From NCBI RefSeq assembly GCF_014873945.1, contig NZ_JADBEC010000002.1, positions 868,001-932,000 of the forward strand: 64,000 nucleotides of DNA, given 5' to 3'. The translations under genes were made by a program, and so were the position numbers. Source of the DNA: Rhizobium viscosum (GTDB lineage Bacteria > Pseudomonadota > Alphaproteobacteria > Rhizobiales > Rhizobiaceae). This document shows positions 1-64,000 of the stretch, piece by piece. How positions within the stretch are numbered: the first letter of the stretch is position 1; each line of letters starts with the position of its first letter. Below the pieces are notes generated by a model. The model was not told where the DNA came from. It searched no databases and was given only the letters and a program-made list of their open reading frames with translations.

Positions 1-156
1 TTTCTGGTCTTGCGCGAACACGCCGAATATCTGTGGGACAGCCTGCCGGGCTGGTCCGCCGTCTACGGCTTCGTCTCCTGCGTCCTGCTTATCTTCGTTT
101 CCAAGTTTCTCGGCCATCGGGTCGGGCTGATGCGGCGCGAGGACTATTATGACTGA
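1..156 (+). CDS. Small membrane protein, C-terminal part only (gene runs off the left edge)
   Basis: The reading frame is open from base 1 to the stop at 154-156, giving 51 residues. They include one hydrophobic segment (residues about 22-39) and a charged tail ending RREDYYD. The stop overlaps the next antiporter-like gene by 8 bases, so the two are translationally coupled. From memory, short proteins with this kind of tail lie beside Mrp/NuoL-type antiporter genes in other proteobacteria; that is recollection, not a search. It is probably an accessory membrane subunit of the same respiratory complex. The missing start lies upstream, so the family cannot be fixed here. Confidence 0.6.
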   Translation, partial: FLVLREHAEYLWDSLPGWSAVYGFVSCVLLIFVSKFLGHRVGLMRREDYYD

Positions 157-1921
157 CTTCATCCATCCGGCTCTGCTCTTTATTCTTGGCGCCCTGCCGA
201 TCCGATTCCTCAGCGGGTCGGTCCGCAAGGCCTATCTGCTTCTGATCCCTGCGCTGGCGATCCTTGCCGTGCTTGCGATGGAGCCGGGCAGCTATGGCGA
301 AGCGCGGTTCATCGGGCAGGAGATCCTGATCGCGAAGGTGGACAAGCTCAGCATCGTCTTCGCCACCGTTTTCACCATCATGGCGCTGATCGGCATGGTC
401 TACGCGCTGCACCTGACGGATGCCGGCCAGCACGTGGCGGCATTCGTCTATGTCGGCAGCGCGCTTGGCGTGGTGTTTGCCGGCGACTACCTGACCCTCT
501 ACCTGTTCTGGGAGGGCATGGCATTCGCTTCCGCCTATCTGGTCTTCGCGCAGCGTGGCGGGCCGGCGATCCGGGCCGGGTTCCGCTACCTCATGGTCCA
601 TATCACCGGCGGCGTCGTCCTGCTCGGCGGCATCATTTCCCACGGGCTCGCCACCGGTTCACTGCTTTTCGGCCCGATCGCAGGCCTCACCAACGGGGAA
701 ATGGGGGTCGGCGACTACCTGATCCTTGCCGGCTTCATCCTCAACGCGGCCGTGCCGCCGCTCAATGCCTGGCTGACCGATGCCTATCCGGAGGCGACCG
801 TCACCGGGGCGGTGTTCATGAGCGCGTTTACCACCAAGACCGCCGTCTATGTGCTGGCGCGGGCGTTTCCGGGGACCGAGCTCCTGGTCTGGCTCGGCAC
901 CATCATGGCGCTCTACGGCGTCATCTACGCGGTGCTGGAGAACGATTGCCGGCGGCTTCTCGCCTATCACATCGTCAGCCAGGTAGGCTATATGATCGCG
1001 GGTATCGGCATCGGGACCGAGATGGCGGTGAACGGAGCCGCCAGCCACGCCTTCGCGCATATCCTCTACAAGGCGCTGCTGTTCATGGGTGCCGGGGCAG
1101 TCATCTACGTCACCGGCCGACGCAAGCTCACCGAGCTCGGAGGGCTTTACAAGACCATGCCGCTGACCGTGGCGCTTTACATGGTCGGCGCCTTCGCGAT
1201 CTCGGCCTTCCCGTTCTTCTCGGGTTTCGTCACCAAATCGATGGTGATAGCGGCCGCGGGAGCGGATCACCGCGCGCTGGTGGTGCTGGCGCTGACCATG
1301 GCATCGTCCGGGACGTTCCTGCACACCGGCCTCAAGCTTCCCTATTACATGTTCTTCGGGACGGACCGGAAACTGGAGGCGCGGGAGCCGCCGCGCAACA
1401 TGCTGATTGCCATGGGCATGGCGGCGGTGCTCTGCATTGCGATCGGGGTGTTCCCCCAGCCGCTCTATGCGCTTCTGCCCTATCCGGTGGATTTCGAACC
1501 CTATACGGGCCTGCACGTCATGGAGAGCCTCGGGCTGCTGATGTTCACCGCCCTGGGGTTCGTGCTGTTCCTCTGGGCGCTCGATCCCGAGAACACGATC
1601 AGCCTCGACACCGACTGGTTTTATCGCAAGGGTGCGCGGGCCTTCATGTGGCTCGCCGAAAAGCCGCTGGCGCTCTATGAGCAGGCGGTGAGCAATGTCT
1701 CCGAGACCGCGGCGCTGCCCTTGCTGCACGGCGCGGCGCGGGCAGGCCTCCGGCTCGATCTTGCCGGCGTGGATGCCGTCGTGAATGGCATTGCCCACTC
1801 GATCCTGCACGGCGGTGGGCGGCTCAGGCGGCTCCAGACGGGCGTCGTGACCCATTACGTGCTGGCGATGGTCGTCGGTCTGATCGCAGCCATCGTCGTC
1901 TTCGTCGTGGCGTGGCGGTAG
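149..1921 (+). CDS. NuoL/MrpD-like proton-translocating membrane subunit of the alternative complex I
   Basis: The 590-residue polytopic membrane protein belongs to the Proton_antipo_M family shared by NuoL, NuoM, NuoN and MrpA/MrpD. The family's key charged residues are visible: Glu in the FWEGMAF helix (near residue 121), Lys in FTTKTAVYVLAR (near 230) and the LLAYHIVSQVGYM segment (near 270). The core looks MrpD-like. The C-terminus carries a NuoL-style ending (LRRLQTGVVTHYVLAM then a last membrane helix), preceded by about 70 amphipathic residues that could be a short version of NuoL's lateral helix. The start has GAGGA eight bases upstream and overlaps the previous gene. It probably fills the NuoL position here, since no other NuoL is visible. 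Confidence 0.8.
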   Translation: MTDFIHPALLFILGALPIRFLSGSVRKAYLLLIPALAILAVLAMEPGSYGEARFIGQEILIAKVDKLSIVFATVFTIMALIGMVYALHLTDAGQHVAAFVYVGSALGVVFAGDYLTLYLFWEGMAFASAYLVFAQRGGPAIRAGFRYLMVHITGGVVLLGGIISHGLATGSLLFGPIAGLTNGEMGVGDYLILAGFILNAAVPPLNAWLTDAYPEATVTGAVFMSAFTTKTAVYVLARAFPGTELLVWLGTIMALYGVIYAVLENDCRRLLAYHIVSQVGYMIAGIGIGTEMAVNGAASHAFAHILYKALLFMGAGAVIYVTGRRKLTELGGLYKTMPLTVALYMVGAFAISAFPFFSGFVTKSMVIAAAGADHRALVVLALTMASSGTFLHTGLKLPYYMFFGTDRKLEAREPPRNMLIAMGMAAVLCIAIGVFPQPLYALLPYPVDFEPYTGLHVMESLGLLMFTALGFVLFLWALDPENTISLDTDWFYRKGARAFMWLAEKPLALYEQAVSNVSETAALPLLHGAARAGLRLDLAGVDAVVNGIAHSILHGGGRLRRLQTGVVTHYVLAMVVGLIAAIVVFVVAWR

Positions 1922-1929
1922 GGGGTGCC

Positions 1930-3405
1930 ATGGGCTTCCCCTTGCTCAGCTTCATCATATTCACACCCGTCGCCGGGGCCGCAGTTCTGATGTTCCTGCG
2001 CGGTGACGATGCGGCGCGGTGGACTGCGCTCTCTTTCACCGTCCTCGACCTTGCTCTATGCATCGCCATGCTGGTCGGCTTCGACACCACGACCCATGCC
2101 ATGCAGTTCACCGAGACGCGCCCGTGGGTGCCTGCGCTCGGGATCAATTATGCGCTTGGCATCGACGGAATCAGCGCGCTCTTCGTGTTCCTGACCGCAC
2201 TGTTGGGGTCGATCTGCGTGCTCGCCTCCTGGGTCGCGATCGACCGCAAGGTGAAGGAATTCATGATCTGCCTGCTCTCCATGCAGGCGCTGATGCTCGG
2301 GGTCTTCTGCGCGCTCGATCTGTTCCTCTTCTACGTCTTTTGGGAGGCGATGCTGATCCCGATGTACCTCATCATCGGCGTCTGGGGCGGCGAGGGCCGG
2401 GTCTATGCGGCGATCAAGTTTTTCCTCTACACGCTGGCGGGCAGCCTCCTGTTCCTGATCGGTGTCATCGTGCTCTATTTCTACGGTGGCAGAACCTTCG
2501 ATATCCTCGCCTTGACAGAGCAGGATTTGCCGTTCCGGATCCAGTCCTGGCTGTTCTTCGCCTTCCTGATCGCGTTTGCGGTCAAGGTGCCGATGGTGCC
2601 GGTCCATACCTGGCTGCCGGACGCCCATGTGCAAGCGCCGACGGCGGGCAGCATCATCCTCGCCGGCGTGCTCCTGAAGATGGGCGCCTACGGATTCCTG
2701 CGGTTCTCGCTGCCGATGCTGCCAGAGGCATCGATGTATTATTCGACGCTGATGCTGGCGCTTTCGGGGCTTGCGATCGTCTATGGCGGGTTGCTCGCGC
2801 TGGCGCAGGACGATCTGAAGAAGCTGGTGGCCTATTCCAGCATCAGCCATATGGGCTTCGTGACGCTGGGGATTTTTGCGCTGAACCTCCGCGGGCTCGA
2901 GGGCGGCATCCTGCAGATGTTCAATCATGGCGTGACGACAGGCGCCCTGTTCCTGTTCGTCGGGCTGATTTACGAGCGGACCCATACCCGCAGCATCGCC
3001 GACTATGGCGGATTGATGAAGGTGGCGCCGGTCTACACGACGTTTCTGGCACTGTTTACCCTGTCGTCGATGGCGCTGCCGGGAACGAATTCGTTCGTGG
3101 GCGAGTTGCTGGTGCTGTCAGGCGGGTTTGCGGCCAACCTGGTCGCCGGCTCGGCTGCCGTTTTGGGCGCATTGCTGGGGGCTGCCTATCTGCTCGGCAT
3201 GTATGGGAAAGTCGCGCTTGGCCCGGCCAGCGTCGGCGCCCGTCTGACGATACGCGACGTGAACGCCCGTGAAATGGCTGCGATCCTGCCGCTGGCCGTC
3301 TTCGTACTCTGGGTCGGGCTCTATCCGAAACCCTTTCTCAACATCATCGATGCCTCGGTGAAGCATCTGCTGACACACGTGCACAGTAGGGGGAGCGGCC
3401 AATGA
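1930..3405 (+). CDS. nuoM: NADH-quinone oxidoreductase subunit M
   Basis: This 491-residue membrane subunit is one of the antiporter-like proton channels of complex I. The NuoM hallmarks are clear: FWEAMLIPMYLIIGVWGG with the essential Glu, HTWLPDAHVQAPTAGS, the VLLKMGAYG lysine helix, and DDLKKLVAYSSISHMGF. I chose the ATG at 1930 because AGGGGG precedes it at good spacing. An in-frame GTG at 1912 would overlap the previous gene but has no comparable ribosome site. The stop overlaps nuoN by four bases (ATGA), so the two are coupled. Confidence 0.93.
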   Translation: MGFPLLSFIIFTPVAGAAVLMFLRGDDAARWTALSFTVLDLALCIAMLVGFDTTTHAMQFTETRPWVPALGINYALGIDGISALFVFLTALLGSICVLASWVAIDRKVKEFMICLLSMQALMLGVFCALDLFLFYVFWEAMLIPMYLIIGVWGGEGRVYAAIKFFLYTLAGSLLFLIGVIVLYFYGGRTFDILALTEQDLPFRIQSWLFFAFLIAFAVKVPMVPVHTWLPDAHVQAPTAGSIILAGVLLKMGAYGFLRFSLPMLPEASMYYSTLMLALSGLAIVYGGLLALAQDDLKKLVAYSSISHMGFVTLGIFALNLRGLEGGILQMFNHGVTTGALFLFVGLIYERTHTRSIADYGGLMKVAPVYTTFLALFTLSSMALPGTNSFVGELLVLSGGFAANLVAGSAAVLGALLGAAYLLGMYGKVALGPASVGARLTIRDVNAREMAAILPLAVFVLWVGLYPKPFLNIIDASVKHLLTHVHSRGSGQ

Positions 3406-4841
3406 CCGCCACCACGCTTTTCCAGTCGGCCCTGGCGAGCCTGCCCGAGATCGTGGTGATCACCGGCGCCTGCATCCTGTTGATCCTGGGACAGTTTGTA
3501 CGAAAGGGACAGGAACATTTCCTTGTCTGGGCGTCGGTCGCGATCGTGTTGATTGCCGCCTTGGCGACACTCATGCTGGCGAGCGAGGTTCGGCCGGCCT
3601 ACGCGGGCATGTTCATCGCCGACCGCTTCGCGGTGTTCTTCAAGTTCGTTTTCTACCTAGCCACCCTTCTGACATTCCTCCTTTCGCGAAAATATGCCGA
3701 TATCGAAGGGATCGGGAGCAGCGAATACTATGTCCTGCTGCTCTTCGCACTTTCGGGCATGATGATCATGGCCTCGGCGACCGATCTCCTGTCGATCTAT
3801 GTGGGCCTCGAACTGATGGTGATTTGCACCTATGTGCTGACCGGCTTCCTGCGGCGTGAGCGGCGGTCGAACGAAGCGGCACTGAAATACGTAATCCTTG
3901 GCGCGGTCTCGACCGGAATTTTCCTCTACGGCGTTTCGCTGGTCTACGGGCTCACCGGCACAACACAACTGGACGGGATGGCTGCGGCTGTGACCGGCGA
4001 TCCGCTCGATCCCGGATTGTTGCTGGCGGTGGTCTTCATCGTCGCGGGGCTGGTCTTCAAGGTCGGCGCGGTTCCCTTTCATATGTGGCTGCCGGACGTC
4101 TATGAAGGCGCGCCGACGACGATCACCGCCTTCATGTCGACAGGCCCCAAGGCGGCGGGGTTCGCGGTGATCCTGCGGGTGTTCCTCAACCCTCTGGTCG
4201 CAGCCTCAAACGTCTGGATCATCGTCGCCGTCATTGCGGTGGTGACGATGGCGCTCGGCAGCTTCGTGGCGCTGGTCCAGGATAATTTCAAGCGGCTTCT
4301 GGCCTATTCCAGCATCGCCCATGCCGGCTTCGCCATTTTCGGCGTGGCCGCCGGAGGCGCCGATGGGGTCGCCAGCGTGATGCTCTATCTGCTGATCTAC
4401 GCCTTCATGAATCTCGGCATTTTCGGCGCCGTCATCATGATGCGGAATGGCGATTTCTCGGGCGAGGTCATCGAAGACTATGCGGGTTTCGCCAAGTCAC
4501 ATCCGGGGCTGGCGCTTCTGATGCTGCTCTATCTCTTCTCGCTGGCCGGCATTCCGCCGACGGCCGGGTTCTTCGCCAAGTTCTACGTGCTGGTCGCCCT
4601 CGTCGAGCATGGTTTCGTCATGCTGGCGGTCATCGCCGTGCTGCTCAGCGCCGTCGCCGCCTATTTCTATATCCGCATCGTCATGGTGATCTACATGCGC
4701 GAGCCGAAGAGGGCGTTTGCCCCAGCGCTGACGCCCTTGGTGCGCGCCGCGCTGGCCGTCACCGCCGCCGGCACCATCGGCATCGGCCTATTTCCGTCGT
4801 GGTTTCTGAAGCTTGCCCAAGATTCGGTCTTTGGCGGGTGA
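3402..4841 (+). CDS. nuoN: NADH-quinone oxidoreductase subunit N
   Basis: The 479-residue polytopic protein is the third antiporter-like subunit of complex I. NuoN signatures include YVGLELMVICTYVL, PFHMWLPDVYEGAPTTITAFMSTGPKAAGFAV and FKRLLAYSSIAHAGF. The ATG overlaps the nuoM stop in an ATGA arrangement and has GGGGGAG nine bases upstream. In canonical nuo operons nuoN closes the cluster; here it sits before nuoA, so the gene order is permuted. Confidence 0.93.
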   Translation: MTATTLFQSALASLPEIVVITGACILLILGQFVRKGQEHFLVWASVAIVLIAALATLMLASEVRPAYAGMFIADRFAVFFKFVFYLATLLTFLLSRKYADIEGIGSSEYYVLLLFALSGMMIMASATDLLSIYVGLELMVICTYVLTGFLRRERRSNEAALKYVILGAVSTGIFLYGVSLVYGLTGTTQLDGMAAAVTGDPLDPGLLLAVVFIVAGLVFKVGAVPFHMWLPDVYEGAPTTITAFMSTGPKAAGFAVILRVFLNPLVAASNVWIIVAVIAVVTMALGSFVALVQDNFKRLLAYSSIAHAGFAIFGVAAGGADGVASVMLYLLIYAFMNLGIFGAVIMMRNGDFSGEVIEDYAGFAKSHPGLALLMLLYLFSLAGIPPTAGFFAKFYVLVALVEHGFVMLAVIAVLLSAVAAYFYIRIVMVIYMREPKRAFAPALTPLVRAALAVTAAGTIGIGLFPSWFLKLAQDSVFGG

Positions 4842-4971
4842 GCGATTGGATTTGCAATGATCACACCGACGGAATAGACTTAAAGACAGAGGAAGGATTG
4901 CCCAAGTCGCGCAGCGCGCGTAACCGATTTGCCGGTTCGGAATGAGGTCGGTGGGCAACCGGTGCAGTGAT
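4842..4971 (+). other. nuoN-nuoA spacer
   Basis: This 130-base gap is the only real break in the plus-strand nuo cluster; all other junctions overlap or are within about 33 bases. It could hold an internal promoter for nuoA-G or be an old rearrangement joint, but I see no clear -35/-10 pair or hairpin. Confidence 0.4.
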
Positions 4972-5337
4972 ATGACTGCAATGGAATTCTTGCCGGTTCT
5001 TTTCATGATCGCCGGAGTCGTTCTGGTGACGGGGGTGACGTTGTTCGTTTCCTCGCTGCTGCGCCCATCCAATCCCTATCCCGCCAAGAACATGCCCTAT
5101 GAATGCGGCATGGACGCAGCGGGCGAGGCAGCGGCGGGCCGCTTCAGGGTGCCGTTCTTTATCCTCGCGATCCTGCTGGTCGTTTTCGATGTCGAAGCGA
5201 TGTTCCTCTTCCCCTGGGCCGTCGTCCTGAAAGAGATCGGGCTGGTCGGCTATATCGAGATGTTCATCTTCATATTGCTGCTTCTCGTGGGCTTCGCCTA
5301 CGCCTGGCTGAAAGGAGCGCTGGAATGGGAGGCGTAA
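4972..5337 (+). CDS. nuoA: NADH-quinone oxidoreductase subunit A
   Basis: NuoA is a small three-helix membrane subunit near the quinone site of complex I. The 121-residue product shows the family core: [20 protein letters not shown], then [20 protein letters not shown], then a third helix and the ending [10 protein letters not shown] chose the ATG at 4972; ATGs at 4942 and 4981 are alternatives, and none has a strong ribosome site. The end overlaps nuoB by 13 bases. Confidence 0.92.
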
Positions 5338-5828
5338 ACAACGCGATCCGCGACAGCGTGCTGTTCACCACGGCCGACAACATCATCAGTTGGAGCCGGA
5401 GATCGGCGCTGTGGCCGGAGACCTTCGGCATTGCCTGCTGCGCCATCGAGATGATCTCGGCCGGTTGCGCCCGCTACGATCTCGACCGGTTCGGCGTGGT
5501 GTTCCGTCCTTCGCCGAGACAATCCGACGTCATGATCATCGCCGGCACCGTGACCCGGAAATTCGCGCCGGTCGTGCGGCGGCTCTATGACCAGATGCCG
5601 GAACCGCGCTGGGTGATCGCCATGGGCACCTGCGCTATTTCGGGCGGGGTCTACAACACCTATGCCGTGGTGCAGGGGTCGGAAACCTTCGTGCCCGTCG
5701 ATGTGCATGTGCCTGGCTGTCCGCCCCGGCCCGAGGCGCTGATGCACGGCTTCCTCCTGCTTCAAGAAAAGATCAAGAGGTCCCGGGCGCTCGCGGGCAC
5801 ACCTCTGGATCGGGTTATAGCGTCATGA
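5325..5828 (+). CDS. nuoB: NADH-quinone oxidoreductase subunit B (N2 cluster)
   Basis: NuoB carries cluster N2, the last iron-sulfur centre before quinone. The 167-residue protein has the tandem cysteines of the GIACCAIEM motif (C38, C39), C103 in [11 protein letters not shown] and C132 in [11 protein letters not shown], which together ligate N2. The ATG lies inside nuoA and is preceded by AAAGGAG, which decides the start against a longer open frame that begins further upstream in nuoA. The stop overlaps nuoC in ATGA. Confidence 0.95.
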
Positions 5829-6361
5829 GTGCGGAGCCGTCCCTCAATCGCGCTCCGATCATGGAGCGCTTCGGAGAAACAATCGAGGACCTCGGCACTG
5901 CGCACGGTATCGACGCCTTTGCCGTTCCGCCCGAGAGGATCGTCGAGTTCTGCCGGTTCCTGAAAGAGCATCCGGCGCTGCAATTCAATTTCCTCTCGGA
6001 CATTTGCGGGGTCGATCATTATCCCGAAACGCCGCGGTTCGAGGCGGTCTACCATCTTTATTCGCTGCCCAACAGGTGGCGGGTCCGCATCAAGTGCCGG
6101 CTTGGCGATCCTCCTGAAGTGCCTTCGGTCACGGGGGTCTGGCGCACCGCCAACTGGCATGAGCGTGAGGCCTGGGACATGTATGGCATCCGGTTCGAGG
6201 GGCATCCCGATCTGCGCCGGATCTACATGTGGGAAGGCTTCGAGGGCTTTCCCCAGCGCAAGGATTTCCCCTTAAGGGGTTATAAGGACAAGTTGAACCC
6301 CTTCGGTGCCGAAGGTCCGCCGCCAACACAGCCCGACCTTGCCACCAGGGACATTCCGTAA
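5825..6361 (+). CDS. nuoC: NADH-quinone oxidoreductase subunit C (30 kDa)
   Basis: The 178-residue peripheral-arm subunit is a stand-alone NuoC, as in most alphaproteobacteria and unlike the fused NuoCD of enterobacteria. The signature is in the second half: [24 protein letters not shown] followed by [13 protein letters not shown]. It is coupled to nuoB by a four-base overlap and lies 29 bases before nuoD. Confidence 0.94.
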
Positions 6362-6390
6362 GGGAGGCCGTTCTACGCCGGAACGTTGAG

Positions 6391-7605
6391 ATGACCGAAG
6401 TCACCGAGCTCAGCAGGCCTGAGGGTGAAGCGCTCAATACCAGGGAAGTGCTTCTCAACCTCGGTCCGCAGCACCCCAGCACCCATGGGGTTCTTCGGCT
6501 CGTCCTCGAACTGGACGGCGAGTTCGTCGAGCGCGTCGATCCGCATATCGGCTATCTCCATCGCGGCACCGAGAAACTGGCGGAGAGCTTCACCTATACC
6601 CAGATTTTCCCGCTGACGGATCGGCTCGACTATCTCTGTCCGCCCTCCAACAACCTCGCCTTCGCGCTGGCGGTGGAAAAACTCCTCGGCATAGAAGCGC
6701 CGATCCGGGCGCAATATATCCGCGTAATGATGGCCGAGTTGGCACGGATCTCCGGTCACCTCCTGATCACGGGGGCGCTGCCGATGGATCTCGGCGCCAT
6801 GACCGCGCTGCTTTACGTCATGCGCGAGCGCGAAATGATCATGGATCTCCTGGAAATGATAACCGGCGCGCGCATGCACACGTCCTTCTGCCGGGTCGGC
6901 GGGGTACGCGAGGACCTGCCTGACGGATTCTTCCCCAAGATCCGGGAGTTTTGCGACATCTTCCCGAACCGGATCCGCGACTATGAGCGACTGCTCGAAG
7001 ATAACCGGGTGTTTCTCAATCGCACGAAGGGGATCGGCGTGATCTCCGCCGAGGATGCTGTCGATCTCGGCCTCAGCGGTCCGAACCTGCGTGCTTCCGG
7101 TGTCGACTGGGACATCCGGCGCGATGAGCCCTACGAGATCTACGACCGGCTCGATTTCAACGTCATCACCCGTAACGAGGGCGATTGCTATGCGCGCTGG
7201 CGATGCCGCGTCGACGAGATGCGCGAAAGCATAGGTATCATCGAACAATGCATCGACCAGATGCCTGAGGGGCCGTTCCAGATCGACATGCCGACAATCG
7301 CCTTCCCGCTGGACAAGGATCGGGTGCACTGCTCGATGGAGGCGCTGATCCAGCATTTCGACCTGTCGGCCTACGGCTTCAAGGTGCCGAGGGGCGAGGT
7401 CTATTCGGCGATCGAGGCCCCAAAGGGGGAGCTTGGCTTCTACATCATCAGCGACGGGTCGCCAAAACCGTTCCGCATGAAGGTGCGGGCACCCTCGTTC
7501 GTCAATCTTCAGGCCCTCTTCGGGGTCACCAACGCCCGCTACCTGGCGGACATGATCGCTGTGCTCGGCAGCCTCGACCCTGTGATGGCGGAGGTGGACA
7601 AATAG
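6391..7605 (+). CDS. nuoD: NADH-quinone oxidoreductase subunit D (49 kDa)
   Basis: NuoD forms the quinone-binding cavity with NuoB and derives from the large subunit of NiFe hydrogenases. The 404-residue product has LGPQHPSTHGVLRLVLELDG near the N-terminus, PHIGYLHRGTEKL, the SPPSNN-like CPPSNNLAFALAVEKL, and the C-terminal LFGVTNARYLADMIAVLGSLDPVMAEVD. Length and motifs match full-length family members. The ATG at 6391 has only a weak ribosome site, but no better start preserves the N-terminal motif. Confidence 0.96.
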   Translation: MTEVTELSRPEGEALNTREVLLNLGPQHPSTHGVLRLVLELDGEFVERVDPHIGYLHRGTEKLAESFTYTQIFPLTDRLDYLCPPSNNLAFALAVEKLLGIEAPIRAQYIRVMMAELARISGHLLITGALPMDLGAMTALLYVMREREMIMDLLEMITGARMHTSFCRVGGVREDLPDGFFPKIREFCDIFPNRIRDYERLLEDNRVFLNRTKGIGVISAEDAVDLGLSGPNLRASGVDWDIRRDEPYEIYDRLDFNVITRNEGDCYARWRCRVDEMRESIGIIEQCIDQMPEGPFQIDMPTIAFPLDKDRVHCSMEALIQHFDLSAYGFKVPRGEVYSAIEAPKGELGFYIISDGSPKPFRMKVRAPSFVNLQALFGVTNARYLADMIAVLGSLDPVMAEVDK

Positions 7606-7621
7606 CAAGGATTTGAATGCG

Positions 7622-8131
7622 ATGACCATGCGCGAAAAGATCGAAGAGGCGGCGGCGCGGTATCCCGACCAGCGCTCTGCGATCATGCCCGCGCTCCTGA
7701 TCGCGCAGGAAGAACATGGCCATCTGCCTGGGCCAGTGTTGGAAGAGGTCGCCGACATTCTCGGAGTCGAGCGGATCTGGGTCTACGAGTTGGCGACTTT
7801 CTACACCCTCTTCCATACCGAACCGGTGGGGATGTTCCACCTGCAGCTCTGTGACAATGTTTCCTGCATGCTGTGCGGATCGGAGGACCTGCTAGACCAT
7901 CTGGAAACGGTGCTGGGGATCAGGAAAGGCGACACCACCCCGGACGGGCTGTTCACGCTTTCGACCGTCGAATGCCTCGGCGCCTGCGAGATGGCTCCGG
8001 TGATGCAAGTCGGCGACGATTACCACGCCCATCTTGATGTGGCGCGGATAAACGCACTGTTGGACAGCCTGCGGGCGACCGTGGGAGCCGCGAGCGTCGA
8101 GCACGCCTCTGCGCGGCTGCCGGGGGAGTAG
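7622..8131 (+). CDS. nuoE: NADH-quinone oxidoreductase subunit E (24 kDa)
   Basis: NuoE binds the [2Fe-2S] centre N1a in the NADH-oxidising module. The 169-residue protein has the ligand set in LCDNVSCMLCG and later ECLGACEMAP, a thioredoxin-like fold arrangement. The frame could begin at a TTG at 7613, but AAGGA lies about ten bases before the ATG at 7622 and only two before the TTG, so I use the ATG. The gene is followed four bases later by nuoF. Confidence 0.94.
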   Translation: MTMREKIEEAAARYPDQRSAIMPALLIAQEEHGHLPGPVLEEVADILGVERIWVYELATFYTLFHTEPVGMFHLQLCDNVSCMLCGSEDLLDHLETVLGIRKGDTTPDGLFTLSTVECLGACEMAPVMQVGDDYHAHLDVARINALLDSLRATVGAASVEHASARLPGE

Positions 8132-8135
8132 CGCC

Positions 8136-9401
8136 ATGTTCGGGCCGGTTCTTCTCAAGAATATCGATGTGGCGGACGGTCACCTGGTGTCGACCTACGA
8201 GGCTGGCGGCGGCTACCAGGCGCTGGAAAAGGCGCTGCGCGAGTACACGCCTGATGAGGTTATCGACCTCGTCAAACGGTCCAACCTGCGCGGTCGCGGC
8301 GGTGCCGGATTCCCGACAGGCATGAAATGGGGTTTCGTGCCGAAGCGCACGGGCAAGCCGACATATCTATGCTGCAACGCCGATGAGGGCGAGCCGGGCA
8401 CGTTCAAGGACCGGATCATCATGGAGCGCGACCCGCATCAACTGATCGAGGGGCTGGCGGTAAGTGCCTACGCGATTGGGGCCGAAACCGCCTATGTCTA
8501 CATTCGCGGAGAATATGTAACGGCGATCCGTCGTCTGCAGCAGGCGATCGCCGAGGCCCACGCAAAGGGCTATCTCGGAAAGCGCGTTCTGGGCTCGGAT
8601 TTCAATTTCGCCGTACACATCCACTGCGGCGCCGGCGCCTATATCTGCGGCGAGGAAACCGCGATGCTCGAGTCGCTCGAGGGCAAGCGGGCGCAGCCGC
8701 GATTGAAGCCGCCATTTCCGGCCGTGGCCGGGCTCTACGCCAGCCCTACAGTGATCAACAATGTCGAGACGCTCGCTTGCGTGCCGCATATCATTATGCG
8801 GGGGTCGGACTGGTTTCGGGGCATCGGCCCGGACAAGAGCCCCGGCCCGAAGCTCTACTGCCTCAGTGGGCAGGTGCGCAAACCCGGCCTCTATGAGTTG
8901 CCGATGGGCATACAGCTGCGCGAACTGGTCGAGAACCACGCCGGCGGCGCGCTGCCGGGACGCAGAATCAAGGCGGTGATCCCGGGCGGGGTCTCAGCCC
9001 CGGTCATACCGGAGCACGGGCTGGAGGTGAGGATGGATTTCGACTCGCTGGCTGCCGCCGGCTCGATGCTCGGTTCGGCTGGCGTTATCGTGATCGACGA
9101 CTCGACCTGCATGGTCAAGGTCGCCACCCGGATCATCGAGTTCTTCCACCATGAGTCCTGCGGCAAGTGCACGCCATGCCGGGAAGGATTGAACTGGGTT
9201 GTGAAGGTCCTGCGCCGGATCGAGGCCGGCGAAGGTGCTACCGGCGATCTGGAGCAGCTGGATATGCTCTGCAAAGGCATTTTCGGCAATACGTTCTGCG
9301 CTCTGGGCGACGGCGCGGCGATGGGATTGCGGGCCGCACTCGCGCATTTTCGCGCTGAGTTCGTTGCCCATATCGAGGACCGCAGGTGCCCCTTTCACTA
9401 A
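8136..9401 (+). CDS. nuoF: NADH-quinone oxidoreductase subunit F (51 kDa, NADH and FMN site)
   Basis: NuoF is the electron entry point, binding NADH, FMN and cluster N3. The 421-residue product shows the glycine-rich NADH segment LRGRGGAGFPTGMKW, the FMN-site NADEGEPGTFKDR, GAGAYICGEETAMLES, and the N3 ligands in SCGKCTPCREG (near residue 341) with a final Cys about 40 residues later. GGGGGAG precedes the start. Length fits the family. Confidence 0.96.
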   Translation: MFGPVLLKNIDVADGHLVSTYEAGGGYQALEKALREYTPDEVIDLVKRSNLRGRGGAGFPTGMKWGFVPKRTGKPTYLCCNADEGEPGTFKDRIIMERDPHQLIEGLAVSAYAIGAETAYVYIRGEYVTAIRRLQQAIAEAHAKGYLGKRVLGSDFNFAVHIHCGAGAYICGEETAMLESLEGKRAQPRLKPPFPAVAGLYASPTVINNVETLACVPHIIMRGSDWFRGIGPDKSPGPKLYCLSGQVRKPGLYELPMGIQLRELVENHAGGALPGRRIKAVIPGGVSAPVIPEHGLEVRMDFDSLAAAGSMLGSAGVIVIDDSTCMVKVATRIIEFFHHESCGKCTPCREGLNWVVKVLRRIEAGEGATGDLEQLDMLCKGIFGNTFCALGDGAAMGLRAALAHFRAEFVAHIEDRRCPFH

Positions 9402-9433
9402 AGGCCTGCGCCGCGACAGGACTGCGAGGAACT

Positions 9434-12013
9434 ATGGTTAGCATTACGATCGATGGACAAACGCTGGAAGTTGAGGCTGGCTCGACAGTGCTGCAGGCCG
9501 CCCGGCGTTTGGGCATCGATATCCCGACCTTCTGCTATCTGAAGCGTCTGCCGGCGCTGGCCTCCTGCCGCATGTGCCTGGTGGAGATCGAGGGGCTGAG
9601 AAGGTTGCAGCCGTCCTGCGCCACTGCGGTCACCGACGGCATGGTAGTGCGCACGAACACGCCGTTGATCGAGGAAACGCGCTCTTCCATGCTCGATATG
9701 CTGCTCGCCAACCACCCCCTCGACTGTCCGATCTGCGACAAGGGCGGCGAATGCGAGCTTCAGAACATGGTGATGGCCTACGGCCCCCGCGAGAGCCGAT
9801 TCCGCGATGACAAACGTGTGTTCCACTCCGAGGACATCCGTCTGAGCCCGGTCATCATCATGAACGTCAACCGCTGCATCCAGTGCCAGCGCTGTGTCCG
9901 GATGTGTGAGGAGGTTGTCGGCGCGGTCGCCCTCGGCACCATCGAAAAAGGCATGGATACCGCCGTCACCGGCTTCGAGGGCAGTCTCGCGAGCTGTGAC
10001 CAGTGCGGCAATTGCGTCGAGGTCTGCCCGGTCGGCGCGCTGATGAGCTTCCCCTATCGCTACAAGGCACGGCCCTGGGATCTCACCGAGACCGACACGG
10101 TCTGCCCGCATTGCGGCACCGGTTGCCAGCTGACGGTGGGCACACGTAAGGGCGAATTCATGCGGGTGCGCTCGAAGTGGGACGAGGGAGTTAACCGCGA
10201 AACGCTCTGCGTTCGGGGACGCTTCGGCCTCGATTTCGTCGCGAGCCGGGACCGGATCAAGCGGCCGATGATCCGTCGTGATGGCGCCCTCGTTCCGGTT
10301 TCCTGGGATGAGGCTGGGGACTATCTGCGCAGGCGGCTGTCGGCTGTCGAGGGCAAGGCTGCCGCTGGCCTCGCCTCGCCTCGCCTCCCCAACGAGATGC
10401 TCTATCAGTTTCAGAAGCTGATGCGTACGGCTTTGCGGACCAACAACATTGATTGCTCGTCACGCTGGTCCACGCCCTTCGATACGCTCGGCCCGCTGCT
10501 GGCAGGCTTCAACAGCCGCGCACCGCTGGACGACGTGATCGGCAACGACTGCGTGCTCGTCGTCGGCGGCAACGTCACCGAGGAGAACCCGGTCACCGAA
10601 TACCTGCTGCGGGACGGCGTGCGGCGGCGGCAGACCGGGTTGCTCATGCTCTCGGCGCGGCCATCCCGTCTGGATGCCGATGCCAAGGTCGTGGTTCGCG
10701 TGCTGCCGGGCGGAGAAGCGGCAAGCCTTGCGGCGGTGGTGACCGGTCTCGCAGCGGCCGTTGGTCAGGCTTTGCCTGCCGACGTTCTTGCGGGCATCGA
10801 CGCGACAATCGGCAAGCCGGCGGCGGAAACCGGCATTGACGGGCCGGATCGTCTGGCCACGGCACTCAAGGAAGGCCGCAGCGTCACCGTGCTTGTCAGC
10901 GTCGACCTCCTGAGATCACCCGAAGCGCGCGCGACGCTGCAGCAGATCAATAACCTCCTGCAGGTTCTGCGCCTGCTCGGCAAGGGTCTGGCGATGCAGT
11001 TCCTCTTCGACCGTGCCAACCAGATGGGCGCCTGGGACATGGGAGTTCTGCCGGCGGCTCTGCCGGGGCTGCGGGCGGTCACCGACGATGTGGCGCGCAC
11101 AACTCTTGCGCGGAACTGGGGCGCCGAAATCCCGTCTGAACCCGGTGCGGATCTCGACGCCATTCTGGAGCTCTGCGTCGGCGGACGGATCGGCGCTCTC
11201 TATATCGTCGGAACCGACCCCCTGATCGCCTATCCCGACAGGGATTTCGTGACGCGGGCGCTTGGCGGCGCCGATCTCCTGATCGTGCAGGACGCCTTCC
11301 TCACGGATACGGCAGGCCTTGCCGAGGTCGTCCTGCCCGCGGCAGGTTACGGCGAGGAAACCGGCACGTTCACCAACAACGAGGGCCGGACCCAGACGGT
11401 CCGCAAATTCCGCGAACCCGCCTTCGAGGCGCGGAGCAATCTGGCGATCTTCGACTTCGTCGCAGCGCTTCGCAACCAAGCACTGCGGCCATCGACGCAA
11501 GGCGAAATTTTCGACGAGATTGCCCGGCTGGTTCCAGCCTATCAGGGGCTGACGCGGGACGGGCTTGGCGCCGACGGCGCATTTACCAAGGCGGTGCCGA
11601 CGCCACCTGTGGCAAGGTTCTTTACGCCGCCGCCCGTCCCGGCAGCAGCCGACCGGCTCATGCTGATCACCGGCGACTGCCTGTTCCACAACGGATACCT
11701 CTCAGAACGGTCGGACACCCTGAACACGGTCGCCAATGATCCCTATGTCGTGATGAGCGCGCAGGATACCGCACAGCTTGGCCTTTCGGATGGCGATCAG
11801 GTCATTGTGCGTTCCGCCCAGGGCGAACTGACGGCGCAGCTCAAGATCGACAGGCGGTTTCCCAAGGGCCTTGTCTTCGTTCCGGAAAACTATAGAGCCT
11901 TGCGTCTCAACGGCCTGATGCGGCGGGGCGAATACCCATGCCCGGTGGAGGTTCAGAAGGTGCATGCCTCTCTTGAGGTCGACCGCGCGAGCCGGATCTG
12001 GCGTGGAGTCTGA
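9434..12013 (+). CDS. nuoG: NADH-quinone oxidoreductase subunit G (75 kDa)
   Basis: The 859-residue iron-sulfur subunit carries a [2Fe-2S] ferredoxin domain (C34, C45, C48, C62), the His-Cys3 N5 site (H94, C98, C101, C107), and two 4Fe-4S sites in CIQCQRCVRMC (148-158) and CDQCGNCVEVCP (188-198). It also has the extra N7 motif CPHCGTGC (224-231) with C259. N7 occurs in only part of the family, including E. coli. A long molybdopterin-oxidoreductase-like domain without the cofactor role follows. I chose the ATG at 9434, with GCGAGGA upstream, over an open-frame extension that overlaps nuoF. The stop is followed by a hairpin shared with the convergent CBS-domain gene. Confidence 0.94.
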   Translation: MVSITIDGQTLEVEAGSTVLQAARRLGIDIPTFCYLKRLPALASCRMCLVEIEGLRRLQPSCATAVTDGMVVRTNTPLIEETRSSMLDMLLANHPLDCPICDKGGECELQNMVMAYGPRESRFRDDKRVFHSEDIRLSPVIIMNVNRCIQCQRCVRMCEEVVGAVALGTIEKGMDTAVTGFEGSLASCDQCGNCVEVCPVGALMSFPYRYKARPWDLTETDTVCPHCGTGCQLTVGTRKGEFMRVRSKWDEGVNRETLCVRGRFGLDFVASRDRIKRPMIRRDGALVPVSWDEAGDYLRRRLSAVEGKAAAGLASPRLPNEMLYQFQKLMRTALRTNNIDCSSRWSTPFDTLGPLLAGFNSRAPLDDVIGNDCVLVVGGNVTEENPVTEYLLRDGVRRRQTGLLMLSARPSRLDADAKVVVRVLPGGEAASLAAVVTGLAAAVGQALPADVLAGIDATIGKPAAETGIDGPDRLATALKEGRSVTVLVSVDLLRSPEARATLQQINNLLQVLRLLGKGLAMQFLFDRANQMGAWDMGVLPAALPGLRAVTDDVARTTLARNWGAEIPSEPGADLDAILELCVGGRIGALYIVGTDPLIAYPDRDFVTRALGGADLLIVQDAFLTDTAGLAEVVLPAAGYGEETGTFTNNEGRTQTVRKFREPAFEARSNLAIFDFVAALRNQALRPSTQGEIFDEIARLVPAYQGLTRDGLGADGAFTKAVPTPPVARFFTPPPVPAAADRLMLITGDCLFHNGYLSERSDTLNTVANDPYVVMSAQDTAQLGLSDGDQVIVRSAQGELTAQLKIDRRFPKGLVFVPENYRALRLNGLMRRGEYPCPVEVQKVHASLEVDRASRIWRGV

Positions 12014-12069
12014 AGATTTGGGGTCGGGGCGTCGCGCCTCCCGCAAGCTGCCCTGCCCCAGCGTCTTCA
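12011..12069. terminator. Hairpin between convergent nuoG and CBS-domain gene
   Basis: Arms TGAAGA-tt-TGGGG and CCCCA-gcg-TCTTCA can pair around a GC-rich loop of about 33 bases. The hairpin begins at the nuoG stop codon itself. There is no T-run on either side, so it may be a weak bidirectional terminator or an mRNA-end stabiliser. Its position between two convergent genes supports an end-of-transcript role. Confidence 0.45.
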
Positions 12070-12085
12070 CATCAGGCTGGCGACG

Positions 12086-12526
12086 TCAGTGATACCTGGT
12101 CCCGCAGATGTAATCCTGCAGATCCTGCTCTGTGCGCTGCGCTTCCTCGAGCCTATGTTTAACCACGTCGCCGATACTGACCACGCCGACAACGTCGCCA
12201 CCATCCAGGACCAGCACATGACGCGTACGCCGCTGAGTCATGATCCCCATCGCGACGGGTAGCAAATCCCGTGTCGAACAGGTCGCCACATTGCGGTTCA
12301 TGATATCCGCGACCCGCATCATCGCCGCCTCGGCCCCGTATTCCGCCACCGCATTGCAGCAATCCCGCTCCGATAGCGAACCCAGGTATTCGTCGTTCGG
12401 CTGACTGACGACGACGAAGCCGATATTGTTGTCGCGAAACAGCCTCAAGACTTCCACTACCGTCTGATCGGGAGTGACCGCTATGACACCGACACCTTTG
12501 TTCTTCATGATTTCGCCGACAAGCAT
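12086..12526 (-). CDS. Tandem CBS-domain protein
   Basis: The 146-residue soluble protein is made of two CBS domains (residues about 4-60 and 70-130), with VVSQPNDEYLGSLSERDCC and VLVLDGGDVVGVVSIGDVVKHRL as the typical ends of each. CBS pairs bind adenosine nucleotides and often sense energy charge or redox state. It lies downstream of nuoH and nuoI on the same strand, 45 bases after nuoI, so it is probably co-transcribed with them. A role in sensing ATP/AMP or NAD(H) for this complex I is inference. Stand-alone CBS pairs are common in rhizobia and may be unrelated to their neighbours. Confidence 0.85.
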   Translation of the reverse strand: MLVGEIMKNKGVGVIAVTPDQTVVEVLRLFRDNNIGFVVVSQPNDEYLGSLSERDCCNAVAEYGAEAAMMRVADIMNRNVATCSTRDLLPVAMGIMTQRRTRHVLVLDGGDVVGVVSIGDVVKHRLEEAQRTEQDLQDYICGTRYH

Positions 12527-12571
12527 CTGAGCCTCCTGTCTGCGCGCTCCGGCTTGACGGATGGCGCGCGT

Positions 12572-13138
12572 TCACGTTCGCCGGATATTCCGCCACCAGT
12601 TGTAGCCCTGCATCTCTTTCGTCTCGACGAGCACGTCCTTCATTGTATTCAGGCGCGCGGCAACCACGCCGCCGCCGGTTGCCGCCTTGCCCGGCTTGGC
12701 GAGCAGGTCGTCACGCCCGATCACCAAATCATGCGAGGAAAAACTCGAAAATTCGTACTGCTGGCCAAGCTTGATTGCATCTGCTGGGCAGGCGTCCTCG
12801 CACAGCCCGCAGAACAGGCAGCGAGCCGTGTCGATCTCGAATTTGGCCGGGTGCCGGTTGCCCTTCTCGTCCTCGTAGGGGACGACTTCGATACAGTCGC
12901 AGGGACAGATCCGCGCGCAGAGTTCACAGGCCACGCACTTGATCTCGCCCGCTTCATCACGCGTCAGGAAGTGATGCCCGCGATAGCGCGAGTAGGGTAG
13001 CCATTTTTCCTTGTCCGGATACTGCATGGTTACGGTTCTGGAGAACAGGTAGCCGAAGGTCAGAACCAACGCATTCGCCAGATCGGCGAAGAACGCCCAA
13101 CCAATCCATGTTCCAATTCTATCCTGCGCGCGCGACAT
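12572..13138 (-). CDS. nuoI: NADH-quinone oxidoreductase subunit I (two 4Fe-4S clusters)
   Basis: NuoI is the ferredoxin-like subunit carrying N6a and N6b. The 188-residue protein has both motifs intact: C68-x2-C71-x2-C74-x3-C78 and C107-x2-C110-x2-C113-x3-C117. An N-terminal amphipathic stretch (FFADLANALVLTFGYLFSR) would dock on the membrane arm, and a tail of about 50 residues follows the second cluster. It is transcribed after nuoH, ten bases away, on the strand opposite to the rest of the nuo genes, which is unusual. Confidence 0.95.
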   Translation of the reverse strand: MSRAQDRIGTWIGWAFFADLANALVLTFGYLFSRTVTMQYPDKEKWLPYSRYRGHHFLTRDEAGEIKCVACELCARICPCDCIEVVPYEDEKGNRHPAKFEIDTARCLFCGLCEDACPADAIKLGQQYEFSSFSSHDLVIGRDDLLAKPGKAATGGGVVAARLNTMKDVLVETKEMQGYNWWRNIRRT

Positions 13139-13148
13139 CGCCGCCTCG

Positions 13149-14150
13149 CTACGGAGCCGCCATGGCCCCTAAAAGTATACCGGTTATAATTATGTTCGCC
13201 ATCGACAGAGGAAGCAAGACTTTCCATCCGATCGCCATCAGTTGGTCGTAGCGGTAGCGGGGGAAAGTGAAACGGAACCAGATAAACACGTAGACGAAGA
13301 ATGCGACCTTGAGCACAAACCAGAGAAGTGGTGGCAAGGGGATCAGGACACCGTTCCAGCCGCCAAAAAACAGGATCACCACCAGCACCGACACCAACAG
13401 CACGATGGCATATTCGCTGACCATGAAAAACGCAAAGCGGATACCGCTGTATTCGGTATGGAAGCCAGCCCCCAGATCGCCTTCCGCTTCCGAAAGATCG
13501 AAGGGAATACGCTGTGCTTCGGCCAATCCGGCGACGAAGAACACGAAGAAGCCGACCGGTTGGTAGACGATGTTCCAGACATCGGTTTGGGCCCGCACGA
13601 TGTCGAGCAGGCTCATGGATTGTGCCAACATGACCACGCCGATCACCGCGAACCCCATCGGAATCTCGTAGCTGATCATCTGCGCGCAGGTCCTGAGGCT
13701 GCCGAGGACCGCGTATTTGCTGTTGGCGGCCCAGCCACCGAAAATGACGCCATAGACCTCGATCCCGATCACCGCAAAGACGAAGAGTAACGCCACATTC
13801 ATGTTGGAGACGTAGAGCGTGATCTCGGCGCCGAGGACCGAGATGCTTTCGCCGAAGGGAATCGCGACGAACACGACAAAGGGTGGGGCGAGCGCCAGAA
13901 TTGGCGCCAGTTTGAACAGGAAGCGATCGGCTTCGGCCGGAATGTGGTCCTCTTTGGTCAAGAGCTTAATTCCGTCCGCCACCGGCTGCAGCAGTCCGTG
14001 CCACCCGACACGCATCGGCCCCATCCGCTGCTGGATGTGCCCGGCGATCTTGCGTTCCAGCCAGGTTAGCGGCAACGGCAGCAGCAGCAGGATCGCAATC
14101 AGAAACGCGACCTTGAAGACAATCAGGCCAAGGGCAACGATAAGTTCCAT
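13149..14150 (-). CDS. nuoH: NADH-quinone oxidoreductase subunit H
   Basis: NuoH is the membrane subunit that links the quinone cavity to the proton channels. The 333-residue product shows LTWLERKIAGHIQQRMGPMRVGWHGLLQPVADG (split here only by description), then EVYGVIFGGWAANSKYA, AEAQRIPFDLSEAEGD and FIWFRFTFPRYRYDQLM, all family signatures. I take the ATG at 14150, which gives the usual NuoH N-terminus. An in-frame ATG at 14171 and further upstream starts would add atypical residues. It heads the minus-strand block nuoH-nuoI-CBS, so a promoter should lie to its right. Confidence 0.94.
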   Translation of the reverse strand: MELIVALGLIVFKVAFLIAILLLLPLPLTWLERKIAGHIQQRMGPMRVGWHGLLQPVADGIKLLTKEDHIPAEADRFLFKLAPILALAPPFVVFVAIPFGESISVLGAEITLYVSNMNVALLFVFAVIGIEVYGVIFGGWAANSKYAVLGSLRTCAQMISYEIPMGFAVIGVVMLAQSMSLLDIVRAQTDVWNIVYQPVGFFVFFVAGLAEAQRIPFDLSEAEGDLGAGFHTEYSGIRFAFFMVSEYAIVLLVSVLVVILFFGGWNGVLIPLPPLLWFVLKVAFFVYVFIWFRFTFPRYRYDQLMAIGWKVLLPLSMANIIITGILLGAMAAP

Positions 14151-14454
14151 GATCCGCGGCCACTTATTCATCGGGTTGAAGCGCGCGACCGGACTTTGGC
14201 TCCGGCTATAGACCGAGCACTTTGCGCAACCGTCGGGCACTATGGTACAACGGTGACGCACCTCATACAATGCCACCACAATTATGTCGTCGCGAGCTAC
14301 GATCTGTCCGGCTCAGGATTGTTTAAGACAAGTGGTTCGACGCCCGTCTCTGGCCGATTTTATTGGTTGGGGGCCGACAGCACGGCAATCTTATGAAGTG
14401 TGCAGGATTACAGGAGGATTCCTGCATCCGCGCCTCATCTGGAACCGCATTTTC
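14151..14454. other. Non-coding gap between nuoH and the GMC oxidoreductase gene
   Basis: This 304-base stretch should contain the promoter of nuoH-nuoI-CBS at its left and the end of the nine-gene catabolic operon at its right. A short inverted repeat, TGCAGGA at 14401-14407 and TCCTGCA at 14420-14426, lies just after the GMC stop and may mark its transcript end, though it has no T-run. I see no convincing gene. Confidence 0.5.
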
Positions 14455-16074
14455 TCAACTGACGATCATGTCTGCCGCTTTCTCAGCGATCATGATAGCT
14501 GGCGAATTGGTATTGCCTGAGACAATGGTGGGCATGACGGACGCATCAACGACCCTCAGCGCCAAGACACCACGTACACGCAGCTCCTGATCGACGACAG
14601 CATTGTCATCGCCTCCCATCCGGCACGTTCCAACGGGGTGAAAAATGGTCGTTGCGATATCCCCTGCCCTTCGGATCAGTTCCTCATCGCTTTGAAACTC
14701 TAATCCCGGTAGCATTTCCTTGGGTGCAAACCTCGATATCGCCATCGTCTGCATCAGCCTGCGCGCATGGCGTATCGATCTTGCGGCAACGATGCGATCT
14801 CCAGCGGTCGAGAGATAATTTGGCCTGATCTCCGGCGCCGCCCCTACGTCCGGCCCTGAGATATGCACGGTGCCTCTGCTTTCCGGGCGCAGGTTGCAAA
14901 CCGACACCGTGACGGCCGGGTAGCGGTGCAGCGGTTCACCGAGCCTGTCGGTGCTGAGCGGCTGGACATGGTATTCGAGATCCGCTGTGGCCAGGGTCGG
15001 ATCGCTCTTTGCAAAAATGCCCAGCTGGCTTGGCGCCATGGAAAGCGGACCAGAGCGGCGAAGTGCATATTCCAGGCCCATGCCGGCGCGTGAAAAGAGG
15101 TTGTGATAGAGCTGGTTCAAGGTCTCTGCGCCTTCGATGCGGAAGACCGTGCGAATCTGAAGGTGGTCTTGCAGGTTCTCGCCGACGCCATTCAGCGAAT
15201 GAGTGACGTCAATGCCGGCCGCCTGCAGCACGTCAGGCCTGCCGATCCCGGAGAGTTCCAGTATCTTCGGTGAATTAATAGCACCGGCGGAAAGAATGAC
15301 CTCGCGGCGGGCGCGCGCTTCATGCATCTTGCCGTTCGATCGAAACCGGACGCCAGTGGCGCGCCGGCCCTCGAATTGAAGCTTTTCCGTTTCGGCACCC
15401 GTCAAGACCCGCAGGTTGGGTCGCTTCATTACGGGGCGGAGAAACGCCTTGGTCGTATTCCAGCGCAACCCACCGCGTTGGTTCACTTCGAAATAGCCCG
15501 AACCCTCGTTGTCCCCGCAGTTGAAATCATCCGTCTTCGGGATACCGAGTTCCTCGGCCGCATCTCGAAACGCATCGAGAACGGGCCATGAGAGGCGCTG
15601 GCGCTCCACCCGCCATTCGCCGCCCGCACCGTGCATCTCAGACCTCCCGCGGTAGTTATCTTCGGATTTGAGGAAGTACGGAAGCACGTCGTCCCAGCCC
15701 CATCCGGCATTGCCCGCCTGACGCCATCCGTCATAGTCGGCCGCTTGGCCGCGCATGTAGATCATGCCGTTGATGGAAGAACAGCCGCCAAGCAGCTTGC
15801 CGCGTGGATAGGGAAGCGAGCGGCCGTTGAGGCCGGGCTCGGACGCCGTCCTCATCATCCAGTCCGTCCGCGGATTGCCCATGCAAAAGAGGTATCCGAT
15901 CGGGATATGAACCCAGTGATACCGGTCGTTGCCGCCTGCTTCGAGCAGCAAGACACGGTTTGCAGGATTTGCGGAGAGGCGGTTCGCAAGAACGCATCCG
16001 GCAGATCCCGCTCCAACGATGATGAAGTCATAAACGCCGGCATCCGCGATCACATCAGGCGATGATTTGGTCAC
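14455..16074 (-). CDS. GMC-family FAD-dependent alcohol dehydrogenase (choline dehydrogenase-like)
   Basis: The 539-residue protein has the N-terminal dinucleotide fold of glucose-methanol-choline oxidoreductases (IIVGAGSAGCVLANRLS, residues about 18-34), the second signature PRGKLLGGCSSINGM, GAINSPKILELSG, and the C-terminal catalytic block FHPVGTCRMG followed by NTNSPAIMIAEKAADM. Members oxidise primary or secondary alcohols to carbonyls and pass electrons to oxygen or a quinone. No signal peptide is visible, so it should be cytoplasmic. It is the last gene of a nine-gene operon and overlaps the kinase gene by four bases. The substrate is probably the polyol imported by this operon; choline is unlikely because no betaine genes are nearby. 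Confidence 0.88.
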   Translation of the reverse strand: MTKSSPDVIADAGVYDFIIVGAGSAGCVLANRLSANPANRVLLLEAGGNDRYHWVHIPIGYLFCMGNPRTDWMMRTASEPGLNGRSLPYPRGKLLGGCSSINGMIYMRGQAADYDGWRQAGNAGWGWDDVLPYFLKSEDNYRGRSEMHGAGGEWRVERQRLSWPVLDAFRDAAEELGIPKTDDFNCGDNEGSGYFEVNQRGGLRWNTTKAFLRPVMKRPNLRVLTGAETEKLQFEGRRATGVRFRSNGKMHEARARREVILSAGAINSPKILELSGIGRPDVLQAAGIDVTHSLNGVGENLQDHLQIRTVFRIEGAETLNQLYHNLFSRAGMGLEYALRRSGPLSMAPSQLGIFAKSDPTLATADLEYHVQPLSTDRLGEPLHRYPAVTVSVCNLRPESRGTVHISGPDVGAAPEIRPNYLSTAGDRIVAARSIRHARRLMQTMAISRFAPKEMLPGLEFQSDEELIRRAGDIATTIFHPVGTCRMGGDDNAVVDQELRVRGVLALRVVDASVMPTIVSGNTNSPAIMIAEKAADMIVS

Positions 16075-17600
16075 GCGTCCGCTCCCGCAGCGGGTTGGAG
16101 TGTCGATGACAGGCGCCGCCAGATCGGCGCTAATGCTTCCGCGATGTCGCGGTAGAGATCATAGCGCCGCGCGTAGTGATCCCGCATGAGGAGGTCAGGA
16201 AGATAGTTCCGTTCCATGCGCACCATAGACGCAGCACCGTGCGCGAAATCCGTGAATATAGCTGCACCCGTGCCGGCCGCGATTGCGGCACCCAGAGCAC
16301 CGGTCTCGCGCGAACGCGCGATCGACATCGGTAGCCCCAAGACATCGGCGAATATTTGCGGCCACAGCATGCTTCGTGATCCGCCGCCCGAGAGAACAGC
16401 CTCGGTGAAAACGGCTCCCGCTTCCCGCATCTTCTCAACGTGCTGGCGGTGACCGAAAGCGACACCTTCCAGAACAGACCGGACGAGATGACCCTTCGTA
16501 TGCCAGCCGGCAACACCGTAGAAGCCGGCGCGGGCATTACCGTTTTGCTGCGCGCCATAAAGGAAGGGGTGATAGAGCGGGTCATCGCTGGCAGGTTCGA
16601 TGGCGGCGGCAAGCTCGCCGCAAAGATCGAACGGCGATCGCCTTCCCGCCGGAATATCCGAAAAGAACTCTCGCACCAGCCATTCGAGGTTCACAGCCGA
16701 TGTGGCGCTCGACTCGATCGCCATGTAACGGTCACGGTCAAAGGTCGAGGACATGAAGACTGGGCCGGTAAGCTGCGGCGTGTCGATGATGACCTGATTG
16801 ATGCTCCAGGTGCCGGCGATAATCGAGACGCTGCCGGTTCGCGAGACACCCGATCCGAGCGCCGAGGCAACAACATCAAACAACCCGCCCACCACAGGCG
16901 TGCCGGCGGCGAGACCCGTTTCTCTCGCCACCTCTTCCGTCACGGTGCCGGCAATGTCGGCACTTTCGATCAGCGTCGGCAAAAGACCCATACAATCGCC
17001 AAGGCCATAAGCCTCCATCAGCCCCTTGTCATAGCGACGCGCGGCAAGATTGAGCAGCCCGGCGCCTGACATGTCGGACACCTCACTAACACGTCTGCCG
17101 GTCAGACGGTTGACGACGAAATCCTTGGAGAAAAAGACCGTGCCGATACGGTCGAACAGCTCCTTCCGGTGACGTTTCACCCAAGCAAGCAGCGTCGGCG
17201 TCTGGGATGGCCACGGACGTTGCCCGGCGATCGGAAAGGTGCGTTCGCCGACGCCTTCCGACGTCCATTCTTCGACCAGACCCGCCGCCCGTGTATCGAG
17301 CGACTGGATGCCCAACAGGGGATTGCCCTCGCGGTCGAGCGCATAGAGGCCGTTACCATGCCCGGCGCAGCCTATCGCTGCAATCTCGCCCGGCTGGATC
17401 CGGGCCTGTTCGATACATGCGCGGATAACCTGCCGGGCATTCGTCCACAGTTCGTCCAGCTCGCGTTCAACGTAACAGGGAAATGGCGTGTGGCTATGGG
17501 CCTCTTTCGATGCGGCGGCGATTTCGTTGCCGTCGCGATCGAAGATCACCGCCTTGATGACGGTATTACCGGCATCGAGCCCCAGTAGAAAATTTGGCAT
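16071..17600 (-). CDS. FGGY-family carbohydrate kinase
   Basis: The 509-residue protein belongs to the xylulokinase/glycerol kinase/LsrK family. It starts with the phosphate-1 motif LLGLDAGNTVIKAVIFD and has the GCAGHGNGLYALD segment, GTPVVGGLFDVVASALGSG near the middle and VLSGGGSRSMLWPQIFADVLG with the FGGY-type adenosine site near the C-terminus. GGAGGAG six bases before the ATG at 17600 fixes the start against an upstream open extension. It should phosphorylate a sugar or polyol after uptake. The exact substrate cannot be read from motifs. It lies 25 bases after the aldolase gene and overlaps the GMC gene. Confidence 0.9.
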   Translation of the reverse strand: MPNFLLGLDAGNTVIKAVIFDRDGNEIAAASKEAHSHTPFPCYVERELDELWTNARQVIRACIEQARIQPGEIAAIGCAGHGNGLYALDREGNPLLGIQSLDTRAAGLVEEWTSEGVGERTFPIAGQRPWPSQTPTLLAWVKRHRKELFDRIGTVFFSKDFVVNRLTGRRVSEVSDMSGAGLLNLAARRYDKGLMEAYGLGDCMGLLPTLIESADIAGTVTEEVARETGLAAGTPVVGGLFDVVASALGSGVSRTGSVSIIAGTWSINQVIIDTPQLTGPVFMSSTFDRDRYMAIESSATSAVNLEWLVREFFSDIPAGRRSPFDLCGELAAAIEPASDDPLYHPFLYGAQQNGNARAGFYGVAGWHTKGHLVRSVLEGVAFGHRQHVEKMREAGAVFTEAVLSGGGSRSMLWPQIFADVLGLPMSIARSRETGALGAAIAAGTGAAIFTDFAHGAASMVRMERNYLPDLLMRDHYARRYDLYRDIAEALAPIWRRLSSTLQPAAGADA

Positions 17601-17625
17601 GCTCCTCCTCCAAAAGTAGCAATCT

Positions 17626-18474
17626 TCATTCTCCGCTGCTCTGATAGAGCGCAAACGCTTCTTCCCCACCAGCATCGTCGTGCACGACTGCCATCAATCC
17701 GCGGACAACCGCGCTTGGATTAGCGTGCTGATAGATGTTGCGCCCGTAAACCATTCCGACGGCGCCCTGACGCATCAGGGCGGCCGACTTGTTGAATACG
17801 GCGCGAAGATCTTCCTTGCCGCCGCCGCGAACCAGAACCGGACAGCGCGCCGCTTCCACAACTTTGTGAAAATCATCGGCATTCGTTGTCGGATCCGCCT
17901 TGATGATGTCTGCACCCATCTCGCGAGCAAGCCGGGTCAAGGTCACGATCTTGTCGGCATCGCCATCGACCATGTAGCCACCGGCCTTGTCGATCGGCTG
18001 CATCACCAGCGGTTCAATCATCAGCGGCATGCCGTACCGATCGCAGTCGGCACGAATGCGGGCGATGTTCTGGACGCATTGACGGAAGAGGTCGGGCTCG
18101 TCCGGCAGCATGAACAGATTGACGACGACACAGGCCGCATCCATCTCGATGGCACCGATCAACGGCTCCGCCTCGTTCTGCAGCACGGCCCACATCTGCC
18201 GGTGGCGTGTGCTGTTATAGGGGTTGCCCATGTCGACGCGCATCACCAGTGCCGGCTTGTCCTTTCCCGCAACGTTCTGCAGCAAATCGGCCTGGCCAAA
18301 ATTCATCTGGATCGCGTCGGGCGCTGCATCGACGAGAACCTTGACCACCGATTGCATATCTTCGAGACCGGTGAGAAACGACGGCTCGTTGCAGACACCG
18401 TGATCGATCGCCACGTCGAGGCAGCGCCCACTGCCGAACAGCCGGTTCATCCGGACTTTGTTGTTGGTTCGCAT
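17626..18474 (-). CDS. Class I aldolase of the DeoC/DhnA/LsrF family
   Basis: The 282-residue protein is a TIM-barrel Schiff-base aldolase or thiolase. VAIDHGV (D24) and GADIIKADPTT (K192, expected Schiff-base lysine) are visible, as is the phosphate-binding VLVRGGGK late in the barrel. Relatives include archaeal-type fructose-bisphosphate aldolase and LsrF, which processes phosphorylated autoinducer-2. AAAGGAG precedes the start, which overlaps the end of the GlpD-like gene. In this operon the likely job is cleaving a phosphorylated ketose made by the kinase and the dehydrogenase; that role is inferred. Confidence 0.88.
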   Translation of the reverse strand: MRTNNKVRMNRLFGSGRCLDVAIDHGVCNEPSFLTGLEDMQSVVKVLVDAAPDAIQMNFGQADLLQNVAGKDKPALVMRVDMGNPYNSTRHRQMWAVLQNEAEPLIGAIEMDAACVVVNLFMLPDEPDLFRQCVQNIARIRADCDRYGMPLMIEPLVMQPIDKAGGYMVDGDADKIVTLTRLAREMGADIIKADPTTNADDFHKVVEAARCPVLVRGGGKEDLRAVFNKSAALMRQGAVGMVYGRNIYQHANPSAVVRGLMAVVHDDAGGEEAFALYQSSGE

Positions 18475-20195
18475 TCCATGCTCCTTTGGTCGTTCCGTTC
18501 GAAAAGAGTGGTTTCATCAACGCCGTGGCGTTCGCGTAAAAGCGTGAGAAAACGGCTGCGCTCCGCGGCGCGTTGAGCCGGTATCCAGGCCTTCTCGGCC
18601 GCGAGAAGATCAAGCACCGCATCCATCATCTGCAGGGAAAGATTGCCTGTTATGGCAAGCGTCGTGCGCCTGAGGAGCACGTCGTCCAGTCGTTCGGCCG
18701 CTTCGTTGCGGATGAGGAAAAGCAATTCACGCGTTGAATAGTCGGGATGAGGCATGACTTCATCAGGCCCAGTGGCTATGAAGCTGGCAATCGCCTCCGC
18801 CTCGGTGCCGTAGCGGGAAAAGAGCGCTGCCATACGCGTCGCCGTTATTCCTATTTCTGCCGAAGTTTGTGCAATCCAGGCTGCGCGATCGAGGGGAAAT
18901 CGCCGCCCGCCTCCGATTGCCCTATCGGCCGTCGAAATCCGGCGCTCCCTGCCCAGTCGCTGAAGGGCGAGATCGGCGGCGAGTTCGCCAAACGAGCGAA
19001 AAGTTGTCCATTTGCCGCCGATCATGCAGAGAACCGAAGGCCCGCCATCGGCAGCTTCAACGACTGTGCAGAAGTGGTCGCGAGGGATCCGGCCGGTAAA
19101 ACTGTCGGTGCTCGACGGCAATGGCCGCACGCCGGAAAACTGATAGGAGATTTCTTCCGGCCGGATTACGACGTCAGGCAGGACGAAGGAAAGGGATTGC
19201 AGGATATAGTCGCGCTCGTCGGCCTCGCAACGCACCGCTTCCGGGTTCTCAACGCGGATATCGGTGGAGCCGACAAGCACTTTTCCAAGATAGGGGAACA
19301 GGATGCAGATCCGGCCGTCCTCGTTCTCATAATAGATCATGTGACCGGCCAGCGCGTCGTAGAGCGCAGCATTGTCGATGATAAGATGCGAGCCCTTGGT
19401 TCCCCCCATCAGGTTCCCAGGACGGTCATCGGGCTTTAGAAGCGTGCTGTTGGTAATGTCGATCCATCCGCCGGTTGCGTTGATGATAAGTTTTGGTTCG
19501 ATTGCGACCAGAGAGCCGCCGATGTCGTCACGGATGACATGCTGGCCGGTGTCACTCCTGCTGATCTCGGCATGGTTTAGTGCGCGTGCCTCTCGTCCGG
19601 CGGCAAGGCCGTCGGCCAGCAGTTCGATCCCGAGCCGCTCCGGGTGGCTTACCCAAGCATCATAGTAGGTTGCGGAACTCCTGATCTGAGGATGGAGCGC
19701 CGGCCATTTCGCAAGCGTTGTGTACCGGCCGCGAAACTGGTGAGGCGGCATCATGGCCCGCTTGCGCGTGAGAAAGTCGTAGATACTGAGCCCCGCCTTG
19801 ATCGCCAGAGCACCGCGGCGGCTTGGTCGCCGGGTCAAACCGAGGAAGCGGACGAGACCGTTGCCGAGACCGGAAAAGATGTCGAAGATCGGAACTGTCG
19901 TGGGCAGAGGTGCGACGTAGTGCGGAGCGTTGCGCAACAGACGGTCGCGTTCGGCCAGGGATTCCTGAACCAGCTTGAACTCGCCGTTCTCGAGATAGCG
20001 AAGGCCTCCGTGCACCATGCGTGAGAGAGCAGCGCTTGCACCGGAGCAGTAGTCGTGCTTCTCGACAAGGAGCACATTGATCCCCTGCAGCGCCAGTTCC
20101 CGGAAGACGCTGATGCCGTTGATGCCGCCGCCGATGACACACACGTCCACCTTCGGGCTCCGGCGAAGCCCGTCCAACGTTTCTTCACGATTCAT
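18447..20195 (-). CDS. GlpD-like FAD-dependent polyol-phosphate dehydrogenase
   Basis: The 582-residue protein has the DAO fold of aerobic glycerol-3-phosphate dehydrogenase: FAD-binding CVIGGGINGISVFRELALQG (19-38), SRMVHGGLRYLENGEFKLV, GATGG-type NATGGWID, and the GGKWTTFRSFGELAADLAL block before a C-terminal helical domain. GlpD oxidises glycerol 3-phosphate to dihydroxyacetone phosphate and feeds the quinone pool; EryB does the equivalent on erythritol phosphate. Context (kinase, aldolase, ribose-type importer) suggests a paralogue acting on a different polyol phosphate. It overlaps the aldolase gene by 28 bases and follows the aldo/keto reductase by 12. Confidence 0.9.
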   Translation of the reverse strand: MNREETLDGLRRSPKVDVCVIGGGINGISVFRELALQGINVLLVEKHDYCSGASAALSRMVHGGLRYLENGEFKLVQESLAERDRLLRNAPHYVAPLPTTVPIFDIFSGLGNGLVRFLGLTRRPSRRGALAIKAGLSIYDFLTRKRAMMPPHQFRGRYTTLAKWPALHPQIRSSATYYDAWVSHPERLGIELLADGLAAGREARALNHAEISRSDTGQHVIRDDIGGSLVAIEPKLIINATGGWIDITNSTLLKPDDRPGNLMGGTKGSHLIIDNAALYDALAGHMIYYENEDGRICILFPYLGKVLVGSTDIRVENPEAVRCEADERDYILQSLSFVLPDVVIRPEEISYQFSGVRPLPSSTDSFTGRIPRDHFCTVVEAADGGPSVLCMIGGKWTTFRSFGELAADLALQRLGRERRISTADRAIGGGRRFPLDRAAWIAQTSAEIGITATRMAALFSRYGTEAEAIASFIATGPDEVMPHPDYSTRELLFLIRNEAAERLDDVLLRRTTLAITGNLSLQMMDAVLDLLAAEKAWIPAQRAAERSRFLTLLRERHGVDETTLFERNDQRSMECEPTTKSG

Positions 20196-20207
20196 GATGA
20201 CGATCCG

Positions 20208-21203
20208 TTACCTGTCCATGGCAGTCAGTTTCGCTGAAATGGCTGCATTGATGGCTGATTGATCATCCACATCCAGCCGTATGGTCCCGGCCCGGGCATT
20301 GTCGAGTGCCTGCGCTTTATTGCGGGCGCCGCAAAGCGCGAAGGTGATACCTGGCTGGGCAAGCGTCCAGGCGATTACTGTCTGTGCGATGCTGGCCTGG
20401 TGCTTGTCGGCAACCGGCCGGATCGCGGAAGCAAAATCCACGGCCTTTTTACGGTTCGAGACGGAGAAGCGCGGATTGTCCCGCCGCTGATCGTCACCGG
20501 AAAATATCCGCTCCGGTCCGATAGCACCGGACAGAAGGCCGAGCGCCAGCGAAGAATAGCTCAGCGTCGACACGCCATTCACCCGGGTCAACGGCAGGAG
20601 ATCGCTCTCAATCTCCCTATCGATCATGCTGAAGCGCTCCTGGATAGCATCGAGACCGCCGGTGGCAATATAGGTCTCCAGCTCAGGGGCGCTGACATTG
20701 CTGGCGCCGATCGCCCGGATCTTACCCGATATCTTCAGGTCTTCCAGCGCCCGCATCGTTTCCTCGATCGGCGTCGTCGGATCCTGCCAATGGGTGATAT
20801 AGAGATCGAGATAGTCAGTGCCGAGGCGCCTTAAGCTCTCCTCGACCTCGTGGAAGATCGCATCGCGACCAAGGTAACGGTGAACCGGCCTGCCATCCTG
20901 ATCGAAGAAATGTCTGCCCTTGTCGGCATGCCACACGAGGCCGCATTTGGTGGCGATAACAGCCTTATCGCGGCGACCTGCAAGCGCTTTGCCGACGATC
21001 TCTTCTGACCGGCCGAGGCCGTATGCCGGCGCCGTATCGATCAGCGTGACGCCGGCATCCAGTGAAGCCTGGACTGCGGCGATCGATTCCGCCTCATCCG
21101 TGCCTCCCCACATCCAGCCGCCGATTGCCCATGTTCCAAGGCCGACAGCCGAAGCGGTGATGCCCGACCTGCCGATATCGCGTATCAACTGCTGCTCGCT
21201 CAT
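20208..21203 (-). CDS. Aldo/keto reductase
   Basis: The 331-residue (alpha/beta)8 NADPH-dependent oxidoreductase has the full catalytic tetrad: D56 and Y61 in LIDTAPAYG, K86 in ATKCG and H138 in YITHWQDP. The C-terminal cofactor region (AWTLAQPGITFALCGAR) is also present. Homologues act on aldoses, lactols or small aldehydes. In this operon it could oxidise an incoming aldose or reduce the aldehyde released by the aldolase; neither can be chosen from sequence. It overlaps the SorC gene by four bases. Confidence 0.92.
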   Translation of the reverse strand: MSEQQLIRDIGRSGITASAVGLGTWAIGGWMWGGTDEAESIAAVQASLDAGVTLIDTAPAYGLGRSEEIVGKALAGRRDKAVIATKCGLVWHADKGRHFFDQDGRPVHRYLGRDAIFHEVEESLRRLGTDYLDLYITHWQDPTTPIEETMRALEDLKISGKIRAIGASNVSAPELETYIATGGLDAIQERFSMIDREIESDLLPLTRVNGVSTLSYSSLALGLLSGAIGPERIFSGDDQRRDNPRFSVSNRKKAVDFASAIRPVADKHQASIAQTVIAWTLAQPGITFALCGARNKAQALDNARAGTIRLDVDDQSAINAAISAKLTAMDR

Positions 21204-22204
21204 GCGCGTTGTCCTTCACCGTTTGCCAGCGCCAGAACACGAGCACCGGTCGCTTCGTCGGTGACCAGCGTATCGAGATGATGACCGCGCATAACGCTGA
21301 GGATCGGACCTGCCTTGTTCGGACCGCTTGCCACACCAATCTTCGTCGGGATCGAGGCAAACTCCGGAAGGGTCAGCGAGACCAGTGATCGGTTGAGGCT
21401 GTAGTCACAGACACTGCCCCGATCATCGAGCAGATGCGCAAGTAGCTCACACGAGGCGCCGGAGCGCTCGATTGCTGCGCGGTCCGTGCTCGACGAGGGA
21501 TGCAGATCATAATAGCTGGAGTCATCGGAGAGAATGGAGCCGATGCCGACGACCGCCACCTTGGCCTCTCGCGCCCGCCTGAAAACATCGGCAACAGAAC
21601 GCATGTTGATCAGCATGTCGCGCTCTGCAGCACTATCGGCAAAGAGAGGTGCATGGATCTGGAACGAACGACCGCCGAGGCGGTCGGCCATCATCGTCGA
21701 GACGTGATTCACATCTGTATAGTGCTTGCCCTGGACGCAGCCCGTTGCCGGGATGACCGCCACGTCGAAGCGACGCGGCGCCTGAAGGCCGGCAACAACT
21801 GCGCTGACACCCTTGCCGCCGGTGATGCAGATCGTATCGCCGTCCGCGATGTGTTCGAGTAGCAGGCGAGCCGCGGCCTCGCCGACCGTCTGCAGCGTTG
21901 TTTGCAGATTATCGGACACGGTCGGCACAACGATGGCTCGGCTGATGCCGCCAAGTGCCAGAAGTTGTTCTTCCATATCGACAAGCGGCTCGACCGGGGA
22001 TTTGATCTTGATCTCGACAAGACCGAGCTGGCGGCCGCGCTTGATCAGCCGATTGACGGTGGCATGCGAGATGCCGAGCCGGTCGGCGATTTGCGCCTGC
22101 GTCAGACCTTCCAGGAAGTGCAACACCAGAGCCTGATGCATTTGCCGCGCGATCACGATTTCCTCACGCGGCACGGCTGCGGATTTTGGTTTTGCAATCG
22201 GCAT
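21200..22204 (-). CDS. SorC/DeoR-type sugar-responsive transcriptional regulator
   Basis: The 334-residue protein has an N-terminal helix-turn-helix (LEGLTQAQIADRLGISHATVNRLIKRG, here residues about 31-57) and a C-terminal sugar-phosphate-binding domain (residues about 66-330) with GDTICITGGKGVSAV and GVASGPNKAGPILSVMRG. SorC proteins such as LsrR and DeoR of Bacillus bind phosphorylated sugars as effectors. The ATG at 22204 directly follows the permease stop; an upstream extension overlapping the permease gene is unlikely. It probably controls the operon through the palindromes at 26000-26028, with a phosphorylated substrate as inducer. Both points are inference. Confidence 0.9.
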   Translation of the reverse strand: MPIAKPKSAAVPREEIVIARQMHQALVLHFLEGLTQAQIADRLGISHATVNRLIKRGRQLGLVEIKIKSPVEPLVDMEEQLLALGGISRAIVVPTVSDNLQTTLQTVGEAAARLLLEHIADGDTICITGGKGVSAVVAGLQAPRRFDVAVIPATGCVQGKHYTDVNHVSTMMADRLGGRSFQIHAPLFADSAAERDMLINMRSVADVFRRAREAKVAVVGIGSILSDDSSYYDLHPSSSTDRAAIERSGASCELLAHLLDDRGSVCDYSLNRSLVSLTLPEFASIPTKIGVASGPNKAGPILSVMRGHHLDTLVTDEATGARVLALANGEGQRA

Positions 22205-22205
22205 G

Positions 22206-23195
22206 TCAGGCAGCCTTCCGCTTGTGCAGGAAATGGTCGATGGAGACGGCGGCAAGCAGAATGCAGCCTTTGATCATGTCTTGCCAGTAGACCGAGACAT
22301 CGAGCAGGATCAACGAGCTTGTGACGACCGACAGGAGCGCAATGCCGAGGATGGCGCCAAGGATCGTGCCGGAACCACCACTGAGCGAGGCACCACCGAT
22401 AACCGCTGCGGCAATGATATTCAGCTCCATGCCGACGCCGAAGGTCGGGGTCGCGGCACCGAAGCGCGACATATAGATGACGCCGGCGACACCCGACAAC
22501 GTGGCGCAAAGAACGGTGACCCAGAACTTGACCTGATTGGTCTTGATCCCGGAATAGAGCGCCGCCTTCTCGTTACTGCCTGTGTAGAACACTTTCCGAA
22601 AGGCGGTGGCACGTCTCAGCAGGAAGTCGAAGATGGCGACAATCGCGACGAAGATCAGGATGACGTATGGAACTCCGTAGAGCGTACCCTGCCCGACTGC
22701 CTTGAACGATGGAGGCAACGTAAACAGCGAAAGCGGCGTTCCCTTGGTGATGATCAGGCAGACGCCACGCACGATGACCATGGCCGCAAGCGAGGTGATG
22801 AAGTGGTTGAGCCCGATCACCGTGACGAAGAAGCCCATTACGCAACCGATCAGCGCGCTTGCGAGAATTCCGATCAACGACGCGCTCCATGGATCGAGTC
22901 CCATGAGGAAAAGTGATCCCGACAGCACCATAGAGAAGCAGACGACCGAGCCGACCGATAGGTCGATGCCGCCCACGATAAGCAAGATCGTCATGCCGAC
23001 AACGACGATGCCTTCTACCGAGAACGACATCAGCATCGCTCTGAAATTGCCGAGCGTCAGGAAGTGCGGAGAAGCAAAACTCATGAGCATGCAGAGTGCC
23101 AGGATGATCGCGATCAACCCCGCTTCGCGCATCGTTGCGAGCCTTCTCCAGGAAGATGGGCGCTCCTTCGCCACCCCCAATGCGTAGTCTGTCAT
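22206..23195 (-). CDS. Ribose-type (CUT2) ABC transporter permease
   Basis: The 329-residue inner-membrane protein has about eight to ten hydrophobic segments and the RbsC-type signature GGIDLSVGSVVCFSMVLSG and later SGVAGVIYMSRFGAATPTFG. In this transporter class one permease gene can form a homodimer, and only one is present. GGAGAG seven bases upstream supports the ATG at 23195. Longer starts at 23210 or 23234 would overlap the ATPase gene. It lies between the ATPase and regulator genes. Confidence 0.88.
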   Translation of the reverse strand: MTDYALGVAKERPSSWRRLATMREAGLIAIILALCMLMSFASPHFLTLGNFRAMLMSFSVEGIVVVGMTILLIVGGIDLSVGSVVCFSMVLSGSLFLMGLDPWSASLIGILASALIGCVMGFFVTVIGLNHFITSLAAMVIVRGVCLIITKGTPLSLFTLPPSFKAVGQGTLYGVPYVILIFVAIVAIFDFLLRRATAFRKVFYTGSNEKAALYSGIKTNQVKFWVTVLCATLSGVAGVIYMSRFGAATPTFGVGMELNIIAAAVIGGASLSGGSGTILGAILGIALLSVVTSSLILLDVSVYWQDMIKGCILLAAVSIDHFLHKRKAA

Positions 23196-23223
23196 TGCCC
23201 GCTCTCCCATCCCTGCTTCTTCT

Positions 23224-24768
23224 TCAGACGGCATGCTCTGATGCCTTCGATTTGATATATCGTCTCGCGCCGATACCGGATGCGAGCCTCATGACGGCTT
23301 CCTCGGTCATCGCCTCGCCTTCGAGTTCGCCCGCGACGGTGCCTTCCCGAATGACGATCGCCCGGTCGCAGAGACCGAGCAGTTCCGGCAACTCTGATGT
23401 GATGACGAGGATCCCTATCCCCGAACGCGCAAGATCACGCAGAAGTCGATGAATTTCTGATTTGGCGCCGACGTCGATACCGCGCGTTGGTTCATCCATG
23501 AGGATCACTTTCGGATCGACCGCCAACTGCTTGGCGATCGCCACCTTCTGCTGATTGCCGCCGGAAAGTGATGAAACCGGCATGTCGATGCCGCCCATGC
23601 GAACGCCAAGGTCGCGTGCCAGGTCTCTTGCCAGCGCCGCCTCTGCCTTCGCGTTCAAGAGGCCGAACCGTCCTGTCAGCGATTTCAGGTCGAGAGCTGC
23701 GATGTTCTGGGCGATCGACAGATTGAGGAAGACGCCGGACCCCTTGCGGTCCTCGGAAAGGTAAACGAGCCCCTCTCGCACCGCGTCTGCATAGCATGTC
23801 GCCCGCAGCACCTTGCCCTGCAGCCGTACCTCGCCTTGCGCCGCCCGGCGCAAGGCGCAAATACCCTCCGCAATCTCCGTCCGGCCGGAACCGATCAGGC
23901 CGCTGATACCAAGAATTTCACCCTTGCGAAGTTCAAAGCTGACGTCCTGAAAGCGCTTGCCGTCGCCAAGGTTCCGAATGGATAGGATGGCTTCACCACG
24001 GCGCTCGGCCACGGGCTGCTTTTCAGGATAGAGCTGCGTGATTTCGCGGCCGACCATACGGCGCACCACATCCTCGGCCGTTGTTTCGCAGACCTTTTCC
24101 GTCGAGACGTAATGTCCGTCGCGAAAGACGGTGACGCGGTCGCAGAGATTGAAGATTTCCGCCATGCGGTGGCTGATGTAGACGATCGATATGCCGTGGG
24201 CCTTGAGATCGTTGACGATGCCGAAAAGCACCTGCGCTTCCGCTTCCGTCAGCGCCGCGGTCGGCTCGTCGAAGATGAGAACGCGGCAGTCGAGTGTCAA
24301 CGCCTTGGCGATCTCGACCAACTGCTGGCTTGCAATCGGCAGCTCTCCCACCTTTTGGCGAACGTCGATCGGGGCAAGACGGTTCATCACCACCTGCGCC
24401 TCGCGTTCCAGCCGGGCGAAATTCATAAACGGTGTGCGGCGGCGGTTGGTCGTCGCCATGAACATGTTTTCAGCAACCGTCGCATCCGGGCAAAGCGCGA
24501 TTTCCTGATGCACAAGACCGATACCCAGCGACTGGGCAGAAGCCGGAGAAGCGATCTTAACGACCGCACCGTCGACGACGATGTCTCCTTCGTTTGGCTG
24601 CAGGACACCGGCGATTATGTTCATCAAGGTCGATTTGCCCGCACCGTTCTCGCCGCAGAGGGCATGCACTTCACCCCTCTCGAGACTGAAATTTACATCC
24701 GTCAGCGCCTTGATCGCGCCGAAGCGCTTGCTGACGTTGCGTATTTCCAAGACCGGCGCTGGCGTCAT
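23224..24768 (-). CDS. Ribose-type ABC transporter ATPase with two nucleotide-binding domains
   Basis: The 514-residue protein is an RbsA-like duplicated ATPase. The N-terminal half has Walker [10 protein letters not shown] and a modified signature (LPIASQQ region) before [15 protein letters not shown]. The C-terminal half has a degenerate Walker A (GLIGSGRTE), signature [15 protein letters not shown] and Walker [19 protein letters not shown]. Both features are normal for sugar importers of this class. GGAGAGGATGTC before the ATG at 24768 sets the start. It is separated from the binding-protein gene by a 16-bp hairpin. Confidence 0.93.
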
Positions 24769-24794
24769 GACATCCTCTCCCCTCCCTACCCTGC

Positions 24795-24832
24795 ATCGGC
24801 TGCCCGGGATCTCCTCATCCCGGCCAGCCGAT
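24795..24832 (-). repeat. Intercistronic hairpin between binding-protein and ATPase genes
   Basis: A 16-base inverted repeat, 24795-24810 against 24817-24832, pairs with a single mismatch around a six-base loop. There is no T-run after it on the minus strand. It probably protects the 3' end of the binding-protein message or causes partial termination, so the binding protein is made in excess. Confidence 0.8.
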
Positions 24833-24841
24833 TTGTCAGGA

Positions 24842-25873
24842 CTACTCCTCAATGCCCTTCGTACCGCGGCGTTTCAGGTACTTGTCCCAATAGAAATCGT
24901 CGGCATTGGCGGCTGTCACGATCGACAGGCCGTTATCGACGAAGGGAATGCTCATCGGGTTGAAGCCGGAGCGCTTGGCGTCGTTCATTGGGTCGATCAG
25001 TTCCGGGTGCTTGGCAAGCCACAGCATCATGAAGCCCATATAGCCCTGCATACCCTGGTTCGGATTGATCGAACCGAAGACTTCGCCGGCCTTGATCATA
25101 TCGAGAATGTTGGCGTTGACGTCCGCGCACATCACGAGGATCTTGCCGCCGCTTTCCTTATTGGCCTGGGCTGCCCCGATTGCTGAGTTTGCCTCCGGCA
25201 TGAACACGGCATTGAGGTTGGGATGCGCCTGCACAAGGCTCATGAGACCCTGATAGGCCTTGTTTGGATCCTGGTTCGACGCAGCCCGTCCGACGAGCTT
25301 CATACTAGGATATTTTGTTTCCATGCGGGCAATGAAAGCCGCGATGCGCTTGTCGTGATTGTCCTGACCCGGATTTTCCAGAACGGCATATTCGCCCTTA
25401 CCACCAAGCTTCGCAGCAATCGCGTCGGCCGCGTAGGTGCCTTCACGCGTATTGTCCGAGGTGATGAAGGAGATGCGTTTGGAAAGCGGCGCGTCGGCCG
25501 CGAAAGTGACCACCGCCGTGCCTTGATCGATGGCGCGGTTGATCGGCTCGATGAAGGGGTCGGAATTCATCGGATGGACAAGGATGCCTGCCGGATTTTG
25601 CGCGAGCGCCTGATCGAAGGTGGCGATCTGCTTGTTGACGTCATATTCCGGCGTACCGGTATAGGCGGTCTCGCAGCCAAGCTGTCGGCCGGCCTGCTTG
25701 AACATCTCATAGACCGGGAACCAGTATTCGACGCCCGAAACCATGACGTTCATGACGTATTTCTCTCCCGGCTTGCAGCGAAACGGATTTTCCGTTTCAG
25801 CCGCTGACGCAGCCGTGCTCAATGTCGCGACAGCCAAAACAGCCATCGCTGTCGTGCCCAGAAAATTGCGCAA
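24842..25873 (-). CDS. Ribose-type periplasmic sugar-binding protein
   Basis: The 343-residue protein begins with a signal peptide ([19 protein letters not shown], cleavage near TAASAAET) and then a periplasmic-binding fold of the RbsB/LsrB type with [20 protein letters not shown] and the [14 protein letters not shown] hinge region. The start is a TTG, chosen because AGGAGG ends four bases upstream; the next in-frame ATG at 25846 would cut into the signal peptide. It heads the nine-gene operon. An LsrB- or rhamnose-like ligand set cannot be assigned by eye. Confidence 0.9.
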
Positions 25874-25999
25874 AGTTCCTCCTCGAGGCCGAAGCCCCTG
25901 CCAAAAAGCCGATGGCGCGCATCGCGCCTTGTTCGTGAAACCGGACTTCCTCCTCGAACCCCGGTAATGGCAGTTAGCCTTGGAAGCTCGGCCGTGTCA

Positions 26000-26028
26000 A
26001 TATAATTCACGCAATGAAATATATTTCA
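26000..26028. promoter_or_regulatory. Palindromic operator upstream of the nine-gene catabolic operon
   Basis: Two overlapping palindromes share one half-site. The first, 26000-26024, is ATATAATTCA-cgcaa-TGAAATATAT, with one internal mismatch per arm. The second, 26015-26028, is a perfect TGAAATATATTTCA. They lie about 130-155 bases before the binding-protein start in an AT-rich patch. The operon encodes a SorC regulator, the natural candidate to bind here. Confidence 0.6.
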
Positions 26029-26316
26029 CGACATGGGCTCAAATCCACTAAGAGGCAAAAACTGGAAGGCTTCTCGAAAGGACCGGGCAGGGACTCGTCA
26101 CACATTTTCACCGGTCGGATCCAAAACTCTACACGGAGGGCCAAGCTCCCCGGGGTTTGCTCTTCAGACCATTGGCAAGGGGCAAAGGCATGAAAGTCAC
26201 ATTGAACCAAAGTCTGCGTGAACCCGGCTGGGCCCTGCGTTTTTGCGCGTTAGCGGCCATAGTGCCGCCACAGAGTTCGGTGCAATCGTGCCGGTATAAC
26301 AAGCGGATGGCATAAA
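26029..26316. other. Gap between the operator and the L,D-transpeptidase gene
   Basis: This stretch of 288 bases separates divergent genes and must contain the transpeptidase promoter. I find no gene, hairpin or repeat in it. Confidence 0.4.
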
Positions 26317-26931
26317 ATGAGATTGCTGGCATTCCTCGCTGTGGCCCTTTTGCTGACGGTCTTTAACGCTCAAGCTCAAGTTTACGGGCCCTACGACGGC
26401 TACGACGATTACGGTGGCTATGGGTATGACGATCCATATAGTCCCTATCCGCCACCTCCCCCTTACTACGAGCCAGCGCCTCGGTATCAGGAACCCTCGC
26501 GTGAGCGCAGGCAACCGTCGACACAGAGCGCACGGGGAACGATCGTGATCGCGACACGCGAGCATACGCTTGTCTACACGACGGCATGGGGTGAACAGTT
26601 TGCCTACCCGATCGCCGTCGGGCGCGAAGGCAAACAATGGTACGGATCCACGCGAGTTGTATCCAAGCGCGAGCATCCCGAATGGCGACCAACCGCTAGC
26701 ATGCGGCAGAAGAATCCGAAGCTTCCGGCGGTCGTAAGACCCGGTCCCCGTAACCCGCTCGGCACCCGAGCAATCTACCTCGCCGACGGACTGCTACGCA
26801 TACACGGCACCAACGACCCCTCCTCTATCGGCACCAACGCGTCGAGCGGTTGCTTTCGGATGTATCGCGAAGACGTCGAAGAGCTGTACGAGATGGTGCA
26901 GCCGGGGACCCAGGTGATCGTCCAGCGGTAG
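26317..26931 (+). CDS. Secreted L,D-transpeptidase (YkuD domain)
   Basis: The 204-residue protein has a signal peptide (residues 1-20), a Tyr/Pro/Gly-rich linker (21-65) and a YkuD catalytic domain with H163 in IHGTN and the catalytic C179 in SSGCFRM. Such enzymes make 3-3 peptidoglycan crosslinks or attach proteins to the wall; rhizobia carry many copies. The low-complexity linker resembles other wall-facing proteins of the group. It is a single-gene unit, convergent with thiE and divergent from the sugar operon, so it is probably unrelated in function to its neighbours. Confidence 0.92.
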   Translation: MRLLAFLAVALLLTVFNAQAQVYGPYDGYDDYGGYGYDDPYSPYPPPPPYYEPAPRYQEPSRERRQPSTQSARGTIVIATREHTLVYTTAWGEQFAYPIAVGREGKQWYGSTRVVSKREHPEWRPTASMRQKNPKLPAVVRPGPRNPLGTRAIYLADGLLRIHGTNDPSSIGTNASSGCFRMYREDVEELYEMVQPGTQVIVQR

Positions 26932-27040
26932 TCGAATATCGCTGAGCTTGGCAGATGTCACGATTTGGAGTGCCTTCTAACTTCGAGACTGCGCTGACGG
27001 CTTCCTGGCGAGAGGCACAGCTCGACGTAGTGCCCTTCTC

Positions 27041-27646
27041 CTAACGCCACGGTGCCGTCCGTTCGATCCATTCGAGCGTCCGCGCTTCGGGATCGATGTT
27101 CATGGTGATGTCGGTGACAACGGCCGCGGTGTCGGCGCCCGCGTCAAGCACGCATTGCAGCCTTTCGACATTCAGCCCGCCGATCGCCACCAGCGGCAGC
27201 GGTGCGACGCGCCTTTTCCACTCCCTGATCCGTTCCAGACCCTGCGGCGCCCATTTCATCTGCTTGAGAGTGGTGGAATAGACCGGGCCGAGCGCCACAT
27301 AGTCAGGCTTTGCGGCCAAAGCCGTTTCGAGCTCCGCTTCGTCATGGGTGGAGAGGCCGAGTTTCAGGCCGGCTCGGCGGATGGCAGCAAGGTCGGCTTC
27401 TACAAGATCCTCCTGGCCCAGATGGATGAAATCGCATCCCTCGTCGATCGCCAGTTTCCAGAAGTCGTTGATAACCAGTTGGCAATTCGCAGCTGCGCAA
27501 ACGGCTTTCGAACGGCGGATTTCTTGGCGCAGGACCTCGTCCGGGCGATCCTTCACGCGCAGTTGCACAAGTTTGACGCCCAACGGCACGAGGCGTTCGA
27601 TCCATTCGCAACTGCCGACGATAAGATAGAAGGGATCGAGCCTCAT
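27041..27646 (-). CDS. thiE: Thiamine-phosphate synthase family protein
   Basis: ThiE joins hydroxymethylpyrimidine diphosphate and thiazole phosphate to make thiamine phosphate. The 201-residue TIM barrel has VQLRVKD near the N-terminus, [30 protein letters not shown](LK) and [12 protein letters not shown], all family signatures. The usual run of residues around the diphosphate site is partly altered ([12 protein letters not shown]), as in other proteobacterial thiCOSGE clusters. It is the last gene of the operon and overlaps thiG by four bases. Confidence 0.92.
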
Positions 27647-28416
27647 TCGAACACGCCCTTCCCGACAACCGGAGTGGACGGCACCGCCATGTCGCGCGGC
27701 TCCAGCATGCCGGAGAGATAGGCGAGCCTTCCGGCCTCGATCGCCTTACCGAACGCCTCGGCCATGGCAGGCGGATCGTCTGCGACCGCGACCGCCGTAT
27801 TGAGCAGCACCGCGTCATAGCCGAGCTCCATTACCATTGCCGCATGCGACGGTCTGCCGATCCCCGCATCCACGATCAACGGAACGTCCGGAAAAGCGGA
27901 TCGCATGGCGATGAGCGCGGAAGGATTGCGCGGACCGGCCGCAGAACCGATCGGGGCGCACCAGGGCATCAGGACCCGGCATCCGACGGAGAGCAGCTTT
28001 TCACCGACAACCAGATCATCCGTGGTATAGGGAAATACGCAAAACCCTTCCGCGCAAAGAACGCGTGCGGCTTCGACCAGTTCGAACACATCCGGCTGGA
28101 GACTGTCGTGATGGCCGATGACCTCGAGCTTGATCCAGTCGGTACCAAACACTTCGCGCGCCATCCTGGCGGTCAGGATCGCCTCCGACGCACTGTGACA
28201 TCCCGCGGTATTGGGCAGGACGCGTACTGCGAGCTGGCGGATGAGGTCGAAGAAGGCGCCACCCGTCTTTCCGCCGGCCGTTTCCCGGCGAAGCGAGACC
28301 GTGACGATTCCTGCGCCAGACCGGCCTACCGCCTTGGCAAGGACGGCCGGTGACGGATAACGCGCGGTACCGAGCAGAAGCCGCGAAGACAACTCAGCAT
28401 CATAAATGGAGAGCAT
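27643..28416 (-). CDS. thiG: Thiazole synthase
   Basis: ThiG builds the thiazole ring from deoxyxylulose 5-phosphate, dehydroglycine and ThiS thiocarboxylate. The 257-residue TIM barrel shows [13 protein letters not shown] at the start, [12 protein letters not shown] with the expected Schiff-base lysine, [18 protein letters not shown], and [32 protein letters not shown]. It lies three bases after thiS and overlaps thiE. Confidence 0.95.
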
Positions 28417-28419
28417 GGG

Positions 28420-28617
28420 TCAGCCTCCCTGCATCGGGGACAGGATTTCGATGCGGTCACCGTCGTCGAGCCGGCAGCAGGCGCGGTCCTCGCGATGCAC
28501 AAGATCGCCGTTGACGGCCGTCGCCAGCCAGTCGCCCTCGTATTCCAGAACATGAAGAAGCTCGGAAAGGGTTGCAGCCTCGCAGACCTGGGTTTCGCCG
28601 TTGATTATCAGTTTCAT
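28420..28617 (-). CDS. thiS: Thiamine sulfur-carrier protein
   Basis: The 65-residue ubiquitin-like protein ends in Gly-Gly (SPMQGG), the site that is adenylated and converted to a thiocarboxylate as sulfur donor to ThiG. Its start overlaps thiO by four bases and its stop is three bases before thiG. No thiF is visible in the window, so activation must use an enzyme encoded elsewhere. Confidence 0.95.
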   Translation of the reverse strand: MKLIINGETQVCEAATLSELLHVLEYEGDWLATAVNGDLVHREDRACCRLDDGDRIEILSPMQGG

Positions 28618-29599
28618 GAGCTTAGCCTTTCAGAAGCGAATGCCTCTCGCATGAGAATATCGGCGGCCCGCGCAGCCATGGCGGGTGCCAGCAGGAAGCC
28701 ATGGCGGTGCATGCCGGCGATCGCGACCCCCTCCTTCGTTTCGATCACTCGCGGAATGTTGTCTGCAAAAGCCGGACGTATGCCCGTCCCGGTCTCCACG
28801 ACGCGCGCCTCGCCGAACGCCGGATGCAGCGCATAGGCCGCGTTCAGGAACTCCATAAGCGAACGCGCGGTAATCGGTCCGTCATCCTCCGCCTCGATCA
28901 TCGTCGCCCCGACCATGAAACGGTGATCGTCGCGAGGCACGATGTAGATCGGATGGCGCGGATGCAGCATCCTGACCGGCCTGGAAAGCGTAATATCGGC
29001 GGTTTCCAGATAGAGCATTTCGCCTCGCACGCCGCGCAGGCCGGAAAGTCGCGATATCGCCGCCGGCCCTGTGCAGTCGAGCACGCCGGCAAATTGCCGA
29101 TCCTGCGGCTGGTGTGCGCCGAAATGGAAGACGACGCCGCGTTCGCGGAGACTGTTGCCAAGCCTCGTCAGCGCAAGGCGTGGATCGAGATGCGCTTCCT
29201 GCTCGAAGAAAAGGGCCTTTTCGAAGCGGCCGGCAAGTGCGGGTTCGAGGTCGCTCACGCCCTTGCCATCGAGCCAGACATGACCGGTCGTGCGCGCGGC
29301 AAACCGGGCGAGATCCGGCAGGTCGCGCGGCTGCGCCACCACCAGCGTACCGCGGCGATGAACTTCGCCGGGCACGGCCTCCTCCCACCATCGGGCCGCA
29401 TCCAGGCCCAATGTCAGGACAACCTCTTCGGCCGCCTCTCGTTCGCAATAGGGAGCAAGCATTCCTCCAGCAAAATGGGAGGCGCCAAGCCCCGCCGCGC
29501 AGGCCTTCTCGATCACCTCTACCGAAAAGCCCCGTTTGACGAGCTCATGGGCCACCGCGAGGCCGGCAACGCCGGCCCCTTTGACGAGAAACGTAGGCA

Positions 29600-29600
<1 letters not shown>
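28614..29600 (-). CDS. thiO: Glycine oxidase of thiamine synthesis
   Basis: ThiO oxidises glycine to dehydroglycine for the thiazole ring, the oxygen-dependent alternative to ThiH. The 328-residue DAO-family flavoprotein has VKGAGVAGLAVAHELVKRG at the N-terminus, FAGGMLAPYCE, DCTGPAAISRLSGLRGVRGEM and the C-terminal HRHGFLLAPAMAARAADILM. It directly abuts thiC and overlaps thiS. No thiH is present. Confidence 0.93.
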
Positions 29601-31516
<1,916 letters not shown>

Positions 31517-31526
31517 TCATCAGCGC

Positions 31527-31629
31527 TTGCACCGTCCCTACGCCAGTATGAACTGGATCAGGTTCAACGGGTCACTGCGCCGCGCAATCGCTCAGCAGTA
31601 TCTCAGCCCCTTGGCGGGACCCCCCTGGT
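31527..31629 (-). ncRNA. TPP riboswitch (thi box) in the thiC leader
   Basis: On the minus strand the leader reads CACCAGGGGGG, then GGGGCTGAGA, then ACCCGTTGAACCTGATC, CAGTTCATACTGGCG and TAGGGA, followed by GTGCAAGC. This is the conserved thi-box order of the TPP aptamer. It lies about 100 bases before thiC, so thiamine diphosphate should shut off the operon. The two ends are approximate. I did not resolve the expression platform. Confidence 0.95.
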
Positions 31630-31891
31630 GAATAGGGCTAGGCTATTGTGGGAAACGGCGCTTCGTCAAGCCTATAGGGCACCATTCCCGAAGCCTTATC
31701 CCGGCTGGCTGTCAGTGCTACCGGAAATCCGCAATCATTGCTGGCAAGTTCCGTCATAGCCGATATGTCGAGACAGCCATTCGTCGTGATCGATCCAGGG
31801 CAGTTCAGTTTTGCGTGCGTCGCACGAATGCCACGCTGTCTCCCGCCCCGTACGTTTCCACTGCGTATTCCTTTCAGAATTGTCGGTTTGG
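31630..31891. other. Spacer between bioZ and the thi leader
   Basis: This 262-base gap must contain the thi promoter. Short open frames exist on the minus strand, up to 85 codons, but none has a ribosome site or a family I recognise. Confidence 0.4.
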
Positions 31892-32881
31892 TCACGTGCC
31901 AAAAACCACAGCACCACCCATCAAACCGGCGCCGGCGGCGGTGAGCAGCAGCGTCTCTCCTCCCGTAAACCGCCGCTCCACATGGGCGACGGAGAGGGAA
32001 AGCGGGATGGTCGCGGCAGATGAATTGCCGAAGCTCTCGATCGTGCGGATCGTTTTTTCGGGCGCGATGCCGAGGTTGCCGGAGACGGCGTCGAACATGC
32101 GCGCGTTGGCCTGATGCGGAACGAACCGGTCGATATCGGCCGCGACAATTCCTGCCTGCTCCAGCGCCCGCTTCGAGGTTTCGGTCATCAGGGCGACGGC
32201 GCGCGAGAACACCTCGCGGCCGTCCTGCATCGTCATCAGAAAGTCCTCGGCACTGGTTTCGGGAGAGAACGGCCGGTTGCTGCCGCCAGCCGGAATGTTG
32301 ATCAGGCCATAGCCGCTGCCATCGGATGCGAGATCGGCGGAGAGGAGGCCGCTTCGCCCATGCGTGCAGGGAGCCAGCACCACGGCGCCGGCCGCATCCG
32401 CAAAGAGGACGGCGCTTGCCCGCTCGGCAGGATTGATGCGGCGGCTCAGGATATTGGCGGCCACCACGAGGACGGTGCGGCCGTGCACGCGGACGAAACC
32501 GTCCGCCAGCGTAAGCGCGTAGAGAAAGCCCGAACAGGCGCCGGCGAGATCAATCGCGCCAGAGTTTTCAAGACCCAACCGGTGGGCCAGGAGCGGCGCC
32601 GAGGGCGGCAGAAGATGATCCGGTGTCGAAGTCGCAAGCAGCGTCAGTGCGATCTCGTTGCGGGCGATCCCGGCATCGTCGAGCGCCATCTGTCCGGCCG
32701 CGGCGGCCAAGCCGCTCAGCGTCTCGCCATCCTCCGCCCAATGGCGCGTGCGGATGCCGGTTCGCCGCTCGATCCAGCCCGTTTCGAGGCCCAGGCGAGC
32801 CTCGATCTCGGCATTATCGACGCAGCGAGCCGGCGCGGCATGCCCGAAACCGGCCATACGGGAAGAACGACCCGACATCAT
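31892..32881 (-). CDS. bioZ: BioZ, 3-oxoacyl-ACP synthase III-type enzyme for pimeloyl precursor
   Basis: The 329-residue thiolase-fold protein has the FabH triad: Cys in [13 protein letters not shown], His in [10 protein letters not shown] and Asn in [13 protein letters not shown]. In alphaproteobacteria BioZ condenses glutaryl-CoA, from lysine breakdown, with malonyl-ACP to start pimeloyl-ACP synthesis, replacing BioC/BioH. Its place at the end of bioBFDAZ, overlapping bioA by four bases, separates it from the housekeeping FabH. Confidence 0.94.
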
Positions 32882-34146
32882 CCTGCGCTCCCGAGAACGA
32901 TCGAGGCGACCTCGTCTATGGCGTCATAAGTGCTGCCGATCTCGTCTGCCGTCACGCAATAGGGCGGCATCAGGTAGACGACGTTGCCGAGCGGACGGAT
33001 CAGCAGACCGCGCTCGCGAAACAGCCGCCGCATGCGCGGGCCGGCCTCGGCGAGATAACCGCCAGCGGGCACGACGAGATCAAGCGCCGCGATCGTTCCG
33101 GACTGCCGGATATTGGCGAACCGCTTGTCGCCTTCAAAACGCTGAAGGTTCTGTCGGTGCAGTGCCGCGAGATTTTCGATACGTTCAAAGACCGGTTCGT
33201 TGCGCCAGATGTCGAGATTGGCGACGGCGGCAGCGCAAGCGACCGGGTTGGCGGTATAGGAGCTCGAATGGAAGAAGGTCTTGCGCCGATCGGTGGAGAG
33301 GTGGGCATCGAAGATGTCGCCGGTGCAGAGGGTTGCTGCAAGCGGCAGGGCGCCGGCTGTCAGTCCTTTGGATGTGCATAGGATATCGGGCGTGATGGCG
33401 GCCTGCTCCGAGGCGAACATCGTTCCCGTCCGGCCCCAACCGGTCATCACTTCATCGGCGATCAGCAGACAGCCATGGTGCAGGGCGATTTCCTTCAACC
33501 CGGCAAGCGTGCCGGCATCATAGATCTTCATACCGCCCGCCCCGAGGACCAGAGGCTCGATCACCAGGGCCGCCACCCGGCCTGAGCGGCAAAAATCCTC
33601 GAACATGTCGAGCGTCTGCTGCTCGCGGCCCGGTTCCGGGAAGGCAAGCCGGTCGACGCCGAAGAGCAGCGGTTCATAGGCGGCGTTGAAAACACCTCGC
33701 TCGCCGGTCGACATCGTGCCGATCGTATCGCCGTGGTAGCTCGCCTCGATCACCACGATCCGGTCGCGCGCCTCTCCCCTGTTGTGGAAATAACCGAGCG
33801 CCATTTTGAGTGCCACTTCGACCGAGGTCGAACCGCTGTCCGAATAGAAAACATGGCTCAATCCCGCCGGCGCGATCTCGATCAATCCTTCCGCCAGCCT
33901 TTCGGCGGGGGCGTGCGAGAATTCGGCGAAAATGATCTGGTCATAAGCCTCCGTCGCTGCCCGGATTGCCGCCATGATCGCCGGATGCCGATGGCCATGG
34001 GTGATGACCCACCAAGACGAGATCGCGTCGAGAAGGCGGTTGCCGTCCTCGTCGACCAGATAGGCGCCCTCGGTCGAGGCGATGCGTTTCATCGGCGGTT
34101 CGAGTGCATGCTGGGTAAAGGGGTGCCAGATGGCCGAGCGGGTCAT
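32878..34146 (-). CDS. bioA: Adenosylmethionine-8-amino-7-oxononanoate aminotransferase
   Basis: BioA makes 7,8-diaminopelargonate with SAM as amino donor. The 422-residue class III aminotransferase has WHPFTQH at the start, [34 protein letters not shown] and the PLP lysine in [16 protein letters not shown]. The ATG at 34146 overlaps the bioD stop (ATGA), which decides it against an upstream open extension. Confidence 0.96.
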
Positions 34147-34781
34147 GCGGACACCTCTGCAAAGGAAGCGAGATCGAAATTGCCGCGAAACGCCTGGCGA
34201 AGCCCGTCGGCGGTGATGGCCTGAAGCCAAGGCAGCCTTCCGAGCGAACGAACCCGGCCCATCTTGACGATGATGCGCTGCGTTTCTTGGTTCTCATCGC
34301 CGACGAACACGACGCCGAACACCGGAATGTTGCGATGTTTCAGAGCTTCGAGTGACAGCAGCGTGTGGTTGATCGTGCCGAGCGATGTCCTGGCGCAGAG
34401 GATGACCGGAACCTGCCAGCGGGCAAACATGTCGGCGAAGACAAGATCGTCGGCGAGCGGCACGAGCAGCCCGCCCGCCCCCTCGATCACCAATGGCCGG
34501 TCTGTCATCGGCGGCACCAGCCTTTCCGGATCGATCGCAACGCCATCCAAACGGGCTGAAAGATGCGGCGAGGCAGGTGTGGCAAGGCGATAGGCTTCCG
34601 GCAGGATGCGCCTGCGCGGCACGCCGCCGAGCCGTACGACCGTCTCGCTGTCGGTCTCGTCCTCGAGCCCGGACTGCACGGGCTTCCAATAATAGCCCTC
34701 CAACGCACCGGCAAGGGCGGCTGCGAAAACCGTCTTGCCGATGCCGGTATCGGTGCCGGAGACGACGAAGCGACGGGTCAT
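34143..34781 (-). CDS. bioD: Dethiobiotin synthetase
   Basis: BioD closes the ureido ring of dethiobiotin using ATP and CO2. The 212-residue protein begins with the P-loop [18 protein letters not shown] and has YWKPVQSG and [15 protein letters not shown]. It overlaps bioF and bioA by four bases each. The open frame extends far upstream inside bioF, but the true start is the coupled ATG at 34781. Confidence 0.96.
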
Positions 34782-35923
34782 GGCCTGTCTTCCTCGATCG
34801 CAGCGGCCAGCCGCCGGACCATGTCGACAATCTGCTCTTCGTAGACATTCAGTGTGATGGAAATCCTGAGCCGCGCGGTGCCCTCCGGCACGGTCGGTGG
34901 CCGAATCGCCCTGATGTCGAAACCTGCGGCCCGCATCCGTTCCGCAATCCGCAGCGAACGGGCATTGTCGCCGATCATCACGGGCAGAATCTGCGAGCCG
35001 CTGGGGCTGGTGCCGAGCCGGGAGCACAATTGTTCGGCGGCGAAGTTTTTGAGGCGCTCCAACCGCAGCTGCCGCTCAGGTTCGTCGGCAATCATACGCA
35101 AAGCCTCTCGGACTCCCGATGCCATCAGCGGCGACGGGGCGGTCGAGTAGATGAAATTGCGTGCGCGGTTGATGAGATAGTTGGCGAGGATGGCGGGCAG
35201 GCCGAGAAGCGCGCCGGAGACACCGAGCGCCTTGCCGCAGGTGTGCAGCACCAGAACGTTGTCGCGGCTCTCCAGCCCCGAGGCAAGGCCGCGGCCGCCG
35301 GGGCCGAATATGCCGGTGGCATGCGCTTCGTCGACGACGAGGAAGCCGTCATGCCGGTCGGCGAGCCCGGCGAGCTCAAAGAGCGGCGCCTTGTCCCCGT
35401 CCATCGAATAGAGGCTCTCGACCGCGATCCACGGATGCCCCTTGCCGCCGACCCCGCGCCAGCGACGGATCGCCTGATCGAAAGCCTCGACGTCGTTGTG
35501 CGGCACGGCAGCCGCCTCCGCCTTGCTGACCGATACGCCGTCACGGGCGCTGGCATGGATCAGCGCATCATGGACGATCAGATCGTCGCGCTGCGGCAGC
35601 GACGAGAAGAGCGCCACATTGGCCGCAAACCCACTGCCGAAATAGAGGACCTTCTCGACCCCGAAAAACGCAGCCGCTTCCGCCTCGAGCGCCTCATGCT
35701 CGGCGTGATTGCCGCGCAAAAGCCGCGAACCGCCTGCACCTGCCGGAACGCCTCTGTCGATGGCGGCCGATATCGCTGCCTTCAGGCGGGGGGCATTGGC
35801 AAGCCCAAGATAGTCGTTGGAGGTGAAATCCACGCCTTGCTGCGGGCTGAGCGCGCGCAGTCGCGACTTGCGCTGAAGGCCCGCAAGTGTGGCCTCATAA
35901 CGGGCGAGCGCCGGCGAACTCAA
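34778..35923 (-). CDS. bioF: 8-amino-7-oxononanoate synthase
   Basis: BioF condenses pimeloyl-ACP or -CoA with L-alanine. The 381-residue PLP enzyme of the alpha-oxoamine synthase family has [10 protein letters not shown] near the N-terminus, [18 protein letters not shown] and the PLP lysine in [12 protein letters not shown]. It overlaps bioB and bioD by four bases each, in line with a tightly coupled operon. Confidence 0.96.
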
Positions 35924-36924
35924 CGAGACTGCTCCAGTTCCATCGGCTTCAGCCCGAGCCGGCGGAAGAGGGCCGCATCGTGATCCTCGCCGGGATTGTC
36001 GGCCGTCAGCAGCGTGTCGCCGACGAAAATCGAATTGGCTCCGGCGAAGAAACAGAGGGCCTGCGTTTCATCGCTCATCTCGGTGCGGCCGGCCGACAGG
36101 CGGACATGGGAGCGCGGCATCAGGATACGGGCGAGCGCAATGATCCGGACGAAATCGATCGGGTCGACCGGCTCAGCATTGGAGAGTTTGGAGCCGGGGA
36201 TCGGGATCAGCATGTTGATCGGCACGCTTTCCGGAGGCACAGGCAGGTTTGCCAGCGTGACCAGCATCGAAATCCGGTCTTCAATTGTCTCGCCCATGCC
36301 GAGGATGCCGCCAGCGCAGACCTTGATGCCGGCATCACGGACATTGGCGAGCGTTTCCAGCCGATCTTCGAACGTGCGCGTGGTGATGATCTCAGAGTAA
36401 TAGCGCTCGGACGTATCGACATTATGGTTGTAGTAGTCGAGGCCGGCCCCGGCGAGCCTTTCGGATTGCGCCGGCGTCAACATACCGAGCGTCATACAGG
36501 TTTCCATCCCGAGCGCCTTTACGCCCTCGACCATGGCGACCAGTGCCTCCATGTCGCGCTCTTTGGGATTGCGCCACGCGGCTCCCATGCAGTAGCGCGT
36601 CGCACCGCCTTCCCTTGCCTTCTGCGCCTCGCCAAGCACGCGTTCGACTTCCATCAGCTTCGACGCCTTGAGACCCGTCGGATAGTGGGCGGACTGGCTG
36701 CAATAGCCGCAATCCTCGGCACAGCCACCGGTCTTGATAGAGAGCAGCCTGCTCATCTGAATGGCATTGGGATCAAAGTGCGCGCGATGAATTTGCTGAG
36801 CACGGAAAAGAAGATCGTTGAACGGCAAGTTATAGATAATTGCGGCCTGCTCCAATGAGATAGGGACGCCATCCAGCGCATTGCTTTGAAATACCCTGAC
36901 CGGCAGCGCTACATCGTTCATCAT
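35920..36924 (-). CDS. bioB: Biotin synthase
   Basis: BioB is the radical-SAM enzyme that inserts sulfur into dethiobiotin. The 334-residue protein has the cluster motif [14 protein letters not shown], then [25 protein letters not shown] and ICAGGI-type [18 protein letters not shown] seven bases before the first of two adjacent ATGs sets the start at 36924. It is the first gene of bioBFDAZ and lies 31 bases after a BioR-like box. Confidence 0.97.
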
Positions 36925-36955
36925 CTGGTCGCCTCGCAATAGATAGAAACTTATT

Positions 36956-36965
36956 TTATCTATAA
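36956..36965. promoter_or_regulatory. BioR-type operator upstream of bioB
   Basis: TTATCTATAA matches the published alphaproteobacterial BioR consensus TTATMTATAA exactly. It is also the right half of a wider inverted repeat, ATAGATA at about 36939-36945 with TATCTAT at 36957-36963. The box lies 31 bases before the bioB start, where a GntR-type BioR repressor would block transcription when biotin is ample. bioR itself is not in the window. Confidence 0.8.
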
Positions 36966-37376
36966 TTTATGAGAGGTGGCATTTTGCAATAGCCCTCTGC
37001 GCGAATGTTCCGATCAGGTTCGCAACTCGAAAGAGTATCGCCGGAAGTGCGGAGGCTTCCATCGACACACCCACTCCGAGCACTGTCGATGAGGCCCGGT
37101 CGCTCCACGCGACACGGTCGCCGAATGCTCCGTTATGGAAAACGCTGAAAGGTCAGCTCGGTTTGGCCTCAGCCTTCAATGGCGAATGCCGCGCGCGTTG
37201 CGCCCGACTCCTCACTAATATTACTATTTACTAATTAAGATTCTGGTATACCGTCGGAGGACGATCGGTACCAATGCCAGACGTCGCCTTGCGACGGGCC
37301 CTTGGAGGGGGTGCGCATTCGGCCGGCCGTAAGTCGCGAACGGGCCCTCGCAATTGCGGCCTTCGGGAGGAGTATT
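36966..37376. other. Long divergent intergenic region between bioB and a sugar-binding-protein gene
   Basis: These 411 bases separate two divergently transcribed operons. The part from about 37213 to 37247 is strikingly AT-rich and repeats TTACTA-like words (ATTACTATTTACTAATTA), so it is the likely promoter/operator of the transporter to the right. The remainder is GC-rich, with no open frame I believe. Confidence 0.45.
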
Positions 37377-38342
37377 ATGAAACAGATGAAACGCAAGAAT
37401 GCTGCCTTGTTCTTTGCCGGGTTGATGCTGAGCGTGGCACCTATGGCTGCGTCCCACGCTGCCGACAAGCCGACGCTCGCATTCGTCGTCAACGGAGCGT
37501 CCGACTTCTGGAAAGCCGCCGAGGCGGGGGTGAAGAAGGCGCAGGGCGAAATGCCTGATTACACCATGGAGCTGAAGTATCCTGAACAGGCGGCTGTCGC
37601 CATTCAGCAGCGCCTGATGGAAGATCTCGTTAGTGCTGGCGTCAAGGGGATTATGGTTTCCGCGGTCGATCCCAAGACCCAGACGGACGGCCTCAACAAG
37701 ATTGGCTCGCAGACGGCTCTCTTCACCACTGATAGCGACGCACCGAAGACCAATCGCGTCGCCTACATCGGCTCTTCGAACGTCGATGCCGGCAAGCAGG
37801 CCGCCGAAATCGCCAAGAAGGCGATGCCGGACGGCGGCAAGTGCATGGGCTTCGTCGGCTTGCTGGGTGCCGATAACGCTCGCGAACGAATCGAAGGCAT
37901 GAAGGAGGGGCTCAAGGGCACCAAGATCGAGCTTGTCGACGTTCGCGGGGACGACATCGACCAGACCCGTGCCAAGAAGAACGTTGAGGATGCGCTGGTA
38001 GCCAGCCCCGATCTGACCTGCATGGTAGGCTTCTATTCCTACAACACGCCGCGCATCTATGAGGCGCTGCGCGACGCAGGCAAGCTCGGCCAGATCACCG
38101 TCGTCGGCTTTGACGACGACCCGATTACACTCGGCGGCGTCAAGGAAGGCACGATCGCTGCGACCGTCGTACAACAGCCGTTCGAATGGGCCTATCAGGG
38201 CATGAAACTGATGGCCGCCTACCTCAAGGGCGACAAGTCCGGCGTTCCCGCCGATGGCTTGATCATTATCCCCACGGTCATCATCGGCAAGGATGACGTG
38301 GACAAATATGCCGCCAACCTGAAGGCCATGGCCGGAAAATAG
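37377..38342 (+). CDS. Sugar ABC transporter binding protein (CUT2, ribose-type)
   Basis: The 321-residue protein has a signal peptide (KNAALFFAGLMLSVAPMAASHA) and a type I periplasmic-binding fold: LAFVVNGASDFWKAAEAGVKKA, GIMVSAVDPKTQTDGLN, TTDSDAPKTNRVAYIG and TVVGFDDDPITLGGVKEG. GGGAGGAG before the ATG at 37377 fixes the start. It is followed by a hairpin and then ATPase and permease genes. No enzyme gene accompanies the set, so the substrate cannot be inferred. Confidence 0.92.
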   Translation: MKQMKRKNAALFFAGLMLSVAPMAASHAADKPTLAFVVNGASDFWKAAEAGVKKAQGEMPDYTMELKYPEQAAVAIQQRLMEDLVSAGVKGIMVSAVDPKTQTDGLNKIGSQTALFTTDSDAPKTNRVAYIGSSNVDAGKQAAEIAKKAMPDGGKCMGFVGLLGADNARERIEGMKEGLKGTKIELVDVRGDDIDQTRAKKNVEDALVASPDLTCMVGFYSYNTPRIYEALRDAGKLGQITVVGFDDDPITLGGVKEGTIAATVVQQPFEWAYQGMKLMAAYLKGDKSGVPADGLIIIPTVIIGKDDVDKYAANLKAMAGK

Positions 38343-38354
38343 CCCGGCTTCGCA

Positions 38355-38377
38355 GCGGCGGCGGCCCTCGCCGCTGC
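38355..38377 (+). repeat. Intercistronic hairpin after the sugar-binding-protein gene
   Basis: GCGGCGGCG at 38355-38363 pairs with CGCCGCTGC at 38369-38377 (nine pairs, one G-U) around a five-base loop. There is no T-run. It lies between the binding-protein stop and the ATPase start, as in the other transporter operons here. Confidence 0.75.
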
Positions 38378-38417
38378 CGCTGAACACGTCGACATTACCA
38401 GCAGTCATGGGCAGGCG

Positions 38418-39959
38418 ATGAATCATAGCAGCGACATCCCGTCACCGGGCGTGCCCTCAACGCCGTTCCTTTCGCTTTCCGAAGTTGGCAAGACCTATCC
38501 AGGCGTCGTTGCGCTCGAGGGTCTTTCAATGGACATCGCGCCAGGCGAGGTCATCGGCCTTGTCGGCGAAAACGGGGCCGGAAAATCGACGTTGATGAAG
38601 ATCCTCGGCGGCGTGATTGCCCCCGACCGGGGAAAGATCCTGCTCGACGGGACAGAGCTTCGTCACCTCACTGTGGAATCGAGCATCTCGTCCGGCATCG
38701 CCTTCGTGCATCAGGAACTCAATCTCTTTGAGAATCTCGATGTCGCCGCCAACATCTTCCTCGGGCGCGAACCGCTGAAGGCGGGACCTTTCAGGCTCGT
38801 CGATCGCGATCGACTAAGGGACATGGTAAAGCCGCTTCTGAAGCGCGTGGGCGCGCATTTTTCCGCCGACACGCCAGTGGCGTCGCTCTCGCTTGCCGAG
38901 CAGCAGATGGTGGAAATTGCCAAGGCGCTATCCATCAACGCAAGGCTGGTAATCTTCGACGAACCAACGTCCAGCCTTCCGTTGGCGGAAACCGAACGGC
39001 TGCTCAAGATCATCAAGCTGCTGAAGGCGGATGGCATCAGTGTGATTTTCATCTCGCATCGCCTCCACGAGGTTGAGCGCGTTGCCGACCGGGTCGTAGT
39101 CCTGCGCGATGGTGCCCTTGTCGGCACGCTCGCCAAAAAGGACATTGGTCACGATCAGATGGTCAAGCTGATGATCGGCCGGGAGCTTGCGGCCCGTACG
39201 GCAAAGCCGCAGCGCTCACCGGGATCAGTTGCGCTGAAAGCAAGCGGCGTGCGCACCGCGGCCTATCCCGGCCGCCCCGTTGATCTTGAAATGCGGTATG
39301 GAGAAATCCTTGGGCTTGCGGGCCTCGTCGGGTCGGGCCGCACCGAGCTCGCAAGGGTGCTCTTCGGCATAGACCGGAGTTACGGCGGAGCTATTGTGCA
39401 GGACCGAGAGGAAATCGTGCTTCGTTCCGCCCGGGACGCCGTTGCTCGCGGTATTTTCCTGGTCCCGGAGGATCGCAAGCGTAACGGCATACTTCTTGAT
39501 TTCCCGATTGCCCAGAACATAACCCTTGCCGGCCTTCCCGCGCTCGCCAGCCGCTTCATGCTGTCCGCCGATCGGGAGATGGCGGCGGCCGAAAAGCAGC
39601 GCATTCGCCTAGGCATCAAGGCCCCCTCCGTTTCGACCCGAACCGGCACTCTGTCGGGCGGTAACCAGCAAAAGGTCGTGCTTGCCAAATGGCTGTCGAT
39701 GAGCCCGAAGGTGATGATCTTCGACGAGCCGACACGCGGCATCGATATTGGCGCGAAGAACGAGATCTACGGACTTATGCGGGCGCTTGCCGATGCCGGA
39801 GTTGCGATCCTGATGATCTCCAGCGACATGGAAGAGGTGATCGGCGTTTCCGACCGCATTGCCGTCATGCATGAAGGGCAGATCGCCGGCATCCTCGATG
39901 AGGACGAGTTCAGTCAGGAAAGCGTCCTTTTGCTTGCTGTCGGTAAAGGCGTAAAATAG
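38418..39959 (+). CDS. Sugar ABC transporter ATPase, two-domain (CUT2)
   Basis: The 513-residue RbsA/XylG-type ATPase has an N-terminal Walker [10 protein letters not shown], Walker B VIFDEPTSSLPLAET, and a C-terminal half with the degenerate Walker A GLVGSGRTE, signature [15 protein letters not shown] and Walker [19 protein letters not shown]. Both halves are complete for this class. It lies 75 bases after the binding-protein gene and 40 before the permease. Confidence 0.93.
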   Translation: MNHSSDIPSPGVPSTPFLSLSEVGKTYPGVVALEGLSMDIAPGEVIGLVGENGAGKSTLMKILGGVIAPDRGKILLDGTELRHLTVESSISSGIAFVHQELNLFENLDVAANIFLGREPLKAGPFRLVDRDRLRDMVKPLLKRVGAHFSADTPVASLSLAEQQMVEIAKALSINARLVIFDEPTSSLPLAETERLLKIIKLLKADGISVIFISHRLHEVERVADRVVVLRDGALVGTLAKKDIGHDQMVKLMIGRELAARTAKPQRSPGSVALKASGVRTAAYPGRPVDLEMRYGEILGLAGLVGSGRTELARVLFGIDRSYGGAIVQDREEIVLRSARDAVARGIFLVPEDRKRNGILLDFPIAQNITLAGLPALASRFMLSADREMAAAEKQRIRLGIKAPSVSTRTGTLSGGNQQKVVLAKWLSMSPKVMIFDEPTRGIDIGAKNEIYGLMRALADAGVAILMISSDMEEVIGVSDRIAVMHEGQIAGILDEDEFSQESVLLLAVGKGVK

Positions 39960-39999
39960 CAGCTGCGACAATATAATTGGGTATCGGGATGGATCTCGC

Positions 40000-41025
40000 A
40001 TGGTCAAAAAAGATCTTGGACTGCTGCTTCTCATCGTCGTCGTCGGTATCGTCGTCGCCATCATCAATCCGCGCTTCCTGCTGCCGATCAACCTGGCGAA
40101 TACCGCCAACCTGATCGGCCTGTTCGGTATCCTATCGATCGGCCAGGCCTACGTCATCATTACGGGCGGTATCGAACTTTCCGTGGGCTCGCTCGTAGCC
40201 CTTCTCGGAGTGCTGTTTGTCGATTTCGTCGCGGTCCAGGATATGCCATGGATGCTTGCGCTACCGCTCATTCTCATGCTCGGCGCCGCCATAGGTGCCA
40301 TTCACGGCTTGCTGATCACCCGGCTGAACCTGCAACCCTTCGTCGTCACCCTCTGCGGTCTCCTTATCTATCGCGGGGCGGCGCGCTTCTATACGGCCGA
40401 CGGAACGGCGGGGTTTGCGTTCGGTCAGAATTTCCCGGACCTTGAATTCCTGACGGCCGGACGGTTTTATGGCGTTCCCAACACTTTCATCGCGCTCGTC
40501 ATCATTTCCGTGGTCATGTGGGTGGTACTGCATCGCTCTATCTTTGGGCGCTATCTCTACGCGATCGGCAAGAATGAGGAAGCGGCCCGCTATTCCGGTA
40601 TCCGGACCGGCCGGATGGTGATGTCGGCCTATGTCATCTGCGGGCTGCTGACGGCGCTTTCGGCAATCTATTTCGCCATGTATACGCGCTCGATCTCGCC
40701 GGCGAGCCATGGCCAGTTTTATGAACTCTACGCGATTGCCGCTGCCGTACTCGGCGGCTTTTCGCTCCGCGGTGGCGAAGGATCGATCGTCGGCGTCGTA
40801 CTCGGAACGGTCCTGCTCCAGGAGCTGCAGAACCTCGTTAATCTGCTCGGCATCCCCTCGTCGCTCAATTTCGCCGTCATGGGTGGTGTAATCCTCATTG
40901 GCGTCCTCATCGACCAACAATGGCATGCAATCCGCGCACAGCGGCGCCTGGTGTCAGCAGCGAGGCAGACCGAGGCGCGTGTTCCGGACGAGGGCACATT
41001 GCCGGTGGTTGCCAATCAGGATTAG
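40000..41025 (+). CDS. Sugar ABC transporter permease (CUT2)
   Basis: The 341-residue polytopic protein has the RbsC-like motif GGIELSVGSLVALLGVLFVD and the EAA-type segment GKNEEAARYSGIRTGRM, with a hydrophilic C-terminal tail of about 35 residues. It completes the binding-protein, ATPase and permease set. The ribosome site is weak (GGGATGGATCTC region). Confidence 0.92.
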   Translation: MVKKDLGLLLLIVVVGIVVAIINPRFLLPINLANTANLIGLFGILSIGQAYVIITGGIELSVGSLVALLGVLFVDFVAVQDMPWMLALPLILMLGAAIGAIHGLLITRLNLQPFVVTLCGLLIYRGAARFYTADGTAGFAFGQNFPDLEFLTAGRFYGVPNTFIALVIISVVMWVVLHRSIFGRYLYAIGKNEEAARYSGIRTGRMVMSAYVICGLLTALSAIYFAMYTRSISPASHGQFYELYAIAAAVLGGFSLRGGEGSIVGVVLGTVLLQELQNLVNLLGIPSSLNFAVMGGVILIGVLIDQQWHAIRAQRRLVSAARQTEARVPDEGTLPVVANQD

Positions 41026-41030
41026 AAAAA

Positions 41031-41087
41031 CGCCAACGTTGCCAACATCATCGAGTTGGAAGACAATCAAAAGCCCTCACGTTGGCG
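41031..41087 (+). repeat. Nested inverted repeat after the permease gene
   Basis: CGCCAACGT at 41031-41039 pairs perfectly with ACGTTGGCG at 41079-41087. A smaller CCAAC/GTTGG repeat lies inside the loop. The pair starts five bases after the permease stop, so it could fold as a two-step hairpin at the transcript end. It has no T-run. Confidence 0.45.
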
Positions 41088-41149
41088 GCGAAGCAGCCCC
41101 GGTACCCCAGCAGCGCCTGGTTTCCCTTTGACCAAGAGACCGTCTCGAC

Positions 41150-41800
41150 ATGACCGACACCATTGTCCTTCTCCACGGCATCAGGAGGACCAGCGCTTCC
41201 ATGCGCAAGTTTGAGAACCATCTGCAGGCCCAAGGCTACATTACTCGCAACCTTGACTATCCTTCGACCCGATACCCAATCGAACGACTGGCAGAGATCG
41301 TTGCTGAGGAAGTCGAAGAAGCGGCTGATAACAACAGAGAAGGCCGTCTTCACCTGATAGGGCATTCCATGGGTGGATTGGTCATCAGGGCCATGTTGAA
41401 GAACTACCGACCATCAAATCTCGGGCGAGTGGTGATGGTCGGCACTCCAAATAATGGCAGCCAGGTCGCGGATTTCTTGAAAAAGGTGCCACTGTATAAA
41501 GCAGCGTTCGGCCCTGCCGGCCAGCAGCTCGTCACCGATCAAAGCACGTTCGCTCATATTTTCGGTCCGGTGGATTTCGAACTGGGCATCATCGCCGGAA
41601 CCCGAACCATCGATCCCGTCTCGTCATTGATCATTGGCCATCAAATAACCAACGACGGCAAGGTGACCGTCGAAAGCACGCGACTTGCCGGAGCTACCGA
41701 CCATATCGCAATCGCGGCCAATCACACTTTCATTCCGTCGAACAAAGTCATGTGGACGCAAGCCCTCTCGTTTATTCGTGACGGAAAGTTCCTCCGATAA
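41150..41800 (+). CDS. Lipase/esterase-like alpha/beta hydrolase
   Basis: The 216-residue protein has the alpha/beta-hydrolase oxyanion motif VLLHGI (5-10), the nucleophile elbow GHSMGG with S73, and candidate acid D169 (NDGKVTVES) and H192 (NHTFI), so the triad looks complete. The order and the TPNNGSQVADFL segment after the nucleophile match small triacylglycerol-lipase/PGAP1-like proteins. No signal peptide is visible. It is probably a single-gene unit; a link to the transporter upstream is not supported. Confidence 0.85.
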   Translation: MTDTIVLLHGIRRTSASMRKFENHLQAQGYITRNLDYPSTRYPIERLAEIVAEEVEEAADNNREGRLHLIGHSMGGLVIRAMLKNYRPSNLGRVVMVGTPNNGSQVADFLKKVPLYKAAFGPAGQQLVTDQSTFAHIFGPVDFELGIIAGTRTIDPVSSLIIGHQITNDGKVTVESTRLAGATDHIAIAANHTFIPSNKVMWTQALSFIRDGKFLR

Positions 41801-41946
41801 GCGCCTTGACGGGCTTCGACCAACTTGTAGCGTTAGCGACACCTTGGCCACGCCATGACCTCTCCACGACAACCTGCCGATCTTGACGCGGCTTTCCGCA
41901 TAAACCACCCGTGGCGCACAGGATAGGCACGGTAGGCGGAAGGAGA

Positions 41947-43146
41947 TCAGTCGAAAAAGCCCGCATCCTCTTCGCTAAGATATTTCCTGGCCGCTCCAGC
42001 GTCGATATCGAGGCCCAGCCCCGGTGCTTCCAGTAGGTCCACCATGCTGTCCTTCACGATCTGAGGCGGCAAGCCAATGACCAGATCCTCCCACCAAGGG
42101 TCGGAGGCGCTTGGATATTCGAATGCGACGTAATTTGCGGGCAAGGTGGCGCAGACATTGATCAACGCGCCGAGGCCTAGCAGGCCGTTGGCCGTGCCGT
42201 GCGGTGCCATCAGGATTGAATGCATGTAAGCGTGCTCGGCGACCCATTTGAGCTCGGCAATGCCGCCAATATCGGCTGGATCGGGGCCGATGACGCGTAC
42301 CGCCTGCGTCTCGATCAGTTCTTTGAAATTGTGCCGCAGGTAGATCTGCTCGCCAGTATGGATTGGCGTCGAGGTGGAGGTTGTCAGCTCACGATAGGCC
42401 TGCGGATTGACCCAAGGCACATAGTCGCCGGTCAGCATATCCTCGAGCCACATCAGATTGTATTTCTCAACCGCGCGAGCGAACTTGATCGCGTCGGGCA
42501 GCATCCAGCCGGGGCCACAGTCGAGCGCCAGGCTGACCTTGTCGCCCAGTACCTCCTTCATCGCGATCACGCAGTCGAGCATGTGATTGAACCCACGCTC
42601 GCTGATCACGCCCTGATCCATGGCACCGTGATAGCCGGCCTTCTTCTGCGTCACGCCGTAATGGAAGTCCTCGATCGTGTCCTTCATGTTGGAGTGGAAC
42701 GAGATTCCTTGCTTGATCATGAAGAAGTTCTGCGGCTGCTCCATCATCCATTTGACGTCAGCGGCGTAATCCTCCGGCCGGTCGCCCGTGCGTTTCTGGC
42801 GGATCGAGCCGTTGTAGACGCGCACCTTGTCGCGCACCTTGCCGCCGAGGAGCTTATAGACGGGCACGCCCGCGGCCTTGCCGGCAATATCCCAAAGCGC
42901 ATGCTCGATAGCGCTCACCGCCGCGCCGTACGGCTTGAAAGAGCCGCGTTGGCGGATCTTCAGCATGACTCGCTCGACGTCGGTCGGGTCCTCGCCGATC
43001 AGCGCCTCACGGAAATGCAGTACCCAGGGCTTGAGGTAGGACTTGGTGAACTCGACTTCACCCAAGCCATAGAGGCCCTCGTCGGTTACGATGCGGACGA
43101 TCGGGTGTTTGCCGATGACAGCACAGCGGAGATCGGTGATCTTCAT
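41947..43146 (-). CDS. Enolase-superfamily (mandelate racemase/muconate lactonizing) sugar-acid dehydratase, copy A
   Basis: The 399-residue protein has the N-terminal capping domain and a TIM barrel with metal ligands in SLALDCGPGW (Asp), MWLEDML (Glu) and HTGEQIY (Glu), and the general base His in MAPHGTANGLLG. The family abstracts an alpha-proton from a carboxylate; most bacterial members of this group dehydrate aldonates or uronates to 2-keto-3-deoxy acids. AAGGACC before the ATG at 43146 sets the start. It is the last of three tandem paralogues behind the FCD regulator. Exact substrate unknown. Confidence 0.88.
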   Translation of the reverse strand: MKITDLRCAVIGKHPIVRIVTDEGLYGLGEVEFTKSYLKPWVLHFREALIGEDPTDVERVMLKIRQRGSFKPYGAAVSAIEHALWDIAGKAAGVPVYKLLGGKVRDKVRVYNGSIRQKRTGDRPEDYAADVKWMMEQPQNFFMIKQGISFHSNMKDTIEDFHYGVTQKKAGYHGAMDQGVISERGFNHMLDCVIAMKEVLGDKVSLALDCGPGWMLPDAIKFARAVEKYNLMWLEDMLTGDYVPWVNPQAYRELTTSTSTPIHTGEQIYLRHNFKELIETQAVRVIGPDPADIGGIAELKWVAEHAYMHSILMAPHGTANGLLGLGALINVCATLPANYVAFEYPSASDPWWEDLVIGLPPQIVKDSMVDLLEAPGLGLDIDAGAARKYLSEEDAGFFD

Positions 43147-43163
43147 CTTCGGTCCTTTTCGGC

Positions 43164-44525
43164 TCAGCTCCAGGTTCGATCCCAGGAGTACTCGTCGTCC
43201 CAATGATCGGTAGGTTGCCAGATGCCGGTGACGCCCGCCTGCAGATGCTGCGAGATCACCTCGTCGACGACGTCGTCGATCCCCAAGCCCGGTTTGTCCG
43301 GAACAGTGATGAAGCCGTCCTTGACGAGCGGCTTAGGAAGGCCGGTGACGATATCGTCCCACCAGTCGACATCTGCAGAGTGGTATTCGAGCGCCATGAA
43401 GTTTTCGGTCGCCGTCGCGACATGTGCGGCAGCCATTGCGGCGATTGGACTTTCTGCCATGTGGATGGCCATGGCGACGCCATGGTCCTGCGCCATATCG
43501 CCGATCTTCTTGGTCTCGAGGATGCCGCCGCTGGTGAGCAGATCCGGGTGAATGACGGAGACGCCGCCACTCTTCAGCAAAGGCTCAAAGCCCTCCTTGA
43601 GATATATATCCTCGCCGGTGCAGATCGGTACCGTGGTGGAGTCCTGCAGGTGTCGGTATTGCTCGGCGTACTGCCAGGGGATCACATCCTCGAGCCAGGC
43701 CGGCACGTATTTCTCAATTCTCCTGGCAAGGCGAATGCCGTTCTGCATGGAGATATGGCCGATATGGTCTATGGCGAGCGGAACCTCCATACCGATCACC
43801 TCGCGGACCTCGGCAATGTATTGCTCAAGCAGGTCGAGGCCCTTGTCTGAAAAGTGGAGGCCGGTAAACGGGTGCTGGACATTGTGCAGATCGTACGCTG
43901 CGTTGCGCAAGCGCCGCTCTTCCATCGTCTTCAGCGGCCCACGACCGGGACTGTCGCGGTAGCCTTCGAGTGAGCCGGCAGGAAAAACGACGGCGCCGGG
44001 CACATCCGCGATCTGCATCAGCCCCAAATCCATCTTGAGAAAGGTAAAGCCGAGTTCCATTCGCTCCTTGAGGCGCTTGCCGGTCGCCGTACCGCTCGGC
44101 ACGGTGGCATCGGTATCGCAATAGACGCGCACCTTCTCCCGAAATCGGCCGCCGAGCATCTGGTAGATCGGCACGCCATAGGCCTTACCGGCAAGATCCC
44201 ACAACGCGATCTCGACCGCCGAGACGCCGCCGCCCTGCCGGCCGTGCCCGCCGAACTGCTTGATGCGGCGAAACAGGCGGTCAATGTCGCATGGGTTTTC
44301 GCCGAGCAACCGGCTCTTCAGCATCAGCGCGTAGGTGGCGCTGGCGCCGTCGCGCACCTCGCCAAGCCCGACAATGCCCTGGTTGGTGTAGATCTTGAGC
44401 AGCGCTGAGGTGAACGGCGCTCCGACAATCTCGGCTACCCGCATGTCGGTGATGCGAAGTTCGGACGGCTTGGAATGCGTGTTTACCCGATTGAGCGCCT
44501 CGTCGGCTCCATCTGCCTCTAGCAT
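43164..44525 (-). CDS. Enolase-superfamily sugar-acid dehydratase, copy B
   Basis: The 453-residue protein has metal-site motifs [10 protein letters not shown] (Asp, with a nearby His), AWLEDVIPW (Glu) and CTGEDIY (Glu), a FLKMDLG lysine in the barrel and [15 protein letters not shown] as the catalytic-His segment. It is longer than copy A through an N-terminal lead and a tail ending [20 protein letters not shown] precedes the start. It diverges clearly from copies A and C, so the three are not recent duplicates and probably have different substrates or steps. Confidence 0.88.
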
Positions 44526-44591
44526 GGTTTATCCTCGTTTGGTCGGGAGGGTACGTCACCGCACACGGTGGGCGGCATAGAGCGTTGCTGG

Positions 44592-45758
44592 CTAATCCAG
44601 CTCTATCTCGTGGCTTTGAAGGTAGTCGCGGTTCATTTCGACGCCGAGACCAGGCCTCAGTGTAAGCTTGAGGCTGCCGTTCGAAACGTCGAGTGGTCTA
44701 TCGATGAGGTGATCGTATTTGCCCAGGTTCCACTCCGACGTTTCGAGCTTGTAGAAATTGGGAACGGTCATCATCACTTGCGCTCCCGCAACCACGTTGA
44801 TCGGCCCTGCGGCGTCATGCGGCGAGACCGGGATGTAGTAGGCTTCGCAGAGGGCGGAAATCTTCTTGAGTTCGGTGATGCCGCCGGTCCAGGTGACATC
44901 CGGCATGATGTAGTCGGCAAGCTTGTTTTCGAGCACCGGCACGAAATCCCACTTCGTGTGGCCGCGCTCGCCCCACGAGATAGCTGCGCTGACCTTCTCA
45001 CGAACCTGCTTGAGGGCGTTTAGGCTCTCCGGTGGGCAGGGTTCCTCGAACCAGTCGATCTGACAGGCTTCCTCGAGGCTCCGGCAAAGGCGAATGGCGG
45101 TCGGAACGTCGAAACGGCCGTGGGCATCGATGAGGATGTCGATGTCAGGCCCCGCCGTCTCGCGGATCAGAGCCGTAAGTTCGGCAGCTTCTCGCTCGTC
45201 CTTGCGGGTCATGCTGCCATCGAGATAGCCATCCCGCTGCTCGCGAGCCTGTCCGCCGGCGGTGCGGCCCTGGTGGGGAAAAGGATCGAACTTGAGCGCG
45301 GTGTGGCCGGACTCGACGATGTCTCGAATTTCCCGGACCACAGCCTCCTTGCTGGTAAACTTGCGCTGGTCGGGATGGGTGTAGAGCGAAATTTCATCGC
45401 GTACCGGTCCGCCCAAGAGCTCATAAATCGGCTTACCAAGAACTTTGCCGCGGATGTCCCAGAGGGCGATGTCGATGGCGCTTATACATTCGACTGCCGC
45501 ACCGCGACTGCCCATGTAGGTGAAGCTGCGGAATATCTTGTGCCACAGATACTCGATCCGCGCCGGGTCTTCGCCGGCAATAGCGGCACCGATCTGCCGC
45601 AGGATCGTGCAGAGGGCGCGATTGGCGAGCCTTGTCGTGGTGGTGATCTCGCCCCAGCCGCTCACCCCGTCGTCGGTCGTCACTTCGACGAACAGGAACT
45701 CTCCCCAATAAGAAGCATCGGATTTGATAAGCCACGGCCGAACGCTGGTGATTTTCAT
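44592..45758 (-). CDS. Enolase-superfamily sugar-acid dehydratase, copy C
   Basis: The 388-residue protein has ILIDAHGRFD (Asp and His pair), DWFEEPCPPES (Glu), SWGERGHTKW (Glu), a FDPFP barrel lysine region (ALKFDPF) and SPHDAAGPINV for the catalytic His. This Asp-x-His plus HDxxGP pattern resembles galactonate-dehydratase-type members. AAAGG lies before the ATG at 45758, which is the family N-terminus (MKITSVRPWL). It is first in the minus-strand trio, 54 bases after the FCD regulator. Confidence 0.88.
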   Translation of the reverse strand: MKITSVRPWLIKSDASYWGEFLFVEVTTDDGVSGWGEITTTTRLANRALCTILRQIGAAIAGEDPARIEYLWHKIFRSFTYMGSRGAAVECISAIDIALWDIRGKVLGKPIYELLGGPVRDEISLYTHPDQRKFTSKEAVVREIRDIVESGHTALKFDPFPHQGRTAGGQAREQRDGYLDGSMTRKDEREAAELTALIRETAGPDIDILIDAHGRFDVPTAIRLCRSLEEACQIDWFEEPCPPESLNALKQVREKVSAAISWGERGHTKWDFVPVLENKLADYIMPDVTWTGGITELKKISALCEAYYIPVSPHDAAGPINVVAGAQVMMTVPNFYKLETSEWNLGKYDHLIDRPLDVSNGSLKLTLRPGLGVEMNRDYLQSHEIELD

Positions 45759-45812
45759 CTCAACTGCCTTTAACTGAAGTGGTCGGGATAACGATATCAA
45801 GGGTTATGGATT

Positions 45813-46523
45813 CTATCCTGCCCGAGCGGCATTACGCGCACGCATGTGTTCGAGGATGTGCCGGCCGGAGCCCTCGACATGGCGTGCAATGAGTTCGGCT
45901 GCCTCGTTCGCATGTCCCGCTTTTACGTGGGCGATGAGCTCGCGATGCTCGCTCAGGATCGCGGCACGCCGGGCGAGCGTGAAGTCGAAACGACGACTTA
46001 CGGCGCGCAATACTTCGCGATGCTTCCACCAAAGCTCGGCGGCATGGCGGTTATAGTGCTTCTGGTACATGACGGTGTGAAAGGCGGTGTCCAGCTCGCT
46101 GTGCCTGAACGGGTCGGCGAAGTTGTTCTCTTCAATCAGGTCCTGGATGCGCTCGAGTTCAGCGATGTCCTCGACGGTGGCCATATTCACGAACCATTTC
46201 GTCAGTGCCGGCTCGATCAAGACCCCGATCTCATAGATGTCCCGAACGAAGTCCTGATCTATGGGCCTCACGCGCGCTCCGCGGTTGGGAACGAAGGTGA
46301 CAAAGCCCTCCCCGCGCAACAGTTGCAAAGCCTCGCGCACAGGGTTGGTCGAGGTGCCGTGACGCCGGGCGAGATCGGTGACAACAAGCCGCTCGTTGGC
46401 AGCAAGCCGCCCTTCGATGATGTCATCCCTGATCAGTTGAAAAAGCGAAGCGCCTTCGCTGGAGGCCCCGATAGCGTCGATGCCTTCGGGTGGCTGCGCT
46501 TTAAAATCGCTCGTTTCGGCCAA
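45813..46523 (-). CDS. GntR-family (FCD) transcriptional regulator
   Basis: The 236-residue protein has an N-terminal winged helix (FQLIRDDIIEGRLAANERLV, then GTSTNPVREALQLLRGEGFV) and a C-terminal FCD effector domain with metal-binding His residues (ELDTAFHTVMYQ, SEHRELIAHVKAG). I chose a TTG at 46523 because GGGGAC precedes it at good spacing and the length fits; the frame is open further upstream, so the start is uncertain. FCD regulators sense carboxylates, including aldonates and uronates, which fits the dehydratases on both sides. Confidence 0.85.
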   Translation of the reverse strand: MAETSDFKAQPPEGIDAIGASSEGASLFQLIRDDIIEGRLAANERLVVTDLARRHGTSTNPVREALQLLRGEGFVTFVPNRGARVRPIDQDFVRDIYEIGVLIEPALTKWFVNMATVEDIAELERIQDLIEENNFADPFRHSELDTAFHTVMYQKHYNRHAAELWWKHREVLRAVSRRFDFTLARRAAILSEHRELIAHVKAGHANEAAELIARHVEGSGRHILEHMRARNAARAG

Positions 46524-46528
46524 GATTG

Positions 46529-46577
46529 TCCCCAATAAATACACAGATTTCCCAAATATCACGCAATACTTCCCAAA
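46529..46577. promoter_or_regulatory. Triple TCCCAA-type direct repeat in the divergent promoter region
   Basis: Three similar words, TCCCCAAT near 46529, TTCCCAAA at 46549-46556 and TTCCCAAA at 46570-46577, recur every 20-21 bases, about two helix turns. They lie between the FCD regulator and the ABC-transporter genes and could be operator sites for the regulator. Binding is inferred from position only. Confidence 0.45.
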
Positions 46578-46730
46578 ACAATGTACGATTTCTGTCATTG
46601 ACAGGCAATCGCTGATCTGAAAACGTATGATCAGGCCGAAGGGATACATTAGGGAAAATCTCGCGGCCGGGGAGCAAAGACCGCTCGCCTTGACGCAGAG
46701 CGGCATGGGAGAAAACCTGGGAGGTTACCT

Positions 46731-48209
46731 ATGACGAGGATTTCACTCGGCCGTGCTGTCCTGCACGGCACTGTCTCGACTGCCTTGATGATATCGTTGA
46801 CATCAGTGTCTGCGCTGGGTGCGCCGGTCGACCTGAGCAAGTGGTCGCCGGAATACGTGCGCTCCATCGCCGGCACACAGGATTTCGACACGGCCGGCGA
46901 TTGCTCCAAGGTCACTCCGCTCGACTACAAGGGGCGACTGACTTTCTGGTATCAGGGCGTGTTCGAGGGCGACCCCGACCTCCTGCGGCAGTATTACAAG
47001 GACTTCTTCGAGACCTTCCGCAAGACCTATCCGAACATCCAGCTTGAGGAACAAGCCCTCACCTATAATGACCTTCTGGACAAGTTCCGGACCGCGCTCC
47101 TTGGTAATGCAGCGCCCATGGCGGTCCGCCTGCAAATCCTTGGTGGCACCGAGTTCGCCGCAAAGGGCTATCTGGAGCCACTCAAACCGGAGGATGTAGG
47201 CTATTCGACCGACGATTTCTGGCCCGGCGCAATGAAGGCTGTAACCTGGGAGGGCGTGACCTACGGCATCCCAACCAACAACGAGACGATGGCGTTCATC
47301 TGGAACGCCGATGTCTTCAAGCGTGCAGGCCTCGATCCGGACAAGGCTCCGGCAACCTGGGACGATGTTGTCAAATATTCCAAGCAGATCCACGACAAGC
47401 TCGGCATTTCGGGTTACGGCCTCGTGGCACGCAAGAATGCGGGCAATACGCCGTATCGTTTCATGCCGCAGTTGTGGGCCTATGGCGGCGGCGTCTTTGA
47501 CGAGGCCACCGCGAACCCGGCCTATAAGGAAGTTGAGCTCAATAGTTCGCAGAGCAAGGCTGCACTGCAAGCCTCGTACGATATGTATGTTCGCGACAAG
47601 TCGGTTCCGGTTTCAGCGCTGACCAATCAGCAGGCCGATAACCAGCCCCTCTTCCTGGCTGGCCAGCTCGGCATGATGATCTCGCACCCGTCCGACTATA
47701 ATGTCATGCTCGACCTGCAGAAGAAGACGACGGGCAGCGACAAGGAAAAAGCGCAGACCGTCATCGACAACATGCGCTACGGCCTTATTCCGACTGGTCC
47801 CGATGGCAAGCGTGCCGTCGTGTTCGGCGGCTCCAACATTCATATCCTGAAGCCCGAATATGTCGAAGGCGGCAAGGTGGACGAGCCGGCTGCAAAGGCT
47901 ATGGTCTGCATGTGGACAAGCCCCGAATGGTCGCTGAAGATGGCCTATGCCGGCTCGAACCCAGGCAACCTTAATGGCTTCAAGACCAAATGGATGAAGG
48001 AACGTCTTGACAGCATCAAGTTCCTTGATGTCACGACCTCGATGCTGCCATACGGCATCCCGTTCCCGGCACTCCCACAGTCCCCCGAGATCATGAACAT
48101 CATCGTCCCGGACATGCTGCAGAATGCCCTAACAGGAGCCATGACCGTCGACCAGGCAGCGGATGATGCAGCCAAGAAGGTAAAAGGCCTGATGGACGGC
48201 GGACTCTAG
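46731..48209 (+). CDS. Extracellular solute-binding protein (family 1) of the acid-sugar locus
   Basis: The 492-residue periplasmic protein has a signal peptide with possible cleavage after SALGA. It then has a long N-terminal insert (residues about 23-60) and a family 1 binding fold with QGVFEGDPDLLRQYYKDFF, PTNNETMAFIWNADVFK and AMVCMWTSPEWSLKMAYAGSNPG. GGGAGG before the ATG at 46731 sets the start. The unusual length and insert set it apart from ordinary maltose-type proteins. It is divergent from the FCD regulator and its transcript carries a hairpin before the permease genes. Confidence 0.9.
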   Translation: MTRISLGRAVLHGTVSTALMISLTSVSALGAPVDLSKWSPEYVRSIAGTQDFDTAGDCSKVTPLDYKGRLTFWYQGVFEGDPDLLRQYYKDFFETFRKTYPNIQLEEQALTYNDLLDKFRTALLGNAAPMAVRLQILGGTEFAAKGYLEPLKPEDVGYSTDDFWPGAMKAVTWEGVTYGIPTNNETMAFIWNADVFKRAGLDPDKAPATWDDVVKYSKQIHDKLGISGYGLVARKNAGNTPYRFMPQLWAYGGGVFDEATANPAYKEVELNSSQSKAALQASYDMYVRDKSVPVSALTNQQADNQPLFLAGQLGMMISHPSDYNVMLDLQKKTTGSDKEKAQTVIDNMRYGLIPTGPDGKRAVVFGGSNIHILKPEYVEGGKVDEPAAKAMVCMWTSPEWSLKMAYAGSNPGNLNGFKTKWMKERLDSIKFLDVTTSMLPYGIPFPALPQSPEIMNIIVPDMLQNALTGAMTVDQAADDAAKKVKGLMDGGL

Positions 48210-48230
48210 TCCAAGCCTGACCACGATCTG

Positions 48231-48257
48231 ACCGGCTGCGCCGAGACCGCAGCCGGT
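48231..48257 (+). terminator. Hairpin with T-rich tail between the binding-protein and permease genes
   Basis: ACCGGCTGCG at 48231-48240 pairs perfectly with CGCAGCCGGT at 48248-48257 around a seven-base loop, followed by TTCTT. It looks like a partial intrinsic terminator inside the operon, which would reduce permease relative to binding-protein message. Confidence 0.8.
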
Positions 48258-48284
48258 TTCTTCCGAAGAACGAGGGCAGGCATA

Positions 48285-49244
48285 GTGACGATCTTGACTG
48301 GCAAGGCCGAGGCGCGCCGAAGACTGCAACCCGATAGGTCCGGCGTGCTGCGGAAGATTTGGGAGCATCGCTCTGACTACGCGTATGTGCTTCCTGCGAT
48401 CGCGGTGATGCTCATCGTCATAGCCTACCCTATCTACTACACGATCGAGCTTTCTTTCTTTAATACACCGCCCGGCCTGCAGCTCCGGGACAAGATTTTC
48501 GTAGGCTTCGACAACTACGTCGCCATCCTAACAAGTCCGGTGTTCTGGCGTGTAACTTCGAACACACTTATCTGGACAATCGGATCCACATTCATCTCAT
48601 TTGTCCTGGGGTTTGCCTGCGCGCTCGCGCTTCATCGCGACTTTCTCGGCCGTGGCATCCTGCGCGCCATCCTGATCATTCCCTGGGTCATCAGCGCAGT
48701 CGCCGCGTCCTATATCTGGAAGTGGATCTATCATTCTGACTTCGGGATCATTGGCGCAGTGCTGGTCGGCCTCGGATGGGCGGACCGGCCGCCGAATTTC
48801 ATCGACAGCGTCAGCACGGTGCTGCCCTCGCTGATCGTCGTCAATATCTGGCGAGAGTTTCCGTTTGCGATGATCATGATGATGGCTGGCCTGCAGACCG
48901 TTCCCGACCAGCTGCTGCGCGCTGCAAAAGTCGACGGAGCCAATGCATGGCAGCGGTTCTGGCACGTCACCTTTCCACACCTGAGAAACGTCTCGACGGT
49001 GACGATCCTTCTCTTGGCAGTGGCCAACTTCAATTCTTTCATCATCCCCTGGATCATGACCGGCGGCGGCCCGTCGAACGCATCGCATATCTGGATCACC
49101 CACATCTATGAACTCGCCTTCGGCCGCCAGCGCTGGGGGGTGGCATCGGCCTATTCGGTGCTGCTGTTCCTGATCCTGATGTCGCTCGGCTACTTCTACG
49201 TCCGCGCGCTGACCGGCAACGAACGGAAGGACGGGAGCGAATGA
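48285..49244 (+). CDS. ABC transporter permease 1 (CUT1, MalF-type)
   Basis: The 319-residue inner-membrane protein has six to eight hydrophobic segments and the EAA loop ELLRAAKVDGANAWQRFWHVTFP (here QLLRAAKVDGAN). The start is a GTG at 48285 with GAGGGCAGG upstream. The stop overlaps permease 2 by four bases. It pairs with permease 2 to form the channel for the acid-sugar transporter. Confidence 0.9.
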   Translation: MTILTGKAEARRRLQPDRSGVLRKIWEHRSDYAYVLPAIAVMLIVIAYPIYYTIELSFFNTPPGLQLRDKIFVGFDNYVAILTSPVFWRVTSNTLIWTIGSTFISFVLGFACALALHRDFLGRGILRAILIIPWVISAVAASYIWKWIYHSDFGIIGAVLVGLGWADRPPNFIDSVSTVLPSLIVVNIWREFPFAMIMMMAGLQTVPDQLLRAAKVDGANAWQRFWHVTFPHLRNVSTVTILLLAVANFNSFIIPWIMTGGGPSNASHIWITHIYELAFGRQRWGVASAYSVLLFLILMSLGYFYVRALTGNERKDGSE

Positions 49245-50131
49245 GTGCGATTGCCGAAACAGCTCATCGAGGCCAGGCACGTCGCAGTATGCGCATCGAC
49301 GGATGGCGGTGGGGCGGACGCATCTTCCTTGTTTTCATGCTGCTTTACACCGCGTTACCGATGGTCTGGATGCTGAGCACGTCGATTAAGTCCGGCTTTG
49401 CGGCCATGCAATTCCCGCCGCAATTGTGGCCGGACCAACCCACGCTCGCCAGTTATCAGAAGCTGCTCGACCCGCAAAACAGCGTCGGCCAGGACTTCCT
49501 GCGCTTCTTCTGGAACAGCCTTTTCGTCTCGACTACCACGACCATCCTTTCGGTCATCGTGGCAGTTCCTGCGGCCTACGCGTTTTCGCGCTTCACCTTT
49601 CCCGGCCGGAACTTTCTCTTCTTCGCTGTCCTGCTTCGCAACATGTTCCCGGCAGTGATCTTTCTCGTGCCGCTCTTCATCCTGATGCGCGCGATCGGAC
49701 TGGTGAACACGCACGGGTCGCTCGTCCTCACCTACCTCACGTTCGGCCTGCCGCTGGCAATCTGGCTCCTCAAGGGTTTCTACGACAACATTCCGGTGCA
49801 GCTCGAGCAGGCCGCACGCATCGATGGAGCAACGCGGTTTCAGGCTTTTGTCCTGATCGTGATGCCGCTCTCGGCGCCGGGCATCATCGCCACGGCAATC
49901 TATTCCTTCATCGGCGCGTGGAACGAGTACATCTACGCCTACACCTTCCTCTCCAAGAACGAGCAATTGACTCTGCCGGTCGGCATTCAGCGCTTCTTCT
50001 CGGAAAACACGACGGACTTTCCGGGCCTGATGGCGGCAAGCTTCATGATGAGCGTGCCCGTCGTGGTCCTGTTCCTCGTTCTTCAACGCTACTTCGTACG
50101 CGCCCTCACGGAAGGCGCAGTCAAGCACTAA
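49241..50131 (+). CDS. ABC transporter permease 2 (CUT1, MalG-type)
   Basis: The 296-residue protein has the MalG-type EAA motif LEQAARIDGATRFQAFVLIVMPLSAPG and about six hydrophobic segments. It overlaps permease 1 (ATGA) and is ten bases before the ATPase gene. Together the two permeases form the membrane channel. Confidence 0.92.
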   Translation: MSAIAETAHRGQARRSMRIDGWRWGGRIFLVFMLLYTALPMVWMLSTSIKSGFAAMQFPPQLWPDQPTLASYQKLLDPQNSVGQDFLRFFWNSLFVSTTTTILSVIVAVPAAYAFSRFTFPGRNFLFFAVLLRNMFPAVIFLVPLFILMRAIGLVNTHGSLVLTYLTFGLPLAIWLLKGFYDNIPVQLEQAARIDGATRFQAFVLIVMPLSAPGIIATAIYSFIGAWNEYIYAYTFLSKNEQLTLPVGIQRFFSENTTDFPGLMAASFMMSVPVVVLFLVLQRYFVRALTEGAVKH

Positions 50132-50141
50132 GGAGTTGCCG

Positions 50142-51239
50142 GTGGCCCACGTGGTCCTCAAAGATCTGGTCAAGACCTATGGCGCCTTCAAAGCTGTCAA
50201 CGATGTTTCGCTGACGGTCAATGACGGCGAATTCGTTGCGCTTGTCGGCCCTTCAGGTTGCGGCAAGACAACCACGCTCAATCTTGTGGCGGGGCTTATC
50301 CCGGTCACATCCGGTGACATCGTCATTGGCGACCAGGTGGTCAACGACCTCGATCCCAAGGATCGAGATATCGCAATGGTGTTCCAGAACTACGCGCTTT
50401 ATCCGCAGAAATCGGTCTACAAAAATCTGGCGTTCCCGCTGCAGATGCGCAAACTGCCAAGGGACGAGATCGACAAGAAGGTCAGGGAAGCAGCGCGCGT
50501 ACTCGACATGACGCAGCTGCTGGAGCGCAAGCCACGCGAACTTTCGGGCGGGCAACAGCAGCGCGTGGCGCTCGGCCGCGCCCTTGTTCGCGATCCGGCG
50601 GTATTCCTGATGGATGAACCACTTTCCAACCTCGACGCAAAGCTGCGCGTGCAGATGCGTTCGGAGATCAAGCGTTTTCACCAGGACCTCAAGGCGACGA
50701 TCATCTATGTGACGCACGACCAGCTCGAAGCCGTGACCATGGCCGACAGGATGGCGGTGATGAACGGCGGCTACCTGCAGCAATACGACACTCCGGCGCA
50801 GGTTTTTGCCCATCCGGTGAACATGTTCGTCGCCAGCTTCGTCGGCAGCCCGGCGATGAGCCTTGTCCCACTGGAGGCGTCAACGGCAGGCGGCGAGACC
50901 GTGTTGACCAGCGCAGAGGGCTGGCGCCTCGAGCTTTCGCCAAAAAACGCCCAGAAGGTCGCAAGGGCGACCAGCAGGAAAGTCGTGCTCGGCGCACGTC
51001 ACTCGACGATCAAGCTGCACAAGAGTGCGATGCCTGGGACCGTCCCCGCCAAGGCCTACACGGTGGAGCCGACCGGAGACGTGACTTTCGTACAGGCGTT
51101 TCTCTCCGGCGCCATCGTCAATGTCAGCGTCCCGCCGACCATTGCCGTCGCGCCCGACGAACAGATCTGGCTCGAGTTCGATCAGGAGCGGATGCATCTG
51201 TTCGACGGCGAAACGGAAATGGCCCTCAAGGCCAACTGA
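50142..51239 (+). CDS. ABC transporter ATPase (MsmX/UgpC/MalK-type)
   Basis: The 365-residue ATPase has Walker A GPSGCGKTT, Q-loop VFQNYALYP, signature LSGGQQQRVALGRAL, Walker B VFLMDEPLSNLDAKL and the switch VTHDQLEAVTMADR, then a TOBE-type C-terminal domain. The GTG at 50142 has AGGAG six bases upstream; a TTG at 50136 is only one base from it. It energises the acid-sugar importer and may also serve other importers. Confidence 0.94.
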   Translation: MAHVVLKDLVKTYGAFKAVNDVSLTVNDGEFVALVGPSGCGKTTTLNLVAGLIPVTSGDIVIGDQVVNDLDPKDRDIAMVFQNYALYPQKSVYKNLAFPLQMRKLPRDEIDKKVREAARVLDMTQLLERKPRELSGGQQQRVALGRALVRDPAVFLMDEPLSNLDAKLRVQMRSEIKRFHQDLKATIIYVTHDQLEAVTMADRMAVMNGGYLQQYDTPAQVFAHPVNMFVASFVGSPAMSLVPLEASTAGGETVLTSAEGWRLELSPKNAQKVARATSRKVVLGARHSTIKLHKSAMPGTVPAKAYTVEPTGDVTFVQAFLSGAIVNVSVPPTIAVAPDEQIWLEFDQERMHLFDGETEMALKAN

Positions 51240-51272
51240 GAACACGCGGATACGCGTGAAACGAGGGCGTCT

Positions 51273-52436
51273 ATGACTGCGAAGCTTAAAATCACGGCGA
51301 TCAAGCCCTATCCGGTATGGGTAGGAACGCGCAACCAGATGCTGGTCAAGGTGGAGACCGACAACGGCATCTTCGGCTGGGGCGAGAGTGGCTTGAGCGG
51401 TCGCGAGAAGGCCGTGACCGGCGCGATCGAGCACTATCGCGAGTTCCTTATCGGCCGCGACCCGATGCAGATCGGACGGATCTGGCAGGAAGTCTATCGC
51501 AGCCAATATTTCGAAGGCGGCCGCGTTCTGCAAGCAGCGATTTCCGCGATCGACATTGCCCTTCACGACATCAAGGGCAAGGCGCTGGGCGTGCCAGCCT
51601 ACGAACTCTTGGGCGGCAAGCAGCGCGACCGCATTCCAACCTTTGCCTCCACCGGCGACGAGGCCGAGGGCGATGTTGCCATCGAACGAGCCCGCGAACT
51701 CCATGCCCAGGGGTGGCAGGCGATCCGCTTCTTCCCCATTGGGCAAAGCAGCAAGGACATCTTTGAGCCGCGCGAGTCGATCGGGCCTACCGCACGGATG
51801 CTGAACAAGGCGCGCGAGGTGCTCGGCGACGACGTCGTCCTCGGCATCGACTATCATCATCGGCTGTCGGTGGCAGAGGCGGCGAGCTTCTGCAACAAGC
51901 TCGGCCGTGGCGTGCTTGATTTTCTTGAGGAACCGATAAGAGACGAAACGCCGGAGGCCTATGAATCCCTGCGCAGGATGACGGACATCCCCTTCGCCAT
52001 TGGCGAGGAATTTGCCAGCAAGTGGCAGTTCCTGCCCTATATCGAGCGTGGCATCCATCAGTTCAATCGGCTCGATGTCTGCAACGTTGGCGGGCTCACT
52101 GAGGCGATGAAGGTCGCTGGCTGGAGCGAGGCACACTATGTGGACCTGATGCCGCACAATCCCCTTGGTCCAGTCTGCACGGCGGCAACCATCCATCTTG
52201 CTGCTGCGGTGCCGAATTTCGCCTGGCTTGAGACCAGGGCACCCGAAGCAAAGCTCGGCTTCGACAATTCCGACTTCTTCCCCGTGCAACCACGGCTCGA
52301 CGGCCCCGACTATCCGGTGAGCGACCTGCCGGGGCTCGGCGTCGAGGTCAACGAAGAGGCGGTCAAGGCGGAGAGCTTTCGCTTCTGGGAAGCGCCTCAC
52401 CTGAAGCGCCGCGACGGTTCTGTCACAAATTGGTAG
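51273..52436 (+). CDS. Enolase-superfamily galactonate-dehydratase-like enzyme, copy D
   Basis: The 387-residue protein has metal ligands in LGIDYHHRLS (Asp), DFLEEPIRDE (Glu) and AIGEEFASKW (Glu), with the Asp-x-His pair and PHNPLGPVCTAA as the second catalytic His. This matches the two-His galactonate-dehydratase pattern. The usual barrel Lys-x-Asp is replaced by IRFFPIG, which is compatible with two-His dehydratases but not with racemases. It is on the opposite strand to copies A-C and next to the transporter and aldolase, so it is the best candidate for the main pathway step. Confidence 0.9.
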   Translation: MTAKLKITAIKPYPVWVGTRNQMLVKVETDNGIFGWGESGLSGREKAVTGAIEHYREFLIGRDPMQIGRIWQEVYRSQYFEGGRVLQAAISAIDIALHDIKGKALGVPAYELLGGKQRDRIPTFASTGDEAEGDVAIERARELHAQGWQAIRFFPIGQSSKDIFEPRESIGPTARMLNKAREVLGDDVVLGIDYHHRLSVAEAASFCNKLGRGVLDFLEEPIRDETPEAYESLRRMTDIPFAIGEEFASKWQFLPYIERGIHQFNRLDVCNVGGLTEAMKVAGWSEAHYVDLMPHNPLGPVCTAATIHLAAAVPNFAWLETRAPEAKLGFDNSDFFPVQPRLDGPDYPVSDLPGLGVEVNEEAVKAESFRFWEAPHLKRRDGSVTNW

Positions 52437-52457
52437 TTTCATCCACCGGAGCCTAAA

Positions 52458-53204
52458 ATGACGCATACGCCCGATATTACGCGACCGCCCAGAGAGCTGA
52501 TCGATGCGCTGAAGGAGATCGGCGCCGCGACCATTGCCGGTACGCTCGGCCACATGGGCTTCCGCAATCCGCACATGGTCGGCCCAGTATCGCAGAGCCG
52601 CGGGAAGTCGATCGTCGGCCCGGCCCTGACACTCCAGTTCCTGCCGCAGCGGCCGGACCTTTTCAACGAGGGAGAATATGCCGATCCGGAGACGCAGTTG
52701 CACCGGCACGTGCTCTATCACGCGCAGGAGGGCGACGTGGTCGTGGTCGACGCGCGCGGCGACATGAGTTCTGGCGTCTTCGGCGATATGATGTCGACCT
52801 ATTTCAAAGGCAGGGGCGGTGCCGGCATCGTCATCGACGGATGTATGCGTGATCGGCCCAATGTCGAAAAGCTGGATCTCGCCCTCTGGCTGCGCGGCTG
52901 GACGCCCAACTACCATGTGCAGACCAGCATTTATCCCAACGCCGTCAACGTTCCGATTGCCTGCGGCGGTGTCACGGTGATCCCCGGAGACATCATCGTT
53001 GCCGACGATGACGGGGTGGTGGTGCTTCCAGTCGCAATGGCCTCCAAGGTAATCGAAGAATCGCAAAAGCATCATGATTGGGAAGAGTTCTCGCGAGCGA
53101 AGCTTATGGAAGGTGGGTCGTTGCAGCGCTACTACCCGCTGCATGACGATGCCCGCGGAGAGTACGAAGAGTGGCGCAAAACAAACCACCGGGGAACAAC
53201 TTAG
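52458..53204 (+). CDS. RraA/HMG-aldolase-like class II aldolase
   Basis: The 248-residue protein is of the RraA-like family that includes 4-hydroxy-4-methyl-2-oxoglutarate aldolase and oxaloacetate decarboxylases. The motifs are GDVVVVDARGDMSSGVFGDMM (metal-pyruvate face), GIVIDGCMRDRPNV and CGGVTVIPGDIIVADDDGVVVLP. Such enzymes retro-aldol cleave 4-hydroxy-2-oxo acids to pyruvate and a second carbonyl. That fits the product of a sugar-acid dehydratase, so this gene would close the pathway. It starts 21 bases after copy D and is the last gene of the operon. Confidence 0.88.
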   Translation: MTHTPDITRPPRELIDALKEIGAATIAGTLGHMGFRNPHMVGPVSQSRGKSIVGPALTLQFLPQRPDLFNEGEYADPETQLHRHVLYHAQEGDVVVVDARGDMSSGVFGDMMSTYFKGRGGAGIVIDGCMRDRPNVEKLDLALWLRGWTPNYHVQTSIYPNAVNVPIACGGVTVIPGDIIVADDDGVVVLPVAMASKVIEESQKHHDWEEFSRAKLMEGGSLQRYYPLHDDARGEYEEWRKTNHRGTT

Positions 53205-53346
53205 CCAATGGATTACCCCAGGCGGGCGAACTTTCTGGGGTATCGCCGGCGTCTACACAAAAAGCACGGAGTCGAATTTCGGCGTCGCGCCCCGCTGAGA
53301 AAGGTTGTTTCGTATAAGGGGGGTGGTAGCATCGGTGACAGTCACC
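53205..53346. other. Spacer after the acid-sugar operon
   Basis: This short gap separates convergent genes. A small perfect palindrome, GGTGAC-a-GTCACC at 53333-53345, is present, but it is too short and without T-run to call a terminator. No gene is visible. Confidence 0.35.
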
Positions 53347-53712
53347 TTACCGGGTGTGTGCTCCTCCAGTGTGATGACCTCTCATTGCCCCGCTTCGGCG
53401 AGGCTTTTGTCGTCGTCTACCGGCCTTCTTTTCCTCTTGCATGTCATCCGGCAGGACGTGCATCCTCGATGCATGGGCTGCCTCCACGAACGCTTGGCGC
53501 GCCACCTCCGAATCCAGATAGAGCTGCATGGCGTCGATTGAGGTCATCAACGCGTGATGGAATGGAGCGGGGTCGTTTTCGAGATGCGGCCATTGTTCAC
53601 TGAGGAGGAATGCAGCGAGATCCTCGACACTACGTGCCTGGCGATATTTCCCCACGCCGTCGATCTCGACGTGAAGCGGACGGATCGGTGTTGAGCTCTG
53701 AAGATTGTCCAT
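53347..53712 (-). CDS. DUF982 family protein
   Basis: The 121-residue protein has the DUF982 layout: VEIDGVGKYRQARSVEDLAAFLL, EQWPHLENDPAPFHHALM, and SEVARQAFVEAAHASRM at the end of the domain, then a basic, low-complexity tail (residues about 90-121). DUF982 proteins are very common on rhizobial plasmids, and their function is unknown. It marks the beginning of a patchy accessory stretch. Confidence 0.8.
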   Translation of the reverse strand: MDNLQSSTPIRPLHVEIDGVGKYRQARSVEDLAAFLLSEQWPHLENDPAPFHHALMTSIDAMQLYLDSEVARQAFVEAAHASRMHVLPDDMQEEKKAGRRRQKPRRSGAMRGHHTGGAHTR

Positions 53713-53887
53713 GATGCAGTACCTCTCGATGTCTCGACAGGCTTACATGGGACGAGTTTCGAATGCGTCGAGTCGCTCGTCGCTGAATCCGCCGGAAAAC
53801 AAAAAAACGTATCGGAGCTTTCAGCATAGCGGGCGCGCGGACTGCCCTCACATGGCCCGCTCGAACGAGCTTGCAATCATTGCTGCT

Positions 53888-54103
53888 CTACTGCTTTCTT
53901 CCGTCGTCCCTGCGCAATGCCTTCAACCTGCTCTCGGCCTCGATTATTGCCGCGTCTATCAGCTCCACAACCTTGCCAAGCGTTGGGTTTTTCTCGGCGA
54001 TCGGTCGGGCAGACTTTAGATGTTGAAGAACGCGCTCCAATCGTTCCAACATGCCATCTCCATGCGAATGGAAACCTGTTTGGACAGTAGCATTTCGAAA
54101 CAT
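53888..54103 (-). CDS. Small hypothetical protein
   Basis: The 71-residue protein is mostly charged and helical, with MLERLERVLQHLKSARPIAEKNPTLG and IDAAIIEAESRLKALRR, and has no membrane segment. AGGG lies nine bases before the ATG. I do not recognise the family. The open frame extends upstream into a decayed LysR fragment, so the start at 54103 is the most economical choice. Confidence 0.5.
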   Translation of the reverse strand: MFRNATVQTGFHSHGDGMLERLERVLQHLKSARPIAEKNPTLGKVVELIDAAIIEAESRLKALRRDDGRKQ

Positions 54104-54177
54104 TCTGGTGACCCTATGCTTTCGATGGTGGTATACTGTCACGCTACAACTAAGCCTACATAGCAGTCGCAATAAGT

Positions 54178-54442
54178 TTAAGTGCGACCCCGCAGATCCT
54201 CGATGTCGATCTCGCTCTTCGATGACAGAGGGCCCTCCTTGGCGCTCGTAGAAGGCCGCCCCTGCCCGCGTCAGCTCCACCCGCCTGGTCGAGCGGATGA
54301 ACAGCTACACGCCGAGTTCCTTCTCCAGCGCCAGCACCGTATTCGACGGGGCGGGCTGGGCGAAATGCACCTTGGCTGCCGCCCTGCCGAAACGCAGCTC
54401 TTAGGCCACCGCAACGAAGTAGGATAGCTGGCGTAGTTCCAT
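54178..54442 (-). pseudogene. Decayed LysR-family regulator, N-terminal fragment 1
   Basis: On the minus strand from the ATG at 54442 the frame reads MELRQLSYFVAVA, stop, ELRFGRAAAKVHFAQPAPSN, then TVLALEKELGV, stop, LFIRSTRRVELTRAGAAFY. This is a clear LysR helix-turn-helix domain broken by TAA at 54401-54403 and TAG at 54305-54307, with a probable frameshift after. No effector domain follows, so it is a dead remnant. Confidence 0.85.
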
Positions 54443-54482
54443 GATCCGTCTTTCCTGACGACAAGAGGATTTGCCTCCCGCC

Positions 54483-54716
54483 ATGGATGACAATATCCCT
54501 CACCCAAAAGGGCTACTCGACTTATCTAAACATGATAGGCAATCTCAGCGTGCATCTATGGCGGTATTCGCTCGGCTAGGGAGAGCTCTCGTAAAGTCAG
54601 TTATTGCGGGAATTGCGACGGTACTCGTCGACGGCAACAGCGTGCATCTGCACCAGGACGACATTTTCCACGGCGGTCAAATGTGGAAACAGATTGAAGC
54701 GAAGGTAAAAAACTGA
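54483..54716 (+). CDS. Possible small hypothetical protein
   Basis: A 77-codon open frame from ATG at 54483 runs to 54716 and contains a hydrophobic patch (KSVIAGIATVLV) and a His-rich segment (SVHLHQDDIFHGG). There is no good ribosome site and no family I recognise. It lies between a dead LysR fragment and the first glycosyltransferase. It may not be expressed. Confidence 0.3.
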   Translation: MDDNIPHPKGLLDLSKHDRQSQRASMAVFARLGRALVKSVIAGIATVLVDGNSVHLHQDDIFHGGQMWKQIEAKVKN

Positions 54717-54859
54717 TGGCGTTGACAAAACTCTCTTACGTACAAAGGTTTGAGCGTTAACGCGGTTAAGTTCAGCTAGCTTTTCCGAATTTTCATTGAA
54801 TATCAAATCTCGATAAGGCTTCCCTCGTCGTTCAATACTGCATATCTCGGGTGGGCGGG

Positions 54860-56653
54860 ATGTCGGTTCTTATACGTAGCAAGGCCATATACGTGTTCAC
54901 GGATGCGCGAATGCTTCCGGCAGCCTGCTGCGCACTTCTTTCTGTCCAACGCAACAGTCAAAGGAACGATATCAAGCCGATAATTGTCGGCATCGATTTG
55001 CCTGTGGACCAGAAAGCTCGGGTTGCGACCTTCAACGTCGTCAACGGCATCGATATCGACGTCGTCGATTTCACTTTTCCCACCGATACACCCGAGACGG
55101 CAGGCCGCTGGCACAAGTCGACGCTTGCGCGCCTCTATCTCGATAAGCTGATGGGCGAGAAGCTGGAGCGCGTTCTTTACCTTGATGCGGATATATTGGC
55201 CGTCGGCAATGTCGATCCACTCTTCGATGTCGATCTCAACGGCAAGGCGATCGGTGCGGTTAACGACTACCTCATTGCCTTCCCCGACAAGATCGGACGG
55301 CTGGAACGGGAGCTCGGCCTCGACCCGGGAGCGGGATATTTCAATGCTGGGGTTTTTCTCATGGATTGCGCCGCCATCCGGGCCGGCGGCTTTTTCGAGA
55401 CGGCGCGTTCGCTGCTCAGATCAGGGCAATGCTTTGCCTCGAACGACCAGGATATTCTCAATATCGCCTTTCGCGGGATGTGGCAGCGGCTCGACAACCG
55501 ATGGAATGTCCAGACCGGGATCATGCCGTATATCCGCAATGCAGTGCTCCTGCATTTCACCGGACGTCGCAAGCCGTGGGATTTTTCGGTTCAGGCTGGG
55601 CAGTCGGCCTATGCCGAGATCTATTCGAACATGCTTTCGAAAACGCCGTGGTCGGGATTTGTCAGCCAGCGCAGCGCCATCCGGAAAGCAGCCGACTATC
55701 TCCTGGCGCTCGGCAAGCGCGCCGGCGCGATGAACCGCTCCCAACAACTGAAGGCACATTTTGGCGCGAGTGAGATACCGAGGGCTGAAAGGAACCCCGG
55801 ATCCGAAAATTCCGGAAGCCACGTCTTTCACACGCGGGGCGCCGATGCGTGGCGTGCATTCTTCAATCGCTATTCGCACATCGTTCTGGTCGCCAATAGC
55901 GAGGCGCTCGATCCGCAGCGGATGCGCACGGAGTTTCCCGGCGATACGTTGTTCGTCTTCTTCAACAAGGTCTACAAGGTTCTCGACGACAGTTTCCCCG
56001 GGCATGCCATTCTTGTGGCACGCAGCGGCATGATGGGCGCCAATATCGTCCATCGGCGGGAGGTGGACGAGGTCCTAAAATTCTTCACGTCGGACAAGTT
56101 CCTCGGCGTTTTGAATATCCGTACGGCACCCGAAGAGCACTTCAGCCCCGTCGGCGCATTCAACGGTGCGACAGTCATGTACAGCGATCTCGAGACGCTG
56201 ATATCGGAGCACTATCCGCCGGACAAGATTCCGACGAGCGGCTTTGCGCTGGTTGCGTGGATGCGGGAGCTTCAGCTGACGCCGAAGATCGTGCTCGCCG
56301 GATTTTCCGGGAAACGGAGTGAGCGATGGAAGGTCTTCGACGTTCATGACTGGACATTCGAACGGACCTTTTTCAGGCTTCTGGCGCGAAGAGGTATCAT
56401 CACCAGCGCCGAACATGCGACGCCGTCACGCTTCGATCTTCTGACCCGGCATTTTCCGGATGCGAAAAGCGAGGAGATCCAGGCGGCGATCAACGATGCA
56501 CTCTCCACACGGCTCGATCATGCGCTGGCCCTCATCGACGGCCTGGTGTCACTCACCAAATGGCAGCGGGCGCTCGATCAGGCGTTCCGCAAGGCGCGGC
56601 CAAAGACCCGCAAGCAGCGCGCGCTCGACCGCGAGAAGAAGCAAGCTTCCTGA
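54860..56653 (+). CDS. Two-domain glycosyltransferase: GT8 domain plus a second transferase-like domain
   Basis: The 597-residue protein has an N-terminal GT8 domain (residues about 8-270): IYVFTDARMLPAACCALLSV, WHKSTLARLYLDKL, the DxD motif LYLDADILAVGNVDPLF (109-111), GYFNAGVFLMD and FASNDQDILN. The second domain (about 325-520) has PTSGFALVAWMRELQLTP, IVLAGFSG and VHDWTFERTFFRLLARRG, an order that resembles sialyltransferase-type (GT29-like) folds; that likeness is my reading. A basic C-terminus follows. ATG at 54860 or GTG at 54851 are both possible. It probably modifies a surface polysaccharide. Confidence 0.8.
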   Translation: MSVLIRSKAIYVFTDARMLPAACCALLSVQRNSQRNDIKPIIVGIDLPVDQKARVATFNVVNGIDIDVVDFTFPTDTPETAGRWHKSTLARLYLDKLMGEKLERVLYLDADILAVGNVDPLFDVDLNGKAIGAVNDYLIAFPDKIGRLERELGLDPGAGYFNAGVFLMDCAAIRAGGFFETARSLLRSGQCFASNDQDILNIAFRGMWQRLDNRWNVQTGIMPYIRNAVLLHFTGRRKPWDFSVQAGQSAYAEIYSNMLSKTPWSGFVSQRSAIRKAADYLLALGKRAGAMNRSQQLKAHFGASEIPRAERNPGSENSGSHVFHTRGADAWRAFFNRYSHIVLVANSEALDPQRMRTEFPGDTLFVFFNKVYKVLDDSFPGHAILVARSGMMGANIVHRREVDEVLKFFTSDKFLGVLNIRTAPEEHFSPVGAFNGATVMYSDLETLISEHYPPDKIPTSGFALVAWMRELQLTPKIVLAGFSGKRSERWKVFDVHDWTFERTFFRLLARRGIITSAEHATPSRFDLLTRHFPDAKSEEIQAAINDALSTRLDHALALIDGLVSLTKWQRALDQAFRKARPKTRKQRALDREKKQAS

Positions 56654-56689
56654 AAGGCAACACATAATTCGTCCCGAGGAGAAATTGAT

Positions 56690-57376
56690 ATGACCGATAT
56701 CGTCAACGTCTATGTTGGTTTTGATTCAAAGGAAATTGTCGCCCATCACGTGCTGTCGCAAAGCATTCTGGAAAAATCGAGCGCGCCGGTGAGAATCACG
56801 CCGATCTACCTGCACAATGTCGCAAGCATATTCACGCGTGAGCGCAACGCCCTGCAGTCGACCGAGTTCTCCTTCTCGCGCTTCCTGACGCCCTATCTCA
56901 GCCAGTATGAGGGATGGAGCCTCTTCATGGATTGCGACATGCTTGCGCGCGCGGATATTGCCGACCTCTGGGCGCTACGCGACGACCGCTATTCCGTCAT
57001 GTGTGTGAAGCACGATTACCAGCCGAAGGTCGAAACGAAGTTTCTCGGCCAAGTACAGACGAAATACGAAAAGAAGAACTGGTCGAGCCTGATCCTCTTC
57101 AACAATGCGAAATGCAGGGCGCTGACGCCTGATTATGTCAACACTGCAACCGGGTTGCAGCTGCACCAGTTCAAGTGGCTCGACGGCGACGATCTGATCG
57201 GCGAGCTACCCATCATCTGGAACTATCTCGTCAACGAATATGACAAGCGCGATGACGCGAAGATCGTGCATTTCACAGATGGGGGACCCTATTTCGACGA
57301 ATACAGGAACGACGATTACGCCGAGGAATGGTTCGCGACACGCGAGCGCATGCTACACGTCCAGCAGCGTGGCTGA
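56690..57376 (+). CDS. Glycosyltransferase (GT8-like, DxD type)
   Basis: The 228-residue protein has VNVYVGFDSKEIVAHHVLSQSI at the start, FSFSRFLTPYL, the DxD-like DCD at 81-83 (SLFMDCDMLAR), SSLILFNNAKC and a C-terminal HFTDGGPYFDEY. It is a short single-domain transferase that follows the two-domain enzyme by 36 bases, so the two probably act on the same glycan. AGGAGA precedes the start. It is soluble, with no signal peptide or membrane segment. Confidence 0.82.
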   Translation: MTDIVNVYVGFDSKEIVAHHVLSQSILEKSSAPVRITPIYLHNVASIFTRERNALQSTEFSFSRFLTPYLSQYEGWSLFMDCDMLARADIADLWALRDDRYSVMCVKHDYQPKVETKFLGQVQTKYEKKNWSSLILFNNAKCRALTPDYVNTATGLQLHQFKWLDGDDLIGELPIIWNYLVNEYDKRDDAKIVHFTDGGPYFDEYRNDDYAEEWFATRERMLHVQQRG

Positions 57377-57528
57377 CCGGCGTGCCGGACGGATGGGCGC
57401 TTACCGAAGGCCAGCCTCGAAAAACGGAGTAATTTCGGGGTGAGAGGGCCTAGTGACCTTGCCCCCAGGTTTTATCCAATTTTGTGTTCTCTCCAGCGGC
57501 CTGTCCCAGCGGGCGTGGAGGTTCAATC

Positions 57529-57774
57529 GTGAACGATGGTAACCCCTTTATTGAAGTTGTGCTGGATGGCTTGGTAGCCGTCGTTATCTTCCTTAGTGCG
57601 GCAACCGTAGTGGCGATGGCAGCAGCATTTGCCTCTCTCATCAGTCATGTTGCTGGAATTGTGCAAGAGCCAGGCACGACCGGCTCGCTATTTGCAACAT
57701 CTGGCATTCTTTTACTGTCAACTGTCCTGTCGGTTCTCGCCTCAATAGCGGCTCAACGTCTCAGCTTCAGCTGA
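57529..57774 (+). CDS. Small two-helix membrane protein
   Basis: The 81-residue protein begins at a GTG with GGAGG seven bases upstream, which decides the start against a longer open frame from 57484. It has two hydrophobic segments (about residues 9-43 and 53-75) and a short polar loop (VQEPGTTGS) between them. The family is not recognised. It follows the glycosyltransferases by about 150 bases and may have its own promoter. Confidence 0.5.
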   Translation: MNDGNPFIEVVLDGLVAVVIFLSAATVVAMAAAFASLISHVAGIVQEPGTTGSLFATSGILLLSTVLSVLASIAAQRLSFS

Positions 57775-57849
57775 TGCCGGCTGAAAAGCCGCGAATGTTA
57801 CCCAAGCCGAGTTGGGCCAGCGGATCGGTCAGCGCCAAACGTTCGTTTC

Positions 57850-57926
57850 AGGGCGGACTGCGCGATATGCACCTGCCGCCCTGCCGAAATACAGCTCTTC
57901 GGCCACCGCAGCTGGCGTAGTTCCAC
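57850..57926 (-). pseudogene. Decayed LysR-family regulator, N-terminal fragment 2
   Basis: From a GTG at 57926 the minus strand reads GTGGAACTACGCCAGCT, then GCGGTGGCCGAAGAGCTG and FGRAA-coding bases, then VHIAQSA. It is clearly similar to fragment 1 at 54401-54442, but lacks 13 bases after CAGCT and 5 more downstream. Only the first part of the helix-turn-helix remains. It and fragment 1 flank the glycosyltransferase genes in the same orientation. Confidence 0.75.
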
Positions 57927-57974
57927 GAACTGTCCTCTCCACATATGCAGCGCAGCAACGATTGTGACTTGCAA

Positions 57975-58016
57975 TGTTTATAAAAATGTACTTCACTAAA
58001 CATATTGCTAAACATG
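57975..58016. promoter_or_regulatory. TAAACAT repeats upstream of the polyol transporter
   Basis: ATGTTTA at 57975-57981 and TAAACAT at 57998-58004 and 58010-58016 form one inverted and one direct repeat, the latter pair spaced 12 bases. They lie 90-130 bases before the binding-protein start, in an AT-rich patch that fits a promoter. A DeoR/GlpR-type or LysR-type regulator could bind them, but none is present in the window. Confidence 0.45.
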
Positions 58017-58104
58017 AGGGTTGAGGAGTTCATGTAGGCATTCTCTGATAGTTGTGGACTTGCGGGGTCGGCGGGGAGCTGGCCTTTGGTTCTGGGAGGA
58101 ACTC

Positions 58105-59430
58105 ATGCAGAAGACATTGAAAGCCCTTCTCGGGCTGGGCTCGGCGCTTATCATGCCGCTGGCGCTGCCCAATATTGCAAAAGCCGATCAATTGACGTTG
58201 TGCTGGGCCGCCTGGGATCCAGCAAACGCGCTCGTCGAGCTGTCGAAAGATTTCACCGCCAAGACCGGGACGGAAATGAAATTCGAGTTTGTCCCGTGGA
58301 CGAGCTATGCGGACCGTTTCCTCAACGAGTTGAACTCGCACGGAAAGCTCTGCGACCTGATCATCGGCGACAGCCAGTGGATCGGCGGATCGGCGGAAAA
58401 CGGCCATTACGTCAAGCTCAACGACTTCTTCGACAAGGAAGGCATCAAGATGGATGACTTCGTGCCGGCGACGGTCGTTGGTTATTCGGAATGGCCGAAG
58501 AACACGCCGAACTACTGGGCGCTGCCTGCCATGGGCGACGTGGTTGGCTGGACCTATCGCAAGGATTGGTTCGAGCGGCCGGAATTGCAGAAGGAATTCA
58601 AGGAAAAATACGGCCGAGACCTTGCCGCACCCAAGACCTATGACGAACTGAAGCAGATCGCCGAGTTCTTCCAGAAGCGCGAAATCGACGGGAAGACCGT
58701 CTATGGCGCTTCGATCTATACCGAGCGCGGCTCTGAAGGCATCACAATGGGTGTGACCAACGTCCTGTACGACTGGGGCTTCCAGTACGACAATCCGGAC
58801 AAGCCCTATGAAATGAATGGCTTCGTGAATTCTCCCGATGCAGTAAAAGGCTTGGAATTTTACAAGTCACTCTATGATTGCTGCACGCCGCCCGGCAGCT
58901 CCAACGTTTACATGGTGGAGTCGGCGGATGCTTTCAAATCCGGCCAGGTCGCGATGCAGATGAACTTCGCCTTCACTTGGCCGGGCCTCTATAAGGACGA
59001 GAAGGTCGGCGGCGACAGGATCGGCTTCTTCCCCAATCCAGCTGAAAAAAAGCATTTCGCGCAGCTTGGCGGACAGGGCATTTCAGTCGTCTCCTATTCC
59101 GACAAGAAGGACGCTGCACTGCAATACATCAAATGGTTCGCCCAGCCCGAGGTGCAGGCGAAATGGTGGCAACTCGGCGGCTACTCCTGCCTGAAATCAG
59201 TCGTGAACGCCCCGAACTTCGCATCCAGCCAGCCTTATGCCCAGGCATTCCTGGACTCGATGGCAATCGTGAAGGATTTTTGGGCCGAGCCGAGCTACGC
59301 AACCCTTCTTCAGGATATGCAGAAGCGTGTCCATAACTATGTCGTGGCAGGCAACGGCACCGCTCAGGAGGCGCTCGATGGCCTCGTGAAGGACTGGACC
59401 GAGGTCTTCAAGGACGACGGCAAGATCTAG
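58105..59430 (+). CDS. Solute-binding protein of a glycerol/polyol-type ABC transporter
   Basis: The 441-residue periplasmic protein has a signal peptide (LKALLGLGSALIMPLALPNIAKA) and a family 1 binding fold with LCWAAWDPANALVELSKDF, LIIGDSQWIGGSAENGHYVKL, PALPAMGDVVGWTYRKDW and SYSDKKDAALQYIKWF. GGGAGGA before the ATG at 58105 sets the start. It is the first gene of an operon that continues through two permeases, a small membrane protein, two ATPases and dhaK. The set resembles the GlpSTPQUV glycerol importer of Rhizobium leguminosarum, where this would be GlpV. Confidence 0.88.
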   Translation: MQKTLKALLGLGSALIMPLALPNIAKADQLTLCWAAWDPANALVELSKDFTAKTGTEMKFEFVPWTSYADRFLNELNSHGKLCDLIIGDSQWIGGSAENGHYVKLNDFFDKEGIKMDDFVPATVVGYSEWPKNTPNYWALPAMGDVVGWTYRKDWFERPELQKEFKEKYGRDLAAPKTYDELKQIAEFFQKREIDGKTVYGASIYTERGSEGITMGVTNVLYDWGFQYDNPDKPYEMNGFVNSPDAVKGLEFYKSLYDCCTPPGSSNVYMVESADAFKSGQVAMQMNFAFTWPGLYKDEKVGGDRIGFFPNPAEKKHFAQLGGQGISVVSYSDKKDAALQYIKWFAQPEVQAKWWQLGGYSCLKSVVNAPNFASSQPYAQAFLDSMAIVKDFWAEPSYATLLQDMQKRVHNYVVAGNGTAQEALDGLVKDWTEVFKDDGKI

Positions 59431-59463
59431 TGTCCGGCCGGACGCACAGCATCCTTGCCAGAA

Positions 59464-59498
59464 TGGCGGCCCGGATTGCCAAGACTGCCGGGCCGCCA
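59464..59498 (+). repeat. Intercistronic hairpin between the binding-protein and permease genes
   Basis: TGGCGGCCCGG at 59464-59474 and CCGGGCCGCCA at 59488-59498 form a perfect 11-base stem around a 13-base loop. No T-run follows. It is probably an mRNA-stabilising element for the binding-protein message. Confidence 0.8.
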
Positions 59499-59531
59499 CA
59501 TATCTCACATCCGCAAAGACCAGGTGATATC

Positions 59532-60500
59532 TTGAACATTTCCTCTTCCTCCATGGTCGAAAAGGCAGCGGACGCAACGGCAAGGGCGACGCCGACATCG
59601 GTTGCTCACCGCGTCCGCGGCCTATCCGACCGAGCGATTGCCTGGATATTTGTCACCCCGACCATCATCCTTCTTCTTGCTATCAACATCTTCCCGCTGA
59701 TCTGGGCAATCTATCTCTCATTCACGAACTATCGCGCCAACCGTCCAAATGCGCCGGTCCAGAATGTCGGATTGAGCAATTACGAGCGCGTCCTGACCGA
59801 CCCTGATATCTGGCAGGCCATGCAGACGACAGCGCATTTCGTGTTCTGGACGATCTTGCTGCAGACGGTGATCGGCTTTACGCTCGCCTATCTTATCGAC
59901 CGCAAGTTTCGCGGCCACGCGTTCTGGACGACGCTGATCCTGATCCCGATGATGCTGTCTCCGGCCGTCGTCGGCAACTTCTGGCGCTTCCTCTATGAAC
60001 CGCAGATCGGTCTCTTCGCCTACGCCGTTTCCCTCGTCACCGGCATCCCGACGGCCGACATCCAGATGCTCGGCAGCGTCTCGCTGGCTCCCTGGGCAAT
60101 CATCATCGTCGATACCTGGATGTGGACGCCATATGTCATGCTGATCTGCCTGGCGGGTCTGCGTTCCATCCCCGACTACATCTATGAGGCTGCCGAGGTC
60201 GACCGCGCCTCCGCGTGGCGGCAATTCTGGTCGATCACCGTGCCGATGGCGCTGCCCTTCATCATGCTTGCCGTGCTGTTTCGCGGCATCGAAAATTTCA
60301 AGATGTTCGACATGGTCACGCTGCTGACGGGAGGCGGTCCGGGTTCGACCACGGAGGTTGCCTCCATCACCCTGAAACGCACCGCCTTTGAGAGCTGGGC
60401 GACGGGAAGGGCGTCGGCCTTCGCCATCGTCCTCTTCGTCGCCGTGTTCGGCCTCGCCAACATTTACGTCAAAGCGCTCAACAAGGTGAAGCAACGATGA
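59532..60500 (+). CDS. Polyol-type ABC transporter permease 1
   Basis: The 322-residue membrane protein has an N-terminal cytoplasmic stretch, about six hydrophobic segments and the EAA loop IYEAAEVDRASAWRQFWSITVP. The best start is a TTG at 59532 preceded by AGGTGA; an ATG at 59553 is an alternative, and the open frame reaches back to 59430 through the hairpin. The stop overlaps permease 2 in ATGA. Confidence 0.87.
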   Translation: MNISSSSMVEKAADATARATPTSVAHRVRGLSDRAIAWIFVTPTIILLLAINIFPLIWAIYLSFTNYRANRPNAPVQNVGLSNYERVLTDPDIWQAMQTTAHFVFWTILLQTVIGFTLAYLIDRKFRGHAFWTTLILIPMMLSPAVVGNFWRFLYEPQIGLFAYAVSLVTGIPTADIQMLGSVSLAPWAIIIVDTWMWTPYVMLICLAGLRSIPDYIYEAAEVDRASAWRQFWSITVPMALPFIMLAVLFRGIENFKMFDMVTLLTGGGPGSTTEVASITLKRTAFESWATGRASAFAIVLFVAVFGLANIYVKALNKVKQR

Positions 60501-61450
60501 GCTCCGTCACCTCAGCCCACTCGGTCGTCGAGCCGAGCCCAGCCAGCAAGCGCATCGCCGGTGCCATCGTGATCCTCTATGCCCTGATCACCATGATTCC
60601 GCTGGTCTGGATCTTTCTGACCAGCATCAAATCACCGCCGGATTCCATCAGCTATCCTCCGAAGATCGTCTTCACTCCGACGCTCGAGGGCTATTGCAAC
60701 CTCCTGACGACGAGGACGCGACAGACGCCGGAATATATCGCCGCGCTGCCCGCACCAAGCGGCACCTGCGACGAGGTCACCCGCAAGCGAAATATGGTGA
60801 TTGCCGGCCCCTCGAATTTCCTGCCGCGCTTTGCCAATTCGCTGGTGATTGCCTTCGGCTCCACGTTCCTCGCTGTTTCGCTGGGAACGCTGGCCGCCTA
60901 CGGTTTCTCCCGCTTCAGGGTGCCGCTTGCCGACGATCTTCTGTTCTTCATCCTGTCGACGCGCATGATGCCGCCTATCGCGGTCGCAATCCCGATCTAT
61001 CTCATGTACCGTGAGCTCGGTCTTTCCGATACGGCGGTCGGCATGATCCTGCTTTATACCGCAGTCAATGTCTCCCTCGCCGTCTGGCTGCTCAAGGGTT
61101 TCATCGACGAAATCCCACGGGAATACGAGGAAGCCGCGATGATCGACGGCTACACCCGCCTGCAGGCCTTCTGGAAAGTCGTCCTGCCGCAGGCAACCAC
61201 GGGCATTGCAGCCACCGCGATCTTCTGCCTGATCTTTGCCTGGAATGAATATGCCTTCGCGGCATTGCTGACCTCGGGCGAGGCCCAGACGGCGCCGCCC
61301 TTCATTCCGACCATCATCGGCGAAGGCGGCCAGGACTGGCCGGCTGTCGCCGCAGGAACGACGATCTTCCTGATCCCGATCCTCGTCTTCACCATTCTCC
61401 TGCGCAAGCAGCTCTTGCGTGGCATCACCTTCGGAGCGGTCCGCAAATGA
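60497..61450 (+). CDS. Polyol-type ABC transporter permease 2
   Basis: The 317-residue protein has a longer periplasmic loop between its first two helices (about residues 58-110) and the EAA loop YEEAAMIDGYTRLQAFWKVVLPQA. That extended loop, with two cysteines (in EGYCN and SGTCDEV), is characteristic of polyol-type transporters of this class. It overlaps permease 1 and the small membrane gene by four bases each. Confidence 0.9.
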   Translation: MSSVTSAHSVVEPSPASKRIAGAIVILYALITMIPLVWIFLTSIKSPPDSISYPPKIVFTPTLEGYCNLLTTRTRQTPEYIAALPAPSGTCDEVTRKRNMVIAGPSNFLPRFANSLVIAFGSTFLAVSLGTLAAYGFSRFRVPLADDLLFFILSTRMMPPIAVAIPIYLMYRELGLSDTAVGMILLYTAVNVSLAVWLLKGFIDEIPREYEEAAMIDGYTRLQAFWKVVLPQATTGIAATAIFCLIFAWNEYAFAALLTSGEAQTAPPFIPTIIGEGGQDWPAVAAGTTIFLIPILVFTILLRKQLLRGITFGAVRK

Positions 61451-61659
61451 CGCATCTCATCGAAATACCGCCGCCATCCCGCCCGAAGCGCCCCTTCTTC
61501 CTGCGTCGCGGCCCTATGGAGAACATCGCGACCACGCTGATTGCAATCGGCTTCCTCATGCTCTTCCAGCCATTCCTGCTGGTACTCTACACCTACTCGC
61601 TGGTGACGCTGCTTGCGGGCACGGCCATGTTCATCATTGTTTCGAAGTTTCCGGAGTGA
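61447..61659 (+). CDS. Small membrane protein of the polyol transporter (GlpU-like)
   Basis: The 70-residue protein has a basic, Pro-rich N-terminus (PPPSRPKRPFFLRRGP) and two hydrophobic segments (residues about 25-45 and 50-65). It overlaps the permease stop in ATGA and is four bases before the first ATPase. Small membrane proteins occupy this slot in rhizobial glycerol transporters (GlpU); the match here is by position and architecture, not alignment. Confidence 0.7.
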   Translation: MTHLIEIPPPSRPKRPFFLRRGPMENIATTLIAIGFLMLFQPFLLVLYTYSLVTLLAGTAMFIIVSKFPE

Positions 61660-61662
61660 GCC

Positions 61663-62760
61663 ATGGCGGACATCAGAATAGAAAATCTCCGCAAGCAATT
61701 CGGTGGTTTCGTCGCCGTTGAGGATTCGAACTTCACCATCCATGACGGCGAGTTCCTCGCACTGCTCGGTCCGTCCGGCTGTGGCAAGACGACGACGCTC
61801 CGCATGATCGCCGGGCTTGAGCTGCCGACCAGCGGCAAGATTTACCTTGACGGCGAAGACGTCACCTTCAACCGCGCCAGTGCCCGGGACATCGCGTTCG
61901 TCTTTCAGCTTTTTGCGCTCTATCCGCATATGAACGTGCGCAAGAACATCGGCTTCCCGCTGCTTTCGCAAGGCATGTCGAAGGCTGAAATTCGAAAGCG
62001 TGTCGAGGAGACCGCGCGGCTGCTCCAGATTGATCACATCCTGAACCGCTCTGTCTCCGGTCTTGCCGGCGGCGATCGCCAGCGCGTCGCCCTCGGCCGT
62101 GCGATCGTGCGTCGTCCGAAGTGCTTTCTGATGGATGAACCGCTTGGCACACTCGATGCGGAATTCCGCGAAGTGATGGTCCATGAGCTGCGTGAACTGC
62201 ATAACCGCATTCATGCCACGACGGTCTATGTGACGCATGATCAGCACGAGGCCATGGCAATGGCAGACAAGATCGCCGTGATGAACCACGGCGTCATCGA
62301 GCAATTCGGCACGCCGCAGGAAATCTACAGCAAGCCGGCCACCATGTATGTCGCCGATTTCATCGGGTCGCCGCCGATGAACTTCATGCGCTTCACCTCC
62401 GGCCTCCAGAGCGGGGCACGATCCGTCTCGCTTGACGGCGTCGATGTCAGCATTCCCGAGGTGCACCAGGACCTGGCCGAAGCCGAATTGGCACTTGGCG
62501 TCAGGCCGGAACATATACGCTTCAGCGATAGCTCTCCCTTGCGGGGAGCGGTCTACGGCAGCGAATATCTCGGAACCAATCAGGTCGTGGCAATCGAGAC
62601 ATCGAGCGGCGTTATCAAAGCTCGCGTTCCCGCAAACCGCAACTTCCGCATCGGTGAGACGGTGGGCCTCGAGTTCAATCCTGCCAAGCTTGCGCTGTTC
62701 GACTGCAAGTCGGGCCGCGCCGTTGCCTCGGCGCTCTACTCGGAGGTTGAACATGGCTGA
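61663..62760 (+). CDS. Polyol-type ABC transporter ATPase 1
   Basis: The 365-residue ATPase has Walker A GPSGCGKTT, Q-loop VFQLFALYPHM, Walker B CFLMDEPLGTLDAEF and the switch VTHDQHEAMAMADK. The signature loop is non-standard, VSGLAGGDRQRVALGRAI, with AGGDR in place of SGGQQ. It has a TOBE-type C-terminal region with LALGVRPEHI. Its stop overlaps the start of ATPase 2 by eight bases. Confidence 0.9.
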   Translation: MADIRIENLRKQFGGFVAVEDSNFTIHDGEFLALLGPSGCGKTTTLRMIAGLELPTSGKIYLDGEDVTFNRASARDIAFVFQLFALYPHMNVRKNIGFPLLSQGMSKAEIRKRVEETARLLQIDHILNRSVSGLAGGDRQRVALGRAIVRRPKCFLMDEPLGTLDAEFREVMVHELRELHNRIHATTVYVTHDQHEAMAMADKIAVMNHGVIEQFGTPQEIYSKPATMYVADFIGSPPMNFMRFTSGLQSGARSVSLDGVDVSIPEVHQDLAEAELALGVRPEHIRFSDSSPLRGAVYGSEYLGTNQVVAIETSSGVIKARVPANRNFRIGETVGLEFNPAKLALFDCKSGRAVASALYSEVEHG

Positions 62761-63760
62761 TGTTGTTCTCAAGGATCTGAGCAAGCATTTCGGCGATACG
62801 CAGGCTCTGGCTGATCTGGACCTCTCGATCCGTGACGGTGAGTTTGTCGTCCTGCTTGGGCCAACGGGCGCCGGCAAGACGACCACACTGCGCCTTATTG
62901 CCGGCCTGGAGCGCCCTGACAGCGGACGCATCGAAATCGGCGGCCGCAACGTCGCGGGCGAAGCTCCGGCCGACAGGGATGTTGCTTTCGTCTTCCAGCA
63001 ATATTCGCTCTATCCGCACATGACGGTCTACGACAATCTCGCTTTTCCGCTGCGTGCGCCCGTGCGCAAGCTCACAACCGAAGAGGTTGACCGCCGCGTC
63101 AGAGACATTGCGCGCATGGTCAGGATCGACCACAAGCTGGAGAGCCGGTCGACACGTCTGTCGGGCGGCGAAATGCAGCGCGTTGCGATCGGCAGGGCGC
63201 TGGTGCGTCGTCCCGCGATCTATCTCATGGACGAGCCGCTCTCTTCGCTCGACGCAAAGCTGCGTGCGGAGCTTCGTCTGGAACTGAAGCGCATCCAGAA
63301 GGAGCTCGGTTCGACCCTGCTCTATGTCACCCATGACCAGGTCGAAGCCATGACGATGGCGGATAGGATCGGCATCGTAGCCGAAGGACGGCTGCTGCAG
63401 GTCGGAACGCCCCGCGAAATCTACGGCAATCCGGCCAGTCTTCATGTTGCGGCACGTCTTGGCCAGCCGCACATCAACCTCTTGCCAACCGATCTTCTTG
63501 CCGGCGCCAATCCGCCCCCCGGAACCAAGACGATCGGCGCGCGAACCGAGCATCTCGATATCATCCTCGATCAGGACGCCGACGCCAAAATAGACTGGAT
63601 CGAACATCTGGGCGACCAGAACCATCTGCACATCAGAGTGCGCGACCACAAGCTCGTCACGCTTGCCGATCCATATCTTGCAATTCGGCCGGGCGATCGA
63701 ATCCGCCTGACACTGCGCGATCCGCTCTATTTCGATGCCAGCGGCCAGCGCCTCGGGTGA
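62753..63760 (+). CDS. Polyol-type ABC transporter ATPase 2
   Basis: The 335-residue ATPase has Walker A GPTGAGKTT, Q-loop VFQQYSLYPHMTV, a normal signature LSGGEMQRVAIGRAL, Walker B IYLMDEPLSSLDAKL and VTHDQVEAMTMADR. Its C-terminal domain is shorter than ATPase 1. Two different ATPase genes in one operon indicate a heterodimeric motor, as in GlpST. The ATG lies within the end of ATPase 1. Confidence 0.92.
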   Translation: MADVVLKDLSKHFGDTQALADLDLSIRDGEFVVLLGPTGAGKTTTLRLIAGLERPDSGRIEIGGRNVAGEAPADRDVAFVFQQYSLYPHMTVYDNLAFPLRAPVRKLTTEEVDRRVRDIARMVRIDHKLESRSTRLSGGEMQRVAIGRALVRRPAIYLMDEPLSSLDAKLRAELRLELKRIQKELGSTLLYVTHDQVEAMTMADRIGIVAEGRLLQVGTPREIYGNPASLHVAARLGQPHINLLPTDLLAGANPPPGTKTIGARTEHLDIILDQDADAKIDWIEHLGDQNHLHIRVRDHKLVTLADPYLAIRPGDRIRLTLRDPLYFDASGQRLG

Positions 63761-63808
63761 AAACAGAACGAAACGGACAATAGTGGCATAAACGACGGGT
63801 CTCACTCC

Positions 63809-64000
63809 ATGAAACACTTCTTTAATCGCCGGGAAACCATCGTCACCGAAGCCCTGGATGGTCTGCTCCTCACGAGCAGCCCCGCCCGGCTGGCCCGGCT
63901 GGACACCTTTCCCGATATCAAGGTGATCCTCCGTGCGGACTGGGATAAATCCAGGGTCGCAATCATCTCCGGTGGTGGTGCCGGGCACGAGCCCTCGCAT
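63809..64000 (+). CDS. dhaK: Dihydroxyacetone kinase, DAK1 domain, N-terminal part only (gene runs off the right edge)
   Basis: The 64 visible residues begin MKHFFNRRETIVTEALDGLLL and include the DhaK motif IISGGGAGHEPSH, which forms part of the substrate and phosphate site with the covalent His further downstream, outside the window. DhaK phosphorylates dihydroxyacetone, with ATP in fused forms or with a PTS partner in split forms. Which type this is depends on the missing end. It lies 48 bases after ATPase 2 in the same direction, so the importer probably carries dihydroxyacetone, glycerol or a related polyol. Confidence 0.85.
   Translation, partial: MKHFFNRRETIVTEALDGLLLTSSPARLARLDTFPDIKVILRADWDKSRVAIISGGGAGHEPSH

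Follow-up and report, generated by a model that had tools for sequence, protein, structure and literature searches.

A Rhizobium viscosum gene joining an LpcA-like GT8 domain to an LpcB-like domain of predicted GT29/GT42-like fold

We analyzed a 64,000-nucleotide stretch of contig 2 of the Rhizobium viscosum genome (hereafter, the window), in which one open frame encodes two glycosyltransferase-like domains. The coordinates of this fused gene, of its parts and of the gene downstream are collected in Table 1. A GTG at 54851 is an alternative to the ATG at 54860 as the start of the frame. The surrounding genes are ABC-transporter and sugar-catabolism genes, and an LPS cluster is absent there. 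A promoter and terminator scan gave no signal better than that of shuffled sequences. Upstream, on the minus strand (window positions 53347-53712), lies the gene for a DUF982 protein (E 4e-8). A DUF982 gene is also found about 11 kb from an LpcB-like gene in a Sinorhizobium meliloti region (L080). The initial annotation had reported a second GT8-like gene downstream, and such a gene is indeed present at 56690-57376, with a PF01501 match (E 4e-4) that falls below the cut-off.

Table 1. Features of the fused gene and the gene that follows it, in window coordinates
Feature	Coordinates	Strand	Basis or remark
Fused gene, 597 aa	54860..56653	+	Single open frame; stop at 56653
GT8 domain, LpcA-like, residues 15-241	54902..55582	+	Pfam PF01501
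DxD motif DAD, residues 109-111	55184..55192	+	DAD in 21/21 GT8-bearing rows of alignment A3
Linker, residues 285-322	55712..55825	+	pLDDT <50 in the full-length model
GT29/GT42-like domain, LpcB-like, residues ~314-521	55799..56422	+	AF2 model and fold searches
PTSG, sialylmotif-S-like, residues 458-461	56231..56242	+	Pro replaced by Ala in many relatives
AGFSG strand, residues 480-484	56297..56311	+	String confirmed in translation
VHDWTFE, sialylmotif-VS-like H..E, residues 495-501	56342..56362	+	Conservation and profile alignment
Helical C-terminal tail, basic end, residues 537-597	56468..56650	+	Predicted helices 537-579 and 584-596
Downstream glycosyltransferase gene (228 aa), weakly similar to GT8	56690..57376	+	Homologue in 22/44 domain-scan loci

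The N-terminal half is a GT8 transferase with a DxD motif, as had been proposed. Its match to PF01501 is strong (E 5.4e-39; 134.7 bits, where the cut-off is 24.3) and, besides the DAD at residues 109-111, it carries HFTG (232-235) and KPW (238-240). The Pfam model Glyco_transf_24 also matched in this half, below its cut-off. NCBIfam returned sub-cut-off rows only, headed by an LPS 3-alpha-galactosyltransferase (59 bits against 461). The top PDB sequence match of the protein, the galactosyltransferase LgtC (E 4e-12), runs through the GT8 half. When we searched the PDB with a model of the full-length protein, the best fold matches were WbbM (6u4b) and LgtC, and all assignable rows belonged to the GT8 half. 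Because the linker (residues 285-322) is of low confidence and the pTM is 0.49, this model gives no reliable placement of the domains.

The C-terminal half had been read as a second, sialyltransferase-like domain of GT29 type. We found no Pfam family matching residues ~314-521, no NCBIfam match in the C-terminal half when the whole fused protein was searched, and only chance-level rows in PHROGs (E 0.063 and 0.4). A Pfam search of 45 aligned C-terminal relatives gave TEX12 only (2 of 45 sequences, E 0.23), and a profile built from these relatives retrieved only a dynein light chain from the PDB (E 0.26). The GT29 model PF00777 had no match in the fused protein, in the 45 aligned relatives or in the R. 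viscosum genome, and the GT42 model PF06002 had none in the fused protein or in the genome. PF00777 was present in eight of the 398 genomes of a phylum sample, R. viscosum not being among the eight, and in one genome, different from that of R. viscosum, out of 385 in an even class-wide sample.

The AGFSG and HDW strings, which the initial annotation had singled out, were both found at the places claimed, the latter within VHDWTFE, with PTSG preceding them. None of the 45 aligned sequences departs from the His, Asp, Trp and Glu of HDW..E or from the Gly of TSG. We aligned an LpcB-like profile with a profile of six bacterial GT29-like proteins using hhalign. These six (alignment A2) come from six of the eight PF00777 loci of the phylum sample, L104 and L105 being omitted as more divergent; L107, a PF00777 locus from the class-wide sample, is not part of the alignment. 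Without guidance, PTSG...GF...VHDWTFE was paired with PSTG...GF...PHDFAAE, at a score of 30.3 (E 8e-4). None of 200 column shuffles scored above 21.0, and reversing the alignment gave 9.9. The hhalign probability of this match, which gives sialylmotifs S and VS their counterparts in the C-terminal half, is 24% at an Neff of about 2.3, and the match is confined to the S-VS region. For sialylmotif L, VANSEA and FFNK resemble VGNA and IRIN by eye, in a region that the hhalign match ends short of. The score exceeded those of all 200 shuffles, which makes a sequence relation to GT29 likely, the S-VS region being the part for which it is shown.

We then consider the predicted fold. An AlphaFold (AF2) model of the C-terminal half, computed from a 45-row alignment, had a mean pLDDT of 80.7 and a pTM of 0.70. 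In a Foldseek search of the PDB, ranks 1-10 were all GT29 sialyltransferases, including ST6GalNAc2, porcine-type ST3Gal1 (2wnb/2wnf) and ST8SiaIII, with E-values from 2.3e-3 to 4.2e-2 (none below 1e-3) and TM-scores of 0.35-0.42; matches were mixed from rank 11 onward. VIA-align placed named sialyltransferases in 19 of its top 21 rows (Z 9.2-10.9), led by Cst-I (2p2v; Z 10.9 over 178 residues at 3.8 A). The other two rows were 5cxy (“a Glycosyltransferase”) and HPPK (8sd5, Z 10.2), the latter tied with the GT29 rows, which scored Z 9.3-10.5 for this predicted model. Below the sialyltransferases came SteA (9.1 and 8.7) and thiamin pyrophosphokinases (7.0 and lower). A viral structure library returned an uncharacterised Mimiviridae protein first (E 2e-7) and a protein named “Glycosyltransferase family 29” second (E 3e-5). 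In both models the pLDDT falls below 50 in the loop just before H496 and lies at 56-67 around that loop, so the modelled position of this candidate catalytic base is unreliable. The C-terminal tail, which includes PKTRKQR at residues 581-587, has a pLDDT of 40-71 by block.

A confident non-transferase fold, the outcome that the initial annotation had named as contrary to its reading, did not emerge, but the HPPK, SteA and thiamin pyrophosphokinase scores do point toward a Rossmann fold of the MptE/HPPK kind. We nevertheless regard such a fold as very improbable, given that GT29 enzymes alone fill the first ten Foldseek ranks, that the S and VS motifs align and that glycosyltransferase genes are frequently associated with the domain. 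The sialyltransferase-like reading thus agrees with most of the best matches to the predicted fold and with the S and VS motifs, and it fails at the level of the Pfam family models. Because PF00777 and PF06002 were unmatched, we rejected a GT29 or GT42 family label and describe the C-terminal half as GT29-like by predicted fold and motif.

To place the domain among its relatives, we scanned our genome collection with residues 331-567 and obtained 44 loci from Rhizobium, isolates named only “Rhizobiales”, Paracoccus and Aureimonas. A GT8 domain is encoded by an adjacent, separate gene at 34 of these loci and is fused in one frame at seven, and three loci have no GT8 match. Across 31 Rhizobium two-gene loci (R. 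sullae apart), the GT8 protein is 41-45% and the C-terminal relative 52-58% identical to the corresponding half of the fused protein. Among the 100 genomes near that of R. viscosum, 52 encode the domain, and all 52 fall within the 60 genomes of its own genus. There were 54 domain matches in these genomes, 30 of which were made into loci with flanks of only about 1.5 kb: 18 have a separate GT8 gene, two are fused (one being the window), one is split and nine lack a GT8 match. In the class-wide sample the C-terminal profile was detected in one of 385 genomes, that of R. viscosum itself, and the LpcB-like family is therefore narrow. The LpcB-like domain, at 38-58% identity once the fused group and R. 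sullae are set aside, is less conserved than the 228-aa downstream glycosyltransferase, which shows 77-96% identity outside Paracoccus and 44-47% within it. The 228-aa protein adjoins the LpcB-like domain in several arrangements.

Plasmid records added 73 matches to the C-terminal domain, of which 63 are from Sinorhizobium. Rhizobium sp. WYJ-E13 carries the same fusion in one 605-aa frame (plasmid locus L108). Three of four 24-kb plasmid regions have no GT8 match, and S. meliloti and Paracoccus yeei are among the loci without GT8. Since a GT8 neighbour is absent at several loci, the acceptor of the C-terminal domain may vary. On plasmid p1 of Sinorhizobium sp. B11 (L078:10992-12840), the GT8 part is spread over two frames, which may reflect a sequencing error; the unbroken C-terminal part has been annotated by itself. 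R. ruizarguesonis UPM1133 has two LpcB-like loci (L030 and L041), one with a GT8 match beside it and one without.

The product name “3-deoxy-manno-octulosonate cytidylyltransferase” stands on 19 of the 40 plasmid matches listed and would make the C-terminal half a CMP-Kdo synthetase (KdsB). The cytidylyltransferase models of Pfam, however, match none of the 45 aligned sequences, and the fused protein has no match to the NCBIfam kdsB model (TIGR00466). The KdsB of this genome, above the cut-off, is encoded elsewhere (C1:1750750-1751442). The predicted C-terminal fold is sialyltransferase-like. We rejected the KdsB identity, which we hold to be extremely improbable. KdsB-named rows do not occur among the 50 Foldseek and 50 VIA-align matches listed, a result that carries no weight either way. 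The public name is misleading for these LpcB-like proteins, the profile and fold tests giving it no support, and the analysis corrects it for a domain that has no Pfam model.

Comparison with seven fused relatives gave dN/dS values of 0.17-0.27 for the GT8 domain, 0.21-0.67 for the linker and 0.13-0.24 for the C-terminal domain. Both halves are under purifying selection and, given these low ratios, both are maintained. Because seven of the 44 related loci are fused likewise and dN/dS is low, the fused frame is no chance reading frame. These values also bear on the idea that only the GT8 half is catalytic, with the C-terminal half degenerate or serving as a scaffold. The narrowness of the family (1 of 385 class-wide genomes) and its lack of a Pfam model would fit that idea, but the motif residues are invariant in 45 sequences, the C-terminal dN/dS is as low as that of the GT8 half, and at several loci a gene for the domain stands by itself, with no GT8 gene beside it. 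We consider a non-catalytic C-terminal half quite unlikely.

The separate genes to which both halves are homologous can be examined in R. johnstonii 3841, where 46 bp separate the end of a GT8 gene from the gene for a 289-aa C-terminal relative (L032:5926-6795). The fused protein is 43% identical to the former in its GT8 half and 55% identical to the latter in its C-terminal half. This pair sits on the chromosome between aatA-like and antiporter-like genes, which we named by eye. In rhizobia, lpcA, for a galactosyltransferase, and lpcB form such an adjacent pair. By gene order, rather than by annotation, the 3841 genes look like lpcA-lpcB, and the C-terminal relative would then be RL3439. A published account names RL3439 lpcB and assigns it to the LPS core as a CMP KDO transferase (PMC11103875). 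The inner core of R. etli CE3, reported to contain Kdo, Gal, GalA and Man (PMC4153317), fits a step in which a hexose and then Kdo are added.

The C-terminal domain is encoded only once in the R. viscosum genome, which also lacks a close second LpcA-like GT8 gene; its other GT8 matches are partial, the best being 34-39% identical over about 165-200 residues. The aatA-like gene (98% identical to that of 3841) lies at C1:3251978-3253177 and the antiporter-like gene (86% identical) at C1:3253308-3254399. Because these two matches are only 130 bp apart, too little space for lpcAB, the chromosomal lpcAB site is empty. With this site empty and close second copies absent, no other gene is a close candidate for either function.

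Overlapping, unfused genes are seen in R. sullae (L011), in which, provided that the second gene starts at the ATG at 2800, the two share 8 bp read in different frames (ATGCCTGA). We built trees from a chosen subset of 31 C-terminal and 25 GT8 rows; alignment A3, in which some loci give one half only, has 38 rows. Both trees join R. sullae to the fused rows, with support of 100/100 in that of the C-terminal half and 100/99 in that of GT8. The GT8 tree unites the fused rows in a single group (100/99), and R. sullae is its neighbour. The fused group reaches only 78/41 in the C-terminal tree, where long-branch warnings were raised, including one for R. sullae. A single origin of the fusion is probable, through loss of the frame break that parted two overlapping genes, which R. 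sullae still has as separate genes. One such event, following a change of frame, would be the most economical history.

From this evidence we propose, with moderate confidence, that the product of the gene is an LpcA-LpcB fusion acting in the assembly of the rhizobial LPS core, to which it would add first a hexose and then Kdo. For this enzyme we infer the donors, the acceptor, the order of addition, retention or inversion and the residue roles. The GT8 half would act with retention and place a hexose on the growing inner core; galactose, donated by UDP-Gal, is the likeliest one. The C-terminal half would then add Kdo from CMP-Kdo as an inverting enzyme with a His base. By analogy with GT29 and GT42 structures, H496 probably serves as the catalytic base, while CMP is probably bound by N346, N369 and PTSG. 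The fused gene would thereby stand in for the missing chromosomal lpcA-lpcB pair. The idea that one bifunctional enzyme adds two sugars in sequence, raised in the initial annotation, is plausible.

Because the unfused relatives resemble LpcA-LpcB, the donor of the C-terminal half is probably CMP-Kdo rather than CMP-sialic acid, and sialic acid is probably not involved. The half might instead use another CMP-activated ulosonic acid, of the sialic, pseudaminic or legionaminic type. Its predicted fold matches sialyltransferases that use CMP-Neu5Ac, and a genome of the same order has a CST-I (GT42) domain fused to GT8. On the other hand, the unfused relatives adjoin an LpcA-like GT8 gene and look like lpcB, to which a CMP KDO transferase function has been assigned (PMC11103875), and the plasmid product name, itself doubtful, refers to Kdo. 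We therefore view a different ulosonic acid as unlikely and retain CMP-Kdo as the probable donor. More tentatively, and with slightly less than even confidence, we suggest that the LpcB family is an unrecognised, CMP-Kdo-using bacterial branch of the GT29/GT42 enzymes and a counterpart of plant RCKT1, and that the fusion hands the hexose placed by GT8 to the Kdo site. If so, the GT8-plus-sialyltransferase architecture, which also exists as a GT42-GT8 protein, would have been reached here independently. The placement near GT29 and GT42 gives a testable mechanism (inverting, CMP-Kdo, His base) and ties bacterial to plant Kdo transfer by GT29 enzymes. The fusion itself offers a probe for the coupling of two consecutive LPS-core steps.

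Parts of this picture have precedents in the literature. The view that GT29-type enzymes are mostly eukaryotic, also expressed in the initial annotation, needs qualifying: bacterial GT29-like proteins have already been reported, and 19 of 23 were alphaproteobacterial (PMC5811610). An earlier paper, from 2014, placed bacterial sialyltransferases outside GT29 (PMC4202792), contrary to that later report. Bifunctional Gal/NeuAc enzymes of family GT97 have been described (PMC5811610). We found no report of a GT8/LpcB-like fusion in the open-access literature, as far as its text was accessible, nor any paper there that treats lpcB together with a sialyltransferase, or lpcA, lpcB and lpcC jointly.

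We compared the fused protein to known systems. LpcA-LpcB of R. leguminosarum, with gene names assigned by order, consists of a GT8 and an LpcB-like protein in the same order as in the fusion. In strain 3841 these are two chromosomally encoded polypeptides, whereas in the window they are one polypeptide on another replicon, and the chromosomal site is empty. GT29 sialyltransferases (among them 2wnb, 6apl and 5bo9) resemble the C-terminal half in predicted fold and in the S- and VS-like motifs. In contrast to them, the C-terminal half is unmatched by PF00777, bacterial and fused to GT8. The plant protein RCKT1, a GT29 protein, is proposed to be a CMP-Kdo transferase of RG-II (PMC11288761) and as such provides a precedent for a GT29 enzyme that transfers Kdo. 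The GT42 enzymes Cst-I and Cst-II also resemble the C-terminal half in predicted fold (Z 10.9 for 2p2v and 10.3 for 1ro7), whereas PF06002 is unmatched in the R. viscosum genome. The GT42-GT8 protein of the same order (L096:463-2331, minus strand) has a CST-I domain at residues 85-277 (E 2e-20) followed by GT8 at 347-544 (E 4e-15), and thus pairs a sialyltransferase-type with a GT8 domain in the reverse order. Because its CST-I match is a true one, that fusion would be a separate event. WbbM (6u4b), which makes an O-antigen backbone repeat with two GT modules (PMC11231755), resembles the fused protein as a two-GT bacterial polysaccharide enzyme with a GT8-like module; its other module, unlike that of the fused protein, belongs to another family, according to the title of the reference. 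Finally, KdoT of Acinetobacter is an LPS-core CMP-Kdo transferase other than WaaA (PMC12856342). It is like the proposed C-terminal activity in transferring Kdo from CMP-Kdo to the LPS core, whereas KdoT is described as GT-B and ELM1-like.
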